A DNA stretch of 64,000 nucleotides. Source: Pseudoruminococcus massiliensis. GTDB taxonomy: Bacteria; Bacillota; Clostridia; Oscillospirales; Acutalibacteraceae. The stretch spans positions 62,001-126,000 of the forward strand of contig NZ_OLMR01000001.1 of assembly GCF_900291955.1 (NCBI RefSeq), written 5' to 3'. This document shows positions 1 to 64,000 of this stretch, piece by piece; position 1 is the stretch's first letter; the number at the start of each line of letters is the position of its first letter. The position numbers and the translations under genes are program-made. The notes under the pieces are model-generated. The model had not been told where the DNA came from, made no database searches, and saw nothing but the letters and a program-made list of their open reading frames with translations.

Positions 1-3000
1 ATTATGCACTCAGAAACCTCTATCTCCTCAGATTGTTCTAAAGCATTTTTATAAAGTAAAAGCTGTTTTGAATAACTTTCTGCCAAGCTTTCAACAGAAT
101 CAATTCTATCCGTCTTATAATCCACAATAACAGCCTTGCCATTTTCAATAAATGCACAGTCAATTGCACCTTGCATAAAAATCGGTATATCTGCTGTTTC
201 ATCTGTTACGGCTATCTCTGCAAGCTTTGTAGGAATCATAACAGCAAAACGATATTCACGCATAATTCTTTCTGACGATTTCATTCTTGCAAAAAGCTCC
301 CCGCTCATAAACTTCTTTACGGCGTTTCTGTCTATTGCGTCTGCCTGTTCCTGACTAAGAAAGCCATTAGACACAAGCCTTTTAAGTTCGGTTGTTATAT
401 TAAAGCTATCCGAAAAAATATCTGCATAATGTAAAAATTCGTGAAAAGCTGTACCTCTCGACGCACCTTTAATCTTACCTGTGTTCATAAACTTAGACTT
501 AGTTTTTACAATAAAACTCTTTCCTGTGCTTTTATGGCTGACAGATGAAGCAGAAACCTTTGTAGGAATAGCAACAAAGTCTTGATACTTATATTTTGTT
601 TCTATATTTTCGGCAAGTTTTTTTTCAAGTTCTTTATCTATTGCAATATCAATCATTTTATCTTCTGATTCTTTTTCATGTTCGATAGAATCAGAATCTG
701 CCACCACAACTTTCCAAATGCTATCTGTCGAAATCGTTTCAATATGCTCAATACCAAAACTATTCAACTGAGCCGACATTGAAGGGTGACGCAAGGCACA
801 AAGTGCTATCCATTGTGCAAAGGTTTTACAGCTTTCAACAGCATAAGGGTCTATTGCTGTATTATCCGAATCGTTCAATTCATCATAAATAGGCAACTTA
901 CTAACCAAGCTTAAAAACCAATCGACAACGCCCCTTGTTTTTGTTTCATTGACTGTATTTACAAGATAAAGCTTTTCCTTTGCTCTTGTCAAAGCAACAT
1001 AGAGTATTCGCATTTCTTCACTTATTGCTTCACGCTTTTTCTCCATTGAAACGATAGTGCGAACCTCTGTCGTCTTTGAAAGCATATTTTCCCGGTCATA
1101 GCTTTTAAATGCAACTCCAAGTGTTGGGTGATATACAACCGCATTCGCATCAGAATTTCGCTGTGCAGCAGTTCCTGCAAGAATACAAATAGGAAATTCA
1201 AGTCCTTTAGAGCTGTGAATGGTTATAATCTTAACATCGCCATCAGATTTATTCTGACTACTCGAAAGAACTCCGCCAGTTTCCTTAAGTCTTTCCAACA
1301 TTCGTATAAAACCCGAAAGACCTCTGAAACCGTTTTTTTCATATTCTCTTGCAAGATTAAGAAGTTTTCTTACATTTTTTATTCTTGCCTCACCGTCAAG
1401 CTCAGCACCAACAATAGAAAGAAAACCACTTCTTGCAAAAAATACATCAAGAAAACTATCAGACGGAAGTGTCGATGAAAGCTTTCTATAAAAATACATT
1501 TCATTATTAAAATCTATGCACTTTTTCTGCAAAAGTTCATCTTCTGGATTTTCCAAACCAATATATTCTATCACCGTAGAATATATTTTACCTGAACGAT
1601 TTGCAAGTCTTAGTTTTGCCATATCGTCAGGAGTAAAGCCATAAACAGGACTCATCATTATACTTGTAAGCGGAATATCTTTCTGCGGATTATCCACAGC
1701 TGTAATAAACGAAATAAGAAGCTTAATCTCACTTCGTTCAAACAAATTTCCGCTATTATTTCTTGAAACAGGTATACCTCTTTGTTCGAAAACATCTGCA
1801 TATGTGTCAATATTATTTTGAAGATTTCTCATAAGAATACAAATATCGCTATATTTAGCAGGGCGTGTACTGTTTTTATCCTTAATTTGAAGTTTTCCTA
1901 CGGTATTTTCAATTATATCTGCTATATGATTTGCCTCATCAATCTGCCATGGATTTTCAGGCTTTGAAGCAACTATATGATACTCCGTTTCTGGCTCATC
2001 TATTTCAGAATAATCAGCTTTTGCAATAAGCTTTTCTTCGTCATCATATTTAACCTGACCAACTGTTTCTGACATAATCTGCTCAAAAATAAAGTTTACA
2101 CTGCTGATAACTCCCTTACGACTTCTGAAATTACCAGAAAGAAAAATCGGTGGATAACTCTTACTATCTGAATTTTCACGATTTTTTTTGCGGTAATTTT
2201 CTCGCCTGTTAAGGAATATTTCAGGCATAGCCTCTCTGAAACGATAAATACTCTGCTTAACATCACCAACAGTAAAGAGATTATCCTCATTATTAGAAAC
2301 AGAAGTAAAAATCATATCCTGAACCATATTTGTATCTTGATATTCGTCTATGATAATTTCATCATACTTTGCAGCAATTTCTATGCTTTGCTTTGTTCTG
2401 ACATATTTGCCATCTTTTTCTTCAAGAAGTAGGTTAAGTGTCATATGTTCAAGGTCGGAGAAATCCGCAATTCCTCTATCATTCTTTATTTCTTTGAATT
2501 TCTCATCATAACGCTTAATTGCCTTGCAAAGTCCTCTTGCAAGACTTGCAGAATCCTTAATTTCTTCCTTACATTCTTCTTCAGTTCTCGAGAATAAATC
2601 CTTAATTTCTTTTACTGCTGAAACAAGCTCTTCACGATAATTGGCTATCTCTTTTTTAAGTTCTTCTTCTCCCTCAGGAACTTTCGACGGTAAAGAAACA
2701 GATGTCGGACTAAATTCTGAAATAACAGATACAATTTCATTCCATGAAAGCTCTTCAGAAAGTTTATCTGAAAGTTTCTTATAATCTTCAAAACAAGTCT
2801 TGAAAGCATTCAGCTTTTCAACATAGGTAAGAATTTTCTTATCTTCTCCCTTTGGCTTACTTGTAGCCGCCAAAATCGTAGAAGCTAAGCCTTCAAAATC
2901 AACTAATCTTTCAGTAATCACCCTTAAAATATATTTTAACAGTCTTCCCATATAACTATTTATATGTTCAAGCCTTGAAACAGCCACCTTTCCCCATTCT

Positions 3001-3641
3001 GTTTCTTTGAATGGCAAATCTGTTTCATACATCTTAACAGCATTTTCAATCCAAGCAATAGGAAACGGGTGAGAAAGTATGCTTACATAAATTGAAAGAA
3101 GGACACTTCTAAGGTTATTATCAGATTTAACTGTTGCAAGAGCATCGGCAAGCTTATTAAAATCATCATTGCCGTTTTGTTCTTCACTCTCTTGATAAAG
3201 CTCCTCTAATGCTTCATCAAGTGCGTCATTGCTCGCAATAGCAAGTTCACTTTCTGAGCCTATTCTTAAATCACGCTTAACACCTAACTCAAAGAAATTT
3301 TCACGAACAATCTTACTGCAAAAGCTATCTATTGTACATATATCAGCATTACGCAAAAGCATAAGCTGGCGTTTAAGCTCAGTATTATGCGAATCCTCTT
3401 TGAGATATTCCTGAAGTTCAGAAATGATTCTTTGTTTCATTTCTGCCGCAGATGCCTTTGTAAATGTAACAATGAGAAGTCTGTCTGCTCTTATCGGATT
3501 TTCCTTATCTGTAATAAGTCTTATAACTCTTTCAGTAAGAACACTTGTCTTGCCCGAACCTGCCGCCGCAGAAACAAGCACGCTTCCGCCTCTTGCATTT
3601 ATAGCTCTTTCCTGCTGTTCTGTATATATTCTTTTAGGCAA
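1..3641 (-). CDS. addA: ATP-dependent helicase/nuclease subunit A (AddA), 3' end cut by window
   Basis: AddA is the UvrD-like 3'-5' helicase and nuclease subunit of AddAB, which processes double-strand breaks for RecA-dependent repair in Firmicutes. Translating the minus strand shows a Walker A motif (SAAAGSGKT) near residue 28, DEYQDTN near 432, VALTRAKEKL (helicase motif VI) near 885 and the nuclease motif DYKTDR near 1176. About 1213 residues are visible; the family is usually 1200-1240, so only the extreme C-terminus is missing. The likely start is TTG at 3641, about 9 bases after GGAGAGG. An in-frame GTG at 3650 overlaps the addB stop but sits too close to that Shine-Dalgarno. The gene is translationally coupled to addB. 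Confidence 0.95.
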   Translation of the reverse strand, partial: MPKRIYTEQQERAINARGGSVLVSAAAGSGKTSVLTERVIRLITDKENPIRADRLLIVTFTKASAAEMKQRIISELQEYLKEDSHNTELKRQLMLLRNADICTIDSFCSKIVRENFFELGVKRDLRIGSESELAIASNDALDEALEELYQESEEQNGNDDFNKLADALATVKSDNNLRSVLLSIYVSILSHPFPIAWIENAVKMYETDLPFKETEWGKVAVSRLEHINSYMGRLLKYILRVITERLVDFEGLASTILAATSKPKGEDKKILTYVEKLNAFKTCFEDYKKLSDKLSEELSWNEIVSVISEFSPTSVSLPSKVPEGEEELKKEIANYREELVSAVKEIKDLFSRTEEECKEEIKDSASLARGLCKAIKRYDEKFKEIKNDRGIADFSDLEHMTLNLLLEEKDGKYVRTKQSIEIAAKYDEIIIDEYQDTNMVQDMIFTSVSNNEDNLFTVGDVKQSIYRFREAMPEIFLNRRENYRKKNRENSDSKSYPPIFLSGNFRSRKGVISSVNFIFEQIMSETVGQVKYDDEEKLIAKADYSEIDEPETEYHIVASKPENPWQIDEANHIADIIENTVGKLQIKDKNSTRPAKYSDICILMRNLQNNIDTYADVFEQRGIPVSRNNSGNLFERSEIKLLISFITAVDNPQKDIPLTSIMMSPVYGFTPDDMAKLRLANRSGKIYSTVIEYIGLENPEDELLQKKCIDFNNEMYFYRKLSSTLPSDSFLDVFFARSGFLSIVGAELDGEARIKNVRKLLNLAREYEKNGFRGLSGFIRMLERLKETGGVLSSSQNKSDGDVKIITIHSSKGLEFPICILAGTAAQRNSDANAVVYHPTLGVAFKSYDRENMLSKTTEVRTIVSMEKKREAISEEMRILYVALTRAKEKLYLVNTVNETKTRGVVDWFLSLVSKLPIYDELNDSDNTAIDPYAVESCKTFAQWIALCALRHPSMSAQLNSFGIEHIETISTDSIWKVVVADSDSIEHEKESEDKMIDIAIDKELEKKLAENIETKYKYQDFVAIPTKVSASSVSHKSTGKSFIVKTKSKFMNTGKIKGASRGTAFHEFLHYADIFSDSFNITTELKRLVSNGFLSQEQADAIDRNAVKKFMSGELFARMKSSERIMREYRFAVMIPTKLAEIAVTDETADIPIFMQGAIDCAFIENGKAVIVDYKTDRIDSVESLAESYSKQLLLYKNALEQSEEIEVSECI

Positions 3642-3646
3642 GATTA

Positions 3647-6600
3647 TCACTCCTCTCCGTTATTATTTTCTTCATCTTCTTGAATCTCTTTAAGAACATT
3701 TTCTGCTTTGTCTATTCTCATATGAGTTTTTCTTTTCATACTATTCTCAAAATTACAAATGCTGTCATATATGCAGTATTCGCAACCATCAAGTTCAACC
3801 TTCGTACCTTTTTTGATTTCAAGAGGTTCTGCTGAAATATTTCCGCCACGAAGTTCCATAGCCATATCAGAAATAACTTCATCTATCTTATCAAATATAC
3901 TTTCAAAATCCTTACTTGAACAGGTTTCTACAATCGGCGTTTTTCTTCCATTAGTTCCCCATTTTCCAAACTTAACAAAGCCCTTACTTCCATTCATAGC
4001 AGAAAGTATGCTTTCATCATTTATAACTATTCCATTCATAGAAAGCTCTTTTTCTCGCTCATCAACTATATCATCAGAGCTTTTATTTTCTGAATCTATA
4101 TAACTGCTTGTTGACGGAACATATAAAACTCCACAAGGTATGATATTATCGCCAAAAAGTTCATTTCCATTCTTGGCTATCGCTGAAAGATATAGCAACA
4201 TCTGAACATTTATTCCACAAAGAATATCATCAAGCACAAATTTCTTATTGCCTGTTTTATAGTCTATTACTCTTATATAATCACAGGTTTTTCCGCTCTC
4301 ATCAGCTTTTTCCATCTTGTCAACTCTATCGACCGAACCCCTTATAAATACTCTTCCACCATCAGGCAATATAATCTTATATGAAATTCTGGCATCATCT
4401 CCACCTATCGGAAGTTCAACTTCAACAGGTTTAAATTCAGATTCCGTAAGTTCTGCAATAAGTCTTTCAAGTATAATCATAACTGATGAAATTATTCCCT
4501 TATACATACGCATAAAGCTTGCGGACTTTTCTTCTTCTCCGCCTAAGCTTTCGAGATAGCTGTCTAAAACAGCTTCAACAGCTTTCTTTCTGCCATCATA
4601 ACCTTGCTCTGAAAGCTTTTCTACACCATATTCCTTTGAGAGAAGCTTTTCGAATATATAATGCACCGCACTACCATATTGTCGAGGGTCAAATTTTGCT
4701 CTTTCACTTGGTTTAGCTTTTATTCCATAGTGACAGAAATATCTGAACGGACAACGGTAATATTCTTCAATCTGTGTTGCAGAAATATTCATATGGTTTC
4801 CGAAAAGACTTTTTGCTATCTTTTTGTCCGAAATTTGAAAAGGTTTTTCCTCAAATGCCCTGTCTGTTGAATCAATTCTGCCCGAAAGCTCTGGATATTT
4901 CTTTATACATTCTCCTATTGTTGCAGAAATTGATGGTTCTCTATGCTTTAAAAGTGCGTACTGCTCTAAAGCAATCGCCTTTGAACACACTATATCTGTT
5001 ATATGCATATCAGACCTTGTACGAATCTTTATATCAGGAAATATTTCTCTTAATTCGGATATTATTTTCGATTCTATTGTAGTTTCGCCTGCGGTATTCT
5101 CTAAATATCGGCTTATGAATAGCTTTTCACTTGCATATGAACAAGCCTTATAAGCGAAAAATTCCTCTTGAAGATAAATATTTCCTATCGAATCTGTGAG
5201 CGGAAGTGCCATTGAAATCAACTCATCACGCTCTAAGCTTGTGAAAATTCCATTATCTGTTGGTGTTTTTGGAAATATTCCATCAACTGCACCAATTACA
5301 AATACTATTCTTGGTTTATCAGGACGAATTGTATCTGCATTTCCAAGAGTAACCTCATCAAGAGTTCTCGGAATAGTTGATATATTTCCTTGTGAAATTA
5401 TCATTTCTATAAGCTCAAAATATCTTTTCGGTGATATATATTTTTCTTTTAAGGTTTCATAAAGAGTATCAAATAACTGCATAAGCATATCCCATACTCT
5501 TAATTCTTCTTCGGCAAGTATACTTTCATCATTTTGTTCAAAGTAAATGGATAGTTGCTTAACCTTTTCAAATGCTCCAAAATCTTCAAGTGCTTTAAAA
5601 ACCGCACTTGTCATTTCTGCACCATCAGCATTTTTTAGATTATCACGCAATTTAAAAAGTGTCTCTGAAATAAGCTTTCTATGAGCTTCAAGCTTTTCTA
5701 AAATTTCTGCACCATCTTCTCCACTTCTGTCTATAAAGCCATCTATACTTCTTGTGAACGGTTTATTCCAATCCGAACCTTTTAAATTCCATACAAAAGC
5801 ATAATTTTCTAAAGCGAATATATCATCATCTGGAATTGATGTCATACCAGTTTTTAATATAGTAAGTATTGATTCGGTTGTAAGGTTTCCAACTGCTGCC
5901 TCGAGCATTGAAAGCACCAATCGCATAAGTGGCTTTGCCTCTAATCTTTCCGGATATGAAACAAAAAGCGGAATATCATATTTTTTAAACGATGAATTTA
6001 TTATTCCTCTATACATCTCTGAATCTCGGCATATTATGGCAATCTCATCATATCTATATCCATCTGCAACAAGCTTTTTAATATCACGAGCGACTTGTTC
6101 GGATTCATCGTAAATATCTTCTGCCTCATATAGCATAACCGAACCGCCAAAATTCTGCTCTAAATCCTCATTGCGGAAAATCAGTTCCTCAACATATCTT
6201 AAATCATCGTTTTTATAACGCTTATTATCATCTATGGAAAGGTTTATATCCTCAAACTTTATGCCATTTTCTGAGGCAAGTTTTTTTATTACAGAGTGTG
6301 TTCGATTTACAAAATAGAACATTGAGTCATTATCGTTGTTTTCTATATCTCTGCAAAGCGTTATATAAAAATCCTTTGATTGCTGAATAGCAAGAGAAAC
6401 AATCTCCAATTCTTCAGCAGTAAAGCTATGGAAAGAATCTATTGCAACAACCTTTCCACTGAAAAAGTTATTTTTTGCAAGAACCAAGCTTGCCGAAATA
6501 AGCTTATCCAAGGGGTCTATATATGTTTCTGAAATGAGTGCATCATAAGCTTCATAAATCAATGCACTATCATGAAGTTTTTTTCTAAGTCTGCCATCTG

Positions 6601-7030
6601 AAACTCTTTTACTAAGCTCCATAAGCTTTTCAGGGGTAATTAAACATATTTTATATTCGGAAACTGCTGTAAGCATAAGTGAGGTTAAATCAGATTTTCC
6701 TGTTCGCTCACCATAAAGTTCAAGCTTATCCTGAACAGCCTCAATAGCAAGGCTCATCAAAATAAGTCTTGCACCATCAGAAAGCTCCTTTTTGGAATCT
6801 TTGCCATATTCCATTTCGATATGGTCACAAAGACGCTCAAGGCTTAATACATCTATATTTCTGGCATTTTTTGCACCAAGTCGATTTAATATTTCGCTTT
6901 CATTCTGAAATGATGCTTGTTCAGGTACAATAAGAATTATATTATCATTATTTTTTGCTCTCTCACAAATAGTATCTAATAAAACCGTACTTTTACCGCT
7001 ACCACTTCTGCCATTTATTATATGCACCAT
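3647..7030 (-). CDS. addB: ATP-dependent nuclease subunit B (AddB)
   Basis: This 1127-aa protein is the second subunit of the AddAB recombination nuclease. It has an N-terminal Walker A motif (GRSGSGKST, residues 7-15), an inactivated-helicase-like body and a C-terminal RecB-type nuclease with DYKTG near residue 923. Cysteines for the iron-sulfur staple are visible: one in the YYRCPFRYFC segment near 758, and a C-x2-C-x5-C cluster (CEYCIYDSIC) near 1085. These match AddB of Bacillus in spacing and order. It lies directly upstream of addA in one transcript. Length is normal for the family (about 1150). Confidence 0.96.
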   Translation of the reverse strand: MVHIINGRSGSGKSTVLLDTICERAKNNDNIILIVPEQASFQNESEILNRLGAKNARNIDVLSLERLCDHIEMEYGKDSKKELSDGARLILMSLAIEAVQDKLELYGERTGKSDLTSLMLTAVSEYKICLITPEKLMELSKRVSDGRLRKKLHDSALIYEAYDALISETYIDPLDKLISASLVLAKNNFFSGKVVAIDSFHSFTAEELEIVSLAIQQSKDFYITLCRDIENNDNDSMFYFVNRTHSVIKKLASENGIKFEDINLSIDDNKRYKNDDLRYVEELIFRNEDLEQNFGGSVMLYEAEDIYDESEQVARDIKKLVADGYRYDEIAIICRDSEMYRGIINSSFKKYDIPLFVSYPERLEAKPLMRLVLSMLEAAVGNLTTESILTILKTGMTSIPDDDIFALENYAFVWNLKGSDWNKPFTRSIDGFIDRSGEDGAEILEKLEAHRKLISETLFKLRDNLKNADGAEMTSAVFKALEDFGAFEKVKQLSIYFEQNDESILAEEELRVWDMLMQLFDTLYETLKEKYISPKRYFELIEMIISQGNISTIPRTLDEVTLGNADTIRPDKPRIVFVIGAVDGIFPKTPTDNGIFTSLERDELISMALPLTDSIGNIYLQEEFFAYKACSYASEKLFISRYLENTAGETTIESKIISELREIFPDIKIRTRSDMHITDIVCSKAIALEQYALLKHREPSISATIGECIKKYPELSGRIDSTDRAFEEKPFQISDKKIAKSLFGNHMNISATQIEEYYRCPFRYFCHYGIKAKPSERAKFDPRQYGSAVHYIFEKLLSKEYGVEKLSEQGYDGRKKAVEAVLDSYLESLGGEEEKSASFMRMYKGIISSVMIILERLIAELTESEFKPVEVELPIGGDDARISYKIILPDGGRVFIRGSVDRVDKMEKADESGKTCDYIRVIDYKTGNKKFVLDDILCGINVQMLLYLSAIAKNGNELFGDNIIPCGVLYVPSTSSYIDSENKSSDDIVDEREKELSMNGIVINDESILSAMNGSKGFVKFGKWGTNGRKTPIVETCSSKDFESIFDKIDEVISDMAMELRGGNISAEPLEIKKGTKVELDGCEYCIYDSICNFENSMKRKTHMRIDKAENVLKEIQEDEENNNGEE

Positions 7031-7073
7031 TTAAATTCACCTCATTGTTGCTATAAAATCAGCTTAATATAAG

Positions 7074-7302
7074 TTCGATAAAAATTAAAAGTTTTGCTCA
7101 AGCTTTTTCAAAAGCTTGCAGTTTTCAAAGGCAGAGCCTTTGGTCGCCGTCCGCAGACGGCGAAATACTTTATACTTCTCTAAGCGCAGGAGGGTAGAAA
7201 AACATTCCAGTGGAATGTTTTTCGTAGGGAACCCTCGCAGGGGGTTTCCTTGAACTTTATAATTTTTAAATAAATATAAAATAACACCTATCATCAAACT
7301 CA
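7074..7302. repeat. Multi-hairpin intergenic element, type I copy
   Basis: This fills most of the gap between addB and the gene ending at 7393. It shares a near-identical sequence with 53330-53586, from TTCGATAAAAATTAAAAG to ATCATC-AACTCA. It holds a string of short hairpins: CAAGCTTTT/AAAAGCTTG; AAAGGC-AGA-GCCTTT; TCGCCGTC-CGCA-GACGGCGA; AACATTCCA-G-TGGAATGTT; and a GGAACCC/GGGTTTCC pair. The first 60 bases are also shared with the type II copies at 27201, 41801 and 61809. An open frame of 90 codons crosses it but has no coding look. It could be a mobile palindromic repeat or a transcript-end element; I do not recognise a named family. Confidence 0.85.
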
Positions 7303-7392
7303 AATTAAAATCATTTGAATTTATTATAACATAAAAAGCATATCTGCACAATTCCACAATACAGAATGTGCAAATATGCTTTTATAATTTTA

Positions 7393-8076
7393 TTACCACC
7401 AAGGAAGCTTATTCATCTTCCAAAGCTCCGAAACTCTATTATACTGAACACAGTCAACGCCTAAGCTTACTCTTACTCGCTGAGAATAGTCTTTATCAGG
7501 GTTAATAAGGTCTTCAACATCTTTACCTACTGATTTAACCTTAGTGATTACATTATAATGTTCCACAGCATTTTCTTCAGATTCTAAAATATCCCTAAAA
7601 TAGAAATAACCGTCTTTTTCAACATTATTATAAATTTCATCACTGCAAGTATATTCAGGGTAATCGTGAGGAACTAATTCAATATAATCATGTGTAATGG
7701 TTTTGCCGTTTTCGTCTGGAACAGTTTCTGAAGCGTGACGAATCCAACTACAATCAAGCTTAAAACGACAATATGTTTTTGCTTTTCCAGTGTATTCTAC
7801 ATCAACCGTTATCGTTTCAAATTCTTTAGGAGTAAGCTCTATATAGCCTTCATCATTTATAACCGCCTCTCGCCTATCTGTTTCGCCATCCTTTATATAA
7901 TAAAGTCTTGCGATAGCGTGAAAATTTTCAAGATAAGCCGCTGCTTCAAGCTGCTCTAATGATTTATACCTTGAAAATGTACTTGAGCATATCAAACCGA
8001 TTATCATTAAAAGCGAAAAGGTAGCAAGTATAACATTTCTTTTGGTTATGTACTTCTTAAATTGAATAAGATTCAT
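7393..8076 (-). CDS. Secreted protein with SipW-type signal peptide
   Basis: This is a 227-aa protein of unknown exact role. Residues 13-33 are a hydrophobic segment followed by STFSRYKS, then a beta-rich exported domain. A hydrophobic stretch ending in (T/S)F(S/A)(R/K)Y is typical of substrates of SipW-like signal peptidases (TasA/camelysin type). It is the last gene of a three-gene minus-strand operon with the 234-aa protein (19-bp gap) and the giant beta-helix protein. It is probably a minor subunit or adaptor of the surface structure; that is inference. No anchor or C-terminal membrane segment is visible, and no downstream terminator apart from the repeat element. Confidence 0.75.
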   Translation of the reverse strand: MNLIQFKKYITKRNVILATFSLLMIIGLICSSTFSRYKSLEQLEAAAYLENFHAIARLYYIKDGETDRREAVINDEGYIELTPKEFETITVDVEYTGKAKTYCRFKLDCSWIRHASETVPDENGKTITHDYIELVPHDYPEYTCSDEIYNNVEKDGYFYFRDILESEENAVEHYNVITKVKSVGKDVEDLINPDKDYSQRVRVSLGVDCVQYNRVSELWKMNKLPWW

Positions 8077-8095
8077 TATACTCTCTCCTTTTCTT

Positions 8096-8800
8096 TTAGT
8101 CTACTTGTGCTGAAGTAAGCTTAATAGTAAAGCTTTCCGATTCAGCATTAAGCTCTTTTAATGTTTTATGAGAAATTTTATCCTCATTCAAATCTGCGTC
8201 TGCTTTGTAGATATTATCATGCTCTACCCAAGAAATTATAAAGAATGTTCTGCTCTCCCCTGTATCAATAGTTCCACTGTTTTCTATCTCTTTAAAGGAT
8301 TTTTTATTCTTTTCATTTATGATATTCCTTACATCAGTATAATCTGCAAGCTCAGCTTCAGTTTTTCCGAGATAATCTAAAACCATAAGTGGAATACTTC
8401 CGCACTTTGTTTCATAGGCAGTTATTTCCTCTTCATTCATAGGAATAATCAGTTTTTCGTATAGATTTCCTGTTTGGTCTTGGATTCCCATATCAGAGAG
8501 TGAAATATCACACTCACTGAAATTATGAATATTTACTTGCTTCTTTTCATAAGTTCCATCTATCATACTTTTGGTTTCTGATATTTTGCTTGTTGCATAA
8601 ACAGTCATAGTCATATTCTGTTCTACCGACTGCAAATCACCACTATGAATCTCAACATCATAAATTGCCGCTCGTGCATCTTCTGTTTTAGTATCTCCAC
8701 TTGTATAACGAGAAAATGACAAGCTTAAGCCCACTATTGAGATTATGCAAAGATATATTATCAGAAATGAAAAATAACGGTTATGAAATAGTTTTTTCAC
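8096..8800 (-). CDS. Secreted protein with SipW-type signal peptide
   Basis: This 234-aa protein resembles its neighbour at 7393. Residues 9-28 are hydrophobic and followed by SFSRYTSGDTKTEDARAAIYDVEI, the TasA/camelysin-like pattern of a membrane segment, a (S/A)(R/K)YT motif, then an Ala/Arg-V/I strand. The rest is a single beta-rich domain ending KLTSAQVD, much as TasA-like proteins end in a beta strand. It lies 32 bp downstream of the giant gene and 19 bp upstream of the next small gene, so the three are probably co-transcribed. It is a likely substrate of one of the SipW-like peptidases encoded divergently at 18236 or 20997. The exact function is unknown. Confidence 0.75.
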   Translation of the reverse strand: MKKLFHNRYFSFLIIYLCIISIVGLSLSFSRYTSGDTKTEDARAAIYDVEIHSGDLQSVEQNMTMTVYATSKISETKSMIDGTYEKKQVNIHNFSECDISLSDMGIQDQTGNLYEKLIIPMNEEEITAYETKCGSIPLMVLDYLGKTEAELADYTDVRNIINEKNKKSFKEIENSGTIDTGESRTFFIISWVEHDNIYKADADLNEDKISHKTLKELNAESESFTIKLTSAQVD

Positions 8801-8832
8801 AATAAATCACGCCCTATAACATTAACTGATTA

Positions 8833-11800
8833 TTAATTGGACTCACGCCTATAAACATAGTTATTGAATATGCCACCCTTACCAAGTATCGCAATATTGC
8901 TACTATCTTTCACAGCATTATTCATATTCCAAATATACTCAACACCCCAAATTGTACTTGACGTATCTCTCTTTATGACTATTCGGACATTTAAATCTTG
9001 CTTACTGCTGCTGCTGAGAATAAGCTGTTTGCCATCAAAGTCATTCTGAGAATTTTTAAGAGTATTTGCATTGTCCATACTTTGGCTGAAAACTAATACA
9101 TCATAAGTATATCCAGCAGGCAAGTCTACGCTTATATCATAAGCAAAGCTTTTCAGATTATATACATATGGCTCAGATTCACCTGACGAAGTTCCACTTA
9201 GATATTTTGTCTGATAAACATCTACTTCACTACCATTAAGCTCTTTTATAGTTGCAGAAATCATACCATATTTTTCTATAATCTCTTTATACATTGCATC
9301 GCTTTCTTGAAATACCTTTGTCATTTTTGCTTTAAATTCATCTTCACCGCCAAGCTTTTCTATCTCGCCCTCTTGTGCAACTTCGAGCGTTGTACTCTTA
9401 TTTCTTACACCAGGAACAACTGAAACCTTATAAAGGGTTTCGGTTTTGCCATCTTCAGCAATAGACTTATAATATGTCACCGATGGAGAATAGCTATAAT
9501 CTTTGGCTTCCTCATCATACGCATTATAGTTTACTGTAAAAGTATACTGCTTATAATTGTTTTCTATTACATTGCCATCTTCATCATAAACAAGAATTTC
9601 TTCTGCATCAGCACTTTCCCACTTGCTATCACTAAAGCTCGGGTAAGAATCTTCTCCAGAAATCTTTCCTGTGTATTTTTGAAGTTTAGCTTTATAAGGC
9701 ACTCGAAGGGTTATTTTACTCTCTTGTTGGTCTTTCTTAACATATGAAAATACATTAAAGGTATCTACTCGATTATCACCTGTCATAACATTTTCATAGC
9801 CTGTGTAGACAATTTTTCCGCTCTCACTGGCTTTAAGAATGGTTACATCTCTTGAGTCCCCACCTTCTATATTGCTATTTTCAAAGATAAAAGGTGTATA
9901 TTGCTGATTGTTTACCTTAAACTCCGTTATATATGTTTCATCATTAGGGAGATTTTCTATAATGAATGGAACGCTATAAGGAATTGTCCATGTAAAATTA
10001 AGAGCGTCTTTATTTTCAAGATATTCGCCTGTATCATAATCGTAAAGCTTAACCGCAGTATTATTTACAGTTTTATCAGTAAAGTCCATACGATACATAA
10101 AGTATGGAACGATTTTATATGTACCGACCGGTGCATCGTTTTTAAGAATAAATGTCCAAATATTACTATTAGTTACTGATATACCTGTTTCGCCTTTAGA
10201 ATTTTGGAAGTATTTATTTATCTGCTCTGTCGTAAGCTCTGTATAACTATCTGAGGAAATACCTTTGAAATAAATCTTTACTCTGTCAGCAGCATAACCA
10301 CTTCCACTATACTTTGCATCACTATATACAGCATTATCTGTTCTGGCAAGAGAAACATTTGAGCTTCCCCATTGTGCAGTAAAGGTTATATTGCTTGTTT
10401 CGTTTCCGAGAACCTTTGCAACATATGAGCCATCCTCATTTTTATCAAAAATAGTATATCCATTCTTAGTTGCTGTACTTATTGTTACTTTTGGCTCATT
10501 TTGATATGTACCCCATGCAGTACCATCTGCATTTTTACCGTAATCTCCCATATGAATTTGTTCATATGTATATCGGCGAATATCCCCATTTTCTGCCATA
10601 ATATCTGTATGACCTATATATTTTGCAGGATAGTATGCTCCTGTTTTAGTATCATTCTTAACATATATTTTCTCTATAACATTTTCAAGAGTTACAGGCT
10701 TTCCTTTTGGTATTTCGTCAACTTCCTCATCTATTTCTTCTGACTTATTATATATAGGGTTATCAGCATCAACATAGTAAGTAGAAGTTGGATTATTAGC
10801 AATCGAAGATTTCAAACTCATATATGTACCACAATTAGTAGTACTATTAGCTGACTTTGTTGCATCGTTGTCTTTTTTAGTATAGTAATAATATCTGAGT
10901 GGATTTATACCATATGTTGGTCTACCTACAAAAAGTAAACCCTGTTGGTAACCATCAGCAGATTTTCCATATAGCTTATCATATGAAAGAAGGTCTAAAA
11001 CTCTAATTTCAGCTCCCCAGTAACGCGTATATGTAGTTGGGCTCGGATAATATTGAGAGCCTCCTAAACTTATATAACCCCAACCAGTTCCTTGAATGGC
11101 ATTAAGTGGCGAATATTCTTTGCAGAAATATACTGTTGCAAAGTGTTTTTCCGAATCAGAGTTTTTTGTTCGCTCATACATAAGATTAACCTTATATAAG
11201 CCACCATAGAAGCATTCTGAATCGCTTAATACACTATTAAGGTCTATTTCTACCTTACCAGTGCTCTTTTGGTCTTCGTCGTATTCAACCTCGCCAACTT
11301 CAACCTTATATGAAGATTTGTAATGATTAGCATCATCATTCCACTTCAGCTGATTATAGCTGATATTCTCTGCGGAAGGCAATCTATCCTGCCAAAAAAC
11401 GCTCGCCCAGATTTTATCACCCTTGCTCATATTATAAGTTGTAACAGATATTTTAGGATATTTATTACTGCTGCTTGAATAAGACTTATAGCTCTGTATA
11501 TTTTCCCCTTGTAAGCCATTTCCATTTGCATCTTTATAATTATCTGAAACATAATAATAAATTACATCTTGTGCAGGCTTGCTTGGGTCAGTTTTATCCT
11601 TATCTGTGACAGAATCGTGCTTATCAGGGTCAATCTCAAGTCCGCCATTATCCGTTGTGCTTGTAACTATTTTATCTGATGGCGTATCAAGTGATACAGA
11701 ATCAAGTTTTGCATAAGGCTTATACTTATCTATAACAACATGGACAACAACTATATTTTTATGTATTCCATCTTCGGCTGTTATAACTCCAAGAACCTTT

Positions 11801-14800
11801 GTATACATATTGTCAAGGTCATTGTTGGTTCTATATGGTACAGCAATTTCCCACATATCACGGTCAGCAATATCTTCACAAGTATCATTAAATATATACT
11901 TAGCCTCATAACTTGACATCGACTCACTCCACTTTACACTTTCATCTGAAAGCATATCATCGAGATTATCTCCATTAAGCCATAAATTCTTTGGATACGG
12001 GTCAGTATAATGATTCATCTTTTTAAGACGCTTAGTGGTATCTACTGTATCGCCTTGATAGAACTTCATACTTGAATATTGAGATATACGCTCTATATTA
12101 GGAGAAATATATATACATCTATCTGTATCAACATTTTCATAAACAGTATTTCCATTATCGTCTTTTATCGGTTTGCCTGTCTTGGAATCACGCACTTTTC
12201 TACGGGCTAAGGAAGAATCTATATCGTCTATCGACATATAGATGTTTATATCCGTATACTTAATCTTATCGGAATATGTTCCGTCAGAAAGCTGTGCATA
12301 ATGAGTTTCTATATCGCTCAAATAGTTATCAAAGAACTGATAATAGGTTGTATCATTATTTGTATATTCCCACTTTGTCTGCATTTTATATTCGATAAGC
12401 TCATCAAGGCTACTATCTTTAATCTGCTGTGCATAAATATCGAAGTCCTTTTGCAGGGTTCTCTCTGACGGAGAAACCATAGAGGAATATAATGAATTAA
12501 GTTCGTTATCGTTGACGAGAGAGCTGTCAAAGCAAGCTGATTCGCTCTTTTCATCATATTGAACACCAAATTGTATATTATTATAGCTATTCTCAATGCG
12601 ACTTCTTCTTGGCATAAATACACCTACGCTTCTGTACTCATCTATTGCCTTATCCATAATTACATATGCGCCGTTGCTTTTAGCCTCATCGCCAAAGCGA
12701 CTTGTCAAATAAGCCTGCAAATATGGTGAAAGATTATCATAGTCCTGATAAGCCATTGCGTTCCTTTGGTGAGAATCATAGTCTGTAAGCTCATGGATAA
12801 TCTCTTTTCTGAATATGAAGTTATTGCTATAAAGAGCTACTGTATTTTCGGTATCGGTCTTATCGAGAGTCACAAGCTTTAGCTTACATCTGTTTTGGTC
12901 ATTGGAATCATATGCAGCTTTATTTTTGGTATAGAGAGTTAAATTATCATAAACCTTTCCATTATTATTAGAGTATCCACCTATAACAGGATAATTGCTT
13001 ACACCCTCCGGTGCTTCTGAAAGGTCTACCATATTATTAAGATATATAGGTGTGCCATGAACATTTAAGCCAAGAATAGAACCTACATAAATCTTATTAT
13101 TTTTATTATCACCCTTATATCCGACTGTACCATAATTTATACCATTAGTAAGTCTTGGGCCTAAACTGTTTGTATTGTATGGATAGGTATATCCCATTAT
13201 TCCGCCCGCATATAAGCCACCACTCTCAAGATAATTGACGCTTATATTACCGTAGTTTATCATATTGTAGCCTATATATTTTCGAGCATTATCATTCCAG
13301 GAATTATCTAAACCTATAATACCGCCTACATATGTTGCATTACGGTTGCGTTCAGTACCAATTTCTATATCACCATAATTCAAAACCGAGTTTATGTAAT
13401 CAAAGTGGTATAAATTACCTACTATACCACCAATATACATAGTAGTTTTTCTTGTATTATTATTAGTATTATCAGTATTATACGGCTTATCATTATTATA
13501 ATAAAGCTTTCCGAAATTTTCTGACTGCGTTATAGAAGCTGCGTTTAAATATCCAGCAACGCCTCCCATATAAAGAGCTGCACCAGTACCCCAAGAATAT
13601 GATGTTGGATTTGTTACATTGACATTTGCAAAATTATAACAATGGCTTAAAGTGAATTTTGCAACACTGACATATCCCACAATGCCACCAACAAAACCTT
13701 CACCACCACTCTCGTTAATATTTACATCACCATAATTTATGCTATTTGATATAGCTGAAGTTGAAGTAACATACCCAACAATGCCTCCTACACGATATGC
13801 ATCTGCATTTTCTACGGAAATATCAGCATAGTTTACACAATAGTCTGTTTGCCCTCCTATGCTTCTGATTCCACCGATATGAACACACCAGCCAAAGCCT
13901 GAAGCTCCTGAAGATTTACACCACGAGCTTATATACTCTGTGCCATTGACATTAGCTGTATAAAGATTTCTTACTGTGATTTTTCCTCTGTTTTCACTAT
14001 GAATAGCTCTTCCGCTATGTGTTATACCCGATAAATATAAACCAGAATCTTTATATTTTGCATTATTAACGCAATTTTCAACTGTAATAGGTGCAAAATT
14101 TATATTATTCTCACCCGATAAGCCACCGTTAAGATAGACATTATAATTATTAGTTATATAATTAAAGTAGCTGTCTCGGATTGTCATAGGAGCATAATTC
14201 CTTGATTTATAACAAATACTATTGGAAACGGCATAAACAGTTATATTTGAATCCTCAACCATAAGATTAGTAAGATTTATCTCGCCATTATTGATAAGAT
14301 TTTCTGTTTTCTCCGCCTGATAACTATTATATTGATATAATACACCATATACAATTATAGTTTTAGTTTTGCCAGAAATATTTATTTTTCCATATCTGCG
14401 GGATTTATCAAGGCTATTAAAAACTTCGTTCCATTCATCTGACTTCATACCATCTGGAATATAACAGCCATCATACCAACCATTAACTATATTTTTTATC
14501 TTTGATTGTCGGTTAGTGCTATTGTTCATTGTATGATAACCATATATGTTAAGTGTTCCGGTAATCTCTGCGTCTACTGTAACATCTCCGAGATTAAGAT
14601 TATTATTTGCGAAAAGTGCCTGATAGCCAAGTGTACGAATTGTAACCGCACCATTATACTTTCCTTTAACAGTGATATTTCCATAGTTAATATTATTATT
14701 AAAGGTAAATTGGTTCTGATTCTTTTCGTTATAGTCTGCTGTATGATTATAACCTATTCCGGTTATGCCTAAACTTCTTACGCAATCCGGAGCTTCAGTT

Positions 14801-17800
14801 GTATCAACTGTAATATCAACATAGTTGCGGTTATAATTGCAGTTATTATCCCAATTATTATAACCAGCTCTCAGACAGCCTGATATTGAAAGTCGTATCA
14901 TTTTATTAGTATCTTTTTTATTTGGAATAAAGTTTATTTTTCCATAGCTTGAATTATACGAACCCAAACCATTAGAATACATTGAAATATAAGGGAAATG
15001 GCCTTCCGAAGTAAGGTTTGATGTACCATAAATAGGGTCGAAATTATTCTTATCAAGGTCAACGGTCAGCTTACCTATATTTGTAGTATGCTCTGCAAAA
15101 AACATAGAAGTTCCAATAACACCTATATATGCAGCAGCATTTGTATCAGTAGAAGTGTACCAATAGGTAGAATTACTGTTGCACCGCTCACGATTTGTTG
15201 GTGCAATATAAACATCACCTGCATTATAGGAATATTCTGTACTCATACCGCAGATGCCTACAAAACATCCGCCATTATCTATTCCTATGCTATTATTTCC
15301 GTTAGTAAAAATAGTTCCTCCATAAAAATAGATGTTACCGCAGTTATAAGATTTATAAGTATATCCCTGTGCTATACCATAAATACCAATACCACCATCA
15401 TACATATAGAAATTACCCTTATTATAGTTTCTATAATTATAATATTGACCGTTCTTTGTACCTTTAGAACTACTCATATAGCCTATACCGCTCATAAGAC
15501 ACTTATTTATTGCAACGGAATAGAAATTGCCTTCATTATATGAATTACAAATAATATTATAGCCTATTCCCCACATATTCGACCTTGCTTTGGAATCATT
15601 GTTTACCAAGCGTTTGCCTTTAGGAAGTGCTTCGGCTGTTGGCTTGCCGTTTTCATCATATATAACCTCGCCTGTAAGCTCATTTTTAAGAACCGGAACA
15701 TCATATATATTTCCGAAATTGGCAATTCTATCTCCACGAGCAGAATCATTTATATTTATTGCAGGCTTAGAACCATTTTCTGTAGTTAAGCTAGTAACAC
15801 TACTTCCTACTTGATTTGTTGTAATACCTGCTGTATTAAAGCTGCCGTTTATTAATTTCCAATCGTTGCTTTCATCGGTTATCATATATGCACCATAAAC
15901 ATTACCATAGTTAGCAACATGGGTAAGCTTTCCATAGTATCCCCATTGCGTACTGCCTCCTGTACCTGCAGCACCAAGCAAACCACCTACACGAACATTA
16001 TAACTAAAAATATTCGGTACCATTTCTAATGCACCGCCGATAATATCTCCGCTATTGGTACAGTCTGTTATAAAATGGTATGCTCCTCCACCGATAAGTC
16101 CACCTATCGCTGTAGAACGCTGTGAGCCTGTTCCAAGCTTAACAGTTGCTGAAGAATGAACATTTTCCATATCAATATCGTTTGAATGTGCAACAACTGT
16201 TGCACTTCTTACATTTAAAGAGTTGTCTGTGTTTGTGGTTGGCATACCATCAGCATCACCACTTGAAATTTCACCACCAACAAAAGATAGGTCTTTAACA
16301 CAAGAATTATACTGAATATTTTTATTACTGGTAGATTGTGCTATAAGAGCAGTAAATTTATTACTTTTACTATAGCTATTTGTTGTTGTGGCTGGTGTAT
16401 TTATTGTAAGATTAAGGATTATATGAGTATCTCTCAGTTTTTCGCCATTGCTGTCGTTTCCGAGTGATGAAGTATGATGAATAGGACAATTTTCATCGCC
16501 ATCATCGGCTGTACCTATAAGCTTGCCATAAAAAGATGCATTTGTTGAAGTGACTGTCCAGTTAATCCAACGCCCACTTGCTACATAATTTGATGTCACT
16601 GTTATATCAAGCTTTGGTTTATAGGCATTTGGAGCAACTTCATTCATATCTATACATCTATCTATTTTAAAATAATATGCCTGTGTATACTCATATGAAC
16701 AAGGGAAGTGAATAAGCTGTGCAGGAGTAGAAATTATCAATGGGTCACTCTCTGTACCCATACCAATAAAACCATAGATTCGTGGATAAGTCCAATCATA
16801 AGTGTTTCTACCAGTTCTGGTAGTTTTATTATTAAGTGGTTTAAATTCTGTGCCTGTAACGCCATTAAGAGTTTTAAGTTGGAAATTTGTGCGAGGTATG
16901 ATATTCTCTTCATCGGGATTATCAATTTGATTAGGAGTTGTACCAACCTTGAATATATCACTATCATAGTAGCAGTTTGATATAGTACCACTATTATTAG
17001 GGCATACTGGATTTTGCACAATTGGTTCACGAGCATCGAGCATACCTGCAAAATATGAATCTGCAATTTTACCGCTTGCATAGTTTATCGCAACAAGTCC
17101 ACCAGCGGTGGAGTTTGCTGATTTTACAACATTGACATTTGCAATAGCACCTTTTTCTGGCTGAACTTCTTGAGCAATAGCGTATACATCTTCAATATTA
17201 CCATAATTTCTTGAGGCAATTACAGCAGTAAAGGTTGCCGCACTATTTGTAGAATCTATTGTAGGGTGATATATGCCGAAATTCCTTACAACCGCATTAG
17301 CACCAACAACGCCAAAAAATCCTACTGTTACAGGCGTATATTCTGTATCAAAATAAAGGTCACGAATCTCAAAGCCCTGACCATCAAATGTACCAGTAAA
17401 TGGGTTTCCATCTCCGCCTATTGGCAAAAAATATCTTTCATTATAGCTGACCTCGGAATATTCAATATTATCACCAAGTACAATATTTGCAGAAAGATAG
17501 AATTTAACTTCTGATGGGGACGAACCTTTTCCATTTACAATCTGCGAATAGAGATATAATTCCTCTGCATTGCAAATCATCAGCTTATAGTCCTGTGACA
17601 TATAGTTCTGTGCTGTACCATTATTAAAAAGCAATGCCTCACCTACTATCTCACGAAAATCCGTAAGAGATATTCGCTTAGGCTCAGTATAGCCTGTTTG
17701 CTCTTTATATTTGATATAAGTAGGCAATGGAGAAATAGCATCTGAACCATCATAAAGCTCATTCATATATTGATATGCTGGAGCATTATTATCTGCTGCA

Positions 17801-17928
17801 CTTGCAAAAGCAGGTGCAAACAAGCCGAAAAATCCTGAAAGCATATCACTTGGAATAAGTCCTCCAACTATTAAAATTACCAATGCAAATGAAATTACTC
17901 TCTTTTTCTTTGTATTTTTAAATTTCAT
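8833..17928 (-). CDS. Giant secreted beta-helix (GLUG-like) surface protein
   Basis: This 3031-aa protein has a basic N-terminus, a hydrophobic segment (residues 12-45) and a probable signal peptidase I site at AFASAAD. Residues about 100-1650 are Asn/Gly/Tyr-rich and carry many GLUG-like units such as IGGIVGYVT, VGGIIGL, AGGIMGYT and MGGVAGYL, each followed by an N-YGD/NYGNI strand; this is a right-handed beta-helix pattern. Around 2480-2520 is a segment ending ITFTAQW, resembling the InlB B-repeat/Listeria-Bacteroides repeat. The C-terminus (VYRRESN) has no LPxTG motif or membrane anchor. It heads an operon with two SipW-type proteins, diverges from sipW/tasA-like genes, and starts at ATG with AAGGAGG upstream. 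It is probably an adhesin or matrix protein. Confidence 0.85.
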   Translation of the reverse strand: MKFKNTKKKRVISFALVILIVGGLIPSDMLSGFFGLFAPAFASAADNNAPAYQYMNELYDGSDAISPLPTYIKYKEQTGYTEPKRISLTDFREIVGEALLFNNGTAQNYMSQDYKLMICNAEELYLYSQIVNGKGSSPSEVKFYLSANIVLGDNIEYSEVSYNERYFLPIGGDGNPFTGTFDGQGFEIRDLYFDTEYTPVTVGFFGVVGANAVVRNFGIYHPTIDSTNSAATFTAVIASRNYGNIEDVYAIAQEVQPEKGAIANVNVVKSANSTAGGLVAINYASGKIADSYFAGMLDAREPIVQNPVCPNNSGTISNCYYDSDIFKVGTTPNQIDNPDEENIIPRTNFQLKTLNGVTGTEFKPLNNKTTRTGRNTYDWTYPRIYGFIGMGTESDPLIISTPAQLIHFPCSYEYTQAYYFKIDRCIDMNEVAPNAYKPKLDITVTSNYVASGRWINWTVTSTNASFYGKLIGTADDGDENCPIHHTSSLGNDSNGEKLRDTHIILNLTINTPATTTNSYSKSNKFTALIAQSTSNKNIQYNSCVKDLSFVGGEISSGDADGMPTTNTDNSLNVRSATVVAHSNDIDMENVHSSATVKLGTGSQRSTAIGGLIGGGAYHFITDCTNSGDIIGGALEMVPNIFSYNVRVGGLLGAAGTGGSTQWGYYGKLTHVANYGNVYGAYMITDESNDWKLINGSFNTAGITTNQVGSSVTSLTTENGSKPAININDSARGDRIANFGNIYDVPVLKNELTGEVIYDENGKPTAEALPKGKRLVNNDSKARSNMWGIGYNIICNSYNEGNFYSVAINKCLMSGIGYMSSSKGTKNGQYYNYRNYNKGNFYMYDGGIGIYGIAQGYTYKSYNCGNIYFYGGTIFTNGNNSIGIDNGGCFVGICGMSTEYSYNAGDVYIAPTNRERCNSNSTYWYTSTDTNAAAYIGVIGTSMFFAEHTTNIGKLTVDLDKNNFDPIYGTSNLTSEGHFPYISMYSNGLGSYNSSYGKINFIPNKKDTNKMIRLSISGCLRAGYNNWDNNCNYNRNYVDITVDTTEAPDCVRSLGITGIGYNHTADYNEKNQNQFTFNNNINYGNITVKGKYNGAVTIRTLGYQALFANNNLNLGDVTVDAEITGTLNIYGYHTMNNSTNRQSKIKNIVNGWYDGCYIPDGMKSDEWNEVFNSLDKSRRYGKINISGKTKTIIVYGVLYQYNSYQAEKTENLINNGEINLTNLMVEDSNITVYAVSNSICYKSRNYAPMTIRDSYFNYITNNYNVYLNGGLSGENNINFAPITVENCVNNAKYKDSGLYLSGITHSGRAIHSENRGKITVRNLYTANVNGTEYISSWCKSSGASGFGWCVHIGGIRSIGGQTDYCVNYADISVENADAYRVGGIVGYVTSTSAISNSINYGDVNINESGGEGFVGGIVGYVSVAKFTLSHCYNFANVNVTNPTSYSWGTGAALYMGGVAGYLNAASITQSENFGKLYYNNDKPYNTDNTNNNTRKTTMYIGGIVGNLYHFDYINSVLNYGDIEIGTERNRNATYVGGIIGLDNSWNDNARKYIGYNMINYGNISVNYLESGGLYAGGIMGYTYPYNTNSLGPRLTNGINYGTVGYKGDNKNNKIYVGSILGLNVHGTPIYLNNMVDLSEAPEGVSNYPVIGGYSNNNGKVYDNLTLYTKNKAAYDSNDQNRCKLKLVTLDKTDTENTVALYSNNFIFRKEIIHELTDYDSHQRNAMAYQDYDNLSPYLQAYLTSRFGDEAKSNGAYVIMDKAIDEYRSVGVFMPRRSRIENSYNNIQFGVQYDEKSESACFDSSLVNDNELNSLYSSMVSPSERTLQKDFDIYAQQIKDSSLDELIEYKMQTKWEYTNNDTTYYQFFDNYLSDIETHYAQLSDGTYSDKIKYTDINIYMSIDDIDSSLARRKVRDSKTGKPIKDDNGNTVYENVDTDRCIYISPNIERISQYSSMKFYQGDTVDTTKRLKKMNHYTDPYPKNLWLNGDNLDDMLSDESVKWSESMSSYEAKYIFNDTCEDIADRDMWEIAVPYRTNNDLDNMYTKVLGVITAEDGIHKNIVVVHVVIDKYKPYAKLDSVSLDTPSDKIVTSTTDNGGLEIDPDKHDSVTDKDKTDPSKPAQDVIYYYVSDNYKDANGNGLQGENIQSYKSYSSSSNKYPKISVTTYNMSKGDKIWASVFWQDRLPSAENISYNQLKWNDDANHYKSSYKVEVGEVEYDEDQKSTGKVEIDLNSVLSDSECFYGGLYKVNLMYERTKNSDSEKHFATVYFCKEYSPLNAIQGTGWGYISLGGSQYYPSPTTYTRYWGAEIRVLDLLSYDKLYGKSADGYQQGLLFVGRPTYGINPLRYYYYTKKDNDATKSANSTTNCGTYMSLKSSIANNPTSTYYVDADNPIYNKSEEIDEEVDEIPKGKPVTLENVIEKIYVKNDTKTGAYYPAKYIGHTDIMAENGDIRRYTYEQIHMGDYGKNADGTAWGTYQNEPKVTISTATKNGYTIFDKNEDGSYVAKVLGNETSNITFTAQWGSSNVSLARTDNAVYSDAKYSGSGYAADRVKIYFKGISSDSYTELTTEQINKYFQNSKGETGISVTNSNIWTFILKNDAPVGTYKIVPYFMYRMDFTDKTVNNTAVKLYDYDTGEYLENKDALNFTWTIPYSVPFIIENLPNDETYITEFKVNNQQYTPFIFENSNIEGGDSRDVTILKASESGKIVYTGYENVMTGDNRVDTFNVFSYVKKDQQESKITLRVPYKAKLQKYTGKISGEDSYPSFSDSKWESADAEEILVYDEDGNVIENNYKQYTFTVNYNAYDEEAKDYSYSPSVTYYKSIAEDGKTETLYKVSVVPGVRNKSTTLEVAQEGEIEKLGGEDEFKAKMTKVFQESDAMYKEIIEKYGMISATIKELNGSEVDVYQTKYLSGTSSGESEPYVYNLKSFAYDISVDLPAGYTYDVLVFSQSMDNANTLKNSQNDFDGKQLILSSSSKQDLNVRIVIKRDTSSTIWGVEYIWNMNNAVKDSSNIAILGKGGIFNNYVYRRESN

Positions 17929-18149
17929 ATTAACATTGCCTCCTTAAACAATCAGAAAAAATATGTTTAACTTTCTTATACTTTTACAATTATATCTAAA
18001 TATAGCATTATATTCTGTTTAATTATATCATAAAGCTCTAATAGCTTTTTTCTTAATTAGAAATTTAACTTAATATTACAACTATAATATCTATATATAA
18101 ATTAAAATGCTACTATAATATATAAAAATCAGTATTAATTATCAACTAA
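17929..18149. other. A+T-rich divergent intergenic region
   Basis: With the sipW promoter and leader, this forms the roughly 300-bp spacer between the giant gene and sipW. The giant gene has a good AAGGAGG Shine-Dalgarno at about 17938-17944. A small stem (AAAGCT/AGCTTT type) lies near 18031-18050. I looked for a cyclic-di-GMP or other riboswitch in front of the giant gene and saw none. Several TATAAT-like strings occur on the minus strand, but none has a convincing -35 at the right spacing. Confidence 0.5.
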
Positions 18150-18178
18150 TTGAATTTTTTATTTTTATATGTTAAAAT
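18150..18178 (+). promoter_or_regulatory. Sigma-A-type promoter for sipW
   Basis: TTGAAT (18150-18155), a 17-base spacer and TAAAAT (18173-18178) match the housekeeping consensus closely. This would give a leader of about 50 bases before the sipW start. The call rests on sequence match only. Confidence 0.65.
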
Positions 18179-18235
18179 ATTGCTAAACATAATTTATTTA
18201 TAGTTAAATTTTTAGCTAAAAAGGGAATGAATATA

Positions 18236-18934
18236 ATGAAATATAATTCTACGGAAACCACTATTGAAGCAGTTTCCGATAAAAATTCCAAGACCGATAA
18301 GAAAAATTCTTCTAATAAAGCTTTTACTATCCTTGGAATTATCGCTTGCATCATACTTGCACCTATATTGATTTTAAATATAATTCTTATTATACAAGGC
18401 TTTACAGTAGATAGTAATTCTATTCCAAATATAGGCGGAACTTTTCCTCTTATAGTAAAATCGGGTTCTATGAGTGGTACTGTTGAAACTGGCGATTTAA
18501 TGTTTGCACATACCGTTGAAGATACCTCATCTTTTAAAAAAGGTGATATTATAGTATATTGGGATAAAGCAGAGGGCGGTTCTCTTGTAACCCACAGAAT
18601 TATAGAAGTAACTAAAGATGATGACGGAAAGCTTGCCTATCGCACAAAGGGTGATGCCAATGCTACCGCCGACGCAAAGCTTGTTTATCCTGAAAAGATT
18701 ATAGGTACATATCAAGGAAAAATTACAGGCTTGGGAAATGTTGCTCTATTTATGCAGACTATTCCTGGATTGATTATATGTGTTATTCTTCCACTCGCTA
18801 TTTTTGTTATTTATGATATTATAAGACGCAGACACATTCAAAAATCCGAACAAACCGAAGCTGCTGCACTTATGGCTGAAATCGAAAGACTTAAAAGTGA
18901 AAAGGCTAAGCTTGAATCAGAAAGCAAAAATTAA
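18236..18934 (+). CDS. sipW: SipW-like (ER/archaeal-type) signal peptidase I
   Basis: This 232-aa membrane protease would cleave signal peptides of TasA-type substrates. The catalytic serine lies in KSGSMSGTV near residue 79 and the histidine that replaces lysine in this subfamily is in VTHRI. GDANATADAKLV follows, as in SipW. There is an N-terminal membrane segment (about residues 30-55) and a second one (about 180-200). The cytoplasmic tail is a predicted coiled coil (EAAALMAEIERLKSEKAKLE). The start at 18236 is preferred over ATG 18227, because GGGA directly abuts the latter but lies 9 bases from the former. Its neighbours are predicted substrates. Confidence 0.92.
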   Translation: MKYNSTETTIEAVSDKNSKTDKKNSSNKAFTILGIIACIILAPILILNIILIIQGFTVDSNSIPNIGGTFPLIVKSGSMSGTVETGDLMFAHTVEDTSSFKKGDIIVYWDKAEGGSLVTHRIIEVTKDDDGKLAYRTKGDANATADAKLVYPEKIIGTYQGKITGLGNVALFMQTIPGLIICVILPLAIFVIYDIIRRRHIQKSEQTEAAALMAEIERLKSEKAKLESESKN

Positions 18935-18946
18935 ATCTGTTTAAAG

Positions 18947-18973
18947 AATCTAACCGCCGATTAGATTTTTTAA
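18947..18973 (+). terminator. Terminator/attenuator between sipW and the TasA-like gene
   Basis: AATCTAA, a 7-base loop and TTAGATT followed by TTTT form a Rho-independent-type stem just after sipW. The right arm can also pair with AAATCT just downstream (AGATTT-TTTAAT-AAATCT), which would exclude the terminator. More stems (TGAGTA/TTACTCA near 18980-18997 and CCCAA/TTGGG near 19003-19037) follow in the leader of the next gene. Confidence 0.6.
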
Positions 18974-19065
18974 TAAATCTGAGTAGTTGCTTACTCAAAA
19001 TGCCCAAAACAGAAAGATTCATACGGTCTGCTTGGGTAAATACTTAATAAAGGAGAGATTAAAGT

Positions 19066-20031
19066 ATGAAAAAAAATAAGACACTTCGTGCCGCAGGTAT
19101 ACTTTTTCTTGCAACCATGCTTACTACTTGCATGACAGCAGGAACCTTTGCTAAGTATACAACAAGCGACAGTGCAAACGATTCTGCGAGAGTAGCAAAG
19201 TTCGGCGTTACAGTAACCGCAGATGGTTCACTTTTTGGCGAAGAATACGCAAGCAAAGAAGGTGGCGACAAGCCTATCAACTTTAGTGGCGACGCAAACA
19301 CAGGTACCGTACAGGTTTCTACTCAAGGAGAAAATGTTGTTGCTCCTGGTACTAAAAATGATACTGGTTTAGGCTTCGTTATATCAGGCAAACCTGAGGT
19401 TGATGTTGAAATAAATACAACTGTCGATATCGATACAGTTAAAACTGTATACCTTAGAAAAGGTTCCTACGCTGTTATGTCAAAGCTTAATAATGTAACT
19501 GAAGAAAACTTTGTTCCAGAGAGTGTTTATGTCAAAGAAAGTGATTCATATAAACATCCTACTGAATATGCTGCAGATGCAGAGTATTATAAAGCAGTTA
19601 ACAAATTATCCTTTAATGACTATGATTATAACCCAATAGTCTATCAATATCAGGACGAAACTGGCGAACACTTTCAAGCTTATGATGATTTGAAAAACTT
19701 GTGTGATGCCATAAATAGAGATAACCCAGGAATAACTTGTGATGGTAAATATAAGGCAAATACAGACCTTAAAACCTGCACAAGAACTCTTACTTGGTAC
19801 TGGCTAATTAGTAATCCTGAGAGCCCATATTCCCCTAAAGACCCATTAAAAGACGCTAAAGACACTATTCTTGGCGATATTGCTGCCGGAAGTATCGTTG
19901 TAAAAACTACTGATGATGGTGCAACATATTCACCAGTCGAAGCAGCTACAGGTACTACAGCGGCTACAAAAGGCGATTATAACCTCACTGTCAGCTTTAA
20001 TATGGCTGTTACAGTAGACCAAATCGACTAA
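19066..20031 (+). CDS. TasA/camelysin-like surface fibre protein
   Basis: This 321-aa exported protein is a likely major substrate of the adjacent SipW-like peptidases. The N-terminus shows the family pattern: a short basic start, a hydrophobic segment (residues 9-28), then GTFAKYTTSDSANDSARVAKFGV, where cleavage by SipW-type enzymes is expected near the AKYT region. Later signatures are VVAPGTKNDTGLGFVISG, WYWLISNP, KDAKDTILGD and a C-terminal beta strand ending VDQID. In Bacillus, TasA forms biofilm fibres. The Shine-Dalgarno AAAGGAG lies 9-10 bases before ATG. There is no membrane anchor, so it could polymerise outside. The name TasA-like is by pattern; orthology to tasA is not claimed. 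Confidence 0.85.
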   Translation: MKKNKTLRAAGILFLATMLTTCMTAGTFAKYTTSDSANDSARVAKFGVTVTADGSLFGEEYASKEGGDKPINFSGDANTGTVQVSTQGENVVAPGTKNDTGLGFVISGKPEVDVEINTTVDIDTVKTVYLRKGSYAVMSKLNNVTEENFVPESVYVKESDSYKHPTEYAADAEYYKAVNKLSFNDYDYNPIVYQYQDETGEHFQAYDDLKNLCDAINRDNPGITCDGKYKANTDLKTCTRTLTWYWLISNPESPYSPKDPLKDAKDTILGDIAAGSIVVKTTDDGATYSPVEAATGTTAATKGDYNLTVSFNMAVTVDQID

Positions 20032-20059
20032 TAATACTAAAACTTCAATCTATACTGAG

Positions 20060-20083
20060 CCAACTGTCCTCTGGGACAGTTGG
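20060..20083 (+). terminator. Intercistronic hairpin
   Basis: CCAACTGTCC-TCTG-GGACAGTTGG is a perfect 10-bp stem with a 4-base loop between the TasA-like gene and the anchored protein gene. There is no T-run after it. It may be a weak terminator or an RNA-stabilising stem that lowers expression of the genes behind it relative to the TasA-like subunit. Confidence 0.65.
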
Positions 20084-20121
20084 TTCGCATATGGACTGAA
20101 TTTTTTGAAGGAGGTATCGCT

Positions 20122-21000
20122 ATGAATAAAGCTAAGAAATCTTGGTTTGTAGCTATGATTTTGTTACTCTTTATTATTATAACTGGTGATATTGTAATAA
20201 ACATTGCATTCTCTACAAGCACCAATCCAACTTCAAACAAAACCATAAGCCTTACAAATAATGCTCCTATTTATAATAAGGCCTATGCACAAAATAGTAT
20301 AGAAAGCTTTCCCCTCTCTCAAGGCTATATTTCTGATTCATCAAAAAATGGGGGTTTGTCTGTTTCTGATTCTGAACAGACATGGACTACCAACACAACA
20401 GTAAATATCTTTGAGCATAACGACCCTCGTGTTTCAACTGACGGAACTGGAAGTGCTAATCATACAATAGCTCCCGGAACAGAAAACAACTATGTATTTA
20501 GTCTTAACAATGACAAGGAATACGCAATTAAATATAATCTGAATATATCAGGTGAAAATGATAGTGAATATGAAATTCCTGTTATGGTTCAGGTTCTTGA
20601 TGCCAATGGCAACTCTCTTTCTGGAGATATGAAGCCTATTAAAGAGCTTAATTCTATAAGCTCCGATGGAAATGTTAAGCCTTATTCAAGCACACAATAT
20701 CAAATCCGTTGGAAATGGGATTTTGAAAATGGTACTGATGATTATGATACATTTCTCGGAAACAAAGCTGTCGATGAAGAAATAGCTTGCCATATAAATA
20801 TTAGTGTTATATCTGAATACGATTATGACGAAAGCTCTGTTGAGTCTGATTCAAGTGATACTCCATCAGATAGTTCAACTATTAAAACGAGTGATAACAG
20901 GAGCTTTGCATTATACATTGTTATATCAATTTTTAGTGCTATAACAATCGCATTGATTATCATTTCCAGAAAAAAACACAATGGAGATTTCAAAAAATGA
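20122..21000 (+). CDS. Membrane-anchored TasA-like protein
   Basis: This 292-aa protein has an N-terminal membrane segment (residues 7-27), an external domain, a Ser/Asp-rich linker (SSVESDSSDTPSDSS, about 250-268) and a C-terminal membrane segment followed by RKKHNGDFKK. The external domain repeats features of the TasA-like neighbour: IAPGTENNYVFSL (compare VVAPGTKNDTGLGF) and WKWDFENGTDDYDTFLG (compare WYWLISNP...KDTILGD). It therefore looks like a cell-anchored paralogue, possibly the base or nucleator of a fibre; that role is inference. The start at ATG 20122 follows GAAGGAGG by 8 bases; an upstream ATG at 20080 has no such site. The stop overlaps the next start (ATGA). Confidence 0.75.
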   Translation: MNKAKKSWFVAMILLLFIIITGDIVINIAFSTSTNPTSNKTISLTNNAPIYNKAYAQNSIESFPLSQGYISDSSKNGGLSVSDSEQTWTTNTTVNIFEHNDPRVSTDGTGSANHTIAPGTENNYVFSLNNDKEYAIKYNLNISGENDSEYEIPVMVQVLDANGNSLSGDMKPIKELNSISSDGNVKPYSSTQYQIRWKWDFENGTDDYDTFLGNKAVDEEIACHINISVISEYDYDESSVESDSSDTPSDSSTIKTSDNRSFALYIVISIFSAITIALIIISRKKHNGDFKK

Positions 21001-21551
21001 TGAAGAAGATTTTGAAATATACTGCAAAACTATTCGGATTTCTTATAGCTTCAATTATGATAGGCTATTGTGTTTTTATGATGAATTCAAGGTTACTTCT
21101 TCACGAACAATTACCTATGCTTGCAGGTTATGGAAATGCTGTTGTACTCTCAGGAAGTATGAAACCTGCAATCAGCGTTAATGATTGGCTTATTATACAC
21201 GAGCAAGAAAATTATGAGGTCGGCGATATTATAACATTTATAGATAATGACAATATGCTTGTAACCCATAGAATTATAAGAATCACTGATGATGAAATAA
21301 TCACTCAAGGTGACGCTAATAATATACGAGATAAGGCTATTTCAATAGAGCAGGTTAAGGGAAAGGTTATTAAGATTTTTCCAAAGGTCGGGTATGTAAT
21401 CTCATTTGTGCAAAATCCATTCTTTATTGTAACTATCATAGTTTTGGTTTTTGTACTTATGGAACATTCCTACTCTAAGGAAAAAAATAAAAAATCCGAA
21501 AACCTCGAAGCTTTGAAAGCCGAAATAGAAAAGTTAAAATCAGAACAATAA
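20997..21551 (+). CDS. Second SipW-like signal peptidase I
   Basis: This 184-aa membrane protease has its catalytic serine in LSGSMKPAI near residue 58 and histidine in VTHRI near 94, the ER/archaeal-type Ser/His pair. QGDANNIRD follows. Membrane segments lie at about 12-32 and 145-162. The cytoplasmic tail (ENLEALKAEIEKLKSEQ) is a short coiled coil very like that of the first peptidase at 18236. The start codon overlaps the stop of the anchored TasA-like gene, so the two are translationally coupled and likely work together. It is shorter than the first copy and diverged from it, so a recent duplication is unlikely. Confidence 0.9.
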   Translation: MMKKILKYTAKLFGFLIASIMIGYCVFMMNSRLLLHEQLPMLAGYGNAVVLSGSMKPAISVNDWLIIHEQENYEVGDIITFIDNDNMLVTHRIIRITDDEIITQGDANNIRDKAISIEQVKGKVIKIFPKVGYVISFVQNPFFIVTIIVLVFVLMEHSYSKEKNKKSENLEALKAEIEKLKSEQ

Positions 21552-21558
21552 ACTACTA

Positions 21559-22176
21559 TTAAAACAAGCTGCAAAGCCAATCTGAAAAACTCGAAACCAC
21601 TTCTACTACTCCAAAACGAATTTCGTAGCCGTTGCTATTCTCGTTGTTATCAACTATACACTTTTCAGAATCTGGAAGTTCATTCTGCAATTCATTGCCC
21701 TCCGCTGACGGCAAACATAGTGCTGGAAACATCACACACCACCAGTTATGTCCGCTACCGCTACCTATAATAATTCTTACAGCGTCATAATCTCCGGCAG
21801 GAAGTGTAAAATTTTCATAAATACGAGTATTGAATTTATCATTTACAACCTCGGCTCTGACGCTGTAATTATAACCTTCTGCCCTGATAACACGCTCTGC
21901 TTCGGCTATAATTTCAGGCAAATCTGCCTTTGCCATTTTTATGGCTTCTTGCTTTGATGATGTATCACCAAAAATTTCTGGGCTTATTTCTAAAATAGCA
22001 TCTCTGACTTTTAGCTTTAATGCTTGGTCTGATTCTGAATCAGAATTTGCCAAGATATGTAGTCGCAAAACTCTCGATTCTATATCCTCACAAGCTCCCG
22101 CAAATGATACTACCGAAAATGTAAACGCCATAACTAATGCTGTTGCTACAAGTTTAAATATAATTTTTATTTTCAT
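21559..22176 (-). CDS. spoIIR: Stage II sporulation protein R
   Basis: This 205-aa secreted protein matches SpoIIR, the forespore signal that triggers SpoIIGA to process pro-sigma-E in the mother cell. It has an N-terminal signal peptide (residues 4-28), the family block RLHILANSDSESDQALKLKVRDAIL at about 38-62, and HNWWCVMFPALC near 140, typical of the C-terminal domain. It converges with the second signal peptidase gene, with only 7 bases between stop codons. A strong hairpin directly abuts the start codon (see 22179-22227). Length is usual for the family. Confidence 0.93.
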   Translation of the reverse strand: MKIKIIFKLVATALVMAFTFSVVSFAGACEDIESRVLRLHILANSDSESDQALKLKVRDAILEISPEIFGDTSSKQEAIKMAKADLPEIIAEAERVIRAEGYNYSVRAEVVNDKFNTRIYENFTLPAGDYDAVRIIIGSGSGHNWWCVMFPALCLPSAEGNELQNELPDSEKCIVDNNENSNGYEIRFGVVEVVSSFSDWLCSLF

Positions 22177-22178
22177 AA

Positions 22179-22227
22179 AAAATCCCGTCCTTTTCTTTGC
22201 TGTTGCAAAGATTATGGACGGGATTTT
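22179..22227 (-). promoter_or_regulatory. Perfect hairpin abutting the spoIIR start
   Basis: On the minus strand AAAATCCCGTCC and GGACGGGATTTT form a 12-bp perfect stem, with an inner CTTTGC-AACA-GCAAAG stem, followed by a T-run that runs into the spoIIR ATG. It looks like a Rho-independent terminator of ispE transcripts. Its right arm also carries the only Shine-Dalgarno-like bases (AAGGACGGGA) for spoIIR, so a read-through transcript would have a closed ribosome site. Confidence 0.8.
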
Positions 22228-22248
22228 ATAATTTTATTCTTATATAAA

Positions 22249-22289
22249 TTCAATAAAATTAAAAATTTTGATCAAGCCCTTTAAAAGCT
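22249..22289. repeat. Decayed head of the multi-hairpin element
   Basis: The segment from TTCAATAAAATTAAAAA to AAGCCCTTTAAAAGCT resembles the first 45 bases of the element at 7074 (TTCGATAAAAATTAAAAG, then CAAGCTTTTTCAAAAGCT). The stem is now imperfect and nothing of the later hairpins remains. Confidence 0.5.
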
Positions 22290-22309
22290 ATTATTAAATT
22301 TATATAACT

Positions 22310-23176
22310 TTATCCAAAAAAGACCTCTGAAACTGGTTCTGCTTTATATACATACTCGTAATCATCATCAAGCCTTTTTGCACAATCATCACGCATATTA
22401 TCATTATCGAAAATACCGAATACCGCTGAACCACTTCCTGTCATAGTCGCACCTAAAGCTCCACAATCAAGCATTATCTGCTTGATTTTCTCAACCTCCG
22501 GCAAAGCCATAACGACTTCAAATTTATTATAAAGATGTTTAGCAACACTTTTTATATTTGCTTCACAAATGGATTCTGTAATTTTATCCATTCCTTTTAT
22601 TGCTGAAAATTCGGGTGAATCTGATTTTTCATAGGCATCCTTAGTGCAAACTCCAATATTTGGCTTTACAATCACCAGATAACATTCTGGTAAATCTGGC
22701 AACGGGCTTAGGATTGTTCCTATTCCGCTTGCAGACATTGTTCCGCCGTAAACACAAAACGGAACATCTGCACCAATTTCTGCTCCGATTTCTGCAAGTT
22801 CCTTGCGAGAAAGCTCTGTGTCATAAAGCTTATTCAATGCATGAAGCACTGCAGCCGCATCTGTACTTCCTCCGCCAAGTCCTGCCTCAGTCGGAATATT
22901 TTTCTTAATCTTAATCTCAATGCCCTTGTTTTCTTTTTCTGTTTCTTTAAAGAAAAGCTCAAAAGCCTTATATACTGTATTGGTTTCATCAAGTGGAATA
23001 TTCTCATCTGAACATACGATTTTAATATCACCATCATCTGTGCGAGAAACTGTTATCTCATCGCAAAGACTAATAGACTGCATAACCATAGAAACTATAT
23101 GATAGCCATCACTGCGTTTTCCTCTTATATCAAGAAAAAGGTTGATTTTCGCTGGGGCATCAACATTAACCTTCAT
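22310..23176 (-). CDS. ispE: 4-diphosphocytidyl-2-C-methyl-D-erythritol kinase
   Basis: IspE (288 aa) phosphorylates CDP-methylerythritol in the non-mevalonate isoprenoid pathway. It is a GHMP-fold kinase: DAPAKINLFLDI at the N-terminus with the substrate Lys, the glycine-rich ATP loop PTEAGLGGGSTDAAAVL near 92-108, and MTGSGSAVFG near 250. Full family length. The start is at ATG after GAAAGGATG. It lies 31 bp downstream of the aminotransferase gene, so co-transcription from the Lrp-type gene's promoter is likely. Confidence 0.96.
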   Translation of the reverse strand: MKVNVDAPAKINLFLDIRGKRSDGYHIVSMVMQSISLCDEITVSRTDDGDIKIVCSDENIPLDETNTVYKAFELFFKETEKENKGIEIKIKKNIPTEAGLGGGSTDAAAVLHALNKLYDTELSRKELAEIGAEIGADVPFCVYGGTMSASGIGTILSPLPDLPECYLVIVKPNIGVCTKDAYEKSDSPEFSAIKGMDKITESICEANIKSVAKHLYNKFEVVMALPEVEKIKQIMLDCGALGATMTGSGSAVFGIFDNDNMRDDCAKRLDDDYEYVYKAEPVSEVFFG

Positions 23177-23207
23177 TTAGAGCAACATCCTTTCAAAAAA
23201 TCACTTT

Positions 23208-24395
23208 TTAGGAATCCATAGCTGGAGCGTCTGGGTCATTTATAAACATTTCAATTCTGTTTAATGCTTCCATAATATGTCCGAGTGAGTAGGAATATGA
23301 TACTCGGATATATCCTTCTCCACAATCACCAAAAGCTGTTCCCGGTATAACGGCAACTCGTCTTGATTTGATTAGCTTAGTGCAAAACTCTTCACTGGTA
23401 AGGCCTGTACTTTTTATTGATGGGAAAATATAGAAGGCTCCTTCTGGCTCAAAGCAAGTGAGTCCCATTCGTGTGAAACCATCTACTATAAGTCTGCGAC
23501 GAATATTATACTCATTACGCATATACTCAATATCGCCATCACCATGTCTTAAACCCTCTATTGCAGCATACTGTGCAGTAGTCGGAGCACTCATAATAGC
23601 AAATTGATGAAGCTTTGTCATCTGCTCTATGATTTCCTTTGGACCAAGAGCATATCCTAAACGCCAACCTGTCATAGCATATGATTTTGAAAATCCGCTT
23701 ATAACTATTGTTCGTTCTGCCATACCCTCAAGTGATGCAATAGATATATGTGGTGTATCGCCATATGTAAGCTCACCATAAATTTCGTCAGAAAGAACAA
23801 ACAAATTATGCTTGCGAACAACCTTTGCAATTTCTTCGAGATGCTCTTTTCTCATAACCGCACCAGTTGGGTTATTAGGAAAAGGCAAGATAAGAAGCTT
23901 TGACTTAGGTGTAATCTTACTTTCAAGCTCTTCAGCAGTAAGCCTGAAACCGTTTTCTGCCTTTGTTTCTATTGTAACAGGAATACCGTCTGCAAGTCTT
24001 GTTAAAGGATTATAGCATACAAAGCTTGGTTCTGGTATAAGAACCTCATCACCCTCTGAAACTATTGTTCTTATAGCACCATCAATAGCCTCTGAACCAC
24101 CAACAGTTACAAGAATCTGTGTGTCAGGGTTATATGTTACATTGAAACGACGCTCAAAGTATTTTGAGATTTCCTGTCTTAATTCAGAAAAACCTCTATT
24201 TGGTGTATACCATGTTTTTCCTCTTTGAAGTGAATCTATACCAGCCTCACGAATATGCCAAGGTGTCTGAAAATCAGGCTCACCCACGCTGAGAGAAATT
24301 ACATGACCCATTTCATTTGCAATATCAAAATATTTTCTTATGCCCGAAGGCTTTACTGTTCGTATTTTATCATTAATAAATCTATTGTAATCCAT
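23208..24395 (-). CDS. PLP-dependent class I/II aminotransferase
   Basis: This 395-aa fold-type I aminotransferase is of the aspartate/aromatic type (PatA/AspC-like). Seen are SVGEPDFQTP near the N-terminus, FPNNPTGAVM near 170, SDEIYGELTYG near 205, the PLP lysine in SGFSKSYAMTGWRLGYALG near 238, and the C-terminal substrate arginine in GYIRVSYS near 370. Its start overlaps the stop of an Lrp/AsnC-type regulator by one base (TAATG), which suggests that regulator senses an amino acid related to this enzyme's substrate. Exact substrate not determinable. Confidence 0.92.
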   Translation of the reverse strand: MDYNRFINDKIRTVKPSGIRKYFDIANEMGHVISLSVGEPDFQTPWHIREAGIDSLQRGKTWYTPNRGFSELRQEISKYFERRFNVTYNPDTQILVTVGGSEAIDGAIRTIVSEGDEVLIPEPSFVCYNPLTRLADGIPVTIETKAENGFRLTAEELESKITPKSKLLILPFPNNPTGAVMRKEHLEEIAKVVRKHNLFVLSDEIYGELTYGDTPHISIASLEGMAERTIVISGFSKSYAMTGWRLGYALGPKEIIEQMTKLHQFAIMSAPTTAQYAAIEGLRHGDGDIEYMRNEYNIRRRLIVDGFTRMGLTCFEPEGAFYIFPSIKSTGLTSEEFCTKLIKSRRVAVIPGTAFGDCGEGYIRVSYSYSLGHIMEALNRIEMFINDPDAPAMDS

Positions 24396-24877
24396 TAAAG
24401 CTCCATACTCCTTTGTTCTTCGTTACAATCATCAATAAAAGAAATTCCGCTCTTTTTATATTCCGTAAGAACAAAGTGTGTCGCTGTTGATACAACTGAA
24501 TCTAAGGTAGAAAGCTGTTTTGCGACAAAGCTCGAAACCTCTTGTATATTAGCTCCTCTGACAAACGCTATAAGGTCAAATGTCGCCGACGCCGCAAGAT
24601 ATACACTATCTACATTATCAAAAGACGCAACTATTTTTGCAGTTTCGTCAAAGCCTGTTTCCGCCTTTGGTGTAACCTTGATTTCAATAATAGCATTAAC
24701 GCCTGCATTCTGAAGCTTGCTTCTGTCGATTATTGTACTTGTCCCCTTAATAACGCCTTTTTGCTTATAATCTTCAATCCTTTTTTTTATCTCGGTTTCT
24801 GTTTCATCAAGCATAGCCGCAAGCTGTGAATAGGTAAATTGTGCGTTATCTTCAAGAAGTGTTAATAGCTTATCCAT
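24395..24877 (-). CDS. Lrp/AsnC family transcriptional regulator
   Basis: This 160-aa protein has an N-terminal winged helix-turn-helix (about residues 1-55: LLEDNAQFTYSQLAAMLDET) and a C-terminal RAM/AsnC ligand-binding domain (about 65-140: NAIIEIKVTPKAETGFDETA, then FDLIAFVRG). The start at 24877 is chosen because GGAG lies 7 bases ahead; a longer frame reaches 24943 without such a site. It is coupled to the aminotransferase gene and probably regulates it. Confidence 0.9.
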   Translation of the reverse strand: MDKLLTLLEDNAQFTYSQLAAMLDETETEIKKRIEDYKQKGVIKGTSTIIDRSKLQNAGVNAIIEIKVTPKAETGFDETAKIVASFDNVDSVYLAASATFDLIAFVRGANIQEVSSFVAKQLSTLDSVVSTATHFVLTEYKKSGISFIDDCNEEQRSMEL

Positions 24878-24980
24878 AAACAATCTCCATTCCGCCACAG
24901 AGTTCATCTTTGAGCTTTGCAGCATTAAAGTATTTAATTTCAAAGCACAAAATATAGCTTGCTCTAAAATTATACTTTCA

Positions 24981-25009
24981 ATTATAACTCATATCTTGCA
25001 AATTTTCAA
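24981..25009 (-). promoter_or_regulatory. Sigma-A promoter for the Lrp-type gene
   Basis: On the minus strand TTGAAA (25009-25004), a 17-base spacer and TATAAT (24986-24981) form a near-consensus promoter, leaving a leader of about 95 bases. The rest of the gap 24878-25242 is A+T-rich; I see no gene or RNA in it, and no clear promoter for the rightward CBS gene. Confidence 0.75.
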
Positions 25010-25242
25010 CGGCATTTTGAAAATCGAAAATTGTAACAAAATTAGACACAAAAAATATTTTTTAGCACTTAATTTTTTATAAAAGATTGATTATAACTCT
25101 TTAATATGTTACCATTAATAAGAAATAATTTAATAAGTTTAATATAATAAAAAAATATAATCAAATTAAATATATTCCAATCCAAGAAGAATAAATCTCT
25201 TTAAGCTAATTTAATTACTCTAATATAACAAGGAGGCTATAT

Positions 25243-25665
25243 ATGAATATACTGTTTTTTCTTAAACATAAGGCTACTGTTGCATATCTCTATGATGATT
25301 GTTCTATCAGGCAAGGACTTGAAAAAATGCACGCCCATGGTTACACAGCAATTCCTGTTATAACTCGTGAGGGAAAATACATAGGTACAGTAAGTGAAGG
25401 AGATTTCCTTTGGTATATTATTCTCAAGAAAACTCAAGAACAAAATCTTAAATCGTTAGAAGAATGTCACATAAAAGATATTATAAGAAATAAGCGTGAT
25501 AGAGCTGTAAGGGTCAGTGAAACTATGGATAATCTTCTCAATATGGTTATGGAGCAAAATTTCGTACCAGTAGTTGATGACAGAGGTATGTTTATAGGAA
25601 TTATCACAAGAAAAGATATTATAAAATATTTCTATGATAAAGAAAAGAAAGCTTTAGAAAGTTAA
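25243..25665 (+). CDS. CBS-domain pair protein
   Basis: This 140-aa protein consists of two CBS motifs and little else. The first covers residues about 10-60 (SIRQGLEKMHAHGYTAIPVITREGKYIGTVSEGDFLW) and the second about 75-130 (VRVSETMDNLLNMVMEQNFVPVVDDRGMFIGIITRKDII). CBS pairs bind adenine nucleotides and act as regulatory modules. AAGGAGG precedes the ATG. It stands upstream of a GerA/SpoVAF-like gene but is separated from it by a strong hairpin, so a functional link is not certain. Confidence 0.85.
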   Translation: MNILFFLKHKATVAYLYDDCSIRQGLEKMHAHGYTAIPVITREGKYIGTVSEGDFLWYIILKKTQEQNLKSLEECHIKDIIRNKRDRAVRVSETMDNLLNMVMEQNFVPVVDDRGMFIGIITRKDIIKYFYDKEKKALES

Positions 25666-25674
25666 CTAATGAAT

Positions 25675-25727
25675 AAAACTCCTTTATTTGCAAATAATAG
25701 CAATATATCCGCAAATAAAGGAGTTTT
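25675..25727 (+). promoter_or_regulatory. 17-bp perfect hairpin covering the GerA/SpoVAF-like ribosome site
   Basis: AAAACTCCTTTATTTGC (25675-25691) and GCAAATAAAGGAGTTTT (25711-25727) pair perfectly around a 19-base loop. The right arm ends in TTTT like a terminator for the CBS gene and also contains the Shine-Dalgarno AAAGGAG of the next gene. Confidence 0.85.
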
Positions 25728-25732
25728 ATGCT

Positions 25733-27136
25733 TTGGGCAAAAATATTATAGATAAAATCAGCAATGGAATTTTTGCAAAGGAAAGTTTCGATATTATAGA
25801 AAGAAAAATCATTATTTGCAACAGAGATTCCTGCTTATTTTTTGTTGATGGACTCATCAATGATGAGGTAATGGAAAAAATTATAGAATTTTTCTATTCT
25901 ATAAATAATGAAAGTCAGCTTTCTAACTTAAAAGCCTTTTGCGAAAAAAGTGTACCTTATGTTGAGGTTTCTGCTGAAACGGATTTTGATAAAATTTATA
26001 CTGGTATTCTTTCTGGTATTATGGCTCTTGCTATAGATGGTTTAGACGGAGCTATTATGCTCGATGTACGCTCATATCCACAAAGGGATTCCTCTGAGCC
26101 TGAAAAGGACAAGGTATTGCGTGGCTCTCGTGACGGATTTGTGGAAACTTTAGTTGCAAACACAGCACTTGTACGCCGTAGAATAAGGGATATAAATCTC
26201 CGTATGAAATATCTTTCCGCTGGAATTGAAACAAAAACAGATATTGTCCTTTGCTATATGGATAACAAAGTTGATAAAAAACTTCTTGCAGAAATTACAC
26301 AAAAAATCGAAAATGCTTCTGTTGAAGCTTTGACTATGACTATGCAAAGTCTTTCAGAGGTTATTTATAGGCACAAATGGTATTCGCCATTTCCTAAGGT
26401 TAAAAATACAGAGCGTCCTGATGTAACCGCATCAGCTGTACTTGACGGCAACATTGCTATCCTAATTGACAATGCTCCCTCTGCCCTGATTATTCCGACT
26501 TCTATTTTTGATATTTTAGAGGAGGCGGATGACTATTATTTTCCACCGCTCACAGGAACTTATATAAGACTTTCTCGTTATATCGTAACTATCGCATCGC
26601 TTTTTATAACACCTATATGGTTACTTGCTTTAAAATATCCAAGCTATATTCCTGAGGTCTTTGCTTTCATAGTTCCGTCGGACCCTATAAACATTCCAAT
26701 ATTCTGGCAGCTTATGATACTTGAACTTGCAATAGACGGTTTAAGGCTTGCAGCAATAAATACACCAAATATGCTTTCAACACCTTTGAGCATAATTGGT
26801 GCAATAGTTTTGAGTGATTTTGCTGTACAATCAGGTTGGTTTATCAGTGAGGCTATGCTTTATATGGCTTTTGTGGCTATTGCGAACTATTCACAGCCAA
26901 GCTATGAATTAGGCTATGCAGTAAAATTTATGCGAATAATGATACTTGTTTTAACTGAGATTTTCGAAATATACGGTTTTATTGCAGGTATAGTGCTTAC
27001 ATTTGTTATAATGGTATGCACTAAGACTATTTCTGGAAAAAGCTATCTATATCCATTGATACCATTTAACAGAAAAGAGTTTTATAGAAAGATAGTAAGA
27101 ACAAGGGCTGCGGCAAACGGCAATATAAAGAAATAG
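25733..27136 (+). CDS. GerA/SpoVAF family spore protein
   Basis: This 467-aa membrane protein belongs to the GerA family (germinant receptor A subunits and SpoVAF). It has a soluble N-terminal domain (about 1-240) with GAIMLDVRSYPQRDSSEPEKDKVLRGSRDGF, a family hallmark, then several membrane segments (about 270-440). Its size, and the phrase FFVDGL near the N-terminus, favour SpoVAF over GerAA, but no spoVA genes are adjacent. The start TTG at 25733 lies 9 bases after AAAGGAG; a TTG at 25688 is inside the left hairpin arm and has no ribosome site. Expression is probably sporulation-specific. Confidence 0.85.
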   Translation: MGKNIIDKISNGIFAKESFDIIERKIIICNRDSCLFFVDGLINDEVMEKIIEFFYSINNESQLSNLKAFCEKSVPYVEVSAETDFDKIYTGILSGIMALAIDGLDGAIMLDVRSYPQRDSSEPEKDKVLRGSRDGFVETLVANTALVRRRIRDINLRMKYLSAGIETKTDIVLCYMDNKVDKKLLAEITQKIENASVEALTMTMQSLSEVIYRHKWYSPFPKVKNTERPDVTASAVLDGNIAILIDNAPSALIIPTSIFDILEEADDYYFPPLTGTYIRLSRYIVTIASLFITPIWLLALKYPSYIPEVFAFIVPSDPINIPIFWQLMILELAIDGLRLAAINTPNMLSTPLSIIGAIVLSDFAVQSGWFISEAMLYMAFVAIANYSQPSYELGYAVKFMRIMILVLTEIFEIYGFIAGIVLTFVIMVCTKTISGKSYLYPLIPFNRKEFYRKIVRTRAAANGNIKK

Positions 27137-27200
27137 CAGCGAGCCACTGTCCCAAGAAACGGTGCGTGACCGCACAGGAGAAGACACAGAATCGCTCAAA

Positions 27201-27626
27201 ACTTTCAAAATAAGTTTGTTGATGCGGTTAGAGAAACTACCGTTTAGCTAACTAAACTTATCTTAGACAATTAAAAGTTTCGCTCGAGCCTTTTTAAAGG
27301 CTTGCGGTTTCCAAAGGCAGAGCCTTTGGTGGGTTTTAAGGGCGAAGCCCTTAACATACTTTGCTCCTAAAGGGCGGACTTTGTCCGCCCTTATTGACTA
27401 ATGTTGATAACAAAAGAAATTTTAGTGGCGAACAAAGTTCGCCACTAAGGAGGCAAGACAAGTTAAGGGCGTTGCCCTTAAAACCCATGAGGGACTCCGT
27501 CCCTCAACCCTGCGAGCCTTTAAAAAGGCTCGAGCGAAACTTTTAATTGTCTTAGATAAGTACATTAGCTAATCGGTAGTCCATTGGTAATTACTTCAAT
27601 CGCATCAACAAACTTATTTTGAAAGT
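27201..27626. repeat. Composite multi-hairpin element with terminal inverted repeats (type II)
   Basis: The ends 27201-27226 and 27601-27626 are a perfect 26-bp inverted repeat. Inside, a core (27259-27560) begins CTTAGACAATTAAAAG and ends with its complement. Each core arm holds four hairpins: GAGCCTTT/AAAGGCTC type; CCAAAGGC-AGA-GCCTTTGG (left) or TGAGGGAC-TCC-GTCCCTCA (right); AAGGGC/GCCCTT; and GGGCGGAC-TTT-GTCCGCCC (left) or TAGTGGCGAAC-AAA-GTTCGCCACTA (right). A short asymmetric centre (TTGACTAATGTTGATAACAA) separates the arms. It fills the gap 27137-27719 with flanks that are also partly shared with 61771-61805. A 61-codon frame inside is not a gene. Confidence 0.85.
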
Positions 27627-27719
27627 GTCGAGCGAGACTTGTCGAGCGATTACGCGTCTTGACTGCAGAGGCACTCCGCCTCGAGCGAAACTTTTAGCTG
27701 TCTTAGAGAAGTGCTTCAG

Positions 27720-28241
27720 CTAATTCCCTAAAAGCCTTATTGTCAAAGGAGCTAATACCATACCTGCAAAATCTGACATCAATGCCGCTGGTATAGTATA
27801 TCCTGTTTTTTGTATACCGACCGAACCATAATAGACCGCTATAGCATAAAATGTGGTTTCTGTTGAACCGGCTATAACAGATGCTGTTCTTCCGATAAAG
27901 CTATCGGGAGAAAAACTTTTGAATAAATCATTTAATAAAGCAAATGAACCACTTCCAGATACAGGCCTCATAAGTGCAAGTGGTAAAATTTCACTTGGAA
28001 ATCCTAATGCACTTGTAACTGGTGACAACAAATCTGTCAATATTTCAAAAAAGCCTGATGCTCTTAACATAGATACTGCTGTTATCAAGCCTATTAACGA
28101 AGGTGCTATCGAAAACATAGAAACTATTCCCTCTTTTGCACCATCTGTAAACGCTTCAAAAAGCGGCACTTTTCTGCAGAATCCGAAAATAATTATTAAA
28201 GCTATGGAAACTGGAACTACAAGATTACCTATTATTTCCAT
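27720..28241 (-). CDS. spmB: Spore maturation protein B
   Basis: SpmB is a 173-aa membrane protein of the nucleoside-recognition (Gate) family that, with SpmA, helps dehydrate the spore core. Hydrophobic segments span most of the sequence; family features include GAKEGIVSMFSIAPSLIGL near 37, RPVSGSGSFAL near 107, and GSTETTFYAIAVYYGSVG near 130. The start at 28241 follows GAGGTGG by 5 bases; the longer frame to 28292 lacks a site. It overlaps the end of spmA by 17 bases. Confidence 0.93.
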   Translation of the reverse strand: MEIIGNLVVPVSIALIIIFGFCRKVPLFEAFTDGAKEGIVSMFSIAPSLIGLITAVSMLRASGFFEILTDLLSPVTSALGFPSEILPLALMRPVSGSGSFALLNDLFKSFSPDSFIGRTASVIAGSTETTFYAIAVYYGSVGIQKTGYTIPAALMSDFAGMVLAPLTIRLLGN

Positions 28242-28851
28242 TTTTACCACCTCTATTCGAGTGCAATCTTCTTCTTTCGACAGGAGCTTCAAAGCATTTT
28301 GCTGTTATTATTCCTACAAAAAGCGACAAAAAAGAAACTATCCATATAGCGACTATAATATCAAATGGCTGTTTCGAACCAGCAGATGCTCTCATAGCGG
28401 CAATTGTTGTCGGAATTAGTTGAATTGATGCAGTATTCAATACAACAAACATAACCATACTTCTATTTGCAATTTCGGGTGTTTTATTTTCCTTTTGCAT
28501 CTCTTTCATTGCGACAATTCCAAAGGGTGTTGCGGCATTTCCAAGTCCAAGAAGATTTGCCGCCATATTTGCACAGATTGCCTTTAATATTGGACTTTTC
28601 GGCTTATAATCTGGGAAAAGAATACGCAAAAACGGTGAAAATACTTTTGCAAGAATGGCTGTTATTCCACCTTTATCAGCAATTTTCATAAGCCCTGACC
28701 AAAGAGCCATTACTCCCAAAAGAGAGAGTGTAAGCTCAATCGCCTGAGCCGCTCCATTTAGAGCAGCCGAGGAAAGCTCCTCCATTTTGCCAGTATATAT
28801 CGAACATATAAGGCTTACTATCAGCATAGCACCCCATATATAGCCAAGCAC
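28225..28851 (-). CDS. spmA: Spore maturation protein A
   Basis: SpmA (208 aa) is the partner of SpmB in spore cortex and core dehydration. It is a polytopic membrane protein with MALWSGLMKIADKGGI near 48, and the family stretch ANLLGLGNAATPFGIVAMKEMQ near 98. The start is GTG at 28851 with GAGG about 8 bases ahead. It diverges from the abrB-like gene at 29028. Confidence 0.94.
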   Translation of the reverse strand: MLGYIWGAMLIVSLICSIYTGKMEELSSAALNGAAQAIELTLSLLGVMALWSGLMKIADKGGITAILAKVFSPFLRILFPDYKPKSPILKAICANMAANLLGLGNAATPFGIVAMKEMQKENKTPEIANRSMVMFVVLNTASIQLIPTTIAAMRASAGSKQPFDIIVAIWIVSFLSLFVGIITAKCFEAPVERRRLHSNRGGKNGNNR

Positions 28852-28906
28852 AAAGCCTCAACCTCGTTTCGGATTTTATTACTATTTTTATGCTTCGACA
28901 ATGTGA

Positions 28907-29005
28907 ATTTATGAAATAAATTTCTCGACAATCTATTGACAAAATTGGAAAAAAATAGTAGAATTAAGTAAAGTTTGGAAATAATCGTCTGATTATTTCA
29001 TAAAT
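28907..29005. promoter_or_regulatory. abrB-like promoter flanked by a 13-bp inverted repeat
   Basis: TTGACA (28936-28941), a 17-base spacer and TAGAAT (28959-28964) make a near-consensus plus-strand sigma-A promoter for the AbrB-like gene. It is flanked by ATTTATGAAATAA (28907-28919) and its complement TTATTTCATAAAT (28993-29005). These paired sites could be operators, perhaps for AbrB itself; AbrB autoregulates in Bacillus. Confidence 0.7.
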
Positions 29006-29027
29006 CCACGCAAAGGAAGTTATGATT

Positions 29028-29291
29028 ATGAGAAATTCCGGTTATGTAAGACAAGTTGATTCACTTGGTCGCCTTGTTCTGCCTATTGATTTGAGAAAGG
29101 CTCTCGGTGTTCAGTCGGGTGACTCCGTAGAAATCTTTCTTGATGGTGACAACAAAAGAGTTATTCTGCAAAAATACAATCTGCCAATTCCTACTTGTAT
29201 TTTCTGTGGCTCTCAGAAAGATGTTATCAGCTTTAAAAATCAGAATGTTTGCAAGACTTGTATGGACGAAATTACTGCCAATAAAAACTAA
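29028..29291 (+). CDS. abrB: AbrB-family transition-state regulator with Cys-rich tail
   Basis: This 87-aa DNA-binding protein has an AbrB/SpoVT swapped-hairpin domain at residues 1-50 (VRQVDSLGRLVLPIDLRKALGVQSGDSVEIF). The C-terminal tail carries CxxC twice (CIFCG and CKTC, about 64-82), a probable zinc site found in some clostridial AbrB proteins. The start at 29028 is preferred to ATG 29022 because GGAAG is about 8 bases before it. Global regulators of this family repress post-exponential functions, including matrix genes, during growth. Confidence 0.88.
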   Translation: MRNSGYVRQVDSLGRLVLPIDLRKALGVQSGDSVEIFLDGDNKRVILQKYNLPIPTCIFCGSQKDVISFKNQNVCKTCMDEITANKN

Positions 29292-29307
29292 AAATTTCTG
29301 AAATACA

Positions 29308-29348
29308 TATAACAAAAACTGCAAGCATATTTTTGTGGTTTTGTTATA
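29308..29348 (+). terminator. A+T-rich hairpin after abrB
   Basis: TATAACAAAA (29308-29317) pairs with TTTTGTTATA (29339-29348). It may be a weak terminator for the abrB-like transcript; no T-run follows. I found no S-box or other methionine riboswitch in this 75-bp gap. Confidence 0.45.
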
Positions 29349-29366
29349 GCGAAAGGTATGAAAAAT

Positions 29367-31148
29367 ATGAAACTATCTGAGTTGCTTGCAGATAACAAGA
29401 CTGTTCTCTGTGATGGTGCTTTTGCAACATTCTATTCTAAGCTTACTGGTAATTCTGAAAGACGCTGTGAGCTTGAAAATATCAATAATCCTGAAATCGT
29501 TAAGCGTATACACACACAGTACATTAATGCAGGTGCTAAAATTATACGCACAAATACCTTTTCCGCAAATACTACTATTCTTAATATCAGCCAAGATGAG
29601 CTTATTAAGGTTATCAAACAGGGATATATGCTTGCAAGGGAATGTGCAGGCGAAAACGCTGTTGTTTGTGCTGATATAAGTGCGATTTATACTAATGATG
29701 ACCACGACAAAAATCCCGATGCTGAATATCGTGCTATCATTGATGCATTTATTGAATGTGGTGCGGATTCATTTATACTTGAAACTCTTCCAAGTATAGA
29801 TATTATTGCCTACCCTATCGAATATATTAAATCTAAAAAGCCTGATGCTGATATTTATCTATCTTTTGCGATTATGCCAGACGGCTTTACTCGTTCGGGC
29901 GTTTCGCTTAATTCACTCCTTGATAGCATAGTAAAATATAAGGATAAACTATGTGTAGTTGGTTTGAATTGTGGTTGTGGACCGACTCAAATTCAGCGTC
30001 ATGCAGTACAATTCAATGATTTCATAAAAAGCAATACAAAGCTGTATACAGCTGTTTTGCCAAACAGTGGATATCCATATCTTGAAAGAAGGCGTATTGC
30101 CTTTTCGCCGAATACTGAACATTTTGTTGACGAAATTGCAAGACTTATTCCAAATAACATTAATATTCTTGGTGGCTGTTGTGGCACTGAACCTGAACAC
30201 ATTAAGCTTCTTTCCGAAAAGCTCAATGGAAACATAAGCTTTGCGAAAATTGAAATTAAAGAAAAGAAAAAATCTTCTCCTGCACCATTTTCTTCTCGAA
30301 TTGCAAATAGTGATTTTGTAATTGCGGCAGAGCTTGACCCTCCATATGGCACAGATTTAAACAAGCTTATAAATGGTGCTAATCTCCTTAAAGAGGCCGG
30401 AGCGGATATTGTTACTATCTCTGATTCCCCTCTTGGGCAAGTAAAAATGGAGCCTGTTCTTTGTTCTGCAAGAATACATCGTGAATGTGGAATCGATACT
30501 TTGCCACATATCTGTTGCCGTGATAGAAATATCAATGCTTTGCGTTCAGTTCTGCTTGGAGCACATAGTGAAGGAATTCGTGCTGTTCTCGCAGTTACTG
30601 GCGACCATATTGCTGAAAGCGACCGAGGAGTTGTAAAACCTGTTTTCAATATAAGCTCCACACAGTTTATGACCATAATTTCTGAAATGAATAAGGAGGT
30701 TTTTGCAGATTCACCTATACTTATTGGTGGTGCATTTAATCCTGATTTGAAATATGCAAAGAGTCAGCTTAAACGCCTCGAAAAGAAAATGGAATGTGGT
30801 GCAACATTTTTCCTGACACAGCCTGTATATTCTGCTGAGAATATTGATGTCATTGAGGAGGCTCGTTCTCTTGGTGCTAAAATGCTTGTCGGAATTATGC
30901 CACTTGTAAGTTATCGAAATGCGTCATTTTTGAATAATGAAGTTCCAGGAATAAACATTCCGCAGGATATTATTGAGAGATTTTCTCCGAATATGACACG
31001 AGAAGAAAGTTCTGCGGTCGGAACGGAAATTGCAATCGAGCTTGCAAAAACATATATGACACATGCAGATGGTTTCTACTTTATGACACCTTTTAATCGT
31101 GCTGAAATAGTCTGCGATGTTATAAATGCCTTGCCCTTAAAAAATTAA
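29367..31148 (+). CDS. Bifunctional homocysteine S-methyltransferase / methylenetetrahydrofolate reductase
   Basis: This 593-aa enzyme joins two activities, as in Bacillus YitJ. Residues 1-285 are a Zn-dependent homocysteine S-methyltransferase domain: the zinc cysteines are in GLNCGCG near 200 and GGCCGTEP near 270. Residues about 310-593 are a methylenetetrahydrofolate reductase (MetF-type) FAD barrel: AAELDPPYGTD near 320, HICCRDRN near 375, GAFNPDL near 455 and FFLTQPVYS near 480. Together they feed one-carbon units into methionine. The start at 29367 lies 10 bases after AAAGG; ATG 29358 is only one base away from it. Confidence 0.92.
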   Translation: MKLSELLADNKTVLCDGAFATFYSKLTGNSERRCELENINNPEIVKRIHTQYINAGAKIIRTNTFSANTTILNISQDELIKVIKQGYMLARECAGENAVVCADISAIYTNDDHDKNPDAEYRAIIDAFIECGADSFILETLPSIDIIAYPIEYIKSKKPDADIYLSFAIMPDGFTRSGVSLNSLLDSIVKYKDKLCVVGLNCGCGPTQIQRHAVQFNDFIKSNTKLYTAVLPNSGYPYLERRRIAFSPNTEHFVDEIARLIPNNINILGGCCGTEPEHIKLLSEKLNGNISFAKIEIKEKKKSSPAPFSSRIANSDFVIAAELDPPYGTDLNKLINGANLLKEAGADIVTISDSPLGQVKMEPVLCSARIHRECGIDTLPHICCRDRNINALRSVLLGAHSEGIRAVLAVTGDHIAESDRGVVKPVFNISSTQFMTIISEMNKEVFADSPILIGGAFNPDLKYAKSQLKRLEKKMECGATFFLTQPVYSAENIDVIEEARSLGAKMLVGIMPLVSYRNASFLNNEVPGINIPQDIIERFSPNMTREESSAVGTEIAIELAKTYMTHADGFYFMTPFNRAEIVCDVINALPLKN

Positions 31149-31183
31149 TAATTTACAAATTAAAAACCGTTACAGCAAATGGT

Positions 31184-31826
31184 GGGGCTGTGAAGAAATG
31201 AAGTTTAAGACTTCATTCTTCGCAGCTCCTTTCAATTTTTGTGAAAAAACAAGGCGATTGTTTAAAAAATGGCATACTCCCCCTTACCCCAAACAGCGTA
31301 ATGTTGAAACCTCAAGTAGCTTTTTGCAGTCTGATTTGTTTTGTATAAAATTTGTGGAGATTAAAGCCGATTGAAACCAAATAAATCTCCAATTCGACTT
31401 TAATTTGACCTCTTCGCACTAATCTTTTGTACCAACGGTCATATTTCATTACACCGAAGGTACCCTCAGCTTGTATCGAACGATTCATTCTGAGCAATGC
31501 TCCGTGCATGCTTTCAAGATTGTTTAAAACTTCTTGATATATAGATGTCAATTCTTCATTTAAGCAGATAGTTCGGTTGCCGAATTGTCTGTCTTGGAAT
31601 AGCTGTTCCTGTTCTCACCGCAGGTGGCAAGTTTAACTACATATTCACTGAGTTTATCTTGATATTTGCAGAGTTTCTCATAATATCTTTGTGTAATGGT
31701 CTTCCGATGTCCTCTGCCATACACAAAATTCTTCACAAACTTATTATACCACAAAAGGCACATAACCGAAAGTGATAACGGTTATGTGCCTTCTTGTTTT
31801 TGCAAGGCTGTTTTTTTCACAGCCCC
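31184..31826 (-). mobile_element. Internally deleted IS1182-type insertion sequence
   Basis: GGGGCTGTGAA at 31184-31194 and its exact complement at 31816-31826 are 11-bp terminal inverted repeats around a broken transposase. The total of 643 bp is much shorter than a full element of this family (about 1.5-1.8 kb). Near the right end is a long hairpin (AAGGCACATAACCG and its complement) and a TATAAT-like string. The left end contains a long stem (GAATGAAGTC type, 31190-31230) that may end transcription of the upstream gene. Confidence 0.75.
31312..31763 (-). pseudogene. Transposase remnant (IS1182 family)
   Basis: Two frames remain. The upstream part (31763-31560) ends with CGENRNSYSKTDNSAT, matching the R-N-S-Y-S-K-T-D-x-A-T segment of these transposases. 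The downstream part (31551-31312) holds RSIQAEGTFGVMKYDRWYKRLVRRG, the conserved C-terminal block. The DDE core between them and the N-terminal ~200 residues are missing, and the two parts are out of frame, so no active enzyme can be made. Confidence 0.8.
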
Positions 31827-31836
31827 TCGCAAAATA

Positions 31837-32712
31837 TTATTTTTCAGTTTTACTTTTTCGATTATTATAAATAAACATCATAATTGCCATAGAACAGATT
31901 ACTATATAACCTATTATAGAATATATATCTGGTATATCGCCAAAAATTATGAAACCAATAAGTGCAGAAAAAATTATCTGAGAATAGTCATATACAGAAA
32001 TTTCTTTCGCTGGTGCATGGTAATATGCCGCAGTAATTGAAAATTGTCCGCCTGTTGCTGCAAGTCCTGCACAAAGCAGATATATTAGTTGAAGCCAGGT
32101 CATTTCGTGATACTGAAATATCAAAAATGGAAATGTCACAACGCAAGAAAAACAGGAAAAAAAGAACACAACAAATTTTCCATTTTCACCTTTCTGACCA
32201 AGTCGTCTTACAGCTGTATATGCTGCACCAGCACCTAAGCCACCTATAAAACCGAGAAGTGCAGGAAGAAACTCTGTAAGATTGAAGCTTGGCTTTATTA
32301 TAAGTAAACTTCCTAAAAATGCTATAATGACCGCTAAGGTTTGAACTTTATTTACTTTTTCGTGCAGAAATATAAGCGAGAAAATTATTACAAAAAAAGG
32401 CGACATCTTATTGAGCATTGATGCATCAGAGAGTACAAGGTGGTCTATTGCATAAAAGTTGCAAAGAATTCCAAGTGTACCAAATATTGAACGGGCAAGC
32501 AACAAGCCAAGATTTCCTTTTTTGAATTTAAAGCCTTGCCCACTTTTTATTAACAGAATTGCTGCAAAAATCATAGCAACAAAATTTCTGAAAAAGCTTT
32601 TCTGAATAGATGGTAAATCTCCAGAAAGCTTTACGAAAGTATTCATAAGTGCAAAGCAAAAAGCTGATATTATGATATAGATGATTCCAAGATATTTTTT
32701 GTTGATTTTCAA
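31837..32712 (-). CDS. EamA/DMT-family transporter
   Basis: This 291-aa protein has ten hydrophobic segments arranged as two EamA repeats (FALMNTFVKLSG near residue 22; a second repeat begins around 150 with LGAGAAYTAVRRLG). These carriers export or import small metabolites; the substrate cannot be told. The start TTG at 32712 is preferred: GAGGTG lies 6 bases ahead. A longer frame to 32763 runs back through a terminator hairpin and is unlikely. Next gene upstream is the Rrf2 regulator. Confidence 0.85.
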   Translation of the reverse strand: MKINKKYLGIIYIIISAFCFALMNTFVKLSGDLPSIQKSFFRNFVAMIFAAILLIKSGQGFKFKKGNLGLLLARSIFGTLGILCNFYAIDHLVLSDASMLNKMSPFFVIIFSLIFLHEKVNKVQTLAVIIAFLGSLLIIKPSFNLTEFLPALLGFIGGLGAGAAYTAVRRLGQKGENGKFVVFFFSCFSCVVTFPFLIFQYHEMTWLQLIYLLCAGLAATGGQFSITAAYYHAPAKEISVYDYSQIIFSALIGFIIFGDIPDIYSIIGYIVICSMAIMMFIYNNRKSKTEK

Positions 32713-32723
32713 ATTATTCACCT

Positions 32724-32757
32724 CAAAAACAAGAAGCCACCCTAAGGGGCAGCTTCT
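32724..32757 (-). terminator. Terminator downstream of the Rrf2-type gene
   Basis: On the minus strand AGAAGCTGCCCC-TTA-GGGTGGCTTCT, followed by TGTTTTTG, is a Rho-independent-type stem. It lies just before the EamA gene, so that gene may be fed by read-through. Confidence 0.7.
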
Positions 32758-32842
32758 AAGCATATACCTTTATTTAAATAATAATATTCATAAAAAATTT
32801 TGTCAATGGCAAATAAATTAACAAACATAAGTCTGATAGAAA

Positions 32843-33280
32843 TTAAATCATATAATTATCATAATTATTTTCAGCCTCTCTATCAACTACATCTTGAATT
32901 GTTATTCCATCAAGATAGTCTGTAATAACCTTATAAAGTCCCTGCCAAATATAGAGCGTTGAACATTCCTCCGCACGCTCGCATTGAATCGGTTCAAAAT
33001 CAAGACAAGAAACAGGAGCTATACTGCCCTCAGTAATTTTTAGAATCTCACAAATAGTAAGTTCCTTTGGGTCTTTTGCAAGCATATATCCACCTTGATA
33101 ACCACGATTAGCTTTTAGAATACCAGATTTATTCAAAAGAGGCACAATCTGTTCAAGATATTTTTTTGATATATTCTGACGCTCTGCAACATCCTTAAGT
33201 GCAATAAAGCCATCCTTTTTATGTTCTGCCAAATCAACAAGAAATCTTACAGCATATCTACCCTTTGTAGAAATTTTCAC
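32843..33280 (-). CDS. Rrf2-family regulator with three cysteines (IscR-like)
   Basis: This 145-aa regulator has a winged helix (residues 1-60: STKGRYAVRFLVDLAEH, NISKKYLEQIVPLLNKSGIL, GYQGGYML). Three cysteines spaced C-x7-C-x5-C (CLDFEPIQCERAEEC, about 92-106) resemble the Fe-S ligand set of IscR, although the first gap is longer than in E. coli. It may therefore sense iron-sulfur or redox state; CymR-type cysteine control is the alternative. GTG start after GAGGTG. A good promoter and a palindrome lie upstream. No isc/suf genes are adjacent. Confidence 0.88.
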   Translation of the reverse strand: MKISTKGRYAVRFLVDLAEHKKDGFIALKDVAERQNISKKYLEQIVPLLNKSGILKANRGYQGGYMLAKDPKELTICEILKITEGSIAPVSCLDFEPIQCERAEECSTLYIWQGLYKVITDYLDGITIQDVVDREAENNYDNYMI

Positions 33281-33311
33281 ACTATCACCTCAAAGTCTAT
33301 CGGTTTTATAT

Positions 33312-33353
33312 ATTATATATTTTAACACAAAAGTTATCAATTATCAATGATAA
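33312..33353 (-). promoter_or_regulatory. Promoter and palindrome upstream of the Rrf2-type gene
   Basis: On the minus strand TTGATA (33340-33335), a 17-base spacer and TATAAT (33317-33312) form a strong promoter. Immediately upstream of the -35 is the 13-base palindrome TTATCA-A-TGATAA (33341-33353). It may be an operator, possibly for autoregulation. Confidence 0.65.
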
Positions 33354-33361
33354 AATTAAAC

Positions 33362-33398
33362 AAAAAAATACCGTATACTTTTATAAAGCATACGGTAT
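33362..33398 (-). terminator. Terminator of the PadR-type gene
   Basis: On the minus strand ATACCGTATGC and GTATACGGTAT pair around TTTATAAAA and are followed by TTTTTTT. Confidence 0.85.
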
Positions 33399-33440
33399 CA
33401 AAGTTTTCGATATAAATCCAACATTTAAAAGCTATCCGAC

Positions 33441-33830
33441 TCAAACATTCTCATTTTCTAAAGCTTCTTTATTTGTTTCATTATTCATAATAACATCAAC
33501 AGCACTAAGAAGTCCCTTATATTGCTCTATCATTTTCTTGAGATATTGCTTACCTTCATCAGTAATAGCATAGTAGTTACGAGTTCTGTGGCTTTCAGTA
33601 ATCTCTTGAGAATACTCTACAACATAACCCTGCTCCTGAAGACGATATAGTACAGGATAAAGGAAATTCATTTTATAAATCTTGTTGCTGCGTTTTTCAA
33701 GCTCCTGAGAAAGCTTATATACATACATTGGCTTTTCGTTAAGAAGAAACAATGTAAGCATAGGACTGGTAGCTCTCTTGAAGTAATCCTCAAAAGAATG
33801 GTTGGATTCTTTTCCTAAAGTTCTGCCCAT
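33441..33830 (-). CDS. PadR-family transcriptional regulator
   Basis: This 129-aa winged-helix repressor has the PadR pattern: LTLFLLNEKPMYVYKLSQELEKRSN at about 26-50, NFLYPVLYRLQEQGYVVEY at about 55-73, RNYYAITDEGKQYLKKMIEQY at about 85-105, then a short C-terminal dimer helix. These proteins usually repress a nearby exporter or membrane gene. No obvious target is adjacent, apart from possibly the gene itself. AAAGGTG lies 7 bases before the start. Confidence 0.9.
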   Translation of the reverse strand: MGRTLGKESNHSFEDYFKRATSPMLTLFLLNEKPMYVYKLSQELEKRSNKIYKMNFLYPVLYRLQEQGYVVEYSQEITESHRTRNYYAITDEGKQYLKKMIEQYKGLLSAVDVIMNNETNKEALENENV

Positions 33831-34236
33831 AAGTAATCACCTTTCTTTTCTAAATGTCACTATTATTATAACATAATATAAAATAAAATCAAGAGCATAT
33901 ATTGTATTATACACAATAAATTTACAATTAATCATTTATAAACTATATTAAGTATCTTTATTTTTGATTTATTATTTTGTGAAATAGTAACATTTTTTCG
34001 CTTATATTATAAAATATATTGGGCGATATATCTTATATAATTTTTTTCAATAGTGATTTTAGTGAAATTACCATTATCATTCGGCATTTATTTTGTAATA
34101 TTTTGTTAAATAATACTAATTTTTACAAACAACTCTTTCAAAAAATATCTTCATAAGCATTTAATTGTTATTCATCAATATATGGTTCATAATTGTGCAA
34201 TTTTGGAGCATATTTGTCTGCAAGCAGATAACTTAA
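33831..34236. other. A+T-rich intergenic stretch
   Basis: About 400 bases with runs of A and T and no convincing gene on either strand. It must contain the padR-type promoter on the minus strand, but no -35/-10 pair stood out. A 61-codon frame at 34182-34367 runs antisense into the MIF-like gene and is not supported. Confidence 0.5.
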
Positions 34237-34578
34237 TTAAAAATTACTACCAGCATAGCCCCAATACTCTATTTCATCATACTTTACATAAATTCTATCA
34301 CTTAAAATTTCAAGCTTATCTGAAACAATTTCTGTCAGTTCAGCAGTCAGCTTATCATAATTCTTAGCAGATGAGCCACCATAAATCTTAACCTCAAGTA
34401 TTGCACAAGATTCGTCAGAACCCTTAAACCACATTCTCTGTTCATCACAGAAATTCAGCATAAGCCATTGTTCACTCTTACCAGGAATAATAGCAATAGC
34501 CTCACCAAAAGCTGATTTAAGTTCAGCTTCTTTTTCCTTTGATATAGATACAGATGTTTTCAATTCAATAAATGGCAT
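34237..34578 (-). CDS. MIF/tautomerase-superfamily protein
   Basis: This 113-aa protein matches the macrophage migration inhibitory factor/phenylpyruvate tautomerase group. It begins MPFIELKTSV, so removal of Met would expose the catalytic Pro-1. A conserved strand LEVKIYGGSSAKNYDKLTAELT (about 64-85) and a C-terminal strand (IYVKYDEIEYWGYAG) fit the fold and length. The start at 34578 follows AAGGAG by about 7 bases; this matters because the longer frame to 34587 would bury the proline. Physiological substrate unknown. Confidence 0.85.
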   Translation of the reverse strand: MPFIELKTSVSISKEKEAELKSAFGEAIAIIPGKSEQWLMLNFCDEQRMWFKGSDESCAILEVKIYGGSSAKNYDKLTAELTEIVSDKLEILSDRIYVKYDEIEYWGYAGSNF

Positions 34579-34592
34579 TTTAAGCACTCCTT

Positions 34593-34778
34593 TTATTTTT
34601 TCTTAGATTTCCTGCTCATAATAAGCTTTGACAAAATAATAGCAACTACTCCAGCTATAATTCCAAGGCACAGATAAAAAGCACCAGAATTTCCTGAAAC
34701 TGTTAATGCAAGAATTGCCACTGCAACAATAATTATTATAGCCACAATATAAAATGCTAAAACCTTTGGATTTTTCAT
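34593..34778 (-). CDS. Small two-segment membrane protein
   Basis: This 61-aa protein has two hydrophobic helices (about 7-28 and 33-53) and a basic tail (MSRKSKKK), so both ends are probably cytoplasmic. A GGTGGGAG site precedes the ATG by about 6 bases. It lies 14 bp upstream of the MIF-like gene and 25 bp downstream of the uracil-DNA glycosylase gene, so it may be in the same transcript. I do not recognise a family. Confidence 0.65.
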   Translation of the reverse strand: MKNPKVLAFYIVAIIIIVAVAILALTVSGNSGAFYLCLGIIAGVVAIILSKLIMSRKSKKK

Positions 34779-34803
34779 TTAAATCTCCCACCTTAAATAT
34801 AAA

Positions 34804-35382
34804 TTAATCCTCATATGTATGGTCACAAATTTCCTTTATCTTTTCTTGCAATTTAAGATAATCCTCAAATGCGGCCGGCTTGTTATTGGGATTTCTCAAC
34901 AAAGCCGCAGGGTGTAAGGTTGCCATCATAAGTACATTGCCCTTTTCAAAGAAAATTCCATGCTCTTTTGTAATTTTAATATCTGGCTTTATAATTTTTG
35001 CAGCAGCAATTCTGCCAAGGCATACAATAATCTTTGGACGAATTAATGCAAACTGATTTCTCAACCAATCTACACAAGCTGTCTGTTCCTCTGGAAGTGG
35101 GTCACGATTTTTAGGAGGACGGCATTTTACAATATTTGCAATATAGATATTCTTTTTTCGGTCGAGGTCGATAGCCTCAAGCATTTTATCAAGAAGTTTT
35201 CCACCTCTGCCAACAAAAGGTTCTCCTTGCTCGTCCTCATTTTGTCCAGGGCCTTCTCCGATAAACATAACCTCCGCATCAGGAGTTCCTACCCCAAAAA
35301 CAACATTTGTACGAGTTTCGCATAAACCACACTTCTGACACTGCTTACATTGAATCTCAAGCTCGGCAAAATTATCTATCAT
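34804..35382 (-). CDS. Family 4 uracil-DNA glycosylase
   Basis: This 192-aa enzyme removes uracil from DNA. The iron-sulfur cysteines are visible as CxxC at the N-terminus (QKCGLC, residues about 17-20), C-x near 89 (VKCRPPKNRDP) and one near 105 (TACVDW). Catalytic and uracil-binding motifs are GEGPGQNEDEQGEPFVG (about 43-60) and the C-terminal HPAALLRNP (about 158). Length and order are typical of bacterial/archaeal type 4 enzymes. Confidence 0.93.
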   Translation of the reverse strand: MIDNFAELEIQCKQCQKCGLCETRTNVVFGVGTPDAEVMFIGEGPGQNEDEQGEPFVGRGGKLLDKMLEAIDLDRKKNIYIANIVKCRPPKNRDPLPEEQTACVDWLRNQFALIRPKIIVCLGRIAAAKIIKPDIKITKEHGIFFEKGNVLMMATLHPAALLRNPNNKPAAFEDYLKLQEKIKEICDHTYED

Positions 35383-35460
35383 ACCAAATTACTCCTTATC
35401 AAATTATTTAGCTTAGTATATCATATTTCAATTTATAAAGCTACAATTTTCAGCAAAATC

Positions 35461-35495
35461 AAAAGTGTGATAGAGTATTCTCTACCACACTTTTT
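35461..35495 (-). terminator. Terminator downstream of the SASP gene
   Basis: AAAAGTGTG-A-TAGAG, loop TATT, CTCTA-C-CACACTTTT is a 14-bp stem with one mismatch and T-runs on both strands. It separates the SASP gene from the glycosylase gene. Confidence 0.8.
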
Positions 35496-35549
35496 GAGTC
35501 TATTTTTAATTTGTTTATAGGTTTAAATCAAGGTACTTTAATGCACTTT

Positions 35550-35750
35550 TTATTTCATACCGTTCTCATAAGCTTCAATCATCTTTTTAACCATCTGACC
35601 GCCTACTGAACCTGCTTCTCTTGCAGAAATATCACCGTTATAACCCTGCTTGAGGTTTACGCCTACTTCGCTTGCACATTCCATCTTAAAGCGTTCCATA
35701 GCTTCCTTTGCCTGTGGTACATTGAGCTGATTATTGTTGCTGCTTGACAT
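35550..35750 (-). CDS. Alpha/beta-type small acid-soluble spore protein
   Basis: This 66-aa DNA-binding protein coats and protects DNA in the spore. It carries AKEAMERFKMECASEVGV and, after a short spacer, GYNGDISAREAGSVGGQMVKKMIE, both hallmark segments. The germination protease site (usually E(I/F)A at the end of the first helix) corresponds here to CASEVGV. AAAGGAG lies 8 bases ahead of ATG, and a terminator follows. Expression in the forespore is expected. Confidence 0.96.
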   Translation of the reverse strand: MSSSNNNQLNVPQAKEAMERFKMECASEVGVNLKQGYNGDISAREAGSVGGQMVKKMIEAYENGMK

Positions 35751-35885
35751 AATTATTTCTCCTTTGTTTTTAAGATTTTTTGATGTTTAAATTTTTGATT
35801 TTGTTGTTTTGCGTTTGCATTATTATATTATGTCGTTATCAGCTTAATATTAAATGTAAATTTTAGCGCTTATGGAATTTTTATC

Positions 35886-36374
35886 TTAAAATTCAAAACC
35901 TTCTTCTGGTATAGCTCCAAGTAAAATAAGAATTGCACTTGTCGCTAAAGATGAATAAAGCTCATAACTGCTCTTTATATAAAAATCTCTTGGCTCTATA
36001 ATTTCACCATCAATCGTGCATATTGCTCTTTGCAAACTTACCATACTTACTTCATCAGTAATGCTTGCCGTACTAAATGTATCTTTTAGTGACATTCCAC
36101 ACGAAATTGCAATATTGCCACTTCCATTAAGCATATCTATTGCATTGCGATTTTCAGAAGAAAATATTGCAAGGAAGTTTTCTCCATATATTTTCCCTTT
36201 GAAATCGCTGCAAAAAACTGCGATAGAATTACCCGAAAGCTCATTGAAAGTTTCCGAGGCAGTGGATATAGAAATACTTCTGCGTTTGCAAAGCATATCA
36301 CCATAATGTTCAATAGAATTACAAACGCAGTTAAAAAGCTCTTTATTCTTTCCCAAGATTTTTATATTTATCAT
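35886..36374 (-). CDS. Conserved-looking protein of unknown function
   Basis: This 162-aa protein is mixed alpha/beta with no signal peptide. Features visible are an N-terminal strand (INIKIL), a central GSGNIAISCGMSLKDTFSTASI stretch (about 85-106), a VSLQRAI helix and a hydrophobic C-terminal helix (SSLATSAILILLGAIPEEG). It lies 14 bp after a 71-aa gene, with a weak ribosome site, suggesting coupling. I do not recognise the family and assign no role. Confidence 0.6.
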   Translation of the reverse strand: MINIKILGKNKELFNCVCNSIEHYGDMLCKRRSISISTASETFNELSGNSIAVFCSDFKGKIYGENFLAIFSSENRNAIDMLNGSGNIAISCGMSLKDTFSTASITDEVSMVSLQRAICTIDGEIIEPRDFYIKSSYELYSSLATSAILILLGAIPEEGFEF

Positions 36375-36388
36375 AGCAATACCTATAA

Positions 36389-36604
36389 TTATTTTTCATA
36401 TGGCGGTGTATATTGAATTATCTCACGATATGATTCAAGTTCTTTCTCATCCTGTGCTGCAAAAGGAATAAGCCCTGTACAATCTGTTGTACTTGGAACA
36501 GGATTAAATTGTTTTAAAGCTTCTTCACGAGCCTCTGTTTCTTTATCATTAGGATAATGTTTTGCCTTGTTTAAATCAACCTTATTAATATTTTTACTAT
36601 CCAT
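36389..36604 (-). CDS. Small charged protein of unknown function
   Basis: This 71-aa hydrophilic protein is rich in Lys/Glu and begins MDSKNINKVDLNKAKHYP; the middle contains PVPSTTDCTGLIPFAAQDE. AAGGGGGA precedes the ATG by 6 bases. It sits 63 bp downstream of mazF and upstream of the 162-aa unknown gene. It lies after the toxin gene and has no ribbon-helix-helix or AbrB-like pattern, so it is not an obvious antitoxin. Confidence 0.6.
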   Translation of the reverse strand: MDSKNINKVDLNKAKHYPNDKETEAREEALKQFNPVPSTTDCTGLIPFAAQDEKELESYREIIQYTPPYEK

Positions 36605-36667
36605 AAAAATCCCCCTTAAAAGTATTCCTAAATATTTTAAATCGAAATTCTACGATTACATATTATT

Positions 36668-37033
36668 TTATGTAATCGAATTGTGTTCAACACCCAAACC
36701 AAAACTAATAGAAAGTGCCTCATCGACCTTTCCCATTTCGCCGAGGTCGAGAGAACCCATACGCTCTTTTAATCTGCGTTTATCTATTGTACGAATCTGT
36801 TCAAGAAGCACAACAGAATCTTTAGCAAGACCGCTTTCATTAGCCATAAGACGAATATGAGTTGGCAGATTTGCTTTAGTGCTTCGGCTTGTGATAGCCG
36901 CAGCAATTACAGTTGGACTATATCTGTTGCCGATGTCATTCTGAATAATCAAAACAGGTCTTACGCCACCCTGTTCAGAGCCTACAACAGGGCTTAAATC
37001 CGCATAATATATATCTCCTCGTTTAATATTCAC
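36668..37033 (-). CDS. ndoA: MazF/NdoA-type mRNA interferase
   Basis: This 121-aa toxin-family RNase resembles Bacillus NdoA over its whole length: [20 protein letters not shown](V)RPV at the N-terminus with the catalytic Arg region, [14 protein letters not shown] near 48, and [16 protein letters not shown] near 70. GTG at 37033 is chosen because GGAG is 10 bases away; a GTG at 37042 is too close to it. In Bacillus the antitoxin NdoAI is encoded just upstream, but here the 220 bases upstream up to rlmI contain no such gene. Confidence 0.92.
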
Positions 37034-37208
37034 AGCTTTCACTCTCCGAAATTTTATTTTGTGCCGGCAATATTATTCTTGTCCGATTTTCAGAAAAATA
37101 AACATAATAATCCAGCACATTAACATAATATTCTTGCAAAAGCCAAGTGACACCTTATAATATTTTGATAATAAATATAAAAATTTATTACATAAAAAGA
37201 TTTAAAAT

Positions 37209-37250
37209 AAAAAATTCGCACAAGCCATTAAAAAGCCTGTGCGAATTTTC
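37209..37250 (-). terminator. Terminator of rlmI
   Basis: On the minus strand AAAATTCGCACA and TGTGCGAATTTT form a 12-bp stem, followed by TTTATTTT. It insulates mazF from rlmI transcription. Confidence 0.85.
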
Positions 37251-37262
37251 TATTTAAAGTCA

Positions 37263-38492
37263 TTAAACAACTTGGAAAAGATAGAATTTGAGATAATTTG
37301 TTTCCTGCATATTCCAGAGTATTGGGTGGTCAGGAGCTTGCTGACGAGCCTCTATCTGACGAAGCTCAACATGAGCATCAAACGCAGCTGATTTAAGCAT
37401 TGTACGGAAAAGCTCATCTGTCATAAAGTGCGAACAAGAGCAGGTAGCAAGATAACCACCTCTTGGCAGTAGCTTCATAGCACGAAGATTTATTTCTTTA
37501 TATCCACGAATAGCACTATCAACAGTTGCACGAGATTTTGTAAAAGCAGGCGGGTCAAGAATAACATAATCATATTTTTCATCTGCTGTTGGAAGATTAG
37601 GCAATAAATCAAAAACATTAACTGCTTTAAAGCTCATCTTATCATCAAGACCATTAAGTTCGGCATTTCTCTTTGCAAAACCAACTGCCTCCTCAGAAAT
37701 ATCAACGGCACAAACATGTTCTGCCCCACCATAAGCACAGTTAAGTGCAAAAGAACCTGTATGTGTAAAGCAATCAAGAACTCGTCTGCCCTTTGCCAGT
37801 TTTGCGGCCGCTCTGCGGTTAAATTTCTGGTCAAGGAAAAATCCTGTTTTCTGACCATTTTCAAAATCTACATAATACTTAATTCCATTTTCTACAATAG
37901 TTACCTCAGTTGAATCTGGAATATCAAGTCCATCGAGCTTAAAGAAGCCTTTGTTTTCTTCCATACCTTCAAGACGGCGAATACCAACATCATTTCTCTC
38001 AAATATTCCACGAATATTAAAGCCATCTTCCGCAAGGACTTTAACAAGTGCCTTAAAAATCAAAGGCTTAACACGCTCTGTTCCAAGAGAAAGTGTCTGG
38101 GTTACAAGTATATCATCAAACTTATCAACAGTAAGCCCTGGGAAACCATCAGCCTCTCCGAATATAACACGACAGCAATTAAGGTCATCACGCATAACCG
38201 TCTTGCGATACTCCCAAGCATATCTTACTCTGCGTTCATAGAACGAATAATCAAAGTGGTCATTTGCATTTTGCGAAATAACTCTTATACGAATTTTCGA
38301 GTGAGAGTTATAATATCCTGTGCCCATATATCTTCCACGATTGTTTACAACATCTATAAGATTTCCATCTTCAATTTCTCCGAAAATCTTTTTAACCTCT
38401 GTATCATAAACCCATGTACTTCCACCAATAAGTGAAGTTTCAGCTTTTCTTGAGATTTCCGCACGAGAATATTCTCTGTTTTTAAGTGACAT
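37263..38492 (-). CDS. rlmI: 23S rRNA m5C1962-type methyltransferase (RlmI family)
   Basis: This 409-aa protein has an N-terminal PUA-like domain (about 1-80) with GTGYYNSHSKIRIRVIS, an EEHD-like linker and a Rossmann methyltransferase core. Motifs include DFENGQKTGFFLDQKFNR near 208-225, LDCFTHTGSFAL near 240, the catalytic-type segment LDPPAFTKS near 312, and SCSHFM near 350. This arrangement is typical of RlmI/RlmO enzymes that methylate 23S rRNA. GGAG precedes the ATG. Confidence 0.88.
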   Translation of the reverse strand: MSLKNREYSRAEISRKAETSLIGGSTWVYDTEVKKIFGEIEDGNLIDVVNNRGRYMGTGYYNSHSKIRIRVISQNANDHFDYSFYERRVRYAWEYRKTVMRDDLNCCRVIFGEADGFPGLTVDKFDDILVTQTLSLGTERVKPLIFKALVKVLAEDGFNIRGIFERNDVGIRRLEGMEENKGFFKLDGLDIPDSTEVTIVENGIKYYVDFENGQKTGFFLDQKFNRRAAAKLAKGRRVLDCFTHTGSFALNCAYGGAEHVCAVDISEEAVGFAKRNAELNGLDDKMSFKAVNVFDLLPNLPTADEKYDYVILDPPAFTKSRATVDSAIRGYKEINLRAMKLLPRGGYLATCSCSHFMTDELFRTMLKSAAFDAHVELRQIEARQQAPDHPILWNMQETNYLKFYLFQVV

Positions 38493-38787
38493 ATTATTTC
38501 TCCATTCCCATAATAATTTAAATTTAAATATTACCTATTGAAACAAACAATATAATTTTAACATTTAAACTCTAAACTTTCAATAAAAAGCGTAATCAAT
38601 AAAAAATATAATATTTATTTGATATAATTCCTCTAAACAGATTGAAATTTTCAGACCTTTTAGTTAAAATGTAAATAGTATAAAAATAATTAAGCATGAC
38701 TTTTAAATAGCTTTTTATTTTTAAAATTTTATTAGCTATACATATGATTAAATCTATATAAAATATGTATAACTTGGAGGTTTTATT
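38493..38787. other. Divergent A+T-rich intergenic region
   Basis: About 295 bases separate rlmI and the sigma-LRR fusion gene. It has long A/T runs but no clear sigma-A promoter for either side. No obvious ECF-type GGAAC motif was seen, so autoregulation by the fusion protein is neither supported nor excluded. Confidence 0.45.
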
Positions 38788-41208
38788 ATGAATAACTACT
38801 TTTCAAGATATGTTCATAGTGCTTTAATGGGTGACAAAACCGCATATGAAACACTTTATAATCTTACTAAAGACGCTCTATTTTTTGCAATACTAAATAT
38901 AACTAAAAATGAACAAGAAGCAATAAGCATCATGAAAGAGAGCTATACAAACGCATTTGAAAATTTAACTTCTCTTAAAAAAGCAGAAATCTTTGATGTA
39001 TGGCTAAACAGAATTGCCTCATATTCTGCTTATATATCTATCACAGAAAAAAATCCAGATGCTTTTAATAATGTTGCTGAAAAATTTGAATGGAATGATG
39101 AAGATAATTTCGACCAACTTCCACAAGAAACCATAGACGATAAGGACACACGAAATGTTGTGAAAGGAATAATCGAAAATTTGCCTGATGACCAACGACT
39201 TCTTATCATAATGCACTACTATCAGGAAATGTCTTTATCTGCAATCGTTTCAACATTAGATTTGCCAGAAAACACAGTAATGTGCATACTCTCATATGCA
39301 AGAGAGGGAATAAAAAAAGAAATTGCAAAAGCTGAATCAGAAGGCAGATTAATGCGTTCAGTATCTCTCGGTGCAGTTCCCTTTACACTTATGGAATTAG
39401 CAAAATCTCAATTTTTATTTCACCCTGCACCACCTATGAGCAGTATTATTACACCACCTACAAATGCAGAACCTATCATTGAAGAAAAAAATGATATACA
39501 AGCAATTTTAAATATTCCATCTCCTGACGCATCCAAAGAACAAGCACAAGAAACAAAAATTACTGAGCAAGTCCAAGAACCAGTTCAGCAAGAGTATGCA
39601 AACCCTTATGAGCAAGCACAACAACCAGTTCAGCAAGAATATGCAAACCCTTATGAACAAGCACAACAACCAGTTCAGCAAGAGTATTCAAACCCTTATG
39701 AGCAAGCACAACAACCAGTTCAGCAAGAATATGCAAACCCTTATGAGCAAGCACAACAACCAGTTCAGCAAGAATATGCAAACCCTTATGAACAAGCACA
39801 ACAGCCAGTTCAGCAAGAATATGCAAACCCTTATGAGCAAGCACAACAACCAGTTCAGCAAGAATATGCAAACCCTTATGAACAAGCACAACAGCCAGTT
39901 CAGCAAGAATACGCAAACCCTTATGAACAAGCACAACAGCCTGTTCAGCAAGAAACAGTTGTAGAGCAGTCTCAGAATGTTCAAGAAGTTTCAGAACAAC
40001 CATCAAATAATATTCCTAAAAAGCCACAATCATACCAGCGTGTGGTAGAAGCTAATTTTAGTATAGATAACGCCACAAAGCAAAAGAATAAAAAAACAGA
40101 CAAGCAAAATTCTTCTCTTTCAAAAATCGGAAATTTCTTTAAATCAACTGCGGGCATAGCTACAATCATAGGAGTAGCTTTTGTTGTTATTGCTGGAGTA
40201 GTTATATTTTCTATGCTTGATGTCGCAAAAAAGAACAGTCTTTCAACAGATGGTATTATTGAAAGTTCAGTCGATATTAATGCATCATCAGATTCAGAAA
40301 GTTCTCACGAACCTACCGCCGAAGAACTTCGTGCTGCAGAACTTAAAGAAGATGAAAAAAATTATGTCTATAAAGAGTATCAAAACGATACATTACACAT
40401 AGTCGGATATAAGGGCAAGCTTGAGGATTTAGTAATACCAGAGAAATATTCAAATAAAGTTATAACTGGAATCGACCCTATGGCATTTTCAGGCTGTTCA
40501 CAAATTAAAAGTGTAACTATATCTAAAAATATTCAATCAATATCTCTTAATAACAGAAGCTGCAATATGAATCCTTTCTATGATTGCATTTATATGAAAA
40601 ATATATATGTTGATGAAGATAATCGTTACTTTACTTCTGTTGATGGTGTATTGTATAATAAATCTAAAACTGAACTTCTTTTCTACCCATCTTATAAATC
40701 AGATTCATCATATACTATACTTGATAGTGTAACGAAAATTGAAGTTGGTGCTTTCCAAAGAAATGGTATAGTTACAGAAGTAATACTTCCAAAGAATATC
40801 AAAACTATTTCTAAAGAGGCTTTTCTTGAATGTACATCACTTCAAAAAATAGAAATTCCTTCAGGTATTACAGAAATCAGTGAATCACTATTTTTAGGTT
40901 GTAAATCTCTAAATGATATAACACTTCCAAATACTATTAAAGAGATAAAATCCAATGCTTTTTATAAATGCAGCGGTCTTAGAAAAATCACACTTCCAGA
41001 AAGTGTAGAAACACTCAATTTTCTTGCCTTTGGTGATTGCACAATGCTTAATACCTGTACTATAGAAAACAGTAATATGAAATTTAAAAGTTCATATGAT
41101 AAGAATGAATCCATCTTCCCTAATACTCAGGTTACACTAAGAGCTAAAAAAGGTTCTACAACTGAAGCATATGCTAAAAAGTGGAAAATGTATTTTTCTT
41201 ATATATAA
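38788..41208 (+). CDS. ECF sigma-factor-like / transmembrane / LRR fusion protein
   Basis: This 806-aa protein has four parts. Residues about 8-80 look like sigma region 2 (ALMGDKTAYETLYNLTKDAL...AFENL...FDVWLNRIASY) and 128-180 like region 4 (LPDDQRLLIIMHYYQEMSLS...TVMCILSYAREGIKKEI). Residues 265-384 are eight copies of a 15-residue Pro/Gln/Tyr repeat (PVQQEYANPYEQAQQ). Residues about 454-475 are a membrane segment with basic residues before it, so the N-terminus is inside. Residues about 540-770 are an outside BspA-type LRR_5 domain (AFSGCSQIKSVTIS, AFLECTSLQKIEIP, AFYKCSGLRKITLP). It could bind RNA polymerase while tethered to the membrane; that is inference. GGAGG precedes ATG. Confidence 0.85.
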   Translation: MNNYFSRYVHSALMGDKTAYETLYNLTKDALFFAILNITKNEQEAISIMKESYTNAFENLTSLKKAEIFDVWLNRIASYSAYISITEKNPDAFNNVAEKFEWNDEDNFDQLPQETIDDKDTRNVVKGIIENLPDDQRLLIIMHYYQEMSLSAIVSTLDLPENTVMCILSYAREGIKKEIAKAESEGRLMRSVSLGAVPFTLMELAKSQFLFHPAPPMSSIITPPTNAEPIIEEKNDIQAILNIPSPDASKEQAQETKITEQVQEPVQQEYANPYEQAQQPVQQEYANPYEQAQQPVQQEYSNPYEQAQQPVQQEYANPYEQAQQPVQQEYANPYEQAQQPVQQEYANPYEQAQQPVQQEYANPYEQAQQPVQQEYANPYEQAQQPVQQETVVEQSQNVQEVSEQPSNNIPKKPQSYQRVVEANFSIDNATKQKNKKTDKQNSSLSKIGNFFKSTAGIATIIGVAFVVIAGVVIFSMLDVAKKNSLSTDGIIESSVDINASSDSESSHEPTAEELRAAELKEDEKNYVYKEYQNDTLHIVGYKGKLEDLVIPEKYSNKVITGIDPMAFSGCSQIKSVTISKNIQSISLNNRSCNMNPFYDCIYMKNIYVDEDNRYFTSVDGVLYNKSKTELLFYPSYKSDSSYTILDSVTKIEVGAFQRNGIVTEVILPKNIKTISKEAFLECTSLQKIEIPSGITEISESLFLGCKSLNDITLPNTIKEIKSNAFYKCSGLRKITLPESVETLNFLAFGDCTMLNTCTIENSNMKFKSSYDKNESIFPNTQVTLRAKKGSTTEAYAKKWKMYFSYI
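39580..39939 (+). repeat. Eight 45-bp tandem repeats
   Basis: Eight full in-frame units of 45 bp, beginning CCAGTTCAGCAAGA(A/G)TA, encode PVQQEYANPYEQAQQ (unit 3 has Ser for Ala). A partial ninth unit starts at 39940. The units differ at only a few third-position bases, so the array is young or kept uniform. Because unit length is a multiple of three, long open frames also appear on the minus strand; these are not genes. Confidence 0.97.
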
Positions 41209-41280
41209 ACTTTATAAGCATATTCAATATTTTTCTAATTTATGATGTAATCAAGTAAATAAAATACTCGGAGGTTCCAT

Positions 41281-41790
41281 ATGAACTTTTTAGAATTAGC
41301 AAAGAAAAGATATTCTGTACGCTCATACAGCGAAAAGCCTATTGAAAAAGAAAAATTAGACACAATACTTGAAGCAGGCAGAATTGCTCCATCAGCAGTA
41401 AACTATCAACCTACAAAAATTATTGTTGTAACTGATGCAAAAGGTTTAGAAAAGGTTTCAAAAGCAACTAATTTTTATAATGCCCCTTGTGTTCTGATTG
41501 TCTGCAATGATACTTCAGCATCTTGGAAACGTAAATACGATGGCAAAGAATTTGGCGACATAGACGCAACTATCGTCACAGACCATATGATGCTTATGGC
41601 AACAGAGCTTGGATTAGGCACACTCTGGATAGGCAGATTCAAGCCACAGGTTATAAAAGAAGAATTTAATATCCCAAAAGAAATTGAACCTATCAATCTT
41701 CTTGCAATAGGATATGCTGATGGCGAAGCAAAAAGCCCAGATAGACACAGCAAGGATAGAAAACCATTAAGTGATATAATTCTTTCTTAA
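41281..41790 (+). CDS. Nitroreductase-family protein
   Basis: This 169-aa FMN-binding oxidoreductase begins with KKRYSVRSYSEKPIEKEKLDTILEAGRIAPSAVNYQP, the FMN-contact block, and continues with a TDHMMLMATELGLGTLWIGRF helix and NLLAIGYADGEAK. These are usual for the family, in a short single-domain version. Natural substrate unknown. GGAGG is 6 bases before ATG. A type II hairpin element follows and may end its transcript. Confidence 0.92.
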   Translation: MNFLELAKKRYSVRSYSEKPIEKEKLDTILEAGRIAPSAVNYQPTKIIVVTDAKGLEKVSKATNFYNAPCVLIVCNDTSASWKRKYDGKEFGDIDATIVTDHMMLMATELGLGTLWIGRFKPQVIKEEFNIPKEIEPINLLAIGYADGEAKSPDRHSKDRKPLSDIILS

Positions 41791-41800
41791 TAACTAACAG

Positions 41801-41946
41801 ACTTTTCTAAGACAATTAAAAGTTTTGCTCAAGCTTTTTCAAAAGCTTGCGGTTTCCAAAGGCGGAGCCTTTGGTGGGTTTTAAGGGCAAAGCCCTTAAC
41901 ATTCTTTGCTCCTTAAGCGGCGGATTTTATCCGCCGCTATTTTTTG
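41801..41946. repeat. Single-arm copy of the type II multi-hairpin element
   Basis: From CTAAGACAATTAAAAG it runs through four hairpins: CAAGCTTTT/AAAAGCTTG; CCAAAGGC-GGA-GCCTTTGG; AAGGGC-AAA-GCCCTT; and AGCGGCGGAT-TTT-ATCCGCCGCT, then TTTTTT. This equals one arm of the 27201 and 61809 elements. The last stem with its T-run could terminate transcription from the nitroreductase gene. Confidence 0.85.
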
Positions 41947-42077
41947 CTTTTAATTCATATTAACCTAACTATATACTGCGAATTTCCATTGCAAAATACT
42001 TTTATTTATGCTATCATTAAACAAGCGAACATACTGTCGATTTTTTAGAAAATCATTTATTCATGGAGGTAATTCCA

Positions 42078-44894
42078 ATGATGAAAAATATAGTAGTAAA
42101 AGGTGCAAGAGAACATAATTTAAAAAATATTGATGTTGAAATTCCAAGAGAAAAGCTTGTAGTTCTTACAGGACTTTCAGGTTCAGGAAAATCCTCCCTT
42201 GCATTTGATACCATTTACGCTGAGGGACAACGCCGTTATGTAGAATCTCTCTCCTCATACGCAAGAATGTTCCTTGGCCAGATGGAAAAACCGAATGTTG
42301 ATAGCATTGAGGGACTTTCTCCTGCAATATCTATCGACCAAAAAACAACCTCAAAAAATCCTCGTTCAACAGTTGGTACAGTAACAGAAATCTATGACTA
42401 TCTGCGTCTTATGTATGCAAGAATAGGTATTCCCCACTGTCCTATCTGTGGCAGAGAAATCAAACAGCAAACGGTTGACCAGATTGTAGATAGTGTTATG
42501 CTGCTACCAGAAAAAAGTAAAATTCAGGTTTTAGCACCTGTTATAAGAGGTAAAAAAGGAGAGCATAAAAAGGTTCTTGAATCCGCCTCAAAATCAGGCT
42601 TTGTCAGAGTAAGAGTTGACGGAATAATTTATGACCTTTCTGAAAACATCACTCTTGAAAAGAATAAAAAGCATAATATTGACATAATCGTTGACCGACT
42701 TGTTATTAAAGACGATATTCAATCAAGACTTGCTGATTCCATAGAAACTGCCTCAAAGCTTGCTGGCGGTCTTACTGTTATCGCAATACAGGACGGCAAC
42801 GACATACTATATTCACAGAATTATGCTTGCCCCGACCATAATTTCAGCATAGACAAGCTTTCACCAAGAATGTTTTCTTTCAACAATCCTTTTGGTGCTT
42901 GCAAAAAATGTACAGGACTTGGAGTTTTTCTGAAAGTAGATAAAGATTTGATTATCCCTAATCCCGAGCTTTCAATCCGTAAGGGCGGTATCAAGGCAAG
43001 TGGTTGGGCTATGGAAGGCAGCACAATTGCAACAATGTACTTTGAAGCTCTCGCAGAAAAGTATAATTTCTCACTTGATACTCCAGTAAAAGAACTCCCT
43101 CCAGAAATTCTCGATATAATTCTTTACGGAACAAAGGGCGAAAAAATTCGTGTTGTAAGAAAGCGTGAGTATGGCTCAGGTGTTAATGAAGTACCATTCG
43201 AGGGAATCATAAATAATCTTGAGCGAAGATTCAAAGAAACAAGCAGTAAATGGATAAAGGAAGAAATTGAATCCTTTATGAGTGCCACAGAATGTGAAGC
43301 CTGTCACGGACGCAGACTTTCCCCCGAAAGCCTCGCTGTAACTGTTGGTGGACTTAATATAAGTGAATTTTGTGATATGTCTGTCGATAAAGCACTCGAT
43401 TTTATCAATAAAATTGAGCTTACTGAAAGACAGCGTATGATTGCCAAGCTTGTTATAAAAGAAATCATATCACGCCTTAATTTCCTTAAAAGCGTTGGAC
43501 TTGGCTATCTCACCCTTTCAAGAGCCGCTGGAACTCTCTCGGGTGGCGAAAGTCAGAGAATCCGTCTTGCCACTCAAATAGGCTCATCACTTATGGGCGT
43601 TCTTTATATCCTCGATGAACCAAGCATAGGTCTGCATCAGCGTGATAATGACAAGCTTCTTGCCACACTCAAAAATCTTCGTGACTTAGGAAATACTGTT
43701 ATCGTTGTAGAACACGATGAAGATACAATGCGTGCCGCTGATTATATTGTTGATATAGGGCCAGGTGCAGGAGCTCATGGTGGTGAACTTGTCTGTGCAG
43801 GAACTGTTGATGATATTATAGCTTGTGAAAAATCTATTACGGGACAATATCTCAGCGGAGCAAGAAAAATTCCTGTTCCACAAACACGCAGAAAAGGCAA
43901 TGGAAAATTTATTGAGGTTAAAGGAGCAAGACAGAATAACCTAAAAAATATTGATGTCAAATTTCCACTCGGAACATTTCTCTGCGTGACTGGTGTTTCT
44001 GGCTCAGGAAAATCCTCTCTTATCAATGAAATACTTTATAAATCTCTCGCTTCAACTCTAAATCGTGCCAAAACACGCAGTGGAGAACACGATGAAATTC
44101 TTGGTGTAGAAAATCTTGATAAGGTTATTGACATCAACCAAGCCCCTATTGGCAGAACCCCTCGCTCAAATCCTGCGACATATACAGGTGTTTTTACAGA
44201 TATTCGAGAGCTTTTCGCAAGCACTAATGACGCAAAAATGCGTGGATATTCGTCAGGAAGATTTTCCTTTAATATAAAAGGTGGTCGTTGCGAGTCTTGT
44301 GAAGGTGACGGCATAATCAAAATTGAAATGCACTTCTTGCCTGATATTTATGTACCTTGTGAAGTTTGTGGCGGAAAGCGTTATAACCGTGAAACTCTCG
44401 AAATAAAATATAAAGGCAAATCTATCTATGATGTACTTGAGATGACAGCCGAAGAAGCAACAGAATTTTTCAGCAACATTCCTAAGATTTCAAGAAAGCT
44501 TAAAACACTCTGTGATGTTGGCTTAGGTTATATCAAGATTGGACAACCAGCCACAACACTTTCAGGTGGTGAAGCACAGCGTGTAAAGCTTGCAACAGAG
44601 CTTTCAAAGCGTCCTACCGGAAAAACTGTCTATATCCTTGATGAACCAACAACAGGTCTGCATATAGCTGATGTTCATAAGCTTGTTGATGTTCTTCAAA
44701 AACTTGTCGATAGTGGAAACACCGTAATTGTTATCGAGCATAACCTCGACCTTATCAAAGCAGCTGATTACATCATTGATTTAGGTCCAGAAGGTGGCAG
44801 TGGCGGAGGTACTATCGTAGGCACAGGCACTCCCGAAGAAATAGCACTGAATGAAAACTCATACACAGGTCAATATTTAAAAAAATTCTTATAA
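42078..44894 (+). CDS. uvrA: Excinuclease ABC subunit A
   Basis: UvrA (938 aa) recognises DNA damage for nucleotide excision repair. It has two ABC ATPase halves: Walker [20 protein letters not shown] near 31-49 and [15 protein letters not shown] near 640. Signature motifs [14 protein letters not shown] and [14 protein letters not shown] and Walker [12 protein letters not shown] and [10 protein letters not shown] are all intact. Zinc modules include CEACHGRR near 405 and CESCEGDG...[10 protein letters not shown] near 737-765; the first insertion module has CPDH where many UvrAs have CxxC. The start at 42078 follows GGAGG; the longer frame from 42063 contains that site. uvrB and uvrC are not in the window. 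Confidence 0.97.
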
Positions 44895-44985
44895 AATGCG
44901 TGGAAAACCTCTAACCCATTCGTATATATTAGTGAAAACACAAGATAACCAAATAAAAAAATAAATTTAGAAAAGGGATTTTATT

Positions 44986-45804
44986 ATGGCAAGCACAAGA
45001 TTAAATAACACAACCAAAGAAGAAAAAACCTTCTTTGGTTCAAATCCGGTTCTTCGCAATGCAAAAAAATCAGTCTACCAGGATTCAGACACAGAATCCG
45101 CCTCCTATAAAGGAATTGCTTTAAAATGTTTAATTTTCCTTATAATGATGATTATAGGTGTAGCCCTTGCAATGTTTCTTCATAATCTAAACTATTCAAC
45201 TATATATATTGATGATGATATTTATGCAAACACTGCAGAAATTATCGGCGGTTTAGCTTCATCCGTTCTAGTTTTAGCTCTTTCAATAGTATGTATTTTC
45301 TTAAAGAAAACGATACCCTTTTTTGGCTCACTATATTGCATAAGCTTCGGTTTTCTATACGCATTTATGGCAAATATTTTCAAAGAATACAGAGAGCCTA
45401 TACTTCTTGCAATCATAGTAACACTTTCAATATTCGCAGCAGTAGTTTTCGCTTATATGAGCGGCAAAATTAGACTATCAAGCAAGTTTAAGCAAGGTAT
45501 AACAATAGCAATCTCGGCGCTGGTTATTTCTTCAGTAGTTATTGCAATCGGATTCTTCATTCCTGGATTGAGAGAAATCTCCGTATTCATATCAACCAAT
45601 CCTGCACTCTGCATAGCATTTTCAATCATCGGCATTATAATAGCAACTCTCTCACTCGTTAAAGATGTTGATACAATCCATGAGATAGTAGAAAGCAGAA
45701 TATCCGCTAAAGTAGAATGGAAAATTGCTTTCTCCTTAATTTTCTCCCTCGTATGGATTTTCGAAGAAGTTCTAAGACTTATCCTCGCTTTTAAAGATAA
45801 CTAA
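44986..45804 (+). CDS. Bax inhibitor-1/YccA-type membrane protein
   Basis: This 272-aa protein has about seven membrane segments after a hydrophilic N-terminus. The start of the core (SNPVLRNAKKS, then YKGIALKCLIFLIMMI) and the C-terminus (VEWKIAFSLIFSLVWIFEEVLRLILAF) match the YccA/COG4760 branch of the BI-1 family, some of which are pH-sensitive calcium leak channels. The function here is not determinable. AAGGGA lies 8 bases ahead of ATG. Confidence 0.75.
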   Translation: MASTRLNNTTKEEKTFFGSNPVLRNAKKSVYQDSDTESASYKGIALKCLIFLIMMIIGVALAMFLHNLNYSTIYIDDDIYANTAEIIGGLASSVLVLALSIVCIFLKKTIPFFGSLYCISFGFLYAFMANIFKEYREPILLAIIVTLSIFAAVVFAYMSGKIRLSSKFKQGITIAISALVISSVVIAIGFFIPGLREISVFISTNPALCIAFSIIGIIIATLSLVKDVDTIHEIVESRISAKVEWKIAFSLIFSLVWIFEEVLRLILAFKDN

Positions 45805-45813
45805 AACATAATA

Positions 45814-45858
45814 AGCAAGCTAAAGGGCAGGTTTCAATACCTACCCTTTTAGTTTGCT
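45814..45858 (+). terminator. Hairpin after the YccA-type gene
   Basis: AGCAAGCTAAAGGGCAGGT and ACCTACCCTTTTAGTTTGCT pair over about 17 bp with small mismatches around a TTCAAT loop. There is no plus-strand T-run, so termination efficiency is uncertain. Confidence 0.65.
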
Positions 45859-45880
45859 AAAAAAATACTTCGGATAAACA

Positions 45881-45912
45881 CAAAAATGCCAACCGTAAAA
45901 TTCGGTTGGCAT
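45881..45912 (-). terminator. Terminator of the APH-fold kinase gene
   Basis: On the minus strand ATGCCAACCG and CGGTTGGCAT pair around AATTTTA and are followed by TTTTTG. Confidence 0.75.
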
Positions 45913-45970
45913 CCCTGTTTATGAAAAAAAGAAAGGAAGAAAAAAGAAAACCTATAATCAAAATTAAATA

Positions 45971-46723
45971 TCACTGATAGTCGATAACATTAATCCAAGT
46001 CTTGAGGAAATCTTCTTCCTCTGGACGATGCTTTACAAGCTGTGAGGCTGCAACTATCGGCAACCACTGCTGTACATATTGTTTAGCAGTGTCAGACTTT
46101 TTGCAGAATAAGTCAAGATACTTATCAGCAACAGTCTTATCTTTAAGAGCAAACAAAAGATATGTTCTTGCTGCGTCTGCAGAAGCGTTTCCCTGAGTAG
46201 CGTGTGACCAGTCAAGGATATGCATTGAGCCATCAGGAGAAACGATAATATTTGACGGGTTAAAATCGCCGTGGCAAACCTTATCATGCTTTGGCATAGA
46301 CTCAAGTCTTGTATGAAGCTCATAACGAGTTGTTGCATCAATTTCATTACTAAGGCTTGAAATCTTTCTATTCATCTTATCCTTTAGCTTATTAAGGAGA
46401 GGAGCTTTCTTGCTCTGAACCATAAGCTGAAGGTCAACAAACTGTTCAAGATATTTGTCGAAATTATCTGGGTCTTCTTCCATAATTTTTTCAAGTGTCT
46501 TACCTTCTACATACTCAATTGAGATAGCCCACTTACCATCAATAACCGAAACTGCCTTAATTGCAGGAATAGGAAGACCTGTTTCCTCAACTCTTGCGTG
46601 ATTAAGAGCCTCGTTAAGAATATCTGACTTAGGATAATTGCTATCGAATACTTTTATAGTAGTATCGCCATCTTTGTAGATAACCTTATCTTTGCGTTCA
46701 GCTAAAACTTTCTCGAATGTCAT
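45971..46723 (-). CDS. APH/choline kinase-fold phosphotransferase
   Basis: This 250-aa protein has the aminoglycoside/choline kinase fold. The catalytic loop is HGDFNPSNII near 155-164 and the Mg-binding segment is ILDWSHATQGNASADAARTY near 175-194. An N-terminal lobe carries an ATP-lysine candidate in IKVFDSNYPK and AISIEYVEGKTLEKIM. Such enzymes phosphorylate small molecules or, rarely, antibiotics; nothing here points to resistance. AAAGGGG precedes ATG. Confidence 0.85.
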   Translation of the reverse strand: MTFEKVLAERKDKVIYKDGDTTIKVFDSNYPKSDILNEALNHARVEETGLPIPAIKAVSVIDGKWAISIEYVEGKTLEKIMEEDPDNFDKYLEQFVDLQLMVQSKKAPLLNKLKDKMNRKISSLSNEIDATTRYELHTRLESMPKHDKVCHGDFNPSNIIVSPDGSMHILDWSHATQGNASADAARTYLLFALKDKTVADKYLDLFCKKSDTAKQYVQQWLPIVAASQLVKHRPEEEDFLKTWINVIDYQ

Positions 46724-47006
46724 AAATTAAGTCCCCTTTCGGCTTTTATATTTAGTTTAACAGATTTCTTAGAATCAAGTGTTTCTGTATCTGATGTTGT
46801 TATTATACTACACAACTTGAATAAAAGATAGATGTAATGTGCATTAACTTTTGGTTAATTTTTTGTGCAATAAGACAAATTGTCTAAATTTTAACAATAA
46901 TGTTAGATATGTTTGTTAATATTTTATCAATCGACCAAAAATTCGACACGATTTTTAATTGTATATATACAACTATTATGTACATATTCAGGATAATTAT
47001 TCGCAC
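46724..47006. other. A+T-rich intergenic stretch with a palindrome
   Basis: It contains the promoter region of the APH-fold kinase gene on the minus strand, with a TAGTATAAT-like -10 near 46798-46806 but no clear -35. The palindrome AGACAA-A-TTGTCT lies at 46873-46885. I see no gene. Confidence 0.45.
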
Positions 47007-47034
47007 AAAAAAGGGGCTGTGAAAAAACAGCCCC
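47007..47034 (-). terminator. Terminator of spoVM
   Basis: On the minus strand GGGGCTG and CAGCCCC pair around TTTTTTCA and are followed by TTTTTTG. The plus-strand sequence GGGGCTGTGAA at 47013 is identical to the IS ends at 31184 and 31826. Confidence 0.85.
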
Positions 47035-47063
47035 TCATTTATTGAAAATATAGGAAATAAGCC

Positions 47064-47156
47064 TTAAATTTCTTCAGGCTTTAATTTTTTTATTCCGAAC
47101 ATCTTTCTTAAAAAGAATGAGAAGAACTTTGGTCTGTCAACTACAACGATTTTCAT
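47064..47156 (-). CDS. spoVM: Stage V sporulation protein M
   Basis: This 30-aa peptide begins MKIVVVDRPKFFSFFLRKMF. It aligns without gaps to Bacillus SpoVM, the small amphipathic helix that marks the convex forespore membrane and anchors SpoIVA. Met1-Lys2, Pro9-Lys10-Phe11, Arg17, Met19 and Gly21 are shared. GGAGG lies 7 bases ahead of ATG. Position after thiN at the end of the rsgA-thiN run is exactly where spoVM lies in Bacillus. It is longer at the C-terminus (KKLKPEEI) than the 26-aa Bacillus form. Confidence 0.88.
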   Translation of the reverse strand: MKIVVVDRPKFFSFFLRKMFGIKKLKPEEI

Positions 47157-47174
47157 AAGTATACCTCCATAAAT

Positions 47175-47339
47175 TCAGCAGCATTTCGACAACGCAATCG
47201 CAAGTATTATTACAATTATCGCTGCGATAATCAAAAGGCATCTCTGTGGGAAAAGCAGTGAAATCAAAAGCCCTAAAGCAAACGCAAGTGCCGTTTTTCC
47301 GCTATTACAGCTATTGCAGCCCCTTCGCTTTCTTGCCAT
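47175..47339 (-). CDS. 54-aa hydrophobic cysteine-bearing small protein
   Basis: This small frame starts at ATG 47339 with AAGGCGGTG about 8 bases ahead. It encodes a basic N-terminus with MARKRRGCNSCNSGK, one or two hydrophobic helices (about 16-50) and a terminal LSKCC. It lies between thiN and spoVM in the same direction, 18 bp before spoVM. I do not recognise a family; a spore-membrane peptide is a guess from context. Confidence 0.65.
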   Translation of the reverse strand: MARKRRGCNSCNSGKTALAFALGLLISLLFPQRCLLIIAAIIVIILAIALSKCC

Positions 47340-47419
47340 AAATAACACCGCCTTTTTTATGTGTTTGAGCCTTTCGTAACGCTCTTAATACATAATACTC
47401 GGCGGCGTAATTTTTGTGC

Positions 47420-48046
47420 TTATTCCTTTGAAAAAATTATTACGGCACTGCCCTCATCAATTTTTACTCGTGCAGTATCAGCAGTTATAACATTGCTTAT
47501 TCCTAACGGTATTTCTGCAAAAAGTCTGCCCTTTTCAAGCTCATACTCAAAGCCAGAAAGTGTGACAACACAGCTTTCACAACCAAAAGCAAAAATTGAA
47601 AAGCGTTCTCCACACTTATTCTCTATAAGCATTTCCTCATCAGAAATAATCATCAATGAATTGCTTTCGTCAATAAGCGTTCCTCTTGCATTGTGAGAAC
47701 GGATATAACTCAAAACAGAAATATTCGCATAGGTATGGTCCATTCTTCCACCTGTACCACCAAAAATAATTATTTCGTCAAAACCTCGGCTAAGAGCCTC
47801 TTTAACACAGCTAAAAGTATCTGTATCATCTTTCTTTATAGGAAGCTTTAGAACTGTAGCATTTGTATTTGAAGGCACTTCTGCGGAATCAAAATCTCCA
47901 ATAATTATATTAGGCACAAGACCTGCCTTTTCGGCGTGTTTATATCCGCCATCGGCACATATTATAAAATCATCAGAAAGAACCTCATCACGCAAAAATG
48001 AAATTTTTATTTTGGGTGATGATGATATAATAACACAGCGACTCAT
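47420..48046 (-). CDS. thiN: Thiamine pyrophosphokinase
   Basis: ThiN (208 aa) converts thiamine to thiamine diphosphate. Family motifs: CADGGYKHAEKAGLVPNIIIGDFDS at about 30-54 and FGGTGGRMDHTYANISVL at about 95-112, plus a C-terminal beta domain (LIPLGISNVIT-like IPLGISNVI). AAGGAG precedes ATG. It follows rsgA by 10 bp. The rpe gene found between rsgA and thiN in Bacillus is absent. Confidence 0.95.
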   Translation of the reverse strand: MSRCVIISSSPKIKISFLRDEVLSDDFIICADGGYKHAEKAGLVPNIIIGDFDSAEVPSNTNATVLKLPIKKDDTDTFSCVKEALSRGFDEIIIFGGTGGRMDHTYANISVLSYIRSHNARGTLIDESNSLMIISDEEMLIENKCGERFSIFAFGCESCVVTLSGFEYELEKGRLFAEIPLGISNVITADTARVKIDEGSAVIIFSKE

Positions 48047-48056
48047 ACTAATCTCC

Positions 48057-48947
48057 TTATGATTTATTCATCCAATCCTTAATATCCTTAACTTCATCAT
48101 ACATCATAACATAACTATTATGCCTTGATTGACTTATCTTGCTTTTGTTAAGTGCTTCAAGGACACCGCAGCCTTTTTCTTTTATATGAGCACAAGAAGT
48201 AAATTTACAATTACAAATATAAGGCTCAAATTCAGGAAAGCAATTCGGCAAATCCTCTTTGCGAATAAGCTCATAGCGTTCTATATCAACCGTAGAAAAC
48301 CCAGGTGTATCAGCTATATAACCTCCACAAATTTTATAAAGCTCTGTGTGACGAGTTGTATGTCTGCCACGACCAAGCTTTCGACTTATATCACCAGTTT
48401 CAAGCTCAAGTTCAGGAAGAATAGCATTTAGTATAGTAGATTTTCCAACACCTGAATTTCCAGTAAAAGCTGAAATTTTTCCTCCAAGCATAGACTTAAT
48501 TTCTTCTGCCCCATCATTATTTTCCTTAGAACATTCTATAAGCTTAAAGCCTGTTTTTGCATAAATTTCTTTTAGCTTTTCCGCACCGCTTAAATCTGTC
48601 TTAGAAATAACTATAACAGGCTCTATTTCCTTTGAAACTGCTGCCGCTGTCATTTTATCAATAACAAGCATATTTGGCTCTGGCTCAGTTGTAGACGCCA
48701 CGATGAATAAAGTATCTATATTTGCCAGAGGTGGTCTTATAAGGGAATTTTTACGCTCTGCAATGCTTTCTATTGCACAATAACCGTCATCGGGAATAGA
48801 AATCGTCACTCTATCTCCAACATACGGCGAAAGCTTTTGTCTACGAAAGCTTCCACGAGCTTTACATTCATATATAATATTATCCTCTGCTTCTACATAA
48901 TAGAAACCGCCTAAAGCCTTTATAAGCAATCCATCTACTGTTTTCAT
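48057..48947 (-). CDS. rsgA: Ribosome small-subunit GTPase RsgA
   Basis: RsgA (296 aa) is a circularly permuted GTPase acting late in 30S maturation. An N-terminal OB fold (about 1-65) is followed by the G domain in permuted order: SKTDL (G4) near 118, GNSGVGKST (G1) near 161-169, and DTPGF (G3) near 218. The C-terminal zinc module has CNCKFTSCAHIKEKGC near 250-265. Length normal. In Bacillus it is a PrkC substrate and sits next to prkC as here. Confidence 0.96.
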   Translation of the reverse strand: MKTVDGLLIKALGGFYYVEAEDNIIYECKARGSFRRQKLSPYVGDRVTISIPDDGYCAIESIAERKNSLIRPPLANIDTLFIVASTTEPEPNMLVIDKMTAAAVSKEIEPVIVISKTDLSGAEKLKEIYAKTGFKLIECSKENNDGAEEIKSMLGGKISAFTGNSGVGKSTILNAILPELELETGDISRKLGRGRHTTRHTELYKICGGYIADTPGFSTVDIERYELIRKEDLPNCFPEFEPYICNCKFTSCAHIKEKGCGVLEALNKSKISQSRHNSYVMMYDEVKDIKDWMNKS

Positions 48948-49026
48948 TTCACACCTTCTCTAAATTTCTTTATAGATAAGGTCTGCTCTGCGAATATCCG
49001 CAAAGCAGACCTTAATAATTTAACTA

Positions 49027-51480
49027 TTACTCAACCGATGGGTCATCTGATGGAACACCAGTTATTTCGCCTGATGATTCCTCATTGAAATAAAGTGTAA
49101 TCTCATTACCAGATACAGAGTAGCTCTTTATCGTTGTGCTGTCAGAAGGATTGCCCTCATAACTAAAACGATAATTTGCACCATACTTATCATATACATA
49201 GCTGAATGTGCTGCCGATAATGTCATTAAATTCCTCAGTTGATGATTCATTTGAAGATTCGTCTGATGGTTCATTTGAAGATTCACCATTACCCTTGCTT
49301 ACAAATATGGTAATTTCGGAACCTGCTGAAACAACTGAACCCTCTGACGGATTTGTTCTTGTAACATTACCACTTTTAACTGTATCGCTTGTTTCAAATT
49401 CTCTCTTAATATTACCAGCGTCAAAACCAGCTGAAATTAAAGCCTTTCTTGCATCTTCTTCAGAAGAATCTGCAACAGACGGAACCTTGAATGAATTTGA
49501 TGTGTAAGGATTCTCCTTTGTAAGAGTTGCAACTGGTGGGTCCTTAGTAAAGTCGATAGTAAAAATCTTATATTCACTATCATTAATGTTAATCTTAACC
49601 TTTACATCTTTATCTCTGCCAGTAATTTTAAGCTTTCCTACATCTGGAAGATATACTGAATCATTTGAAAGACTATCGTCCTTGATACCATTGATAAATA
49701 CTTCAAGGCTTACCTTTGCTTCTTCATTTGGCCAACCCACCTCAAGCTCAATATTTCTTTCTGAACCTGTCGGAAGCTTACCATTACTTGCATAGATTGT
49801 AACAAGTGTACCCTTCTGTACTGTGTTGCCCTCATATGGCTCAAGATTAAATACCACATCTCTCTTTTCAGTAGAAGGCTGGTCGCTAAACTCTGTCTTT
49901 AAACCAAGCTTTTCAAGCTCTGCTTTAACCTCATCTTTAGTCTTACCAATAAGCTTTGTAGGAATCTGAACTGTTTCGCCCTCAGGACCATCGCTTATAA
50001 ACAAAGTAATCTTTGTACCGATTTGCTGTTCAGTACCCTCTCCAGGTGAGCAGTCAACTACATAGCCCTTATCAACCATATTACTGTAAACCTTCTTAAT
50101 ATCTGTATAAAGGTTTGCCTTTTGAACTTTTTCCTCTGCATCTTTTTGGCTGAGTCCCTTAACTGTTGGAACATTAACCTTAGATTCACTACTATTGACA
50201 GTAAGAATAATTTCAGAGTTTTCCTTAACAGTCTTAGTTCCTGCCTTAGGGTCTTGGTCAAGAATCATCATAAGAGGCTTTGAGGCGTCATATTTAACCT
50301 CAATCTTGAAGTTAAATTTATATGATTTGTTAGACTGAACATCATCGAGCATTTGACCGATGAAATCCGGAATTTCAACATCTTTTGACGAACCGCCCTG
50401 ACAGGATTTTGAAGTAAACATAAATATCAGAACTGCGATAGCAATAACAACAACAGAGGCAATTCCTATTGTTACCCATTTTACTGCGGTTCTTGAGCGT
50501 GTATCACTCGATGCTTCCTCATCATAATCATAATTATCATTATAAAGCTGGTCAGGGACAGCGGGTGCATTACTACCCTTTATAGAGGTTTCAACAAACT
50601 TTGTATCTCCGCTTGTTGTGTCATCATAATACTTATAATTAAAGCGAACACTTGGATTTCTGCGGAAAGTTTCGATAGCCTCAAGCATCTTTGCGGCTGT
50701 TTCATAACGCTGTGCGGGGTCTTTTCTCATAGCCTTGAGAGTGATTTCTTCAAGTCCCTCAGGAATCTCCTCATTTATATCACGCAAAGGACTTGGCTCT
50801 GTCTGAAGCTGCATAATAGCCACAGAAACTGCACTATCAGCCTCAAAAGGAAGCTTGCCTGTAAGCATTTCATAGAGCATTACGCCAACAGAATAAATAT
50901 CAGCCTTGCCGTCTGTCAAATCGCCACGAGCCTGTTCAGGTGCAATATAATGAACTGAGCCGATAGCTGTATTTGTCATCGTACGAGTTTCGCTTGTTGT
51001 AAGACGAGCTATACCAAAGTCTGTAACCTTAATAGTTCCGTCTTGAAGAAGAATTATATTCTGAGGTTTAATATCTCTATGGACAACACCCTTTTCGTGA
51101 GCGTGTTCGAGAGCCTCAAGAATCTGCACTGTGAAATGCACAGCCTCTTTCCAGTTTATAACTTTCTGATGCTCGATATACTCTTTAAGAGTAATGCCGT
51201 CAATATATTCCATAACGATATATTGAATTCTGTCACCAAAGCTGACATCAAAAACCTTAACTATATTCGGGTGAGAAAGCACTGCAATAGCCTTAGATTC
51301 ATTCTTGAATCTACGAATAAAATCATCATTGCCAAGGAATTCTTCCTTCAAGATTTTTACAGCAACAATCTTATCATCAATCGTATCATATGCTTTATAA
51401 ACCGTTGCCATACCGCCGACGCCTATAAGCTCTTGGAGCTCATATCTGCCGTCAAGCCTTTTACCAACATATTTATCCAT
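49027..51480 (-). CDS. prkC: PASTA-domain Ser/Thr protein kinase
   Basis: PrkC (817 aa) is a membrane kinase that senses peptidoglycan fragments and drives germination and cell-wall control. Kinase domain residues 10-275: GVGGMATVYKAYD glycine loop, VAVKIL lysine, HRDIKPQN near 138 and DFGIAR. A membrane helix at about 337-360 ends in SKSCQGG. Outside are PASTA units near 367, 437 and 505, an inserted beta domain (about 575-660), a fourth PASTA near 668-735, then a Ser/Glu-rich tail. The insert before the last PASTA and the acidic C-terminus are lineage-specific. prpC lies 24 bp upstream. Confidence 0.96.
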   Translation of the reverse strand: MDKYVGKRLDGRYELQELIGVGGMATVYKAYDTIDDKIVAVKILKEEFLGNDDFIRRFKNESKAIAVLSHPNIVKVFDVSFGDRIQYIVMEYIDGITLKEYIEHQKVINWKEAVHFTVQILEALEHAHEKGVVHRDIKPQNIILLQDGTIKVTDFGIARLTTSETRTMTNTAIGSVHYIAPEQARGDLTDGKADIYSVGVMLYEMLTGKLPFEADSAVSVAIMQLQTEPSPLRDINEEIPEGLEEITLKAMRKDPAQRYETAAKMLEAIETFRRNPSVRFNYKYYDDTTSGDTKFVETSIKGSNAPAVPDQLYNDNYDYDEEASSDTRSRTAVKWVTIGIASVVVIAIAVLIFMFTSKSCQGGSSKDVEIPDFIGQMLDDVQSNKSYKFNFKIEVKYDASKPLMMILDQDPKAGTKTVKENSEIILTVNSSESKVNVPTVKGLSQKDAEEKVQKANLYTDIKKVYSNMVDKGYVVDCSPGEGTEQQIGTKITLFISDGPEGETVQIPTKLIGKTKDEVKAELEKLGLKTEFSDQPSTEKRDVVFNLEPYEGNTVQKGTLVTIYASNGKLPTGSERNIELEVGWPNEEAKVSLEVFINGIKDDSLSNDSVYLPDVGKLKITGRDKDVKVKININDSEYKIFTIDFTKDPPVATLTKENPYTSNSFKVPSVADSSEEDARKALISAGFDAGNIKREFETSDTVKSGNVTRTNPSEGSVVSAGSEITIFVSKGNGESSNEPSDESSNESSTEEFNDIIGSTFSYVYDKYGANYRFSYEGNPSDSTTIKSYSVSGNEITLYFNEESSGEITGVPSDDPSVE

Positions 51481-51504
51481 TTAAAAATAACCCCTTTCAA
51501 CCGA

Positions 51505-52236
51505 TTATCGGTTTATGATGACAACAGTTATGTTGTCACCTCCGCCTTGCTCGTTAGCCTCTGCAATTAGTGCCTCAGTAAGTGCTTCACCGTTGAATTT
51601 CTTATAAAGCTCGACAATTCTTTCTGGACTAAGGTAATTTGTAAGTCCGTCAGTACATATCATAAAAATCGAGTTTTTTGGAAAATCAGAAACGGTAAAA
51701 TCAAGCCTTATCCTTGGTTCTACTCCCAAAGCCCTTGTGATTATATTTTTCTTAGGATGGTTTTTTGCCTCTTCAGGAGTAATTTTTCCCATATCAACCA
51801 TTTCCTGAACAATAGAATGGTCCTGCGTAAGCTGGACAAAGCTTTCACCATCTATAAGACAGGCTCGGCTGTCACCTGCGTGAATAATGTATAGCTTGTT
51901 TTCTTTGACTATTGCAGCAACAAGTGTTGTACCCATTCCGCTAAGCTCATGACAACTGACAGACTCCATATATATTGCATTATTTGCAACAGTAGCCGCA
52001 TCTGCCAAAAGCTGTTTTATCCGGTCTTCGTCAAAGTCAAGCTCATAATTCTCAGATATGTATTGGGCGATTTCATCAACAGCGGTCGCACTTGCTATAC
52101 TTCCACCGTTTGCTCCGCCCATACCATCACAGACAACAGCCCAAACGGTCTTTTCATCAAACTCACCTGTTTTGCAGCTGTCCTGATTTTGCTTTCTGAC
52201 AATTCCTGTATCACTTTTGCTGAATACCTGCATCAT
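51505..52236 (-). CDS. prpC: PP2C-type Ser/Thr phosphatase (PrpC/Stp)
   Basis: This 243-aa phosphatase opposes PrkC. Metal-binding motifs are VCDGMGGANGG near 37-47, GDSRACL near 124, CTDGLTNYL near 195 and GGGDNITVVII at the end. The N-terminus (VRKQNQDSC) is typical. Its start lies inside the end of rlmN (26-bp overlap), with GGGGG before the ATG, so the two are coupled. Confidence 0.96.
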   Translation of the reverse strand: MMQVFSKSDTGIVRKQNQDSCKTGEFDEKTVWAVVCDGMGGANGGSIASATAVDEIAQYISENYELDFDEDRIKQLLADAATVANNAIYMESVSCHELSGMGTTLVAAIVKENKLYIIHAGDSRACLIDGESFVQLTQDHSIVQEMVDMGKITPEEAKNHPKKNIITRALGVEPRIRLDFTVSDFPKNSIFMICTDGLTNYLSPERIVELYKKFNGEALTEALIAEANEQGGGDNITVVIINR

Positions 52237-53281
52237 TCTCAGCCCCCTTTTTATCCGCTTCAGATTTTGTACCCCGCCTCAACTGCCCACACGAGGCATT
52301 TATGTCACTTCCGAGGGTTCTTCGTACAGTGACTGTTATTCCGCTTTTTTCGAGTATATTAGAAAAAGCCCTCAGCCTTTCTGCCTTACTCTTTTTATAT
52401 CCTGTGCCGTTTACTGCATTAACAGGAATAAGATTGACATGAGCCAACATTCCATGCAGTCTTTTTGCTAATTCTCTTGCACAGGCATCGCTGTCATTTA
52501 CATTATCAATCATTGCATATTCAAATGATATGCGTCTGTTTGTCATTTTAAGATAATATCGACAAGCTTCGAGAAGCTCATCTATACCCCATCTTCTGTT
52601 CACAGGCATAGTTTTACTTCTTATCTGGTCATTTGGTGCATGAAGTGAAACTGAAAGTGTAAGTTGAAGCTTTAAATCTGCAAGCTCATATATTTTCGGC
52701 ACAACACCACAGGTTGAAAGCGATATATGACGCATACCAATATTCATTCCCTTATCATCAGAAACAAGCTTCAGAAAGCGTATTACATTATCGAAATTAT
52801 CAAGTGGTTCTCCCATACCCATAAGAACGATATTTGAAATTCTGATATTTCTATCTGCCTGTTCAGCTTGAAGCTGTGCAAGCATTTCGCTCGGTGTAAG
52901 ATTTCTAACATATCCGCCCATACCTGTTGCACAGAAGGTGCAACCCATCTTACAACCAACTTGTGTTGATATACAGCTTGTATATCCGTGATGATATTTC
53001 ATAAGAACTGATTCTACGGTTTCGCCATCTCTAAACGAAAAGAGATATTTTACTGTATCATCATAATCCGAAATGAGTTTTTTTTCAATAGTTGCAGAGG
53101 ATATATAGCACTTTTGACCAAGTTCTTCTCTTAAACTCTTAGAAATATTAGTCATTTCATCAAAGGATTTTACTCCTTCGTGAAGCCACTTAAATATCTG
53201 ACCCGCCCTAAATGATGGCTGTCCCATTTTTTTAAGCTCTGCCTGCAATTCCTCAAGAGTCAAAGATTTTATATCTATCAT
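52211..53281 (-). CDS. rlmN: 23S rRNA/tRNA adenine-C2 methyltransferase RlmN
   Basis: RlmN (356 aa) is a radical-SAM enzyme that methylates A2503 of 23S rRNA and A37 of some tRNAs. The iron-sulfur motif CKMGCTFCATGMGG lies near 110-123, GMGEPLDN near 154, and the methyl-carrier cysteine is in SDINASCGQLRRG near 330. AAAGGAGG precedes ATG. A type I hairpin element lies upstream and splits it from rsmB. Confidence 0.97.
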   Translation of the reverse strand: MIDIKSLTLEELQAELKKMGQPSFRAGQIFKWLHEGVKSFDEMTNISKSLREELGQKCYISSATIEKKLISDYDDTVKYLFSFRDGETVESVLMKYHHGYTSCISTQVGCKMGCTFCATGMGGYVRNLTPSEMLAQLQAEQADRNIRISNIVLMGMGEPLDNFDNVIRFLKLVSDDKGMNIGMRHISLSTCGVVPKIYELADLKLQLTLSVSLHAPNDQIRSKTMPVNRRWGIDELLEACRYYLKMTNRRISFEYAMIDNVNDSDACARELAKRLHGMLAHVNLIPVNAVNGTGYKKSKAERLRAFSNILEKSGITVTVRRTLGSDINASCGQLRRGTKSEADKKGAENDAGIQQK

Positions 53282-53329
53282 AAGTTATCCTCCTTTCAGT
53301 TTTCTTTCAAGCAATTTAACTAACATTCA

Positions 53330-53586
53330 TTCGATAAAAATTAAAAGTTTCGCTCGAGCCTTTTTAAAGGCTCGCAGTTTCCAAAGGCAGAGCCTTTGGT
53401 CGCTCTCCGCAGAGAGCGAAACACTTTATACTCCTCTAAGCGCAGGAGGGTAGAAAAACATTCCAGCGGAATGTTTTTCGTAGGGAACCCTCGCAGGGGG
53501 TTCCCTAACTGTAAGCCACCACTCCAAGATGCGAAATCGCTCGAACCTTTTCAACTTATTATAAATAACAGTTATCATCGAACTCA
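53330..53586. repeat. Multi-hairpin intergenic element, type I copy
   Basis: This fills the gap between rlmN and rsmB and is closely similar to 7074-7302. Its hairpins: GAGCCTTT-TT-AAAGGCTC; CCAAAGGC-AGA-GCCTTTGG; TCGCTCTC-CGCA-GAGAGCGA; AACATTCC-AGC-GGAATGTT; GGAACCC-TCGCA-GGGGGTTCC. In the third stem two base pairs differ from the 7074 copy (C-G to T-A and G-C to C-G) with both sides changed together. A 66-codon frame within it is not a gene. Confidence 0.87.
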
Positions 53587-53600
53587 TATTAACTAATCAT

Positions 53601-54929
53601 CTATTTACGAACAAACGCAGAAATAAAGAAACCATCTGTACCATTTGTATGAGGGAAAAGCGTAAGCTGATTGTCTGGCTCATCTATTCCTCTTATAATA
53701 TTATCAAGCTTTATATCATAAGGCTTAAAGTCGTTATGTTCTTTTAGAAAGCGTTCTGCATTTTTACCATTTTCATTTGGATTCAGTGTACAGGTAGAGT
53801 AAACTAATGTTCCACCGTCTGCAACAAATCTCGCAGCATTACATAATATAAGGTACTGCAAATCTGGCAGAGTGTCAAGCCCTGTAACGCTTTTATAGCG
53901 TAATTCAGGCTTTCTTCTTATAATTCCAAAACCTGAACATGGCACATCACACAAAACCCTCTGAAATTTTTGTCCATAATCCTGATTTTGTGCATCAGCA
54001 AGCTTTGTTCTGATAATATTAATAGAAGCTTTTTTTGCATTTTCTTCTATAAGCTTGAGCCTTTGCGGATAAAGGTCACAAGCAAGAATCATACCGTCAT
54101 TTTGCATCATTTCTGCCATAGTAACACTTTTTCCACCAGGTGCGGCACAGACATCAAGCACCCTGTCACCTTTTTTGGGAGCAAGTACCTCACAGCAAAG
54201 CTGGCTCGAAATATCCTCGATATGAAATAAGCCTTTCTTAAATTCAGCAAGCCTTGTCAGCGAACCTGAATTTTCTATAAGAACAGCATTTTCAATGAGT
54301 TTGCTTTTCTCAACTGAAATACCCTTATCAGTAAGCAGCTTAATAAGCTCGTCGGTATTAGTTTTGATTGTATTTACTCTCGCACAAAGAGGTGGTCTGC
54401 CAGATTGAGATTCAAGCAACTTTTCTGTAATTTCTTCACCATAGGATTTCTGCCAAAGAGCGATTATCTCCTTCGGAAATGAATACTTTATAGAAAGGTA
54501 CTGAGCCTTATTCTTACTTGGAAGTTCGGGCATACCACTTCTCGAAACCGAACGCAAGACACCATTTATAAAACCACTCGCTGAAAAAAGCTTTTGTTTT
54601 TTGCAAAGCTTAACGCTTTCATTTACTGCGGCGGAATCAGGTATTCTGTCCATATAGATTATCTGATAAATACCCATATAAAGAATTATCAATGCCTTTG
54701 GTTCAATCTTTTTTATAGGTGTTTTTGAGAATTTTGAGATTATATAATCAAGAGTAAGCTTTCTCTCAAGCACGCCATAGAATATAGCCGCCGCAAGTCC
54801 GACTTCTCTCGGATTCGCCTCTGACCTTGAAATCATCGTATCAAAGGCTATGTTTGAATAAGCCTCGTCCTCAAGCACTCTTAACAAAGCATTAAATGCA
54901 AGGGTTCTGCCGTTTATATTGTTATCCAT
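53601..54929 (-). CDS. rsmB: 16S rRNA m5C967 methyltransferase
   Basis: RsmB (442 aa) has an N-terminal NusB-like RNA-binding domain (about 5-140: FNALLRVLEDEAYSN) and a C-terminal methyltransferase. Motifs: CAAPGGKSVTMAEMM near 262, DVPCSGFGIIRRKPE near 330, and the catalytic cysteine in YSTCTLNPNENG near 378. It is followed by a one-base gap from the peptidase gene ahead, typical of this operon. In other Firmicutes rlmN follows directly; here a repeat element intervenes. Confidence 0.96.
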   Translation of the reverse strand: MDNNINGRTLAFNALLRVLEDEAYSNIAFDTMISRSEANPREVGLAAAIFYGVLERKLTLDYIISKFSKTPIKKIEPKALIILYMGIYQIIYMDRIPDSAAVNESVKLCKKQKLFSASGFINGVLRSVSRSGMPELPSKNKAQYLSIKYSFPKEIIALWQKSYGEEITEKLLESQSGRPPLCARVNTIKTNTDELIKLLTDKGISVEKSKLIENAVLIENSGSLTRLAEFKKGLFHIEDISSQLCCEVLAPKKGDRVLDVCAAPGGKSVTMAEMMQNDGMILACDLYPQRLKLIEENAKKASINIIRTKLADAQNQDYGQKFQRVLCDVPCSGFGIIRRKPELRYKSVTGLDTLPDLQYLILCNAARFVADGGTLVYSTCTLNPNENGKNAERFLKEHNDFKPYDIKLDNIIRGIDEPDNQLTLFPHTNGTDGFFISAFVRK

Positions 54930-54930
54930 A

Positions 54931-55629
54931 CTATCTCCGTCTGTTATTTGCTATAAAAATAATTCTGAGCAAATTGAGCATTGCTGTAAGTGTAGATGCT
55001 ACATAGGTCATAGCGGCCGCACGAAGTACCTTTCTTGCTCCTGCCAATTCTTCCGCAGTACAAAGACCTGAATTTTCAAGTGCAACCATTGCTCTGCGGC
55101 TTGCGTTAAATTCAACAGGAAGTGTAACAATAGAGAAAAGAAGTGCTACACCATAGAGCAAAATTCCAAGATAAATGAAGAAATCATATTGTACCGGAAG
55201 TACCAAGCCTATTAAAACCATTGGCCAAGCAAGAGATGAGCTTATTTGTGTTATTGGAACTAATGCTCGTCTTATAGTCATAGGGGCATAGCTTGTTGCG
55301 TGTTGTACAGCGTGTCCAGCCTCGTGTGCCGCAACACACATTGCTGTAACCGTTGTCTTATTATAAACAGGGTCAGAAAGTCTTATAGAATTTGAACGGG
55401 GGTCAAAGTGGTCATTCATATTACCACTTATCGGATTTATCGGAATAAGCGGAACATTATTCATTCTAAGAACCATTTCAGCGGCATTTCTTCCTGACAT
55501 AGCCGAAGAATTTCTAACCTTAGAATACTTATTAAAAGCAGTCGAAACACAATATTGTGCATAAATCGAAATCAAAAGTCCAGGAATTACAAATAGCAGA
55601 TAAGTATAATCAAAATAATAAAATCCCAT
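54931..55629 (-). CDS. Membrane zinc metallopeptidase (YugP-like)
   Basis: This 232-aa protein has an N-terminal membrane helix, the zinc motif HEAGHAVQHA near 105, and two or three further membrane helices (about 125-175 and 205-225), matching the YugP/DUF zinc peptidase family. The substrate is unknown. It lies between fmt and rsmB with 12-bp and 1-bp gaps, an insertion into the usual fmt-rsmB order. AAGGAGG precedes ATG. Confidence 0.92.
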   Translation of the reverse strand: MGFYYFDYTYLLFVIPGLLISIYAQYCVSTAFNKYSKVRNSSAMSGRNAAEMVLRMNNVPLIPINPISGNMNDHFDPRSNSIRLSDPVYNKTTVTAMCVAAHEAGHAVQHATSYAPMTIRRALVPITQISSSLAWPMVLIGLVLPVQYDFFIYLGILLYGVALLFSIVTLPVEFNASRRAMVALENSGLCTAEELAGARKVLRAAAMTYVASTLTAMLNLLRIIFIANNRRR

Positions 55630-55641
55630 ACAAAAACCTCC

Positions 55642-56556
55642 TTATTTCAAAAATGAATGAAGTTCTGTTTTATGACCTCTCAAGAAATCTGCCACATTCA
55701 TTTTCTTTTTGCCCTCAGGCTGAAGCTCAAGAATTTCAATAGCACCGCTCCCACAAGCTACAATAAAAGGTTCAAGCGAAACTATTTCTCCAGCCTGTCC
55801 GCAAGCGTCAGCAAGCTTTGTCTTATGAATTTTTATACGCTTACCGTCCATAATCGCAGTAGCAGACGGCCAAGAATTAAGTCCTCTGACCTTGTTATGA
55901 ACTGCTTGTGCGGATTGTGTAAAATCAATCGGTGAAATATCCTTAGAAAGCATTGATGCGTAGTTGGATAAGCTGTCATCTTGCTTTGTGAGTGTCGCTG
56001 TACCATCTTCAACAGACTCAAGTGTTTCAATAATAAGCTTTGCACCAAGTGCAGAAAGTCTGTCGTGAAGTTCATCAGCAGTTTCATTCTCACCAATGGT
56101 AAGTGATGCAGATTTAATCATATCTCCCGTATCAAGGCCAATATCCATCTGCATAGCTGTAACGCCTGTTTCCTTTTCACCGTCAATGATTGACCACTGA
56201 ATCGGAGCCGCTCCACGATACTTTGGCAAAAGTGAAGCGTGAACATTTATACAGCCATATCTTGGCAATTCAAGAATTTCCTTAGGCAAGATTTTACCAT
56301 ATGCAACTACTATAATAACATCAGGCTTAATCTCTGAAAGAAGCTTAAAAGCCTCGCCGTCCTTGAGAGTTTTCGGCTGATAAACTGGGATATTATGCTT
56401 TAAAGCCTCCTCTTTAACTGGAGGTGGTGTAAGAATCTGTTTTCTGCCCTTTGGCTTATCCGGCTGAGTAAAAACAGCAAGAACATCATGTTTTTCTATA
56501 AGAGCTGATAAGCAGGGAACAGCAAATTCAGGAGTACCCATAAATACTATTCGCAA
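55642..56556 (-). CDS. fmt: Methionyl-tRNA formyltransferase
   Basis: Fmt (304 aa) formylates initiator Met-tRNA. Motifs: VFMGTPEFAVPCLSAL at the N-terminus, VAYGKILPKEIL near 90, NVHASLLPKYRGAAPIQWSI near 107-126 (catalytic Asn/His) and a C-terminal tRNA-binding domain. The start is TTG at 56556 with GGAGGG 7 bases ahead. def lies 3 bp upstream. Confidence 0.97.
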   Translation of the reverse strand: MRIVFMGTPEFAVPCLSALIEKHDVLAVFTQPDKPKGRKQILTPPPVKEEALKHNIPVYQPKTLKDGEAFKLLSEIKPDVIIVVAYGKILPKEILELPRYGCINVHASLLPKYRGAAPIQWSIIDGEKETGVTAMQMDIGLDTGDMIKSASLTIGENETADELHDRLSALGAKLIIETLESVEDGTATLTKQDDSLSNYASMLSKDISPIDFTQSAQAVHNKVRGLNSWPSATAIMDGKRIKIHKTKLADACGQAGEIVSLEPFIVACGSGAIEILELQPEGKKKMNVADFLRGHKTELHSFLK

Positions 56557-56559
56557 TAT

Positions 56560-57027
56560 TTATCCCTCCAATTCGTCCTCATCTAACATTCTTATTACAT
56601 GAGCCTTGAAAAGTATTCCATCGAGGTGGTCATTTTCGTGGCAAATTGCCTTTGCAAGCAAATCAGAGGCTTCCATAGTAAATTCCTTGCCGTTTCTGTC
56701 CTGAGCCTTGACAGTAACAAATCTTGGACGAACAGTTATTCCATATTCGCCAGGACAGGAAAGACAGCCTTCACCTGTTTCCTGTCTGCCACTTGTCTTA
56801 ATAATTTCAGGGTTGACAAACTCAAGCTTACCCTCTCCAATGTCTATAACAAATGCTCGCCTTAACATACCTACCTGCGGTGCAGCAAGACCAACGCCAT
56901 TGCCTGCTGTCATTGTTTCATACATATCATCAAGCAAAGAGGCAAGTCTGTCATCAAACTTTTCAACAGGACGGCATTTTTTGGTTAAAACCTCGTCGCC
57001 CTCTTTAACAATATTTCTAAGTGCCAT
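56560..57027 (-). CDS. def: Peptide deformylase
   Basis: Def (155 aa) removes the formyl group from new proteins in partnership with Fmt. Motif 1 GVGLAAPQVG near 43, motif 2 EGCLSCPG near 87, motif 3 HENDHLDGILF near 130 (HExxH metal site). ATG 57027 is chosen since GGAG lies 9 bases ahead; a frame to 57051 would overlap priA's end and has no site. Confidence 0.96.
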   Translation of the reverse strand: MALRNIVKEGDEVLTKKCRPVEKFDDRLASLLDDMYETMTAGNGVGLAAPQVGMLRRAFVIDIGEGKLEFVNPEIIKTSGRQETGEGCLSCPGEYGITVRPRFVTVKAQDRNGKEFTMEASDLLAKAICHENDHLDGILFKAHVIRMLDEDELEG

Positions 57028-57052
57028 AGTTTTAAGACTCCTTTTCGGCAAA

Positions 57053-59500
57053 TCACATTATATTTTCTGGGTTAATATCAGCATAAACAGTAACCTCAGA
57101 ATAATTTCTGTCCGCACCAAGTTCACAAAGCAAAGATGATAAAAGACTGCGAAATGCCTTATTATTTCTGAATTTCAAGATAAGTCTGTACCTGTATTTA
57201 TTGCTTATTTTAGAAACAAGCGCAGGTGCAGGACCTAATATAACAAGGGGCATACCCTTATATTCATTAGCGAGCTTTTCTTTTAAAAGCTCCGAAAAAT
57301 GTTGTGCTGATTTCTCAACAAGATTTCTGTTTGTTCCAACAAAAGCCACAACGCCTATATCCGAAAACGGCGGATATATCATTGCCTTTCTCAACTTAAT
57401 CTCACTATTATAAAATTTATCATAATTCTGAGATTTTGCAAGAGCTATAATAGGATTCTCAGGAGCATAGGTCTGAATAATGGCCTTCCCCTCAAAATTA
57501 CCTCTGCCCGAACGACCAACAACCTGTGTCAAGAGTGAAAATGCTCTTTCATAACTTCTGAAATCTCCGCCATAAAGCATCTGGTCTGCATTTATAACCC
57601 CGACAAGAGTTACATTTGGAAAATCAAGTCCCTTTGCAACCATCTGCGTTCCAAGCAGAATATCATATTCACCGTTCGCAAACTGTGCAAGCTTTTTCTC
57701 ATAAGCAAATCTCTGCATAGTAGAATCGGTATCAAGTCTGAGAACTCTTGCATTAGGGAAAATCTCGGAAAGTTCTTCCTCCGCCCTTTGAGTACCTGTT
57801 CCGCCGAAACGAAGTTTTTCACTTCCGCAGGCAGGACACTTTTTCGGAACAGGAATAGAATATCCACAGTAGTGACACATCAACCTGTGGTTTACAGAAT
57901 GATAGGTCAGCGAAATTGAGCAGTTCGGGCAGGATATAACCTCCTTGCACGAACGACACGAAACAAAGGTATTATGACCACGCCTATTCAAAAGAATAAT
58001 AGACTGCTTTTGATTTTTCAGATTTTCCTCAATAGCCTCAAGCAGTTTTGAGCTATACGCACTCATATTGCCTTGTTCCTGCTCAATATTCATATCTGCT
58101 GTTATTACTTCGGGCAATTGGGCTGTTCCGTATCTTGTTTTCAAGACTTGCAAGCCATATCTGCCCTCATTTGCGAAGTAAAAACTTTCAACAGAAGGTG
58201 TCGCAGAAGAAAGCAAAAGCAAACAGTTATTTTCTGCACAGCGAAATTTTGCAAGCTCTCTTGCGTGAAATCTCGGTGTTGCAGAAGATTTATAGGTATA
58301 TTCCTGTTCTTCGTCCATTACAATGAGCGAAATTTTATCAAATGGTGCAAATATCGCAGAACGAGTTCCGACAGCTATTTTAGCTTCACCATTTTTTACA
58401 CGCTTCCATTCCTCAAGACGCTTGCCAATCGGCAATCCGCTATGAAATATAGCAACTCTATCGCCATAGCGTGTAGTAAACTTATTCAAAAGCTGTGGTG
58501 TCAGTGAAATTTCCGGAACCATTACAATTACATTTCCGTTATTAACATCAACTGCATTATCTATCAGCTTCATAAATACAGAAGTTTTTCCACTTCCTGT
58601 AATTCCATAAAGTAAGGAAACAGACGCTTTTCCCGAATTTTGTCTTTCGAGCAAATCGTCATAGGCTTTCTGCTGTTCGTCCGTAAGAAATATTACAGGC
58701 TGTTGCTTTGGCTTGGATTCTACACTTGGAATATATTTTGGAGCTTCCTCCTCGAAATATTCGCATATTCCTTTTTTCACAAGACCATCTGAAACTGCTG
58801 ATGTCACGCCAAGAAAGTAATTAAGTTCCTTAACAGAACATTCCCCAGCCGTCTGTAAAAGCGAAACAACCTCGCTCTGCTTAGGTGATAACCTTTCTGG
58901 AATATCTGCACCCTCACATATACGAACCATTTTTACAGTAGGTTCAAGAAAGCGTTTCTTAATAACCTCTTTTTTCAGAATATAACCTTTTTTGCATAGC
59001 TTAATCAAAAGACTGTCATCAGAAAAGCCCATATTCTTCAATAGAATATCGTGTCTAACTGGCTTTTTTCTTGCTATAAGAAAGTTTATAAGCATACTCT
59101 CATCAGCAGAAAGATTTTCAGCTTCTGCACCGTCTTGAGTATAGGTATAAGCATAGGTCAGCTTCATACCCAAGCCGGCAGGCAGCATTGCTGCACAAGC
59201 CTCATAAAAGGTACAATAATAGCGTTCCTTCATAAATTTAGCCATAGCAAGCATTTCTTTAGAAAGAACAGGCTCGCTATCAAGCAATTCTTTTATTCGT
59301 TTAAGCCCTTTTTTAGCCTCTGTTTCCTCGAAGATTGAAACAATTATGCCTTGTCGCCTTGGGCTATTTCCAAACGGAACTATAACACGACAGCCTATCT
59401 GTGCTGATTCCAAAAGATTTTCCGGAATTATATAGTCGTAGATTTTATCAAAGTGGAGAGCTGTTTTTTCAACAGCAATTTCTGCAATAAGCTTAGTCAT
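57053..59500 (-). CDS. priA: Primosomal helicase PriA
   Basis: PriA (815 aa) restarts stalled replication forks. It has an N-terminal 3'BD domain (about 1-100), a Walker A motif GITGSGKTSVF near 300, a DEEQ box (usual form DEEH) near 395, and a zinc-binding block with four CxxC pairs (CRSCKEVISCPNCSISL...CHYCGY...CPACGS, about 510-555). Helicase C-terminal motifs include GTQMVAKGLDFPNV and QVVGRSGRG. Its ATG overlaps the end of rpoZ by 8 bases. coaBC, which lies between rpoZ and priA in Bacillus, is missing here. Confidence 0.97.
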   Translation of the reverse strand: MTKLIAEIAVEKTALHFDKIYDYIIPENLLESAQIGCRVIVPFGNSPRRQGIIVSIFEETEAKKGLKRIKELLDSEPVLSKEMLAMAKFMKERYYCTFYEACAAMLPAGLGMKLTYAYTYTQDGAEAENLSADESMLINFLIARKKPVRHDILLKNMGFSDDSLLIKLCKKGYILKKEVIKKRFLEPTVKMVRICEGADIPERLSPKQSEVVSLLQTAGECSVKELNYFLGVTSAVSDGLVKKGICEYFEEEAPKYIPSVESKPKQQPVIFLTDEQQKAYDDLLERQNSGKASVSLLYGITGSGKTSVFMKLIDNAVDVNNGNVIVMVPEISLTPQLLNKFTTRYGDRVAIFHSGLPIGKRLEEWKRVKNGEAKIAVGTRSAIFAPFDKISLIVMDEEQEYTYKSSATPRFHARELAKFRCAENNCLLLLSSATPSVESFYFANEGRYGLQVLKTRYGTAQLPEVITADMNIEQEQGNMSAYSSKLLEAIEENLKNQKQSIILLNRRGHNTFVSCRSCKEVISCPNCSISLTYHSVNHRLMCHYCGYSIPVPKKCPACGSEKLRFGGTGTQRAEEELSEIFPNARVLRLDTDSTMQRFAYEKKLAQFANGEYDILLGTQMVAKGLDFPNVTLVGVINADQMLYGGDFRSYERAFSLLTQVVGRSGRGNFEGKAIIQTYAPENPIIALAKSQNYDKFYNSEIKLRKAMIYPPFSDIGVVAFVGTNRNLVEKSAQHFSELLKEKLANEYKGMPLVILGPAPALVSKISNKYRYRLILKFRNNKAFRSLLSSLLCELGADRNYSEVTVYADINPENIM

Positions 59501-59696
59501 CTACTTCCGCTTCATAGATAGCATACTTATGATTTTTAAATTCCTCATAAGCTACGAGAACAGGCTTTTCATTCTTTTCGACTTTGCCCTCAGCCATTTC
59601 CTCTGAAAGCTCTCTTGCTCTCTTAGCAACTGCAATAACAAGAGCGTAACGGCTCTGTCTTCCCATTAACATATCGTCAAGTGATGATTTTATCAT
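59493..59696 (-). CDS. rpoZ: RNA polymerase omega subunit
   Basis: This 67-aa protein has the omega signature SSLDDMLMGRQSRYALVIAVAKRAREL at 3-29. The start at 59696 is chosen because GAGGTG lies 8 bases ahead; the longer frame to 59738 has no site. Position between gmk and priA is conserved in Firmicutes. Confidence 0.93.
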   Translation of the reverse strand: MIKSSLDDMLMGRQSRYALVIAVAKRARELSEEMAEGKVEKNEKPVLVAYEEFKNHKYAIYEAEVDD

Positions 59697-59774
59697 TATA
59701 ATACACCTCAAAAATATAATATTATGGCAAGTAATCAAGAACTCGCCTCATAAAAAATTTTTATCTAAAAATAA

Positions 59775-60365
59775 TTAAATATTAATACTTTCTGCATTTT
59801 GTGCCTTGATATTCTCTGCCTTGAAAATTGCAAGAACATCTTCAACACATTCTTCAATTGGACCATTTATAACAACATAGTCATATTCGCCCGCTTTTTG
59901 CATTTCGCTCTTAGCAGTATTCAGACGCTTCTGTATAGTTTCCTCGTCCTCTGTGCCTCTTTTTCTGAGTCTATGTTCAAGAACCTCCATAGAAGGTGGT
60001 GCAATAAACAATGTAATAGCATCAGGACGCTTTATCTTAACCTGACGGCAACCCTGAACATCAATTTCAAGAATTACATTTTTAGCCTCAGAAAGCCACT
60101 TTTCAATTTGTGCAAGAGGAGTTCCGTAATAGTTCTCACAATATTGTGCATACTCAAGAAATCCGTTTTCGTCTATAAGCTTTCTAAACTTATCTACTGT
60201 AAAGAAATGATAGTGTACACCATCAATTTCTCCCTCTCTTGGTTCTCTTGTTGTAACTGATACTGAAACCTCATTTTCTGGAAGTTTTACAAGTTCCTTT
60301 ACAACAGTTCCCTTTCCTGCTCCCGAAGGACCTGAAAGTATAAACAATAAGCCTTTATTCTTCAT
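59775..60365 (-). CDS. gmk: Guanylate kinase
   Basis: Gmk (196 aa) phosphorylates GMP to GDP. P-loop [12 protein letters not shown] near 9-20, GMP-binding [19 protein letters not shown] near 37-55, and the lid [17 protein letters not shown] near 133. ATG 60365 follows AAAGGAG by 8 bases and lies inside the end of remA (11-bp overlap). Confidence 0.97.
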
Positions 60366-60639
60366 CAGAATTTCTCCTTTCTGCAATTTTATCAGAAGTA
60401 TCTTCTTTATTATTGGCACGATTAGCTATAGTTTCAGGTTGTAATGCTGATAAAACGATATAACCGCTATCAGTAAATATAACCGCCTTAGTTTTTCTGC
60501 CACAGCTTGCATCAATAAGTGTTCCTTTATCCTTTGCATCTTGAACCATACGCTTAATAGGTGCAGCATCAGGTGAAACAACACTTATCATTCTTTCGGA
60601 CGAAATAAGATTTCCATATCCTATATTGATAAGCTTCAT
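60355..60639 (-). CDS. remA: RemA-family regulator (DUF370)
   Basis: This 94-aa DNA-binding protein matches Rem[31 protein letters not shown] at the N-terminus, and [29 protein letters not shown] in the middle. In Bacillus subtilis RemA activates matrix operons (including tapA-sipW-tasA) and osmoprotection genes. The C-terminal tail (about 75-94) is charged. GGAGG precedes ATG. Position between yicC and gmk is conserved. Whether it controls the SipW/TasA-type locus in this window is a hypothesis. Confidence 0.94.
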
Positions 60640-60651
60640 CTTAATCCTCCA

Positions 60652-61530
60652 TCATTCAATATTTTGAATCTGTTCACGAATTTTTTCTATCTCGCCCTTG
60701 ATGTCAACGACAACATGTGCCAATTCAGCGTCACTGACCTTAGAGCCGATTGTGTTTGCCTCTCGGTTCATTTCCTGTACGATAAAATCAAGCTTTCGTC
60801 CGATTGGTGCATCACTTTCAAGCATTTCGTGCATCTGAGCAATATGTGAACGCAAGCGTATTGTTTCTTCAGCAACAGCAGTTTTATCAGCAAAAATTGC
60901 CGCCTCCGTAAGAATTCTCTGTTCATCGATTTCTACTCCGTTAAGAATTTCCTGCATACGAAGTACAAGCTTCTGACGATATTCCTCAACAGTTTTGGGA
61001 GAGCGTTCTTCAACGCTTTCAACAAGAGAAAGTATTACATCACAGCGTGAAAGAACATCGTCTTTCAGTTTTTCGCCCTCTTTTTCTCTCATAGCTATAA
61101 GTCCGGAAACTGCCTTTTCGGCACATTCTTTCACTGAAAGCCATACCTGTTCTTCGTCCTCTGGAGGCTTACGAACAGTAAGAACATCATTATATCTTGA
61201 GAGAAGCGAAACTGAAATATCTTCTCTTATATTGTACTTTTGTGCAAGCTCATGCAAAGCATTTACATAACCTGCGGCAAGTGAATGATTGATTTCAACA
61301 ATAGATTCTGTATTTTCCTCCTCAGAAACTCCTACAAAAACATCAACCTTACCTCTCGCAATATAATCAGATATAAAACCTTTCAAACGCTCCTCAAGGA
61401 AACCATAGCCTCGGTTAGTTTTGCAAGTAAAGTCAAGAAATCTATGATTTACTGTTTTAATCTCAACAGAAATAGTTCTTCCCCCAGCAGTACCCTCAAA
61501 CCTGCCAAAGCCTGTCATACTCTTTATCAT
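60652..61530 (-). CDS. yicC: YicC-family endoribonuclease-like protein
   Basis: This 292-aa protein begins with the family start MIKSMTGFGRFEG and contains EIKTVNHRFLDF near 25-36, with the C-terminal domain block SDAPIGRKLDFIVQEMNREANTIGSK near 235-260. YicC proteins act in RNA turnover. ATG 61530 gives the normal length; ATG 61539 is an alternative, and the open frame to 61677 lacks support. The ribosome site is weak. First gene of the conserved run. Confidence 0.92.
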   Translation of the reverse strand: MIKSMTGFGRFEGTAGGRTISVEIKTVNHRFLDFTCKTNRGYGFLEERLKGFISDYIARGKVDVFVGVSEEENTESIVEINHSLAAGYVNALHELAQKYNIREDISVSLLSRYNDVLTVRKPPEDEEQVWLSVKECAEKAVSGLIAMREKEGEKLKDDVLSRCDVILSLVESVEERSPKTVEEYRQKLVLRMQEILNGVEIDEQRILTEAAIFADKTAVAEETIRLRSHIAQMHEMLESDAPIGRKLDFIVQEMNREANTIGSKVSDAELAHVVVDIKGEIEKIREQIQNIE

Positions 61531-61808
61531 TTTTATCATCTCGTTTCTATTATAGGATATGATAATATTCATTTCTCGAAATCTCAAGAAATCTACTAAT
61601 ATATTATCTAATATTATTAAGATTAAGTCAACAGCAAAACGGAAATCTTCGTGCAAACTGCACATAATTAAAAACAATTTTCAGCATTATGCACAATGAA
61701 ATTATTTCTATCTAAAAAATAATTCACTGGTAATTACTTCAATCGTGGCAATAATCTTTTCTAACTCACTCCGAGCGAGACTTGTCGAGCGATTCCGCGT
61801 CTTGGGAG

Positions 61809-62104
61809 CGGCGGCTCGCCGCAAAGTTTAGGTCAAGCCTTTTTAAAGGCTTGCGGATTCCAAAGGCAGAGCCTTTGGTGGGTTTTAAGGGCGAAGCCCT
61901 TAACCTGTATTGCCTTCTTAGTGGCGAACTTTGTTCGCCACTAAATTCTTTTGTTAGCAACATCAGTCATTTAAGTGCGGACAAAGTCCGCACTTAGAGT
62001 GCAAAGAATGTTAAGGGCGTTGCCCTTAAAACCTATGAGGGACTCCGTCCCTCAACCTTGCGAGCCTTTGAAAAGGCTCGAGCGAAACTTTTAATTATCT
62101 TAGG
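61809..62104. repeat. Composite multi-hairpin element, type II, inverted relative to 27201
   Basis: Left arm: CAAGCCTTT/AAAGGCTTG; CCAAAGGC-AGA-GCCTTTGG; AAGGGC-GAA-GCCCTT; TTAGTGGCGAAC-TTT-GTTCGCCACTAA. Right arm: AAGTGCGGAC-AAA-GTCCGCACTT; AAGGGC-GTT-GCCCTT; TGAGGGAC-TCC-GTCCCTCA; CGAGCCTTT/AAAGGCTCG. The central spacer, read on the minus strand (TGACTGATGTTGCTAACAAA), matches that of the 27201 copy on the plus strand, so this copy is inverted. The upstream flank 61771-61805 shares CGAGCGAGACTTGTCGAGCG with 27629-27660. The remaining gap to 62223 and to 61530 holds nothing else I can name. Confidence 0.85.
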
Positions 62105-62223
62105 AAAGTCTGTTAACTAATTGGAAAATTCATAGACTGCAGCGGCTCACTGCTTAATATACAAAGGCTAACTAATTTACAACAAAATCAGTTAGCCTTT
62201 TAGTAATTATATTCAATTAAAAT

Positions 62224-63897
62224 TTATTTATTAGCTGCGTCCTCATCAGACTTACGGATTTGACCACGCTTAATCTTACCGCCAAGTGTCTTAGGAAGTT
62301 CATCAACAAACTCAATAACTCTTGGATACTTATAAGGAGCAGTTACTCTCTTAACATGATTCTGAAGCTCCTTTTTAAGTTCTTCGCTTGGTGTATAACC
62401 AGCAGCAAGAACAACTGTTGCCTTAACCACCTGACCACGAATTGGGTCTGGAACACCTGTGATAGCACATTCGACAACAGATGGATGCTCAAGCAATGCA
62501 CTTTCAACCTCGAAAGGTCCGATGCGGTAACCAGAACACTTAATAACATCATCATCACGACCGATAAAGCAATAGTAGCCGTCCTCATCGCAAGATGCCA
62601 TATCATCAGTGTTATAGAATTTACCAAGAAGCTTTTCTTCTGTCATCTCAGGGTTTTTGTAGTAACCTGTGAAAAGACCGACAGGAGGATGATTTTTAAC
62701 ATCCATAACAACGATAGAGCCTTCCTCGCCTGTCTTAACATCGTTTCCGTCTTTATCAACAAGGTGAATGTCATAAATTGGTGATGGCTTACCCGTTGAG
62801 CCAAGACGAGGCTCAAACCACTGGAAGTTAGCAAGAAGAACGCTGCCTTCACTTTGACCAAAGCCTTCATAAATAAAGTGGCCTGTGTATTCTTGCCATT
62901 TCTTGATAACCTCTGGGTTAAGAGGTTCACCTGCTGTACAGCAACGCTGAATACTTGAAAGGTCGTACTTTTTCAAATCCTCTTGAAGCATAAATCTATA
63001 CATTGTAGGAGGTGCACAGAAGGTAGTAATTTTATACTTAGAAATAACCTCAAGAAGCTTTGCAGGAATGAACTTATCCATATCATAAGCGAAGACAATT
63101 GCACCGCAAATCCACTGACCATAAATTTTACCCCAGCCAAACTTAGCCCAGCCTGAGTCAGAAACACTCATATGAAGCTTATTTTCCTGAACCATCTGCC
63201 AATATTTAGCTGTAACGATGTGTCCAAGAGGGTGAGCAAAATTGTGCTGAACCATCTTTGGCATACCTGTTGTACCACTTGTGAAGTAAACAAGCATAAT
63301 ATCGTTCCAGTTAGTAGCCTGGTCTCCTGTCGGACGAGCGAACTTATCTGAAAACGGTTCGATTTCATCTTCAAAGAAACGCCAACCGTCACGAGGTTCG
63401 CCAACAACAATTTTATTTTCAAGTGTTGGAATTTCCTTTTCAGATGCTTCAACCTGATTGATAACAAAATCGTCATTTACACAGATGATAGCTTTAACTT
63501 CAGCAGAATTGCCTCTATAAACAATATCCTTCTTAGTAAGCTGAAGTGAGCCAGGAATCAAGACAGCACCAACCTTATGAAGTGCGGTTGCACAAATCCA
63601 GTATTCCCAACGACGACGAAGTATCATCATAACAACATCGCCCTTTTTGATGCCAAGACTTCTGAAATAGTTAGCAGTCTTATTTGAAAGACGACTAATA
63701 TCACTAAAAGTAAATGTTTTTTCTTCGCCGTGGTCGTTGCACCATACGAGAGCCTTCTTGTTTTTGTCAGCCTCTGCCCAAGCATCAACAACATCAAAGC
63801 CGAAGTTGAAATCCTCAGGGATATTGACCTTATAGTTAGCCTTAAAATCCTCGTATGAGTCAAATTCGGTTCTTGGTAAGAATCTGTGTAATAGCAT
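62224..63897 (-). CDS. Acyl-CoA/acetyl-CoA synthetase (AMP-forming)
   Basis: This 557-aa adenylate-forming ligase activates a carboxylate to its CoA thioester. Core motifs: YFTSGTTGMPKMVQHN near 205-220 (ATP loop), YEGFGQSEG near 345, YNTDDMASCDEDGYYCFIGRDDDVIKCSGYRI near 430-460, and the C-terminal lysine in LPKTLGGKIKRGQIR near 540. The architecture resembles the medium-chain/acetyl-CoA synthetase (ACSM/Acs-like) branch; the substrate is not certain. AAGGAAG precedes ATG. A palindrome sits in its promoter. Confidence 0.92.
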   Translation of the reverse strand: MLLHRFLPRTEFDSYEDFKANYKVNIPEDFNFGFDVVDAWAEADKNKKALVWCNDHGEEKTFTFSDISRLSNKTANYFRSLGIKKGDVVMMILRRRWEYWICATALHKVGAVLIPGSLQLTKKDIVYRGNSAEVKAIICVNDDFVINQVEASEKEIPTLENKIVVGEPRDGWRFFEDEIEPFSDKFARPTGDQATNWNDIMLVYFTSGTTGMPKMVQHNFAHPLGHIVTAKYWQMVQENKLHMSVSDSGWAKFGWGKIYGQWICGAIVFAYDMDKFIPAKLLEVISKYKITTFCAPPTMYRFMLQEDLKKYDLSSIQRCCTAGEPLNPEVIKKWQEYTGHFIYEGFGQSEGSVLLANFQWFEPRLGSTGKPSPIYDIHLVDKDGNDVKTGEEGSIVVMDVKNHPPVGLFTGYYKNPEMTEEKLLGKFYNTDDMASCDEDGYYCFIGRDDDVIKCSGYRIGPFEVESALLEHPSVVECAITGVPDPIRGQVVKATVVLAAGYTPSEELKKELQNHVKRVTAPYKYPRVIEFVDELPKTLGGKIKRGQIRKSDEDAANK

Positions 63898-63928
63898 ACT
63901 TAACTTCCTTTTCTGAATAAATTTTTAT

Positions 63929-63958
63929 ATAATACGATATATCGTAAAATTTACACAA
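63929..63958 (-). promoter_or_regulatory. Promoter with internal palindromic operator
   Basis: On the minus strand TTGTGT (63958-63953), an 18-base spacer and TATTAT (63934-63929) form a likely sigma-A promoter for the synthetase gene. The spacer holds the perfect 14-bp palindrome TACGATATATCGTA (63933-63946), well placed for repression by a dimeric regulator, such as a TetR- or PadR-like protein. Confidence 0.65.
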
Positions 63959-64000
63959 AAGTGACTTTTAAGCTTAAAATTTTGCGAAAATCGGTAGATT

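Follow-up and report, generated by a model that had tools for sequence, protein, structure and literature searches.

A gene of Pseudoruminococcus massiliensis in the 64,000-nucleotide stretch of DNA analysed here (the window) encodes a protein of 806 residues that joins a sigma-factor-like domain to a membrane helix and an extracytoplasmic LRR domain. On balance, we regard this protein as a membrane receptor whose sigma domain was turned into a protein-binding module, and whose ancestors belonged to a family in which sigma factors are tethered to the membrane. The gene and its parts, with positions in the window, are as follows.

38788..41208, + strand: whole gene; 806 aa, with ECF-sigma-like domain, tail, repeat linker, transmembrane (TM) segment and BspA-type LRR domain
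38776..38780, + strand: ribosome-binding site GGAGG, recognized from sequence; start codon at 38788
38788..39057, + strand: sigma region-2 fold, residues 1-90; fold predicted, hallmark contact residues replaced
39142..39339, + strand: sigma region-4 fold, residues 119-184, from Pfam and fold prediction; recognition helix TVMCILSYARE
39340..39429, + strand: tail following region 4, residues 185-214 (...LMRSVSLGAVPFTLMELAKSQFLFHPA); family motif LEKxGTxLYxxAPIPF
39564..39954, + strand: 45-bp tandem repeat with eight full 15-aa units EYANPYEQAQQPVQQ; disordered cytoplasmic linker
40153..40209, + strand: single transmembrane helix, residues 456-474, from hydropathy; N-in/C-out predicted
40210..40347, + strand: Ser/acidic extracytoplasmic stalk, residues 475-520, from sequence
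40348..41205, + strand: extracytoplasmic BspA-type LRR domain (Pfam LRR_5; best stretch residues 649-769)

The open reading frame (38788-41208, + strand) is intact and opens with ATG. A methyltransferase gene lies 296 bp away on the opposite strand, and a nitroreductase gene follows 73 bp downstream on the same strand, with UvrA beyond it. Because the gene and its order with the methyltransferase are common to both other species of the genus, an assembly artefact was ruled out. The intergenic block 38621-38690 (TATAATTCC..AGATTGAA..TTTAGTTAAAATG), between the divergent methyltransferase and sigma-LRR genes, is kept in all three species and is a candidate promoter for one of these genes or both. 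Elsewhere in the window, positions 8833-17928 (- strand) encode a 3031-aa protein rich in Asn, Ser, Gly and Tyr, with a signal-like segment at its N-terminus and no Pfam match, which is predicted to be a giant secreted protein. A MazF/PemK-like toxin gene (124 aa, PF02452) occupies 36389-37042 (- strand); no Pfam match of antitoxin type was found among its scanned neighbours.

A preliminary description of the DNA had read the gene product as a single-chain ECF-type protein with a repeat stalk, a TM helix and an LRR domain, and Pfam, NCBIfam, AlphaFold2 and hydropathy all agreed with that architecture. Residues 1-182 matched the NCBIfam SigW model with E=4e-22, under that model's cut-off, and their best PDB sequence match was SigW (5wuq, E=2.7e-14). 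In Pfam searches with the 806-aa protein, LRR_5 gave E=1.5e-30, whereas region 4 passed barely (25.9 bits vs a cut-off of 25.7) and region 2 was not detected. The marginal region-4 match and the undetected region 2 are a hint that the sigma domain has diverged. AlphaFold2, run on the protein with 57 family sequences, predicted, with good confidence (pLDDT 85.9, pTM 0.84), sigma2 and sigma4 folds connected by a short linker. The predicted fold was closest in the PDB to SigW in its closed, RsiW-bound form, so that Bacillus subtilis SigW is the nearest solved relative in both sequence and fold.

The Lys-rich N-side and the acidic, Ser-rich C-side of the TM helix suggest an N-in/C-out topology, which would place the sigma domain in the cytoplasm and the LRR domain outside. 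The repeat between them consists of 8.7 copies of the 45-bp unit (94% match). The sister species has 12 units instead of 8 and the linker of the third species is non-repetitive, and for this reason linker length or disorder, rather than sequence, seems to be what matters.

The preliminary description had called the architecture uncommon, a view that did not hold: a survey of relatives found about 90 single-chain sigma-membrane fusions in gut Clostridia and Erysipelotrichales. Species-representative genomes were scanned with an eight-sequence alignment, which gave 80 loci with 95 related ORFs, 87 of them >320 aa and only 5 complete ORFs of ordinary sigma length. Among 68 aligned full proteins, Pfam region 4 was present in all and region 2 in 64; 17 carried LRR_5, and single members bore CAP, NlpC/P60, Ig-like or other domains, the ectodomains differing widely. 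A hydrophobic segment past the sigma part occurred in 68/68, typically a Lys followed by an Ala/Gly-rich helix. The motif LEKxGTxLYxxAPIPF stands directly after region 4 in nearly all members and was not seen in the aligned soluble ECFs. The window protein shares these traits: ECF fold, tail motif, a single Gly/Ala-rich TM segment and an ectodomain in one chain. The hosts belong to Oscillospiraceae, Lachnospiraceae, Erysipelotrichaceae and related groups and include isolates.

In a phylogenetic tree 72 of 73 tethered sequences grouped together, apart from the soluble ECFs, with an SH-aLRT value of only 81 (moderate). The window protein paired with L053 (SH-aLRT 97) and then with 14 further fusions (SH-aLRT 94). 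In a class-wide draw most strong sigma-profile matches in Clostridia were ordinary ECFs of about 200 aa, which makes the fusions a minority clade. None of five members checked had a named NCBIfam family, and a literature search found no paper on this clostridial group; since the 2021 ECF re-classification, which may list it, lay outside that search, the novelty of the group is provisional. At L056, L057, L061 and L062, which come from rabbit-gut Clostridia MAGs, two or three tethered-sigma genes stand in tandem; their sigma parts are conserved and their ectodomains differ, a pattern that suggests local amplification and ectodomain swapping. An extra CxxC pair precedes the sigma domain in L073, L081, L082, L084, L094, L099, L101, L114, L127 and L130, and Pfam Zn_Ribbon_1 was detected in 7 of the 68 aligned proteins.

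The window protein departs from this family at the residues by which a sigma factor contacts DNA and polymerase. The region-2 positions D47, Q50, N79, D83 and K/R86 (SigW numbering), whose presumed roles in core binding and -10 recognition are taken from sigma70 and sigmaE rather than from a structure of this family, are S, K, Y, I and T here. In region 4, the -35 contacts of SigW are K170, T171, R172, H174 and R175 (PMC6713349), which align with M165, C166, I167, S169 and Y170, so that the window protein lacks the contacts that SigW bears. In most relatives, the residues that correspond to SigW K170, T171 and R172 are still K, S/T and R. The family-wide frequencies are 95% for D47, 98% for Q50, 95% for N79 and 100% for the recognition-helix K165, where the window protein has S, K, Y and M; K165 occurs in 66/66 other aligned members and is replaced here and in the sister species.

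On a score of eight contact positions, picked after the alignment was seen, the window protein and its sister both had 0/8, the second tethered copy in the same genome and its ortholog 1 each, two relatives from other genera 1-2, and the third species of the genus 3. Scores of 5-8/8 were found in 66 of 73 tethered members and in the soluble controls. These values do not favour the earlier proposal that the window protein acts as a sigma factor. The possibility that the contacts would be missing from all homologues is contradicted by most relatives, but applies to the window lineage. A less biased check covered the 23 alignment columns in which the family consensus reaches 85% or more. In 7 of these the consensus residue is D, E, N, Q, K or R, and the window protein retains just 1 of them; of the other 16 it retains 14. 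By this alignment, the sigma fold is retained and the contact surface is not. To our knowledge, a conserved sigma domain stripped of its contacts is unusual.

Selection was estimated from one species pair per gene, at dS values of 0.3-1.0. Between the window protein and its sister, dN/dS was 0.13 (0.07-0.22) for the sigma part and 0.26 (0.18-0.38) for the LRR part, and dN was lower in the sigma part in 1000 of 1000 bootstraps. In the second copy the values were 0.057 (0.02-0.11) for the sigma part vs 0.47 (0.31-0.73) for the ectodomain. The sister species matches residues 183-214 at every position (100% identity), and no part of the window protein is better conserved than its N-terminal domain and tail. 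The second copy (L002:436-2052, - strand, on G000:C12 of the same genome) is a 538-aa protein with an ECF-like domain, a TM segment and LRR-like repeats; its sigma domain is still more diverged (branch length 4.4) yet 93.5% identical between species.

The loss of the contact residues from a domain that is nevertheless strongly conserved led us to propose that the window protein signals via a protein partner. The same may have happened more than once. It is conceivable, though we hold it only tentatively, that several lineages independently made the sigma fold into a conserved 'ex-sigma' signalling module without the usual promoter and core binding. Candidates are the window gene with its sister, the second tethered copy that P. 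massiliensis carries, and L039 and L040 from two other genera.

The main alternative, which we consider rather unlikely, is that the window protein is a working sigma factor of altered promoter specificity, tethered to the membrane and freed by regulated intramembrane proteolysis upon sensing by the LRR domain. The sigma2 and sigma4 folds are intact and under purifying selection, and most family members keep the contacts. Loss of SigW-type contacts is no proof that DNA binding was lost; recognition may have shifted instead, since K-Y-Y replaces K-S-R in relatives from the same clade. The same genome also contains a gene for an M50 site-2-type protease, and proteolytic release of the sigma part of the window protein is plausible. 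The genomic context of the family also fits. For many members, the next gene downstream encodes a secreted surface protein; many of the downstream products have a signal peptide or lipoprotein signal at the N-terminus, and their genes lie within about 100 bp on the same strand. Among 32 scanned downstream genes, LRR_5 was found in 12 and Big_3 in 5, and such LRR or Ig-like surface genes are expected there if a tethered sigma controls surface-protein genes. An ECF-like pattern, AAAAC-N15-17-CGTCT, occurred upstream of four members (L080, L081, L091, L100; 0.12-0.19 expected), but it was chosen after the matches were seen and most members lack it. Out of sample it was found only in L086 and L088, at sites almost identical to that of L091, and we consider it weak as a shared family promoter. 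Against a working sigma in the window lineage stand the score of 0/8 and the replacement of the otherwise invariant K165; moreover, the window gene has no co-directional surface-protein gene adjoining it, with nitroreductase downstream instead.

A decoy role is still less probable. Here the sigma-like domain would keep a partner, either anti-sigma-like or polymerase, at the membrane and thereby regulate a separate soluble ECF. The closed SigW/RsiW-like arrangement in the model would agree with this, and the true effectors could be among the other sigma region-4 proteins of the same genome, some of which are ECF-like frames of about 190 aa. The AlphaFold2 model contains a tail helix at residues 196-211. 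However, the TM-score to SigW was 0.76 with the tail and 0.75 in a truncated control without it, and the tail raised only the model confidence in the sigma2-sigma4 linker. Since the truncated control closes equally, the closed fold is not creditable to the tail and is not specific evidence for a decoy; the idea that the tail serves as a built-in anti-sigma was dropped on the same grounds. A cognate partner gene was not found nearby either. That a surface LRR protein kept a non-functional N-terminus as its anchor, which would make the sigma-like domain a relic, is highly improbable. All contact residues are lost and the repeat linker is variable and recently amplified (8 vs 12 units), but a relic would drift, and the purifying selection on the sigma part of both copies indicates a functional domain, so that a relic or pseudogene was rejected.

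Fusions of a sigma factor and a membrane segment in one chain are already known, but with anti-sigma domains that the window protein lacks. The fused groups ECF52 (SCO4117), ECF48 and ECF53 of Actinobacteria combine an ECF sigma with one or more C-terminal TM segments, and ECF52 also has a proline-rich extracytoplasmic region as well as a carbohydrate-binding domain; regulation of these sigma factors by proteolysis was proposed (PMC8999054). The window protein resembles them in its C-terminal TM segment (456-474) that tethers the sigma domain, and differs in its tail motif, LRR ectodomain and Clostridia host. Ahead of the membrane these groups have a zinc-finger anti-sigma-type domain, whereas the window protein contains no CxxC anywhere and no Pfam zinc-finger match. 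In IutY (ECF243) of Pseudomonas putida, according to a review the sole experimentally characterised fused case, the sigma carries an inhibitory C-terminus bound to the membrane, and proteolysis via Prc and RseP activates it (PMC8999054). This C-terminus is a FecR-like anti-sigma of siderophore cell-surface signalling; Pfam detected no FecR domain in the window protein. The IutY type has a TonB-dependent receptor as partner, and the neighbours of the window gene include no receptor. SigW and RsiW, unlike the window protein, are two separate proteins. BspA-type LRR surface proteins share the ectodomain family (LRR_5), but in the window protein a TM helix anchors the LRR and connects it to a sigma fold in the cytoplasm.

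Canonical ECF/anti-sigma pairs have an adjoining anti-sigma gene. As had been noted in the preliminary description, none is present among the neighbours of the window gene (methyltransferase, nitroreductase, UvrA). No zinc anti-sigma was found among 129 neighbour genes of the family, which held one chance HxxxCxxC in an opposite-strand gene.

Taken on their sequences, the members that retain the contacts are most likely tethered, signal-released sigma factors. The ectodomain, an LRR in the window protein, would sense a surface signal outside the cell, and cleavage or engagement of either the ectodomain or the membrane segment would free or unmask the sigma part. The sigma would then transcribe the gene that encodes it and the surface-protein genes nearby. 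Such a release would parallel that of IutY, where it was shown, and of ECF52, where it was proposed (PMC8999054). For the window lineage we favour a receptor with the same wiring that has lost the promoter contacts and the presumed core-polymerase grip residues, in which the sigma fold and tail would pass the signal on by binding a partner and would not start transcription.

ECF signalling is usually described as relying on a sigma factor and a separate anti-sigma. This gut-bacterial family appears to dispense with the anti-sigma partner, since a single chain includes the sensor, the anchor and the sigma. Its ectodomains appear interchangeable and the nearby surface-protein genes are candidate targets. 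Members occur in cultured bacteria (Lachnoanaerobaculum orale DSM 24553, Blautia sp.), which makes the release mechanism directly testable. The window lineage poses a question that is rarely raised, namely what role a sigma fold may serve after promoter recognition is lost while selection on it continues.
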